Source of the DNA: a virus
Strand: one strand, 5' to 3'
IMG/VR virus record: IMGVR_UViG_3300034190_000197
Span: 1 to 22,647 of that record
DNA: 22,647 nt
The stretch's first letter is position 1. Each line of letters begins with the position of its first letter. The translations under genes and the position numbers were made by a program. This document shows positions 1 through 22,647 of the stretch, one piece after another. Under the pieces are notes generated by a model. The model was not told where the DNA came from and did not search any database. It was given only the letters and a program-made list of their open reading frames with translations.

Positions 1-29
1 ATATTTGACCTGATGATGGTAACGCCATA

Positions 30-2834
30 CTACTGACCTTTCAGTGCAGAGACTTCCGCTTTCAACTCTTTGACAGCTTCTACAAGCAAGCCGATAAGCT
101 GGTCGTACTGCACAGTCTTATATTCGGTCTTGTCATCTTCGCCCATCTTGAGTGGCAATGTGCTTTCAGTGATTGCGCTAGGAAGAACCTTCTCAACCTC
201 TTGGGCAATGACACCCGCAGATTTCTTACCATCAGCAGTGTATGTGAAGGTGTAGCCGTTTAGCTGTGCAACCTTATCCAGAGCGCCATCAATCTTAACG
301 ATGTCAGTCTTGAGGCGTTCATCAGAGACTGTAGTTGAGTAAGCAATGACGTTGCCATCAACGTGCAAATCACCGTCATTTTGCAGAAGCATGTCCGTAT
401 TGCCATCAAGAACAAACTCTATCTGGGTAGTGCCGACATTGATGTAATCGTTGGTGTCACGACCAATTACCCAAGCCTCACCACGCAAGTCACCGCCGTT
501 GATTGTTCCGTTGACTGTGATTCCGCTGGAGGTGGTTTGGAATTTTAGCGAGTTATTGAAATAAAGATAAACACCATCATCATGCGCAAAATACGCCATA
601 GTTTCAGTACCGTCATACTTTTGAATATAAGTACCTGCACTTGAGCGAATGGATAGATTACCTGTGCCAGCTTCACTTATAATACTTTGAGTACCATCAT
701 GATAAATCTGGAGGTCATTAGAATTTCCAAAATTAGCCTTGGCGTTGTCGTTGAGGGAGATGCTATCCGAAGCCATTTCGCCTGTGACTGTTACACCATT
801 GCTTTTTGTGGCGAGTTTGGTGCCACCATTATACATAAGGCTTGTTGCGCCACCATTGATGGCTGAAATCATATTCTGATTGTCGGCAGCATTGTTTACA
901 TAAAAGTTACCCGCAGTAATAGTCAGGTTGCCTTGACCTGTGTCTGAAATATAGCTGTGCGTTCCACTATGGTAAATCTGTAGGTCAGACCCTGCGCCGA
1001 AGATGGCTTTATCGTTGTCACCGAAGGACAAATCACCCGTCATGCTGTCGCCAGTGACGGCAACAAAGTCTGTGGCTGCGGCGGTGGCGGCTGTTCCAAG
1101 AGTCGGAGTGCCCGACAAGTCACCATAAGCACCAGAAGTGGCAACAGTAGCCAAGTCGCCCGGTTGAGTTGCGCTGTCAGCTAGTGTGCCTTGAGCAGCG
1201 GTAGCGTAGTCTGTAGATGCTGTAGAGGCCGCAGTTCCCAGTGTGGGAGACCCAGATAGATCGCTATAAGAGCCAGTGGTTGCAACAGTGGCCAAAGTGC
1301 TAGGGTCAAATGGGGATGGAGTCCCAGATAGATCGCTATAAGCGCCAGAGGTTGCCACAGTCGCAAGATCGCCCGGTTGTGTAGCTGAAGCAGCTAAAGC
1401 GCCTTGTGCAGCAGTAGCGTAGGCTGTGGAGGCTGTGGTTGCCGCAGTGCCAAGGCTATCAATGATTGCCCCATCAGCTGCCACATCTCGGCCATCTACA
1501 GTCCCCGTAACTGTAATATCACCAGTAACGTCTATGCCTGTGCTAAAGTTTACATTGCTGTAGAAGGTGCCGCCGTTGCTGGATGACACCATATCGGCTG
1601 TTGTAAAGGTCTTGAAGGCGACTACATTCAGTTCATCGTTCACTACAGTCGCATCAGTAAGAACAATTGTTGTACCATCAGTAGCGGTATAATCAGTTCC
1701 AGCCTCAAGTATCACACCGTTTAGGATGAGAATGAGGTTATCCTGTGTGTATGCAAGTGTATTACTATTGTCGTCGCTACCAGAAAAAGAAGTCTGCCCA
1801 GCAGTCGCTGTAAACGCAAAGTTAGTTAAAGAAGCACCACCAGCAGCAGAGGCAGCAATCCATTCTGTACCGTCCCAGATGAACATACCGCCCGAAGCAC
1901 TGTTATAAAATAGTGCGCCAGTGGCCAATGCGTTACCGTCATTATCAACGGTCGGCTCTGAGGCTTTTGATCCAAGGTAGGTGTCATCAAACTGATCAAA
2001 GATAGCCGCAGCAGATGAAGCACTGGATGCGGCAGCTACCTGTGAGTTACTCGCAGCCACCTGAGAGGCCGCAGCAGCAACCTTGGATGCCTCGGCAGCC
2101 GTGGCACTTGTAGATGCCTCCCCAGCCTTAGTCGTTGCTATGCCAGCCTGAGTTGTGGCTGTCGCGGCGCTTGTGGAAGCATTAGTCTCTGCGGTCTCCG
2201 CAGCAACCTTTGCGGCCTCAGAGGCAGTCTTCGCTGTCTCACTAGCGGTTTGGGCTGTCTCAGCATTGGCCTCTGCGGTCTCAGCAGCAACCTTAGCCAC
2301 ACCAGAGGCCACGTTAGACGCTTCAGATGCAGCAGCGCTAGTGGCGCTCTCAGCTGCTTTGGTGGAGGCTGTGGTGGCGCTAGTGGCCGCAGCATTCTGG
2401 GAGGATAAAGCAGCGGCTGCACTGGCGGCAGCATTGGTCTCTGCTGTTTCCGCAGCAACCTCTGCGGCTCCAGAAGCCACCTCAGATACACTGGCTGCGT
2501 CACGGGCAGTCTCTGCTGCGGTCTTGGCTGTTTCTGCGGCGGCCTTAGCGGCCTCAGATGCAACTCTGGATGCCTGTGAGGCAGCGGCAGAGGTGGAGCT
2601 TGCTGTGGCACTAGTTGCGCTCTCAGAAGCCTTTGTGGTGGCTGTTGATGCAGAGGCTGCGCCAGATGATGCTGAGGTTGCAGAGGCAGCAGCAGAGGCA
2701 GCAGCAGCAGCTTCAGAGAGGGCCGCTGCGTTCTTGCTGTCTTCAACCGCAGTTATGTTGCTAGGGGCTACTGGATCAACATCTGTGTTGTCAGGAGTTA
2801 CACCAGTGCCGCTGTAGAAAGATGATGATGCCAT
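30..2834 (-). CDS. Long tail fibre protein with C-terminal S74 intramolecular chaperone
   Basis: 934 residues. Residues about 35-277 are almost entirely Ala, Ser, Thr, Glu and Lys in AAETA-type repeats, likely a long trimeric coiled coil. A linker at 278-335 carries FDDTYLGSKASEPT and WDGTEW. Residues 336-410 look like a beta domain, and 461-577 hold two 71-residue-spaced repeats. DLQIYHSGT and DLQIYHDGT beta repeats follow near 617 and 707. The C terminus has the S74 (endosialidase-type) chaperone motif SDERLK with Ser837 and Lys842, then a helical end. In that family the chaperone drives trimerisation and cuts itself off before the serine, here releasing 98 residues. The start ATG has GAGG about six bases upstream and lies eight bases after the adaptor gene. 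The likely role is host receptor binding; the receptor cannot be read from sequence. The low-complexity DNA produces several long spurious frames on both strands. Confidence 0.93.
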   Translation of the reverse strand: MASSSFYSGTGVTPDNTDVDPVAPSNITAVEDSKNAAALSEAAAAASAAASATSASSGAASASTATTKASESATSATASSTSAAASQASRVASEAAKAAAETAKTAAETARDAASVSEVASGAAEVAAETAETNAAASAAAALSSQNAAATSATTASTKAAESATSAAASEASNVASGVAKVAAETAEANAETAQTASETAKTASEAAKVAAETAETNASTSAATATTQAGIATTKAGEASTSATAAEASKVAAAASQVAASNSQVAAASSASSAAAIFDQFDDTYLGSKASEPTVDNDGNALATGALFYNSASGGMFIWDGTEWIAASAAGGASLTNFAFTATAGQTSFSGSDDNSNTLAYTQDNLILILNGVILEAGTDYTATDGTTIVLTDATVVNDELNVVAFKTFTTADMVSSSNGGTFYSNVNFSTGIDVTGDITVTGTVDGRDVAADGAIIDSLGTAATTASTAYATAAQGALAASATQPGDLATVATSGAYSDLSGTPSPFDPSTLATVATTGSYSDLSGSPTLGTAASTASTDYATAAQGTLADSATQPGDLATVATSGAYGDLSGTPTLGTAATAAATDFVAVTGDSMTGDLSFGDNDKAIFGAGSDLQIYHSGTHSYISDTGQGNLTITAGNFYVNNAADNQNMISAINGGATSLMYNGGTKLATKSNGVTVTGEMASDSISLNDNAKANFGNSNDLQIYHDGTQSIISEAGTGNLSIRSSAGTYIQKYDGTETMAYFAHDDGVYLYFNNSLKFQTTSSGITVNGTINGGDLRGEAWVIGRDTNDYINVGTTQIEFVLDGNTDMLLQNDGDLHVDGNVIAYSTTVSDERLKTDIVKIDGALDKVAQLNGYTFTYTADGKKSAGVIAQEVEKVLPSAITESTLPLKMGEDDKTEYKTVQYDQLIGLLVEAVKELKAEVSALKGQ
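1104..1454 (-). repeat. Two 46-residue repeats inside the tail fibre gene
   Basis: Two in-frame copies, at 1317-1454 and 1104-1241, are spaced 213 bases (71 codons) apart. They encode LGTAA.TAST.YATAAQG...ATQPGDLATVATSGAY.DLSGTP with few substitutions. A shortened third copy of the second half (LATVATTGSYSDLSGSP) lies between them. This type of shaft repeat allows fibre length to change by recombination. Confidence 0.85.
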
Positions 2835-2842
2835 TAGTTACC

Positions 2843-3457
2843 TCAGTCCTCGAAATTAGATGTTGGCCGCATTGTTGAGGCCATGCCAGATGTCTCACCA
2901 GTGTCGGCTTGCCCCTGGATCTCGGACAAGAAGTTGCCAGATTTACTTTCAAACAACGGACCACGTTCATCGAGGAAATAGTCGGAAGCATATGAGAGTG
3001 CTGTGTATGTCAGTAGATCTGAAGCAATTTTAGTTATTACATTTGTGCTAACGTCAGTAGCGAGCTCATCAAATTCGGCGTAATAGTTCAGATAAACCTG
3101 GCCTGACGAAGGCATAGGGAACAGCTTGATCACCTCACGTTCCCTGGTGAAGTAGATGGGGTTTCCACCCTGACCTGTAGATTGCAGCTGTGCCATCTCA
3201 TGCATAGGTATACGAACCAAGGCGCGGCCTGCGTATTGGAGGTCTATAATCTCCAGGAGGTTTGAGGGTATGACAATCTGACTGACTGCAACACCAGAGG
3301 TGATTGAGTAGGACTGTTGCTTCTCCATAGATGGTATGCGGAGTAAACGCTGTATCCTGGTCATAGCCTGGTCAATGAAGGTATCGGCCAAAGCATCAGT
3401 GCAGTCGCTACGGTTCAAAAGAGCAATAAAGTGTGCCCGGATTTGGCCTTTGTTCAT
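2843..3457 (-). CDS. Probable head-tail adaptor (head completion) protein
   Basis: 204 residues. The start MNKGQIRAHF has GAGGA upstream and lies four bases after the preceding stop. The N-terminal third is helical with the pattern FIDQAMTRIQRLLRIPSME, which resembles phage adaptor proteins of the SU10/gp6-like kind that attach beneath the portal. A beta-rich centre follows (IVIPSNLLEIIDLQY...REREVIKLFPMP..GQVYLNYYAEF), then a helical segment (LLTYTALSYASDYF) and a polar tail. The position after the capsid gene and before the fibre fits an adaptor. The family assignment comes from pattern recognition, not a search. A different head-closure protein is the main alternative. Confidence 0.65.
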   Translation of the reverse strand: MNKGQIRAHFIALLNRSDCTDALADTFIDQAMTRIQRLLRIPSMEKQQSYSITSGVAVSQIVIPSNLLEIIDLQYAGRALVRIPMHEMAQLQSTGQGGNPIYFTREREVIKLFPMPSSGQVYLNYYAEFDELATDVSTNVITKIASDLLTYTALSYASDYFLDERGPLFESKSGNFLSEIQGQADTGETSGMASTMRPTSNFED

Positions 3458-3461
3458 TCTG

Positions 3462-3764
3462 CTATATCCTCTTATCGGTCGTCATGAATGCAGTCAGATC
3501 TTGTTCCTGGAGACGCTTGACGATCGCTGCGCCGGTCTCTTCGTAAACATTGAAACCTTCACGCAACCATTGCTCTGCAACTACGGTTGGTATTGACGCC
3601 ACACGCATATAGTCACCCTCGAGCCGAGTGGTGCTTTCATTACGGGCATCCTTCAGGTCATCTAGAAAAGCCTGGGAAATGTTCTGGGTGTGTTTCTTGA
3701 CCAGGTCAAAGCCTTGAGTCAGGAAGTCAGTCTGCACACCGTGCAGTTTGGTCTCTTTAGTCAT
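3462..3764 (-). CDS. Small conserved-looking protein between capsid and adaptor genes (unknown)
   Basis: 100 residues. The ATG has AAGGA about nine bases upstream. It is mostly helical by composition (FDLVKKHTQNISQAFLDDLKDARNES, then VAEQWLREGFNVYEETGAAIVKRLQ), with no signal peptide, membrane segment or metal site. The segment DDLKDARNESTTRLEGDYMRVASIP is the most distinctive part. I recognise no function. The place between major capsid and adaptor suggests a minor head or neck component, or an assembly factor. It is a real gene by spacing, ribosome site and frame. Confidence 0.8.
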   Translation of the reverse strand: MTKETKLHGVQTDFLTQGFDLVKKHTQNISQAFLDDLKDARNESTTRLEGDYMRVASIPTVVAEQWLREGFNVYEETGAAIVKRLQEQDLTAFMTTDKRI

Positions 3765-3791
3765 TTAGGGGGTATCCTTGGGAGGTTAGGT

Positions 3792-3850
3792 GAGGACGCC
3801 CAGGTCCCCAGGAAAAGGAGAGCAAAAGTCCTGGGAGTTAGGGCGTCCTC
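3792..3850 (-). other. Nested two-stem hairpin after the major capsid gene
   Basis: Perfect 10-base arms GAGGACGCCC and GGGCGTCCTC at 3792-3801 and 3841-3850 enclose a second perfect 7-base stem (3807-3813 with 3829-3835, extended by one G-U pair in the minus-strand RNA). The loop is 15 bases. The structure begins nine bases after the capsid stop codon and sits in a 95-base gap, the longest gap inside the operon. No U-run follows, so it does not look like a standard intrinsic terminator. A processing site, a 3'-end stabiliser or a pause element for the capsid mRNA is more likely. Confidence 0.8.
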
Positions 3851-3859
3851 GCACGGGCC

Positions 3860-4744
3860 TTAGGAAAGGCCGGTGATCTTCACACTGTCCGCGAAGTTAC
3901 TGTGTTTACAGGAATATTCGCCGACCACCATATGGCGATCTGAGTCACCTTGCTTGGCTAAAAGTGTGCGTGTGAACGGACGCAGTACGCATGTTTTGAA
4001 CATGGACGGGTCGATCAACAGGGCGTGTGAAGTCTCTAAGTGTCTGTTAAGAACCACTTTATATTCGCCATAAGGCGAGACATAGAGGTCTATCACATTC
4101 ACGAGGGTCTTACCCTGGGCGACTTCACGGTTGCGACCAGCAGATGCTGAGAAACCGGCAACGATTTGGGCGTCAGCTGGTTTGATCATGAACACTGACG
4201 GATCAGAACCATTGTTGAACGCTGTTTGGCCAGCTTCAAGCAATTTCGCCTCTGTAAGGGCGTCCGCTGCTCCGGCACCGGCATCAACAGCAGTAGAGAT
4301 CTGGTTGATCAGTGATGCCATTTTACGAGCTGTGGAAGACGAACCAGCGACAGCTGCTTGGTCAACACCAACAAGGCTGAACTCCAAATCGCGCTTAATG
4401 CTCTTGAGAGTTTTACCAAGTTGCAGCGCAGTTTCCTTGGCTCGGCCATAGGTTTTTACCGCATCAGCAGAACCAGAAATACGGAAGGTTTCTTCCAGGA
4501 TCTGGGTGTTGTTGGTACGCTCAACGATGTCGATCAGAGTGATATCTGCGGCATCTGCGCCCTCGACCTTAGCGTTAGACGCTGCGGCGCGGAGGCTGTC
4601 TTCGAGGAATGAGAACGTCCGTGCGGACACTTTCTCAGTCTTCGTCATTGTCAGCATAGGCGTATCTGTGGGAGTAATATCTGAGAGGATATTGGAAACG
4701 TCCTCGGCCTTACCGACCTGAGAATAAGTTGTGTAAACAGTCAT
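3860..4744 (-). CDS. Major capsid protein (SU10-like / DUF5309-type)
   Basis: 294 residues. The ATG has AAGGAG eight bases upstream, a strong site that fits the most abundant virion protein. The pattern matches a family of podovirus capsid proteins: an N-terminal YSQVGKAEDVSNILSDITPTDTPML, a helical spine near 95-125 (AKETALQLGKTLKSIKRDLEFSLVG), VIDLYVSPYGEYKVVLNRHL at 217-236, and the C-terminal block LLIDPSMFKTCVLRPFTRTLLAKQGDSDRHMVVGEYS, compatible with a compact HK97-fold subunit. Known relatives form the icosahedral shell around a scaffold. It follows the scaffold gene by 37 bases and is followed by a stable hairpin that may protect its message. No separate protease gene is visible, so maturation may not need one. 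Confidence 0.85.
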   Translation of the reverse strand: MTVYTTYSQVGKAEDVSNILSDITPTDTPMLTMTKTEKVSARTFSFLEDSLRAAASNAKVEGADAADITLIDIVERTNNTQILEETFRISGSADAVKTYGRAKETALQLGKTLKSIKRDLEFSLVGVDQAAVAGSSSTARKMASLINQISTAVDAGAGAADALTEAKLLEAGQTAFNNGSDPSVFMIKPADAQIVAGFSASAGRNREVAQGKTLVNVIDLYVSPYGEYKVVLNRHLETSHALLIDPSMFKTCVLRPFTRTLLAKQGDSDRHMVVGEYSCKHSNFADSVKITGLS

Positions 4745-4781
4745 TTGAATGGCTCCTTGCCGTTTGACTATGAGTTACAAC

Positions 4782-5843
4782 TTAGCTTTCCCAACGTGAT
4801 AGGAGCATCTCAGCGATATCATCCATGTCACCATTCCGACTTCTGTTTTCACGGACACGCTTGGACGCAGCAGATTGCTTACGAGCATTGATGTCCGAGG
4901 TAGAAGGTGGTGCCTTCTTCGATCGAAGGACCTTCCCCTTAGCTGTTTTGACGTGCATCGCCTTTGCCTTCTTAGTACCGGCAGCAGCTTTGCCCTGGTC
5001 ATACAGACGGGCCTTGTTAAGGAGAGTGATGACATTGGGGTCAACGTATTGGTCAACCTGTTCTCTTGGGAGACCGACAGAGACAGCGTATTCACGGATG
5101 TCATTGTACAAAGCATTTCCCCAATCCGGGATAGTCTCTTGGAGCGTTTTGATACACTCCTGAGCCATCTCCTGGCGCTGGGCTGCCTGCTTTTGTTGCA
5201 CTTCCTGGTAGAAAGAGCTGGACTCCTCCTTCAGGAACTTGAGTTCCGCTTCAGCTTCTGAGGCTTCCCGGCGTAGTGCGGAGAAATCCTCAACCGACAT
5301 AGTCCTGGACGCAACGAGCATGTCGAGGTCCTGGTAGGGCTTATATCGGGTTTCTGCCCGTTCTAAGAGCTTCTGATAACTGAGATCCGTCCGTTGCAAG
5401 GCATCGTCTGCCTCTTTACGTTTGGATGCTAAGTCTTGAGACTTTCGAGTTAAAGATGCTTCCTGACCATAGAGACGCTTCAGATCCTTCAAGGATGCCT
5501 GTTTGGTTTCTCCATCGACTTGGATGTCAACAAGACTGTCGTCCGACAGTTCAGCTTCGTCAGCCTCGCCATCATCGTCTTCATCGACTTCTTCATCGTC
5601 TGGTTCACCTTCATCAGGGTCCTCATCCGTTTCTTCGTCTTCCTCTTGGTCTTCATTTTCATCTTCTTCATACTCAGCTTCGGAACCCTCTGTCTCTTCT
5701 ACAGGTTCGTCAGCTGTCGCCTCTATTTCCTCATCGTCAGATAGGCTTGCGCCGTCTGTCCAGCGGTCTAGGATGGCTTCTGCTGCTTCATCGACATCGT
5801 CGTAGGCAGCGAAAGAAGTAGCTTCATTTTGGACGTTATTCAT
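4782..5843 (-). CDS. Capsid scaffold-like protein, acidic
   Basis: 353 residues from the ATG at 5843, which has AGGAG seven bases upstream and overlaps the end of the preceding gene by eight bases. An in-frame upstream extension lacks such a site. Residues 36-102 are an extremely acidic Asp/Glu tract. VDGETKQASLKDLKRLYGQ.ASLTRKSQDLA at 109-139 is a pattern I associate with podovirus scaffold proteins. Residues 140-235 are coiled-coil-like and 290-335 form a strongly basic tail, often the capsid-binding end of a scaffold. Short motifs AEAILDRW (21-28) and AEMLLSRW (344-351) mark both ends. The protein probably templates assembly of the shell and then leaves. A capsid-decorating or protease-linked role is less likely, since no catalytic triad is visible. 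Confidence 0.75.
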   Translation of the reverse strand: MNNVQNEATSFAAYDDVDEAAEAILDRWTDGASLSDDEEIEATADEPVEETEGSEAEYEEDENEDQEEDEETDEDPDEGEPDDEEVDEDDDGEADEAELSDDSLVDIQVDGETKQASLKDLKRLYGQEASLTRKSQDLASKRKEADDALQRTDLSYQKLLERAETRYKPYQDLDMLVASRTMSVEDFSALRREASEAEAELKFLKEESSSFYQEVQQKQAAQRQEMAQECIKTLQETIPDWGNALYNDIREYAVSVGLPREQVDQYVDPNVITLLNKARLYDQGKAAAGTKKAKAMHVKTAKGKVLRSKKAPPSTSDINARKQSAASKRVRENRSRNGDMDDIAEMLLSRWES

Positions 5844-6108
5844 GGTCCAGCTCCTCTTGGCGGGTGTCGCCTTTCGCAAGTATCTCATCTTTGATGGACA
5901 CCTGTTGTTTCAGTGTTTCAACCACGTCTACCAATGCTCGATAGTGGTTGTACGCTAACTCTCGGTCTGAGCCCTGGTCGGGCTTAGTGTTAACGAAAGT
6001 CTGGAATGATCGCTCGACCAGGTTATTGACTACCTGGTTGAACGCAGGTTGAGACAAGACGGCCTCAGCCGCCTCGCCAGTTTCAACGAGTTGCTCTTCT
6101 TCGTTCAT
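5836..6108 (-). CDS. Small helical protein between portal and scaffold (unknown)
   Basis: 90 residues. The start MNEEEQLVETG has a purine-rich AGAGAG ribosome site upstream. The sequence is acidic and helical, with a core of SQPAFNQVVNNLVERSFQTF and a second helix LAYNHYRALVDVVETLKQQV. There is no cysteine, membrane segment or recognised enzyme motif. Its last eight bases overlap the scaffold gene, which implies coupled translation. Small proteins of this look sit beside portal genes in many phages and may help assembly, but I do not recognise a defined function. Confidence 0.75.
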   Translation of the reverse strand: MNEEEQLVETGEAAEAVLSQPAFNQVVNNLVERSFQTFVNTKPDQGSDRELAYNHYRALVDVVETLKQQVSIKDEILAKGDTRQEELDHE

Positions 6109-6134
6109 GGTTGCTCTCTTTAAGATTGGCTAAG

Positions 6135-8165
6135 TTAGCCGGTTGGTGATGCGATACCTCTGACATCATCAGCGTTACGCAGGATCTCAAGCTCGGCCAT
6201 ATCGGTCATACGCTTGTGCTCCAGCTGCGCCTCTTTCAGATCGGTCGCATCAGATTGTATTGCGAAGCCGCGTTCAGCCTTGGTCGCTTCAAGTTCAAGT
6301 TTGAGTTGTGCGATTTGTGCGTCCATTTGCTGCTTGAGCTCCGCAATCTGGGTTTGTCTCTCCTGAAGTTCCAGCTGTTTCTGCTGCATCTGCATCGCCA
6401 TCTCCTGGGCCTGGTCAGGCTGAGGTGGTGGGAGTTGCTCAGGGGGAGTCAGGTAGTCCGCGACATTCTTGATGCCGTTGTTCTCCATGACATGAGACAT
6501 TAACTTATATTGGTTCTGAGGTTGATACATCGTGGACAGAACAGGGTCCTGTGACATCAAACCATGTAGTGCCAGGTATTTCTGGGCTTCTTCAACCTGC
6601 TCACCATAACCGAGGTGCATCTCAACAACCACGTCACGTTTTGATCCCCATTCCGCCGGGGAGATTTGGACATAGTTGCCTGCAAGCTCGACGATCTTCT
6701 CTTCCGTCTCATGCTCGATGACCAACTTATAGATCATCTGGTACAGAGGCTTCAGGAAGTTATTGGCAAAGTTCCGAGCGATAATCTTCTGCCGCTGCTG
6801 TGACATAGTTGCCAGCTGTTCAACCATTGCGGCTGAGTTCTGCTTGCTGATGGCATCTTTGTTAAGGCCCTGGCTAAGACGGGAGACGCCTGTGGTGTCT
6901 TCTTTGTCGTCATCCAACATGGCCAACGTCTGGAACACAAACGGGTTCAAAGACGCCTGGGGCATAGGCATGATCGCATCTGGGCGTGACACATTCACAA
7001 TACCACCAACGCGGTTGTCAATCAGTTCACGCGGGTTGGTGAGACCACCTTTGACAACCATATAACGCGGGTTGTTGGTGATCATTGTGTGATCGAGGAT
7101 CGACCGGGTCAGTACAGTCCGGGCATTCTGGATTGGGATAACCTTCGATGCGAAGTTGTTACCAAAGAATGCGTGAGGAATAGGAAGTGGGACAAAGGCC
7201 ACAAAGGGGCGCATCGTTGTAGCTTCCATCTCCAGGATCACGTTGCCTGCTTTGACAACCCGGTACAGCTCGGCAACGCCGGTGGCCTCTGGGTCCATCA
7301 TGACATAGCACTCATAGACAGTCACAGTGCGTACCTGGTCCTGGTAACCGATGTTTGAGAACCCACGGCTGGTGCCTACTTCTTCATGGCGTGAAAGGAC
7401 CTCACCGTCTGTGTCCAGGTCTACATCTGAGTGGTCACCAATGTTCTCGATCTTCTTCTCATCGTACCCCATCTCACGGAGCTCTGAGATTGTTTTGTTA
7501 GTACGGTGTGCGCAGAAGTTTACGCTTTCAAGATCCTTACTTTGGGCCTCGATGATAAACTCTTCTGGGCTAATACTCTCGATGCAAATCTTCGATGCAT
7601 CTGAGGTCACCCGTAGCTCTCCCGAGTATAGACCTGCCACGTCCTCAGTAATCTCTTCGATCTCGACGTTATCCTGGATCAGGATTTCGTCTAGCTCTTC
7701 CTCAGTGAGGTCAGTGACCTCCTCGATGTGGCTTTCTTCACCATAGTAGTAAAAGACTTTGGCGATACCCGCCCGAGCTATCAGGCCATCGTGGATGACT
7801 GTCTGCATGATCTCGAATAGGTTGTTTTGGCGGTTTGCAACGTAGTCACAATACTCAGTGGCTATCTCAGCAATAGGCTGGTCGTCCGCGTTCTGAGGTG
7901 CAAATCGAACGGTCTTGAAGCCTGTAGAGAATGTCTCCAGCAAAGCAGCTTTCATGCTCTCTACTGTATCGTAGACATCCATCGAAACATATTTGGAGTT
8001 CCCATCGTGGGCTGGCTTTGGGAGGACTGCATTATAATAATCCATGACGCGCTTACGCTCACGCGATAGCTGGCTGTCGTAATAGCCTACGCTGCGGCGA
8101 ATATTGTCATCCAGGAGGGCAACAATGTTGTCGTCTTCTAGTTTCTTATAATCTTTCTTATTCAT
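6135..8165 (-). CDS. Portal protein (SU10/P22-like)
   Basis: 676 residues, within the usual range for large podovirus portals. Recognisable blocks are an N-terminal helical region with SRERKRVMDYYNAVLP, a wing rich in Asp/Glu near 150-180, a stem/clip region with VIPIQNARTVLTRSILDHTMITNNPRYMV, and the crown-side motif DDDKEDTTGVSRLSQGLNKDAISKQNSAAMVEQL, which I regard as diagnostic of this family. Residues about 584-665 form a Gln-rich coiled coil. The protein makes the dodecameric ring at the packaging vertex, through which DNA enters and leaves. The gene starts two bases after the terminase stop and its own ribosome site is weak (GAAATGG), so translation is probably coupled to terminase. 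Confidence 0.9.
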   Translation of the reverse strand: MNKKDYKKLEDDNIVALLDDNIRRSVGYYDSQLSRERKRVMDYYNAVLPKPAHDGNSKYVSMDVYDTVESMKAALLETFSTGFKTVRFAPQNADDQPIAEIATEYCDYVANRQNNLFEIMQTVIHDGLIARAGIAKVFYYYGEESHIEEVTDLTEEELDEILIQDNVEIEEITEDVAGLYSGELRVTSDASKICIESISPEEFIIEAQSKDLESVNFCAHRTNKTISELREMGYDEKKIENIGDHSDVDLDTDGEVLSRHEEVGTSRGFSNIGYQDQVRTVTVYECYVMMDPEATGVAELYRVVKAGNVILEMEATTMRPFVAFVPLPIPHAFFGNNFASKVIPIQNARTVLTRSILDHTMITNNPRYMVVKGGLTNPRELIDNRVGGIVNVSRPDAIMPMPQASLNPFVFQTLAMLDDDKEDTTGVSRLSQGLNKDAISKQNSAAMVEQLATMSQQRQKIIARNFANNFLKPLYQMIYKLVIEHETEEKIVELAGNYVQISPAEWGSKRDVVVEMHLGYGEQVEEAQKYLALHGLMSQDPVLSTMYQPQNQYKLMSHVMENNGIKNVADYLTPPEQLPPPQPDQAQEMAMQMQQKQLELQERQTQIAELKQQMDAQIAQLKLELEATKAERGFAIQSDATDLKEAQLEHKRMTDMAELEILRNADDVRGIASPTG

Positions 8166-8167
8166 GA

Positions 8168-9739
8168 TTAAACCATTTCGATATAGTAAGCGTCAGACGC
8201 TTCAATTGGTTCCCAGGCACCCTCATGGATGTGGTTAGCTAGTGCCAGAGACATGACCGTGTCGTCAAAGCAGCCACCCTCCGCTTCCATGCCGCCCGTA
8301 GGGGTAACAATGTAGGTTAACATCTCACGGATTGTGGTCTTATCGTTTAGCTCGATCTCTCCCTCGCGGACGTTTGCCCGGAGTTCATCGATGATCAGTG
8401 GCTTGGTTTTGGACGTTGTTGTGAAGCCTAATTTCATGGTCTCTCGATCGGTCAGCTTGTCTACCTGGACTTCAGTAAAGAAGTTTGGATAGGCCATATC
8501 TTTACCCAGGCGAGTACAGGTTAAGATGCCGTGAGAGTTGTTCTCCACAATGATATAAGCAAAGTTAAACAGCTCACCTAACTTGTAGAGGACCTCAGCA
8601 AAGTAGTCGGGATGAACTTGGGCACGATAGGTCGCAACTTGGCGCTTTTTGCTGTCGAGGATCTGGGCGACTGAGAAGTCACCTCCTCTGACACCCATCG
8701 CAACATCAGCACCGATCGTGTATTTCTCACCAGGGTCGATCGTCTTGTATAGGGTAAGCTCACCTCGGGTATTATCGATCCATTCACCACCCTCTAGGGC
8801 CATACGCTGTGTTGGATCAGGAGCTTCATCTAGGCTCTTCTGGAGCCCCTCTGGGTTGAAGACAGGCCGCCCGGTCGTCAGGAAGGCTTCTGAAGGCTCT
8901 GCGGGATATTCTTGACGATAAAGATCTATGCCGTTCTGGGCGATCTTACGCCGCCGAAACATAAGTTGCTCATCGTCTAGGTCGTACTTGGCAACCAACT
9001 CTTCTTCTTCAGGTGTTGGCTCAAAGTTCTCAGGGACAGGCTCCCTATATTCAGGGTCGAGAAACCAGGGGATAAACACCGGCACATAGCCATTGGTGCC
9101 ATCAACAGCACCTTTCCATAAATCATAGAAGATACCACTGACGCCGTTAGCTGTACTCTCAACGAAAATAGCAGTGCCAGGCTTGTTAGGGACCGCCTGG
9201 GTCATACCGTTCCAGTTCTCCAGGGCCGTAGACTTTTGCCAGAACGCAAGCTCGGAGGCGTGGACGTGCGTAAGGGTCTCACCTCGACCAATGCTCTCAC
9301 CACCGGCGGTGGCAACAACAAATGAACTATCCAAGACATCAAATGTAAGTTCCCGGCGGGAGCTGTACTTTGTGTGCGGCTTCAGGAGCTCTGGGCAGTT
9401 GTCATGGTATCGTTTGGTCATGTCGAAAAGCGCACGGGTGCTGTCTGAGTGGTGCGTGATGACCATCGCTTTACAGGCTTTGCGTTGCGACACGTTGAAA
9501 TACAGATAGCCACCAACGTGGGTCGAGAGACCTTGCTGCCGGGCCTTCAGGATGATGATACGCACCTTACCCTCAGACGCCATCTGCTTCTCTACAGCCT
9601 CATGGAGGATGCGCTGGGCAGGCTTGAGTTTTAGGGGTTGGATGTCACCATCCTTGGTGCGGATCTTGAGTGCAGACTGCGAATAGAAACTAAAGTCGTC
9701 GTATAGTCTCTGTCGAACTTGTTTAAGTCTCTTGTCCAT
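8168..9739 (-). CDS. terL: Terminase large subunit
   Basis: 523 residues with both terminase modules. ATPase: Walker A-type KARQQGLST at 65-73, Walker B-type strand ending in Ser162-Glu163 (THVHASELAF), and a coupling motif VESTANG at 193-199. Nuclease (RNase H-like): Asp345 in TIGADVAMG, Glu399 in IIVENNSHG, and Asp492-Asp493 in GGCFDDTVMS, the expected metal-binding acids. The protein pumps DNA into the prohead through the portal and cuts concatemers. The length is normal and all key residues are present, so it should be active. The ATG overlaps the small-subunit gene by 17 bases, which fits coupled production. The packaging mode (cos, pac or terminal repeat) cannot be settled here. Confidence 0.97.
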   Translation of the reverse strand: MDKRLKQVRQRLYDDFSFYSQSALKIRTKDGDIQPLKLKPAQRILHEAVEKQMASEGKVRIIILKARQQGLSTHVGGYLYFNVSQRKACKAMVITHHSDSTRALFDMTKRYHDNCPELLKPHTKYSSRRELTFDVLDSSFVVATAGGESIGRGETLTHVHASELAFWQKSTALENWNGMTQAVPNKPGTAIFVESTANGVSGIFYDLWKGAVDGTNGYVPVFIPWFLDPEYREPVPENFEPTPEEEELVAKYDLDDEQLMFRRRKIAQNGIDLYRQEYPAEPSEAFLTTGRPVFNPEGLQKSLDEAPDPTQRMALEGGEWIDNTRGELTLYKTIDPGEKYTIGADVAMGVRGGDFSVAQILDSKKRQVATYRAQVHPDYFAEVLYKLGELFNFAYIIVENNSHGILTCTRLGKDMAYPNFFTEVQVDKLTDRETMKLGFTTTSKTKPLIIDELRANVREGEIELNDKTTIREMLTYIVTPTGGMEAEGGCFDDTVMSLALANHIHEGAWEPIEASDAYYIEMV

Positions 9740-10223
9740 CTTCGATTTGCTCTTCTTCTGGGGTGGCTACTAGGAGCGACTCCAGGAAGGCTTCAGCTTT
9801 GCCGATGGTGACTTCGCTCTTCGCAGCTGGTTTGGTTTTAGTGAAATCCAGGACCATCCTGGCAGCTGTTAGACGGTCCCGGTTTTGACCAGGTTCGCGC
9901 ATGATCTCTACAGCAGCCCGTAGGGCCTCGATCGCATACACGTCATCAATTTCGTTCTCTTTTGCCATGATCGTTACGATCCTCTCTGCGTCTTCTTTGG
10001 CCCTCTTGCGGATAGGCTCAATTGCAGCAGCTGTGTAACCATCAGGAGTACCCTTGGGTCTGCCGCCTTTATTCTTTCGATTTGCCAGCATCTGACGGAA
10101 CTTTTCGCGTCCCTCGGGTGTTTGATGCTGTCTTGCTATTGGGTTTGTTGCTATCGGCCTTGCCTTTTGGGCTTGCTTTGGTGGCCTTGGTGCTTTCTTT
10201 CGCGGCTGGTTTGGTGCTCCCAT
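9723..10223 (-). CDS. terS: Probable terminase small subunit
   Basis: 166 residues from the ATG at 10223, chosen because GGAG lies seven bases upstream. A later ATG at 10091 has a poor site. The first 55 residues are basic and Pro/Gln/Lys-rich. They are followed by NRKNKGGRPKGTPDGYT, a sequence common at the DNA-binding end of small terminases, then two or three helices (IRKRAKEDAERIVTIMAKE, YAIEALRAAVEIMRE, RDRLTAARMVLDFTK) and an acidic tail. Small subunits bind the packaging signal and present DNA to the large subunit. The direct overlap with terL supports this role. Its first 155 bases overlap the preceding gene in another frame. Confidence 0.75.
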   Translation of the reverse strand: MGAPNQPRKKAPRPPKQAQKARPIATNPIARQHQTPEGREKFRQMLANRKNKGGRPKGTPDGYTAAAIEPIRKRAKEDAERIVTIMAKENEIDDVYAIEALRAAVEIMREPGQNRDRLTAARMVLDFTKTKPAAKSEVTIGKAEAFLESLLVATPEEEQIEDGQET

Positions 10224-10413
10224 CCATCGTCTCCAATATACTGTTTATGATTGAGAGCGTGAGGCGAGACTGAGGACAGAAGACTGGCTCAGGTACGCTC
10301 TTCCGTATCTCCCCAAAGATAACCAGGCGCTGGGCTTCAGACAGAAGATGTGAGTGTTTTACATCCTCAATTGCCCGTAGGATTGGAACCAGGTCCAGTG
10401 CGGTTTTATTCAT
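10069..10413 (-). CDS. Small unknown protein overlapping the terminase small subunit
   Basis: 114 residues from the ATG at 10413, which has GGAGAG five bases upstream; an in-frame extension to 10476 would run through the terminator. Residues 1-60 look folded and helical (ALDLVPILRAIEDVKHSHLL, EAQRLVIFGEIRKSV, SRLTLSIINSILETM). Residues 62-114 are a disordered Lys/Ser/Thr/Pro tail encoded by DNA that is also the start of the terminase small subunit in another frame. It may be a packaging accessory or DNA-binding protein by context and charge, but I recognise no family. It is the first gene after the terminator. Confidence 0.7.
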   Translation of the reverse strand: MNKTALDLVPILRAIEDVKHSHLLSEAQRLVIFGEIRKSVPEPVFCPQSRLTLSIINSILETMDGSTKPAAKESTKATKASPKGKADSNKPNSKTASNTRGTRKVPSDAGKSKE

Positions 10414-10423
10414 GTTGCTCTCC

Positions 10424-10452
10424 AAAGAAAAAGAGGCCCCCGAAGGGACCTC
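10424..10452 (-). terminator. Intrinsic terminator with UUCG tetraloop
   Basis: Read on the minus strand, GAGGUCCC and GGGGCCUC form an 8-pair stem (one G-U pair) closed by UUCG, followed by UUUUUCUUU. It lies eight bases after the stop of the giant virion gene. Immediately beyond the U-run is GGAGAG, the ribosome site of the next gene, so no separate promoter fits between them. Confidence 0.92.
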
Positions 10453-10459
10453 ATTAGTT

Positions 10460-13400
10460 TTACGCGGAAAGGGCACCCATACCCGGAGGTGGGGGACTTA
10501 GAGCACCAGGAGGCATCTGCATCCTCTGCTTCTCTTCCTCTTCTTCAGCCATAGCCTGGGCCAACATAGCCATGACCGTAGCCATGACGATAGCAGCTGG
10601 GTGGTTGAAGAATTTGACCTTGTTGTTACCAGCGTTGTTGAATTGTTGCCTGATAAGGGCAGCCGTCTTAGGCATAACGGCTTTCGCCAGCTTAGGGTTG
10701 ATCAGGTAAACCAACACGGGATCAACAGCCAACTCGCGTACACTCTGCATGTAGTTAGTGTAGTAGTCAGCCTGCTCCTCACGGTTGGCCACGCCTGTGT
10801 CTACCTCAGCTTGGGAGATTTGACCGGCATCAAATTGCTTCTGGTAATAACCCTTCCAATCCTTGAGATTGTCCGACAACTTACGAACTTCCCGTACCGC
10901 ATGACGCTGCGAAGGATCTTTGGTTGTGTAAGTATCCACATTCAACTGGAGATTATCTATCTCAGCCATGATGTCGGCGTCACCCGTCTGTTCCAATAGG
11001 GGTCTCATAGCACTACCAGCAAAGGATCCCATGGGTGCCCGGTCACTTTCCCCGGTCAGGGGGTTGGTAAACAGGGTGTCTTCAACCTGAGAACCATTCA
11101 GATCTAAGGGGCTCAATGTCATCCCATGGGCAATCTCATGGATCAAATCAGAGAGAGCTTGGATGTTACTTACGGAACCGCCGTCATCCAGCATAGCTCC
11201 TGGGTTGAGACCAAAGACAGTGCCTTCTGCACCTTTTCCGCCTGTTTCAGGACCCTTCCGATAGAACGAGGCAACCGCAGTGGGATCGCCAGATCCATAT
11301 GCAGCAAGCCGCGAGGCATACATCTCTCCCTGGCTGTCAAATAGACGGACAGTGATGCCCAGGGTGTGTGCCAAGCTCAGAGCCTGGTCGATAGACTGGA
11401 TCCCATTCTCTTCTGGGGTTCCACGTTTGCCAACCTGGAAGGTCGCTTTTACCTGGGGGACAAACTTCTTGACCGCTGCGAGGGCTACCCTTGCGAGAGT
11501 GCGCCCTTTGGAGGCCCCGCCATCACTGGACCTGGGTGTTCGTCCACCAGCTGGCCCAGGGGGGCTGAGGAGGGCTGGTTGGGTGCTGTTGTCGGCTGCT
11601 GCCTGAGATCCATCAGGCCCTGTATAAAGTCTCCCATCTTGTCCTTCGGGACCTGGGATATTATTGATGGCTCCGCTTCGCTCTGATGCGGGGAGTGCTT
11701 CTTCAATTTGCTCATTTGTTATTCCTTCCTTTGTGGCAAGCATCTTAGCAGCATCGAGGTAGTCGTTGTCAGACCCCCGACCTGGTGCTACGCCACCTTT
11801 TCTGAATAATTGCTTCTCTGGATACCACATAAGGGCCTGGAAGTCAGCTGTCGATATATCTATTCCTATTTCTTTCAGTTTAGATATTGCCTCTTTTGTT
11901 ACAGACCGCATGTAAGAACGCTCACCTGCATTCTTTGGTTGCGCTTGTAACTGGGGAACCATGTTTTTTACCATAGTTCCGGTGGATTTAAATAGTTGAG
12001 GCTTTGGCGGTTTAGCTTTAGGGTTTTGCTTCTTAGATTTACGGAAAAACGCCTGATATCTTTTGTCTAGCTTAGACACAAAGGCATCTAAGGTTTCGTC
12101 ATTCTTTAGGTCTGACTTTTTAAGACCCATATCCGACATCGTCTCTTTAACCAGTTGTTTTCCAAAGACATCAGCAGACGCCAGCTCGGCTCTTATTGTT
12201 GACCTGTTTTTATCTAAATCCTTCAGGTCTTCAAAAGCACGGCCAGTAAGTCTATTCCACATACGCATCCACCAGATATCCATTGTCAGTGGGTCATAGT
12301 TACCTCGGATGTTCTGGTAGAAACCTTGGCCAATCTTAGGGCCTACAATGTAAGATCCTTTGACTATTTCGGACGCACCCTCAGATGAAGGAACAGTGAT
12401 ATCCGTACCATACTGGCTGTTGAACTGTCCGATATATTTAGTCAAATCACTGACGGTAAAATCGGAGTCCAGGAAGTCACGCATTGGCACATTCTGACCA
12501 GAATCCTGGTAAGCGTTAAAGAATGAGAAGGCATCAACCATAGACTGGTTGCGTTCCCCACCTTTTATCCATGTGTCTGTAGGCATACGTCCAGTATCCA
12601 TAAACTCACGGAAAACCATCATTGCGTATTCAAAGTTGTCCGCAACAGCCTGGCCGTTGGATGTCACAGCCAATGCATAGTCGAAAGCAGCCTCAGCTTC
12701 GGGTGATTGAGTTACCCTGGGATCTACAAGTGATACAACTGACTTTGCGGCTTTTAACTTACGGTCATACCAACCTATGGCATTACTATCAGAGTTTAAT
12801 GCATTAGCAGCCTCTGTAGCCATAAGACGTGCAATCTGGTCGATATTCTCAGGTGTCTGTTCAAATGGTGTAGTTCTACCAGTAGCTGCCTGCCAGCGGT
12901 CTTGCAGTACTTGGGCAAACTCAACTAAAGTGCGTTTTTGTGGGGGTTTATATGTCCCACCTTTCATTTCAGATAGCTCGCCGGGGCTCGGCATGATGGT
13001 CATATTCGTGGCAGCCAAGTCCGCATCAGAAACCTGGAGTGGGTTGTTTACCTGGCTGAGTGCGGGGCCTGTTGGCACCTCAGGAATACTACGACTGTCG
13101 TCTGCCTGCGGTGGTGTGGACACAGTGACTTTGTCGTAAACCGGGTGGGGCTTACCCCGAACACTAATGTTCCCAATGATGTTGCCGGTCTGCACCTCGC
13201 CCTGGGTTGTAGGACGTAAACGTGGCTCAGAAGGCTGGTTAGGATATGTTTCTAAGGAAACTGGGTTCTGAAGGTTTGTGTCTAGACTGTAGACGTGCTT
13301 GCCACGGATCGTAGTCGAAACCACTGTCGCCGGGCCATCGTAGTCAATCCACTTCCAGCCAGCTTTCTGTTTGAACAGATTTACCTTTACTTTAGGACCG

Positions 13401-16111
13401 TCTGCTTTGGTAGCTGGCTCCGCTGTAGTGTCGTTGGTCTCTAGGACGGGTTTGCCATCAACGACTTTAACCGAGCCACCTGTGTATGTGGTCCCCGTGA
13501 CATCCTGTTTAGTATCAAGGTCGATATAGTTGCCACCAGGTACAGGATTTTGTACGCCAAACATTTCTTGCATATCGGGCTTATTGTAGGGAACAGGGAT
13601 AACACGGGCATCGTCAGAGATAGCCTCTTGAGTAGCCTGGGCCTGCTTCAACATCGATGGTTTGCGCTTCTGCTGGCGGCGAACCCGATCGACATAGGGC
13701 TTATAGAACTTGTCCACGTTCTCCTGGGAGACACCCTCATCAACGAGTAGCTGTTGGACCTCTTCCATGGCCTCGATTGGCATATTCTCAGTCTGGACCG
13801 CCTCTAGGGCTGTATAAAGTGCCTCTAGCTCAGTGTCAGGTAGATTGGGGGTGTCGAGTAGCTGCGCTTGAAGGCGTAGGCCCTCGGTGCGGTTCGCATC
13901 TATGCCAGCCTGGTAGTTCTCGGACGTAGTTGTCTGATTGCCGTTAACCGTAGGCTGCGCTGGGGCAGTTGTGTCAACATTTGGTGCCGGAGACGCCTGG
14001 GCAGCAGGGGCTGCGTCCATTTTGGGTACATTGCCCATCTGGATTGCCCGAGCCTGGGCCAGAGGTTGGTCTGGGAGGCTAGTACGCTGAACGCTACTTC
14101 CACCGTCCATGAGACTGGCGTCCAGGTGGTTGTTCACCAGGTTGACCAGCTGGGTGAGAGCCCGGATAGGCCGTTGCTCACCGTTAAGACCCGCCTGGGC
14201 ATCATCGAGGACCTTGTTGATCGCCACATCATTGGGGTTCTTGCTGTCAGCTGGGTGCTTCAAGCGTAATTCAGAGACCACTGTTTGGATCTCTTCTGCG
14301 GGGATACCTGTGCCGACCGCGACAGTGCCCAATGGGCTACCATCTGTGGCGTTGCCTGTCATGCCTGCAAGTGTACTGACGATGTTGGCGTCTTCTGCCT
14401 CCTGGGCTGCCCTGGCTGCTGCATCGTCAGCCTTGGCTTGCTCTGCCTGCTGTCTCTCTAGGGCAGCCGCTGCAATTATGGACTCACCGTCTGGGGCAGG
14501 TTGTCCTGTGAGTTTTTCGAGCTTCGTTACAAAGCGGTTGACCTTGGAACGGCGACCCGTGGCTGCATCAACGGCCCGACCGGCGGCAACAATGCCTGCG
14601 GACTTCAGTGGGCCAACAACAGATGCACCATAGAGGCTACCAATTGTGCTGAGACTGCGGTTGGGGTCGTAGTTACCTGAATTGTCAGTGAACGGGTTTA
14701 GGAAGTCCGTGAATTGGCTGACGCCACCTTTGAGGCCGTCTTGGAAGAGATCTGTGAGGACATCTCCCTGGGCAAACAGGTCCAACAGCTGACCGGCTTC
14801 TAAGGAAGTAGGCCCTAGAAGGCGGACGATAGCGTCAGCATTCTCTTTTGTGACCTTAGATTTGACTTTGTTCTTACCCTGGCGGATGGCAGTGGCGGCT
14901 GCGGCGTAGTCTTCTAGTAGCTGATCGAGAGTTTCTGCATTCTTTGGAGACAACCGAGCTTTAACATCTGGATGGGTGGCTATTGCCGAGATCTGGCCCG
15001 AGATCTTCTCATGTGCAGCCTCGAGTGTAGCTTTTGCACCACCACCGGCGCGTACATCCTTGAGGTTGTTGCCTTGAGCTTCTGATATTTCACGGAGGGT
15101 ACGAGCCAGGTCAGCAGCTGCGCCACCATATGCGGGGTTCTCCATTTTCTGAGCCCAGACAGTCTTGCCTACATTGGCCGCCTCAGCGCCAGCCTGCACT
15201 GATCCGCGAATAGTACCACCACCCGCACCGCCCTTGGCAGCAGACTCAAACAGGCGATCACCAATTTCCCCATCTTTGAAGTCTTTACCGGCAATAGCCT
15301 CTGCGCCGATGGACACACCCTCTTGGGCAGCCTCTGTGACGGCCTCAGTAGCAAAACCTGCGGTAACTGCCTTGGTAAGGCGACCCAGGCCATTCTTCTC
15401 CAAGAGCGCGGTTATGCCCTTAGTGCCGAGCTTACCTATAACCTCTTTTGGGACGCCCTTCAAAAGCATACCAATACCAAGGTTTTCTAGTACAGCATAA
15501 AGTGCACCACCAGCGGTTGAAAGGCGGATGCGGTCCTCTCGGGACAGCCCTTCTATATCCTTTAGATTGTTATTGACCTCACCCGCGCCGAGTAATGGCG
15601 TGAGCGAACCACCGCTGGCAAGTGCTGCAACCATAGGTCCTATGCTCTCAGCGGTAGATGTAGCAGCAAACTGAATAGCACTTGGGATGCCTGTTACATC
15701 AGCTGTTGTCATAGGTGTATAATTTAAGTCATCCACTTTGTTACGGAGGTTCTGTTCCCTCAGGGATTGCTCGGCACTAAATGCGTCTGCTATCTCCTGG
15801 CGGGACTTTGTCTCTAGGCCAAATGCATCACGAACAGGTCGAACAATGTTCTCTGTTCCCCAGTTCAACATAGAACCTACAGGGCCATCCTCGAGCTCCT
15901 GGTTGGCGTCACCTAAATAGCCAGCGACATTTGCCCTGGCACCTAGATCCCCATATTCCAGGGCATCCACTAAAGAGCGGTTGGGGGCCGCTGCGGCTGC
16001 GGGAGCCTGGCCACGCTCTTGTTGAGCCAGGTATGCAATAGCGCCTTCTGCGGTGGCACCACGCACGGTTACTGTTCGCCCGTCAGGCGTTTTTATCTTA
16101 AAGTCAGGCAT
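10460..16111 (-). CDS. Giant internal virion protein with C-terminal zinc-metallopeptidase-like domain
   Basis: 1883 residues; the ATG has AGGA eight bases upstream. The N terminus (FKIKTPDGRTVTVRGATAEG) resembles a short domain seen at the start of large phage virion proteins. Residues about 150-310 are Gly/Ala-rich and hydrophobic, and about 545-575 form an Ala/Gln coil. Residues about 1080-1440 form a conserved-looking module with NAIGWYDRKLKAA (Trp1114), TMDIWWMRMWNRLTGR (near 1276) and LMWYPEKQLF (Met1428). Near the C terminus IHEIAHGMT gives His1658, Glu1659 and His1662, and RELAVDP gives Glu1793 as a possible third zinc ligand. A hydrophobic stretch at 1838-1855, poly-Glu and poly-Pro follow. 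Size, position after two small virion proteins and the lack of a tape measure suggest a protein ejected with the DNA. The peptidase could act on cell wall or host proteins; activity is inferred only from the motif. Confidence 0.85.
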   Translation of the reverse strand: MPDFKIKTPDGRTVTVRGATAEGAIAYLAQQERGQAPAAAAAPNRSLVDALEYGDLGARANVAGYLGDANQELEDGPVGSMLNWGTENIVRPVRDAFGLETKSRQEIADAFSAEQSLREQNLRNKVDDLNYTPMTTADVTGIPSAIQFAATSTAESIGPMVAALASGGSLTPLLGAGEVNNNLKDIEGLSREDRIRLSTAGGALYAVLENLGIGMLLKGVPKEVIGKLGTKGITALLEKNGLGRLTKAVTAGFATEAVTEAAQEGVSIGAEAIAGKDFKDGEIGDRLFESAAKGGAGGGTIRGSVQAGAEAANVGKTVWAQKMENPAYGGAAADLARTLREISEAQGNNLKDVRAGGGAKATLEAAHEKISGQISAIATHPDVKARLSPKNAETLDQLLEDYAAAATAIRQGKNKVKSKVTKENADAIVRLLGPTSLEAGQLLDLFAQGDVLTDLFQDGLKGGVSQFTDFLNPFTDNSGNYDPNRSLSTIGSLYGASVVGPLKSAGIVAAGRAVDAATGRRSKVNRFVTKLEKLTGQPAPDGESIIAAAALERQQAEQAKADDAAARAAQEAEDANIVSTLAGMTGNATDGSPLGTVAVGTGIPAEEIQTVVSELRLKHPADSKNPNDVAINKVLDDAQAGLNGEQRPIRALTQLVNLVNNHLDASLMDGGSSVQRTSLPDQPLAQARAIQMGNVPKMDAAPAAQASPAPNVDTTAPAQPTVNGNQTTTSENYQAGIDANRTEGLRLQAQLLDTPNLPDTELEALYTALEAVQTENMPIEAMEEVQQLLVDEGVSQENVDKFYKPYVDRVRRQQKRKPSMLKQAQATQEAISDDARVIPVPYNKPDMQEMFGVQNPVPGGNYIDLDTKQDVTGTTYTGGSVKVVDGKPVLETNDTTAEPATKADGPKVKVNLFKQKAGWKWIDYDGPATVVSTTIRGKHVYSLDTNLQNPVSLETYPNQPSEPRLRPTTQGEVQTGNIIGNISVRGKPHPVYDKVTVSTPPQADDSRSIPEVPTGPALSQVNNPLQVSDADLAATNMTIMPSPGELSEMKGGTYKPPQKRTLVEFAQVLQDRWQAATGRTTPFEQTPENIDQIARLMATEAANALNSDSNAIGWYDRKLKAAKSVVSLVDPRVTQSPEAEAAFDYALAVTSNGQAVADNFEYAMMVFREFMDTGRMPTDTWIKGGERNQSMVDAFSFFNAYQDSGQNVPMRDFLDSDFTVSDLTKYIGQFNSQYGTDITVPSSEGASEIVKGSYIVGPKIGQGFYQNIRGNYDPLTMDIWWMRMWNRLTGRAFEDLKDLDKNRSTIRAELASADVFGKQLVKETMSDMGLKKSDLKNDETLDAFVSKLDKRYQAFFRKSKKQNPKAKPPKPQLFKSTGTMVKNMVPQLQAQPKNAGERSYMRSVTKEAISKLKEIGIDISTADFQALMWYPEKQLFRKGGVAPGRGSDNDYLDAAKMLATKEGITNEQIEEALPASERSGAINNIPGPEGQDGRLYTGPDGSQAAADNSTQPALLSPPGPAGGRTPRSSDGGASKGRTLARVALAAVKKFVPQVKATFQVGKRGTPEENGIQSIDQALSLAHTLGITVRLFDSQGEMYASRLAAYGSGDPTAVASFYRKGPETGGKGAEGTVFGLNPGAMLDDGGSVSNIQALSDLIHEIAHGMTLSPLDLNGSQVEDTLFTNPLTGESDRAPMGSFAGSAMRPLLEQTGDADIMAEIDNLQLNVDTYTTKDPSQRHAVREVRKLSDNLKDWKGYYQKQFDAGQISQAEVDTGVANREEQADYYTNYMQSVRELAVDPVLVYLINPKLAKAVMPKTAALIRQQFNNAGNNKVKFFNHPAAIVMATVMAMLAQAMAEEEEEKQRMQMPPGALSPPPPGMGALSA

Positions 16112-16121
16112 ATGTGGTGTC

Positions 16122-16982
16122 CTATTCGGTAACTATTGAATAACCTGAGGTATCGGGGGCATTGGGGGCATTGAGAGATTGGCCGCCAGCAATAAACTGA
16201 CCACTAGTGGACCCGTCTGAGTAGGTGCCCACGGCAGTACCACCAGCCAGGCGGTTGTTCATAACACGCAGAGCCTCAGCATAATCTCTGACCCAGACCT
16301 CCCAGATAGCCTCCCCGTCAGTCCAGTTGGGCTGGGCAGAACCAAAGATATCCATCTCGCGTTCAGATATGGCACCTTTAGTTTGAGCAACGTAGGACAA
16401 CTGGTCGTCTACTTTGAGCTTGGCGATCTTCAAGCGTACATTTTCACGTTGGTTTCCCGTGATCTGGTCCCATTTGCGGAACATATAACCTAAGCCAACC
16501 ACACCATCATGGTCCTTGAAACCCTGGAGAACTTGCATGGCATTGTTGTACTTTGAGGAGGCAACAGCTGCTTCAAAGCCTGCGTCTTTATTTGGCTTAT
16601 TGGCTTTCGCTGCAATGGCTGCGGCCCGTGCCTGCTCCACTCGGCGGCTTTCCTCGATGGCAAAGGCTTGTTGTTCGGCCTGGCGGTTGTAATCTTGGAT
16701 GTTCCCGTATTCCTGGCCCATTGCTGCCATCCAGTTACCGCCAGCCCCTGAAGGATCTGAGGCTGATTGGAGGCCTGCGGCACCTATACGCATTAAACCC
16801 TCAGACCGCATGTCTATCTGACCAGAAGGGACCTTCGATGAACCTCGGGCATTACCAGACAGAGCTGGGGGCTTTGGGTTTGGCTGCTTTGGGTCTACTA
16901 AGGCTGGCTGACCCTCGGGATACTCCATCCCGTTGGCTTGACCCATGGTGAGTGCGGGGCGTCCGTAAGTAAATGCATTCAT
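16122..16982 (-). CDS. Probable internal virion / ejection protein
   Basis: 286 residues from the ATG at 16982, whose ATGA overlaps the stop of the preceding gene by four bases; an in-frame extension upstream is less likely. The first 90 residues are Gly/Pro/Asn-rich and probably disordered. A charged helix follows (QAEQQAFAIEESRRVEQARAA, about 101-121). The core at 140-247 contains LQGFKDHDGVVGLGYMFRKW, a helical LSYVAQTKGAISEREMDIF and GEAIWEVWVRDYAEALRVMNNRLAGG. The AISEREMDIF pattern resembles phage internal proteins. Position just before the giant protein and after another ejection-like protein suggests these three are packaged and injected together. No enzyme motif is seen. Confidence 0.65.
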   Translation of the reverse strand: MNAFTYGRPALTMGQANGMEYPEGQPALVDPKQPNPKPPALSGNARGSSKVPSGQIDMRSEGLMRIGAAGLQSASDPSGAGGNWMAAMGQEYGNIQDYNRQAEQQAFAIEESRRVEQARAAAIAAKANKPNKDAGFEAAVASSKYNNAMQVLQGFKDHDGVVGLGYMFRKWDQITGNQRENVRLKIAKLKVDDQLSYVAQTKGAISEREMDIFGSAQPNWTDGEAIWEVWVRDYAEALRVMNNRLAGGTAVGTYSDGSTSGQFIAGGQSLNAPNAPDTSGYSIVTE

Positions 16983-18013
16983 GATCCGAACCATCCTCCA
17001 ATTCTCTGACCCCAGGTTTCATCTCCACCTTTCTTGACCTTGCTGTTTGCAAATCCATAGCCCTGGATGCCCCCGGTAATTGCTGAACCTAATGGGTCAG
17101 AATAGTTGCCGGCAAACTGATTAGAGGTCTGAGGACCATTCTGGGTGAGCATCCCGTTCTTGTAGTCCGCGTAAACATTTGAAGCGAAGTCTCGGTTGCC
17201 CTCAAAGCGCATACGTTCATCATTCATTCGAGCCTGATCATAACCTTGGAGAGCACCCCCGGCGCCCATGCCCATTTGGTAACCTGTGTTGGCCGTGTTC
17301 ATACCTGAGTTGTAGGCATTCTCGATCGAGTTATTGGCTGCACCAGCGTTCATCAATGCGTTACCTTGATCGGCAAATGCTTGGCGCTGTTCACCCAGAG
17401 ACTGAGTGCGGAGGCCATCAAGAACTTGGGAAGACACATCCGCGCGGCGGTCATCGTAGGCACGCTCGGCTACTGCTGTAGCTACACCGGCGCGACTGGA
17501 GTTTGTATTACCCGAGCCACTTGCAGCCATATCAATGCCTGTCAGCGTGTTCTCTTGTAGGTTGCGACGATCGTCACGCATTGCGGCGTTAACCAGGGGG
17601 TTCATGTTGTCCATGGCATACTGGTTTGCAGTGTCCATGCGTCCCTGTGCAGACACGCCATTAGCCATACCCTGGTACTGGTCGTACAAACCACGGGCGT
17701 TTGCGCCAAAGCCTGCATTAGCACCAGCCATGTCAAAACCACGGTTCATGATGCCCATTGAGGCATCCCCGTAACCTCTGGCTGCGCCGGTCTGGTAACC
17801 ATTGGGGCCAGCATAGGTGGGTCCACCGTAGAAACCTGCGGCTAACCGGGCATCGTTGGCAGCTTGGCCGCCTTCTAATGCTTTGTCTGTGTATGGTTTG
17901 TATTGGTTGAAGCCAGCCATGTTCTGGCGGTTTGCTTCGTCTGCGGCGTTACTCTGTTTGTTTGCGCTGTAGAGACCTACACCGACGGATGCGATTGTTG
18001 CGATCCATGCCAT
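16979..18013 (-). CDS. Probable internal virion / DNA-transfer protein, Gly/Asn-rich
   Basis: 344 residues from MAWIATIASV at 18013, with GAGGA seven bases upstream; a GTG at 18031 in the same frame overlaps the previous gene and is less likely. A hydrophobic N-terminal segment (WIATIASVGVGLY) precedes a long region rich in Gly, Ala, Asn and Met. Residues near 140-175 hold MRDDRRNLQENTLTGIDMAASGSG and NSSRAGVATAVAERAYDDRR, a pattern I associate with podovirus internal or DNA-transfer proteins. The C-terminal part alternates short helices and Gly turns (ITGGIQGYGFANSK). The composition fits a protein that unfolds through the tail and refolds in the cell envelope. The specific family is uncertain. 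Confidence 0.65.
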   Translation of the reverse strand: MAWIATIASVGVGLYSANKQSNAADEANRQNMAGFNQYKPYTDKALEGGQAANDARLAAGFYGGPTYAGPNGYQTGAARGYGDASMGIMNRGFDMAGANAGFGANARGLYDQYQGMANGVSAQGRMDTANQYAMDNMNPLVNAAMRDDRRNLQENTLTGIDMAASGSGNTNSSRAGVATAVAERAYDDRRADVSSQVLDGLRTQSLGEQRQAFADQGNALMNAGAANNSIENAYNSGMNTANTGYQMGMGAGGALQGYDQARMNDERMRFEGNRDFASNVYADYKNGMLTQNGPQTSNQFAGNYSDPLGSAITGGIQGYGFANSKVKKGGDETWGQRIGGWFGS

Positions 18014-18017
18014 ATTA

Positions 18018-18533
18018 TTATTCCTCTTCACTCATCAGTGTGTGGGTTTGCATAAAGTCCTCGAGGCCAGACAGATCTGGTTCCTCCAAACCCATTGCTG
18101 AGTAAGTTGGGCTTATGACCTCTTCTTCTATGTCTGAGAGATCTTCTTCTTGGTTGTGCTTTGTTAGATGCACGGTCGTTAGGATTGCATCCTCGAGGAC
18201 GTGGAAGGCCCTCTTGGATCCCGCCGGTGAGACGAAGGTCACAGGTGCAACCAGGTCCTGTTTGCCACCATTCTCAGAAACAACCAGGACGCGGCCTTGC
18301 ATCAGGAAAGTCAGGTGAGGCAGCTTGTGTAGCTTACCTACGCAGACCGTACCTTCAGGCATAAACAGCTGTCGTGCATACTGGGCACAGCCATATTCGT
18401 CGCTCACAGGGGTAAAGTAATGCTCAACAGTAGCGTCCAGCTGTCTGTCTTGGATGTCTCCACGCTCAATACCAAGGTCGAGAATATACTGAAGAGAGGA
18501 GATGTCAGATCGTATGTTAAGGTCATGCTTCAT
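18018..18533 (-). CDS. Cupin-fold phage protein
   Basis: 171 residues from the ATG at 18533, which shares ATGA with the stop of the preceding gene; a TTG further upstream is unlikely. Residues 55-122 read as a small beta barrel: FMPEGTVCVGKLHKLPHLTFLMQGRVLVV, a glycine turn, then LVAPVTFVSPAGSKRAFHVLEDAILTTVH. His69, His73, His111 and His122 are placed as in metal-binding cupins. The tail after 127 is very acidic. Similar single-cupin proteins occur among structural genes of many phages, with unknown roles; enzyme and virion-decoration functions are both possible. The surrounding genes suggest it is made with the tail and ejection proteins. Confidence 0.7.
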   Translation of the reverse strand: MKHDLNIRSDISSLQYILDLGIERGDIQDRQLDATVEHYFTPVSDEYGCAQYARQLFMPEGTVCVGKLHKLPHLTFLMQGRVLVVSENGGKQDLVAPVTFVSPAGSKRAFHVLEDAILTTVHLTKHNQEEDLSDIEEEVISPTYSAMGLEEPDLSGLEDFMQTHTLMSEEE

Positions 18534-18811
18534 ACTGCCACCCAAGATGTACCGTTATAGACAACAAGACCCTCGGATCCGTCACCTTTAGGGTCCCAGG
18601 GAGATACAGCATAGCGAACCATGCCCTTCCTGGAGTTATCGGGTTGCCGGTCGGTGGCTTGGATTGACGCATCCGCGAGAGACTGGATGACAGCCTCGAT
18701 TTCACGGTATTCCTCCTGGACGTAGTTGCCCAGGTTCTCTTTTGCCAACAAAGGTATCTGCCGCCGGACATAGCGGTTGACCAGGAGATTAAGTTTATCT
18801 GATAGAGACAT
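18530..18811 (-). CDS. Small protein after the nozzle gene (unknown)
   Basis: 93 residues; the ATG has a strong GGAGGT site five bases upstream and lies three bases after the preceding stop. The N-terminal half is helical (MSLSDKLNLLVNRYVRRQIPLLAKENLGNYVQEEYREIEAVIQSL). The C terminus ends in GLVVYNGTSWVAV, a strand motif also common in phage fibre linkers (compare WDGTEW in the long fibre). This arrangement suggests a small tail-attached or fibre-linking piece. It overlaps the cupin gene by four bases. No precise function is recognised. Confidence 0.8.
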   Translation of the reverse strand: MSLSDKLNLLVNRYVRRQIPLLAKENLGNYVQEEYREIEAVIQSLADASIQATDRQPDNSRKGMVRYAVSPWDPKGDGSEGLVVYNGTSWVAV

Positions 18812-18814
18812 AAA

Positions 18815-20416
18815 TTACCTCCGACCTGTCACTTGGAGATCAACGTCCATACCTGAGAAGTTAAAGTCTTTTATGGTTGCGCTTGTCATCTTGTAGGACA
18901 GATAGCGGCCTGAGATCCGGGTATCGACCTTATAGGACGTGTTGCTATCAAAGGTGATGTCGGGCCCATAATTAGGGGTGCCGGTGGGTATGTCAGCTGC
19001 GCCAAAGGTGAAACTAAACTCACCGTCAGAGTTCACCGTTGAAACCTGAGGTAGCATCTTACTGATCACCTTGTAGCCACTAAGAGACAAGCCTTGCTCA
19101 TCAAGATCAATACCCTGGCGCTCAAGGATGAAGGGCTCAGAATAAGTCGTATCAACAGAGAAAGACAGGGACCCAGTGTCCGCGAGGTCAATACCATAGA
19201 GTTTACTCTGGGTCACACCCCCACCAACTGTAGAAATTACGATAGGGTGCCTGGCATATGGGCTCTCCTGGTCATGGTAGGAACCACCGATAGACGCATA
19301 GGTCTGCGTGGCATCTGCATATGAGAACACCGAGTTTACGTTGGCTTCAGTCCCTGTGATTACATTAGGGAGATCCTGGAAGGTCCAAACGTCCTCTTTG
19401 TAGTTGTACACGGCGGCTCGGTTGCACGATGTGCCATCCGTATATACGGCCATGTCATCACCGGAGTGGTAGCAGAAGTATACTTCCTCGAGATCCGTAT
19501 TGTGCATAGTGAAGCAGGCATTGTGCTTACTGTTATCGATGCCACTGAAGATGTAATCACGGACGCGACCATCGCAGATCGAGGTGCGCGTGTTACCATC
19601 AGTCATGTAGATATCGTCTCGGTCAAAGACATAATGGCGACCCTCGACCTCCGTGATGCAGTTCTGGTTAATTACACCAGCGTCATCAAAGACCTTGCGG
19701 AAGTTAAAGATGAACGTACCGCCTACGAACTCCATCATCCACACCTGGTCCTGTGAGTAGACCAGGAAGTTAGGGCCAAGGGTTGCACCATCGATGATAG
19801 GCGTCTTCATCTGTACGAGGTCATTGAAGCCAGCACTGTTGGTAAGATCAGTCTCATCCCATGTAGTAGGCACCTGGTTGGCCAGTACGGGGTCTGAGAA
19901 CCTCACACGGTTCGGGTAGGCTACGTTGGTTTCCACGGTGCCCAGCGCCAACAAGAAGTCGCCAAAAGATCTAAGAGACGTAGTACGCATCCCTGACGGC
20001 CAATTGGGGAGATCAATAAAGTTAGTCTGAGATCCTGTGCGTGAGATAGGCGTCTGATCGTCCCTGTTTAGGTACTGCACATCAGCCAGGGTTGTGGCTG
20101 TGACAGCTGGGATAGTAGACGCCGTACCTGAGGTCGTCTTCCGGGTCGTAAAGGTCCCATTAGAGAACTCGCGGACATCGAAGACATCATCTACGACCAA
20201 CACTGTGTCAAAACCAGTGAGCGAGGTGATGCCATAAGCAAACACAGGGTCGAAGGAGATATCCGAGACACCACGCATGATGGGACCACGTTGAACAGAA
20301 CCATCAGAGAACCTTACGTTCTTGGCTCTAGTGAAGGCGTTGATAGGGAGGTTGTAGGGGTCAACATCAGTGACCACGCCCACGGACCCTAGTCCACGGA
20401 TTGGTAGGTTAGGCAT
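18815..20416 (-). CDS. Probable tail nozzle / stabilisation protein (beta-propeller-like)
   Basis: 533 residues; AAGGAA lies eight bases before the ATG. The sequence is beta-rich throughout. It opens with LPIRGLGSVGVVTDVDPYNLPINAFTRAKNVRFSDGSVQRGP, an opening typical of podovirus structural proteins at the tail tip. Several blade-like repeats follow (LTGFDTVLVVDDVFDVREFSNGTF, NFLVYSQDQVWMMEFVGGTFIF, EGRHYVFDRDDIYMTDGN, NRAAVYNYKEDVWTFQDLP). Both T7 gp12 and P22 gp10 are nozzle/plug proteins of this general shape, and the size is similar. It would extend the tail below the adaptor and hold the packaged DNA in. The family link rests on pattern and position, not a search. Confidence 0.55.
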   Translation of the reverse strand: MPNLPIRGLGSVGVVTDVDPYNLPINAFTRAKNVRFSDGSVQRGPIMRGVSDISFDPVFAYGITSLTGFDTVLVVDDVFDVREFSNGTFTTRKTTSGTASTIPAVTATTLADVQYLNRDDQTPISRTGSQTNFIDLPNWPSGMRTTSLRSFGDFLLALGTVETNVAYPNRVRFSDPVLANQVPTTWDETDLTNSAGFNDLVQMKTPIIDGATLGPNFLVYSQDQVWMMEFVGGTFIFNFRKVFDDAGVINQNCITEVEGRHYVFDRDDIYMTDGNTRTSICDGRVRDYIFSGIDNSKHNACFTMHNTDLEEVYFCYHSGDDMAVYTDGTSCNRAAVYNYKEDVWTFQDLPNVITGTEANVNSVFSYADATQTYASIGGSYHDQESPYARHPIVISTVGGGVTQSKLYGIDLADTGSLSFSVDTTYSEPFILERQGIDLDEQGLSLSGYKVISKMLPQVSTVNSDGEFSFTFGAADIPTGTPNYGPDITFDSNTSYKVDTRISGRYLSYKMTSATIKDFNFSGMDVDLQVTGRR

Positions 20417-20428
20417 GGCCTGAGTTCC

Positions 20429-20974
20429 TTATGAGAATACGAATATGTAAGACTGGGGCTTGGAGAGCTTATGGGTGTACCTTACGGTGTAAGGGCTACC
20501 ATCTGCTGCATCTGCCCAAGCGGAGCTGCCAGTCCAACACGATCTATCAGATACAGCCTCTGGCTCATTTGCAGATATAAGACGACCAGAGTTATCATAG
20601 CGATCCACAGGGCACAGAAGTGGGCTGGCCTCTGAGGGCTTCTTGTATCTCTTTTCGATTAGCATCTCGTTGTTTGAAGAGAAGTAGTAGCCAACTATCA
20701 TTTCATCAGGCTTCTCAGAGTCAACGTATAGACGAACCTTGTCTGAGCCTAGACTTGCTAGGTCCACAAAGTATCTACCTGTCACAGCCTCCTGTATGAC
20801 TGAGGGGACATCCCCCATAATACGAGAAAGCGTAGAGATACTTGGTGTGACAGCACAGATAGTACCTATGCCATCACGACACGAAAAGACTATACCTGTG
20901 ATGTCACCCAATACTTCAGAGCTTAGGTTACTCAGGCTTGTGTCGGTGTGGGAGAAATAATTGCCAAGTGACAT
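20429..20974 (-). CDS. Unrecognised protein between adhesin and nozzle genes
   Basis: 181 residues; GAGG lies about seven bases before the ATG. Mixed alpha/beta composition: VLGDITGIVFSCRDGIGTICAV and TGRYFVDLASLGSDKVRLYVDSEKPDEMIVGYYFSSNNEMLIEKRY look like a small beta domain, and the last 25 residues (YTVRYTHKLSKPQSYIFVFS) end in strands. Cysteines occur at residues 32, 40, about 121 and about 146. No signal peptide or membrane segment is seen. It sits 12 bases before the nozzle gene and 10 bases after the glycine-rich protein, so a tail-tip component or adhesin helper is plausible. I recognise no family. Confidence 0.75.
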   Translation of the reverse strand: MSLGNYFSHTDTSLSNLSSEVLGDITGIVFSCRDGIGTICAVTPSISTLSRIMGDVPSVIQEAVTGRYFVDLASLGSDKVRLYVDSEKPDEMIVGYYFSSNNEMLIEKRYKKPSEASPLLCPVDRYDNSGRLISANEPEAVSDRSCWTGSSAWADAADGSPYTVRYTHKLSKPQSYIFVFS

Positions 20975-20984
20975 TTAGTGACCT

Positions 20985-21722
20985 CTAACTTGCGGGGACA
21001 GTGAAGGTAAACGTGCCGCTAGACTTAAACTCTTGCACAGTGTTACCGACTTGGAGACGTGCGTAGCCTCTATGTCCAGCTACACCAGAGCGGTTTCCTC
21101 CTTGGCCACCAGCGCCTCCTGCACCTACGATCACTGTGATTACAGTGCCTACGGGTACATCAGTGAGAGTGCCAGCAACACGAGTAGAGGCTGCACCACC
21201 ATGGCCACCGCCACCATCTGTGCCGTATGTACCGCCGTTGTCGCCACCAGCGCCACCAGCACCTGCACCATAGCTGCCTTCTGGGGCGGGCTGTGATTGC
21301 CCTTGCTGACCAACAGCATTACCACCGGGGCCATAGTAGGAGGCTTCACCAGCAAGACCAGTGTGTGCGCTAGTTGGGGCATTAAGGCCACCTATGCCAC
21401 CTGTGCTTGTGATCGTAGAGAAGGCAATTGCTGCTAGGGTAGTAGTACCACCAGTACCAGCGCGTCCTGAGCCTGTGTAGTTCTCAACGCCGTAGCCACC
21501 GCCACCACCGCCACCAATGATCTCGTAGGTTACGTTGGTTGCATTGGCTACACCATAGAAGTCTCCAAGGGATATGGGGCTACCGCTGTTAGGGACACCA
21601 GTGTTGTTAGGAGTTACAATAGAGCCATCAAGGTAAAACTGAGAGAGGCTGACGGGGCTGGAAGTTCCAAACTCAGTCTGGAGGTCAGCCAAGGATATTA
21701 CACCCGATGCTGGCAGTGTCAT
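20985..21722 (-). CDS. Glycine-rich fibre-tip / adhesin-like protein
   Basis: 245 residues; the ATG shares one base with the previous stop (TGATG). The N-terminal 60 residues carry an attachment-like pattern in which SPVSLSQFY (22-30) and SPISLGDFY (48-56) repeat, with VTPNNTGV at 36-43 between them. From residue 63 a strand leads into a Gly-rich body with GGGGGGG at 70-76, GAGAGGAGG, GGGGHGG and GAGGAGGQGG, then a strand-rich end (YARLQVGNTVQEFKSSGTFTFTV). Gly-rich blocks separated by variable loops resemble the polyglycine-sandwich adhesins known at fibre tips of some T-even phages. The likely role is receptor recognition or a tail-tip cap. The resemblance is compositional. Confidence 0.65.
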   Translation of the reverse strand: MTLPASGVISLADLQTEFGTSSPVSLSQFYLDGSIVTPNNTGVPNSGSPISLGDFYGVANATNVTYEIIGGGGGGGYGVENYTGSGRAGTGGTTTLAAIAFSTITSTGGIGGLNAPTSAHTGLAGEASYYGPGGNAVGQQGQSQPAPEGSYGAGAGGAGGDNGGTYGTDGGGGHGGAASTRVAGTLTDVPVGTVITVIVGAGGAGGQGGNRSGVAGHRGYARLQVGNTVQEFKSSGTFTFTVPAS

Positions 21723-22231
21723 CAGATAGAACCAAAGCCTGTGATGTCGCCTACAACTGTGAGATTACCAGAGGCATCCAACTTCATCTTACCTACGCCA
21801 CCTGTGGAAAACACAAGATTGGTGCCAGTCTGAGTGACCGTCCAGTCGCCTAAGTCAACTGTGGTGACATTGGCTGTCGTAATGTCTGCTGTAGGGGCCA
21901 CAAGAGTGCCAGTGAACGTAGGAGACGCCAGGGGTGCCTTAGTGTTCATCTGTGTCTGGATGCTGCTAGTGACACCACCAGTGAAGTTAAGTTCAGCTGT
22001 GGTGGCCGTGATACCATCGAGGACGTTGAGTTCAGAGGTGGAACTGGTGATGCCATCGAGGACATTCAGTTCAGCCTGTGTGGCACTCACAGCGCCGCTT
22101 AGGTTGGGCAAAGTGTTCGTTAGAGTAATCTTGAGGAGGCGGATGTGGTCGTCAGCTTGCGCAAGACCGTCAGTGGACGCGGGGTTCGTAGGGACCAAGG
22201 CGTCTAGGTAGGTTCCGGTTTCTAGGCCCAT
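21722..22231 (-). CDS. Small tail fibre protein with tandem AELNVLDGIT repeats
   Basis: 169 residues; the ATG has AAGGA seven bases upstream and is the first gene of the leftward operon in this window. The N terminus (VPTNPASTDGLAQADDHIRLLKITLTNTLPNLSG) is a pattern common at the start of small phage fibre proteins. Three 13-residue repeats follow (AELNVLDGIT, SELNVLDGIT, AELNFTGGVT), then NTKAPLASPTFTGT, a typical fibre repeat, and a beta tail ending LDASGNLTVVGDITGFGSI. It probably forms a trimeric shaft or base to which the glycine-rich protein, encoded one base later, attaches. Confidence 0.8.
   Translation of the reverse strand: MGLETGTYLDALVPTNPASTDGLAQADDHIRLLKITLTNTLPNLSGAVSATQAELNVLDGITSSTSELNVLDGITATTAELNFTGGVTSSIQTQMNTKAPLASPTFTGTLVAPTADITTANVTTVDLGDWTVTQTGTNLVFSTGGVGKMKLDASGNLTVVGDITGFGSI
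21968..22075 (-). repeat. Three tandem 39-base units in the small fibre gene
   Basis: Residues 53-62, 66-75 and 79-88 align as three units with a 13-codon period. The first two are nearly identical (AELNVLDGIT, SELNVLDGIT) and the third has drifted. Such repeats can change copy number by slippage. Confidence 0.85.
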
Positions 22232-22287
22232 CTTGGGTTCCTTTTATACTTTGGTTTTCAGGGGGGACCCCACGTTAACGAGGTCGG

Positions 22288-22304
22288 ACAACAACAACAA
22301 CAAC
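22288..22304. repeat. (ACA)n trinucleotide run
   Basis: Five ACA units plus AC, read as GTT repeats on the transcribed minus strand, about 60 bases before the first gene. An unstructured or slippage-prone leader segment. Confidence 0.8.
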
Positions 22305-22338
22305 GCGGCCTTTAGTCCCCACTTTTGAAATCGTCTTA

Positions 22339-22410
22339 TTGATTGACCCACCGGGGCCTCAGAATGACGATAGGGGACCCAAATGGGATTGATTGATTGA
22401 CATTGATTGA
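22339..22410. repeat. TTGA short tandem repeats in the leader
   Basis: TTGATTGA at 22339-22346, TTGATTGATTGA at 22389-22400 and TTGATTGA at 22403-22410, seven four-base units in all. They are A/T-rich within a G/C-rich surrounding. Confidence 0.75.
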
Positions 22411-22490
22411 TACCAGGTAGCCTAAGCCTCTGATATCGTTGGTGACTGAAGGTCAACGGATACTTTATCTGATGACGCTTGGTAGACATT

Positions 22491-22509
22491 AGGTCATTAG
22501 TGCTGACCT
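22491..22509. repeat. Inverted repeat AGGTCA-N7-TGACCT
   Basis: A perfect 6-base inverted repeat with a 7-base spacer in the non-coding leader. Further GGTCA half-sites lie nearby at 22451 and 22579. It could be an operator for a dimeric regulator; no U-run follows, so it is not a terminator. Confidence 0.5.
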
Positions 22510-22587
22510 TCTGTAATTCTTGTCTGGCTGAAGGGCTCGATCTTTAAGCACAGAATACGGACCTAAGTCACACACCTCGGTCACACC

Positions 22588-22646
22588 TTGGATGACAGAC
22601 GATCACACATCCTTGGTCCACTCTTGCCAGACCTTTGGATGACAGA
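22588..22646. repeat. Direct repeat TTGGATGACAGA, two copies
   Basis: Exact 12-base copies at 22588-22599 and 22635-22646, 47 bases apart; both are preceded by ACC or ACCT. A looser repeat G(G/A)TCACAC..CCTTGG also occurs at 22579-22591 and 22601-22616. Candidate protein-binding sites or promoter elements at the edge of the window. Confidence 0.7.
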
Positions 22647-22647
22647 T

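What the first reader, a model, noticed from the sequence alone, without database searches (positions are those of the whole stretch)
10460..16111. Giant ejection-type protein ending in a zincin motif
The 1883-residue protein has IHEIAHGMT with His1658, Glu1659 and His1662, and a plausible third ligand Glu1793 in RELAVDP. It is preceded by a separate conserved-looking module at about 1080-1440 (GWYDRK, DIWWMRMW, LMWYPEK). A peptidase at the end of a protein likely injected with DNA could open the envelope, process the partner proteins or attack host targets. The motif is seen directly; ejection and activity are inferred.
Basis: partly seen in the sequence, partly recalled or inferred. Interest (0 to 1): 0.72.

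Follow-up and report, generated by a model that had tools for sequence, protein, structure and literature searches.

The report
Phage injection protein with swappable payloads
An uncultured short-tailed phage encodes a huge protein, probably injected into its host with the DNA, that ends in a conserved zinc-protease-like domain and carries a DNA-glycosylase-like domain in an interchangeable middle slot that near-identical phages fill with different domains; this is a new version of the known 'polyvalent protein' strategy.

Summary
The 1883-aa ORF lies on the minus strand (16111 to 10460). H1658, E1659, H1662 and the guessed third ligand E1793 are invariant in 54 of 54 distinct homologous C-termini, down to about 22% identity. 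A confident model puts HExxH in one helix and E1793 in a later core helix, but distances could not be measured and no solved structure matched. The separate module is real: its core is homologous to DUF7178, a phage family sometimes annotated DNA glycosylase (hhalign E=3e-6; shuffled controls far lower). The lysine and aspartate lined up with Ogg2-type glycosylase/AP-lyases are invariant, though that link is weak (E=0.085). The gene sits beside a DNA-ejection-protein relative and before the terminase, like the SU10 ejected proteins. Best reading: a phage polyvalent protein with constant injection chassis, exchangeable payloads, and a C-terminal zincin that probably frees them. Ejection, zinc binding, cleavage and glycosylase activity are inferred. 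New variant of a known kind.

The parts
10460..16111 (-). Giant late-gene protein, 1883 aa: predicted phage-type polyvalent ejection protein
   Evidence: flanked by the same genes in relatives with enough flanking sequence
15140..15994 (-). Variable N-terminal segment, residues 40-324; exchanged between near-identical phages
   Evidence: 22-28% identity here against >90% in residues 325-745; weak similarity of residues 205-318 to N4-like virion RNA polymerase PHROG 2206 (E=0.048) and of residues 174-274 to a LUZ24/tf-type 'particle protein' (E=0.010)
13628..15139 (-). Constant chassis, residues 325-828
   Evidence: about 91-96% identical among the closest phages although their payloads differ completely
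13604..13618 (-). Linker SDDAR, residues 832-836: exchange boundary 1
   Evidence: breakpoints at 828-838 in comparisons with L002, L004, L005, L006, L014, L023, L036, L039, L325
13106..13603 (-). Payload slot 1, residues 837-1002; unknown domain, absent in L004 and L006, replaced in L002, L023, L036, L039
   Evidence: no credible Pfam or PHROG family
13091..13105 (-). Linker ADDSR, residues 1003-1007: exchange boundary 2
   Evidence: breakpoints at 1006-1020 in comparisons with L326, L323, L004, L005, L006
11672..13024 (-).
   Evidence: hhalign E=3e-6, score 50.4 against at most 19.4 for 30 shuffled controls; model mean pLDDT 85.5; 13 matches at E<=0.001 in BFVD, several in proteins named as polyvalent
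12278..12337 (-). Core motif residues 1259-1278 (within GPKIGQGFYQNIRGNYDPLTMDIWW) with K1259 and D1278, candidate Schiff-base lysine and catalytic aspartate
   Evidence: invariant in all 51 sequences of A2 and in distant members L082-L085
11564..11596 (-). Linker ADNSTQPALLS, residues 1506-1516: exchange boundary 3
   Evidence: breakpoints at 1506-1514
10613..11479 (-). C-terminal zincin-like domain, residues about 1545-1833
   Evidence: model of residues 1525-1883 with most core blocks at pLDDT>90; alignment A1
11126..11140 (-). HEIAH active-site motif, residues 1658-1662
   Evidence: invariant H, E, H in 54/54; inside helix 1649-1666 of the model
10733..10735 (-). E1793, candidate third zinc ligand in RELAVDP
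   Evidence: invariant 54/54, with D1797 53/54; in helix 1791-1804 of the model
10463..10612 (-). C-terminal tail, residues 1834-1883: hydrophobic helix, acidic stretch and PGALS...GALSA end
   Evidence: nearly invariant P1838, A1844, G1869, L1871, G1879, L1881; absent from the longer LPD38-type giants
16979..18031 (-). Neighbouring gene, DNA ejection protein relative (PHROG 4287)
   Evidence: E=9.7e-5
16122..16994 (-). Neighbouring gene of unknown function, likely another ejection-cluster protein
   Evidence: conserved position in most loci

Best explanation
The ORF is a phage-type polyvalent protein: a giant injected effector chain of an SU10-like podovirus. A fairly constant chassis (residues 325-828) with a variable N-terminal part probably serves packaging and ejection. 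Slots between short DDSR-type linkers (837-1002 and about 1008-1505) hold exchangeable effector domains; in this phage slot 2 is a DUF7178/Ogg2-like DNA-glycosylase/AP-lyase-like domain expected to act on DNA in the newly infected cell. The constant C-terminus is a zincin with ligands H1658, H1662 and E1793 and base E1659. It most likely cuts the chain, in the head or after injection, at or near the linkers and so releases the payloads. Shown: invariant catalytic residues, domain homologies, conserved gene position, wholesale exchange of the middle between near-identical phages. Inferred: virion presence, ejection, zinc binding, peptidase activity, the cleavage sites, and glycosylase activity.
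For: Invariant HExxH and E1793 in 54/54 homologues and a confident model whose order of elements is the zincin core described for polyvalent proteins in PMC5512222. Gene order nozzle, small genes, ejection-type gene, giant, TerS, TerL, portal, scaffold, MCP kept in the loci with enough flank; in phage SU10 the corresponding late gp20-24 leave the virion on infection (PMC9509320; order). Module homologous to DUF7178 with invariant K1259 and D1278; the DUF7178 profile hits Ogg2 glycosylases first in the PDB (weak); stand-alone members are annotated glycosylase in some records. Middle region exchanged between phages about 99% identical elsewhere, breakpoints at the linkers. The module also occurs in longer LPD38-type giants with a different zincin and in BFVD polyvalent proteins. 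Iyer et al. propose autoproteolytic release for such zincins.
Against: No virion or ejection data exist. No PDB fold match for either model, and I had no coordinates, so the meeting of the three ligands is not measured. N4 vRNAP, which also has an HExxH domain, is packaged unprocessed (PMC5512222), and the passages found in its 2025 structure preprint report the motif but no protease activity, so cleavage is uncertain. Linkers may simply be flexible joints. The DUF7178-to-Ogg2 link rests on weak E-values.
Confidence: 0.6

Rival explanations
1. The C-terminal zincin is itself a payload: a protease that attacks host proteins after injection (defence, transcription or envelope targets), and does not process its own chain.
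For: PMC5512222 lists this as a possibility for polyvalent-protein zincins; the domain belongs to none of the zincin families tested here, as one might see for an effector.
Against: The zincin is part of the constant framework and is not exchanged while the payloads are; an effector would be expected to vary with the rest. It is present in every member of the group with a complete C-terminus.
Confidence: 0.2
2. The constant C-terminus acts mainly as a packaging or docking domain (with its hydrophobic helix and GALSA tail) that brings the giant into the head; the HExxH site is needed for structure or metal binding, not cutting.
For: In N4 the region with the HExxH domain is required for encapsidation and the vRNAP is packaged unprocessed (PMC5512222). 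The tail is nearly invariant here.
Against: Invariance of the catalytic base E1659, not just of the metal ligands, across homologues down to about 22% identity points to catalysis. Packaging and cutting are not exclusive.
Confidence: 0.2
3. The giant is an envelope-opening or channel-forming ejection protein whose peptidase digests peptidoglycan cross-bridges or envelope proteins.
For: SU10 ejection proteins include a transglycosylase (gp20) and are thought to form the trans-envelope channel (PMC9509320); the giant sits in the comparable cluster.
Against: No Pfam or PHROG match to peptidoglycan peptidases or lysozymes; a DNA-enzyme-like module and an exchangeable effector region are not expected of an envelope tool.
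Confidence: 0.08
4. The module is a DNA-binding or structural helical domain derived from HhH glycosylases that has lost catalysis.
For: PDB-level similarity is weak, Foldseek finds no solved glycosylase, and the module is over twice the size of DUF7178.
Against: Both candidate catalytic residues are invariant even in distant members, as are several surrounding motif residues.
Confidence: 0.3

Closest known systems
Phage-type polyvalent proteins (Iyer et al. 2017, PMC5512222)
   Same: Giant multidomain protein encoded among late virion genes, with a zincin-like HExxH domain combined with unrelated enzyme-like domains and presumed to be injected with the DNA
   Different: Payload includes a DUF7178/Ogg2-like domain (the paper's main text contains no mention of 'glycosylase'); payloads are swapped between near-identical phages at linkers; the zincin is not detectably close to the N4 or LPD38-type zincins
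N4 virion RNA polymerase gp50 C1 domain (HExxH)
   Same: Giant ejected protein of a podovirus with an HExxH domain in its C-terminal part; weak N-terminal similarity
   Different: Profile match limited to 14 columns around HExxH (E=2e-4); no RNA polymerase domain found here
Kuravirus SU10 ejection proteins gp20-24 (PMC9509320)
   Same: Same class of portal, capsid and nozzle proteins and a comparable gene cluster with the largest protein last
   Different: No detectable sequence similarity of the giant to gp20-24, and gp20-24 have no HExxH
DUF7178 (PF23802 / PHROG 3842), stand-alone phage proteins annotated in part as glycosylase
   Same: Collinear motifs WY, S..N, GxK..F..N, TxD and QA..W
   Different: About 450 aa against about 200, with large insertions; below the Pfam gathering score
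Ogg2 8-oxoguanine DNA glycosylase/AP lyase (PDB 9o00, 3fhf, 3knt)
   Same: Helix-hairpin-helix motif with Lys and Asp at matching spacing, seen through DUF7178
   Different: Similarity only through DUF7178 and weak (E 0.085-0.87); no direct match of the module

Membership tests
Zincin-like metallopeptidase (HExxH...E) | HExxH plus distant Glu, conserved | tested here: met
   54/54 invariant
Zincin-like metallopeptidase (HExxH...E) | Core of N-helix, three strands, HExxH helix, Glu helix | tested here: met
   DSSP of model m9ab0ec957dc3 against the description in PMC5512222
Zincin-like metallopeptidase (HExxH...E) | Fold match to solved zincins and ligands meeting in space | tested here: inconclusive
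   No PDB match at E<=0.001; coordinates not available
Zincin-like metallopeptidase (HExxH...E) | Zinc binding and proteolysis | not testable with these tools
   Needs purified protein
Phage polyvalent protein | Several unrelated domains in one polypeptide, with zincin | tested here: met
   Zincin plus DUF7178-like module; relatives carry other domains
Phage polyvalent protein | Encoded with late virion genes | tested here: met
Phage polyvalent protein | Packaged and injected into host | not testable with these tools
   Inferred from gene position and analogy with SU10 gp20-24 only
DUF7178 | Pfam gathering score | tested here: not met
   33 of 51 members weakly match, best E 0.0071; members scored individually reach at most 14.3 bits against a cut-off of 27
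DUF7178 | Homology by profile-profile comparison | tested here: met
   Prob 88%, E=3e-6, score 50.4 against shuffled maximum 19.4
HhH-type DNA glycosylase/AP lyase | Catalytic Lys and Asp around HhH motif | tested here: met
   K1259 and D1278 invariant; their equivalence to the catalytic pair runs through DUF7178
HhH-type DNA glycosylase/AP lyase | Significant sequence or fold match | tested here: inconclusive
   DUF7178 profile to Ogg2 E=0.085; module fold search no PDB hit
SU10-like virion module | SU10-type portal and major capsid protein | tested here: met
   PF23899 E=3.5e-184, PF17236 E=2e-76

The most novel reading that the evidence does not exclude
These phages carry a self-dicing injected payload chain: the invariant C-terminal zincin recognises the recurring DDSR-type linkers between domains, cuts the chain after injection and releases each effector, and the same linkers are where new effector cassettes are recombined in, so closely related phages can rapidly change what they inject, including a DNA glycosylase/AP-lyase used as an early weapon or counter-defence.
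Probability: 0.25. Interest if true: 0.82.

Novelty: new variant of a known kind. Interest (0 to 1): 0.58.

Why it matters
Phages must defeat host defences in the first minutes, before they make any protein. A constant injection framework with exchangeable effector slots would explain how near-identical phages differ in early host takeover, and it offers a ready way to find new counter-defence enzymes: read what sits between the linkers. It makes the long-open question of what zincins do in polyvalent proteins testable, because it supplies candidate cleavage sites.

Tried and rejected
Direct family searches of the whole protein gave nothing (Pfam) or weak hits (PHROGs; in hindsight phrog_3842 at 1253-1287 was DUF7178). 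PDB sequence searches with zincin and module profiles gave no significant hit; Foldseek against PDB none. ATLF, M78 and similar Pfam zincins match 1-3 members at E>=0.039 only, not accepted. Membership of the window zincin in the N4 or LPD38-type zincin clade rejected: matches limited to HExxH or E=0.023, while those two match each other at 3e-8. Direct homology to SU10 gp20-24 not found. Assembly chimaera as the cause of the swaps considered unlikely: the same alternative middle segments recur in contigs of different metagenomes (L002, L003, L014, L036; L023, L039, L041). A family-wide DDSR linker was looked for and not found: the motif is confined to the window's close relatives, other groups showing only similar FSR-type joints (FSR count P 0.0003-0.007 in four related LPD38-type proteins but none in L068), so a general cleavage signal is not established. 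Zincin profile search of viral contigs failed for lack of conserved stretches.

Full report
What is there. The window is a 22,647-base virus record of an SU10-like podovirus: SU10-type portal (PF23899, E=3.5e-184) and major capsid protein (PF17236, E=2e-76), scaffold and terminase, all on the minus strand. The finding is an uninterrupted 1883-codon ORF, 16111 to 10460, minus strand.

Zincin. A scan of viral contigs returned 80 loci. In 54 distinct C-termini H1658, E1659, H1662 and E1793 never vary, and D1797, Y1787, Y1802, P1806, K1810 and P1814 are invariant or nearly so. Identity to the window in this domain goes down to about 22%, so the invariance is informative. An HExxH arises in 18 of 5000 shuffles of this protein. 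AlphaFold2 on residues 1525-1883 with 53 sequences gave pLDDT above 90 for most of the core, with the order helix, strand, helix, strand, strand, helix (1649-1666, HExxH), insert helices, helix (1791-1804, E1793 near its start). That is the core that Iyer et al. describe for polyvalent-protein zincins (PMC5512222). I could not obtain coordinates, and Foldseek found no solved relative at E<=0.001, so geometry is not verified. Profile comparison shares only the motif with the N4 vRNAP HExxH domain (E=2e-4 over 14 columns; score 37.6 against a shuffled maximum of 17.9).

The module. Residues about 1030-1480 are the most conserved part. 33 of 51 members weakly match DUF7178 (best E 0.0071); in the members listed individually the match is always at the stretch around GPKIGQGFYQNIRGNYDPLTMD. 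I found a clear DUF7178 member inside a 3606-aa frame of a bacterial genome and from it the stand-alone phage proteins, several annotated glycosylase. A 50-sequence DUF7178 alignment against the 55-sequence module alignment gives hhalign probability 88%, E=3e-6, score 50.4; 30 column-shuffled controls score at most 19.4, and an unrelated profile pair about 18. The DUF7178 profile finds the Ogg2 8-oxoguanine glycosylase/AP lyases first in the PDB, weakly (E=0.085 for 9o00, 0.85-0.87 for 3fhf and 3knt). The residues lined up with the Ogg2 lysine and aspartate are K1259 and D1278, 19 apart here and 18 in DUF7178; they are invariant in 51 sequences and in the distant members L082-L085. That such a K and D are the Schiff-base and catalytic residues of HhH glycosylase/lyases is from my own knowledge of that family. 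Foldseek against viral models matches the module in 13 entries at E<=0.001, the best 1.6e-18, several named as polyvalent-type proteins.

Context. In relatives with enough flanking sequence the order is nozzle-like protein, small genes, w16979, w16122, giant, TerS, TerL, portal, scaffold, MCP; only L068, L071-L078 and L080, a different phage group with longer, in two tested cases LPD38-containing, proteins, differ. w16979 matches a DNA ejection protein family (E=9.7e-5). In SU10 the late genes gp20-24, of which gp24 is the largest and last, are in the virion and lost on DNA release (PMC9509320; gene order). The giant has no sequence similarity to them; its N-terminal part shows weak similarity to a LUZ24/tf-type particle protein (E=0.010) and to N4-like virion RNA polymerase (E=0.048). 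Ejection therefore remains an inference from position.

Swapping. Phages about 98-100% identical to the window in terminase, portal and capsid genes differ sharply in the giant. Residues 325-828 and about 1507-1883 stay near 92-99% identical, while residues about 829-1506 drop to about 20-40% or are partly missing. Breakpoints fall at 828-838, 1006-1020 and 1506-1514, where the sequences read SDDAR, ADDSR and ADNS; L326 and L323 keep slot 1 and change slot 2, L005 keeps slot 2 and changes slot 1, and L004 and L006 lack slot 1. A second variable stretch is residues 40-324. Alternative payloads include a divergent version of the same module (L002, L003, L014, L036), a large unknown domain (L023, L039, L041), a segment similar to the C-terminal region of PHROG 2579 (E=4.4e-30; ART-like to my eye, not tested) and one that looks ParB-like (L036; only E=0.075). 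The same alternatives recur in different metagenomes, which speaks against assembly error.

Mechanism. The simplest account is a polyvalent protein: a constant delivery framework, exchangeable injected effectors, and a zincin kept constant because it serves every payload. Autoproteolytic release is the role proposed in PMC5512222; the recurring linkers are candidate cleavage sites, but the DDSR form is confined to the window's close relatives, and N4 vRNAP is packaged uncut. I put autoprocessing at roughly even odds, and the polyvalent-protein classification itself much higher (about 0.85).

Novelty. Giant injected phage proteins with zincins are known. I found no description, in the papers that could be searched, of DUF7178-like domains in such proteins, nor of payload exchange at linkers between near-identical phages. 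Searches were limited to open-access papers.

Noticed in passing
L016, L018, L019, L061 and L030 (major capsid protein genes): The MCP gene of several relatives is interrupted; Rfam finds group I introns in L019 (16633-16836) and L061 (16171-16450 and 15663-15898). L030 is interrupted at a different place. The window's MCP gene (3860-4744) is intact.
   Followed up: partly
L068, L071-L078, L080: A different phage group has 2.5-3 kaa proteins with the same module in the middle, an N4-type HExxH domain upstream, LPD38 near the end (L071, L073), and repeated FSR-type joints that in L071 lie between predicted domains.
   Followed up: partly
window 16122-16994 and giant residues 1-324 (15140-16111): The neighbour w16122 drops to about 56% identity in some phages otherwise about 99% identical, in parallel with the start of the giant, suggesting they are exchanged or coevolve together.
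   Followed up: no
window 10463-10612: C-terminal tail of the giant: hydrophobic helix, acidic run and repeated GALS motifs, nearly invariant in this group; a possible packaging or docking signal.
   Followed up: partly
L091 (bacterial genome G094): A DUF7178 domain inside a 3606-aa open frame, likely another polyvalent-type protein, perhaps of a prophage.
   Followed up: partly
L082 (PQ492659.1): Limnohabitans phage DC33 is filed under Inoviridae but is a 39-kb circular record with a roughly 3.1-kaa protein bearing this module; the taxonomy looks wrong.
   Followed up: no
L028 and L050 (terL): Terminase large subunit split over two ORFs in these relatives; sequencing error, intron or frameshift not resolved.
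   Followed up: no
window 30-2834: Long Ala/Ser-rich tail-fibre-like protein ending in what looks like a self-cleaving chaperone domain.
   Followed up: no
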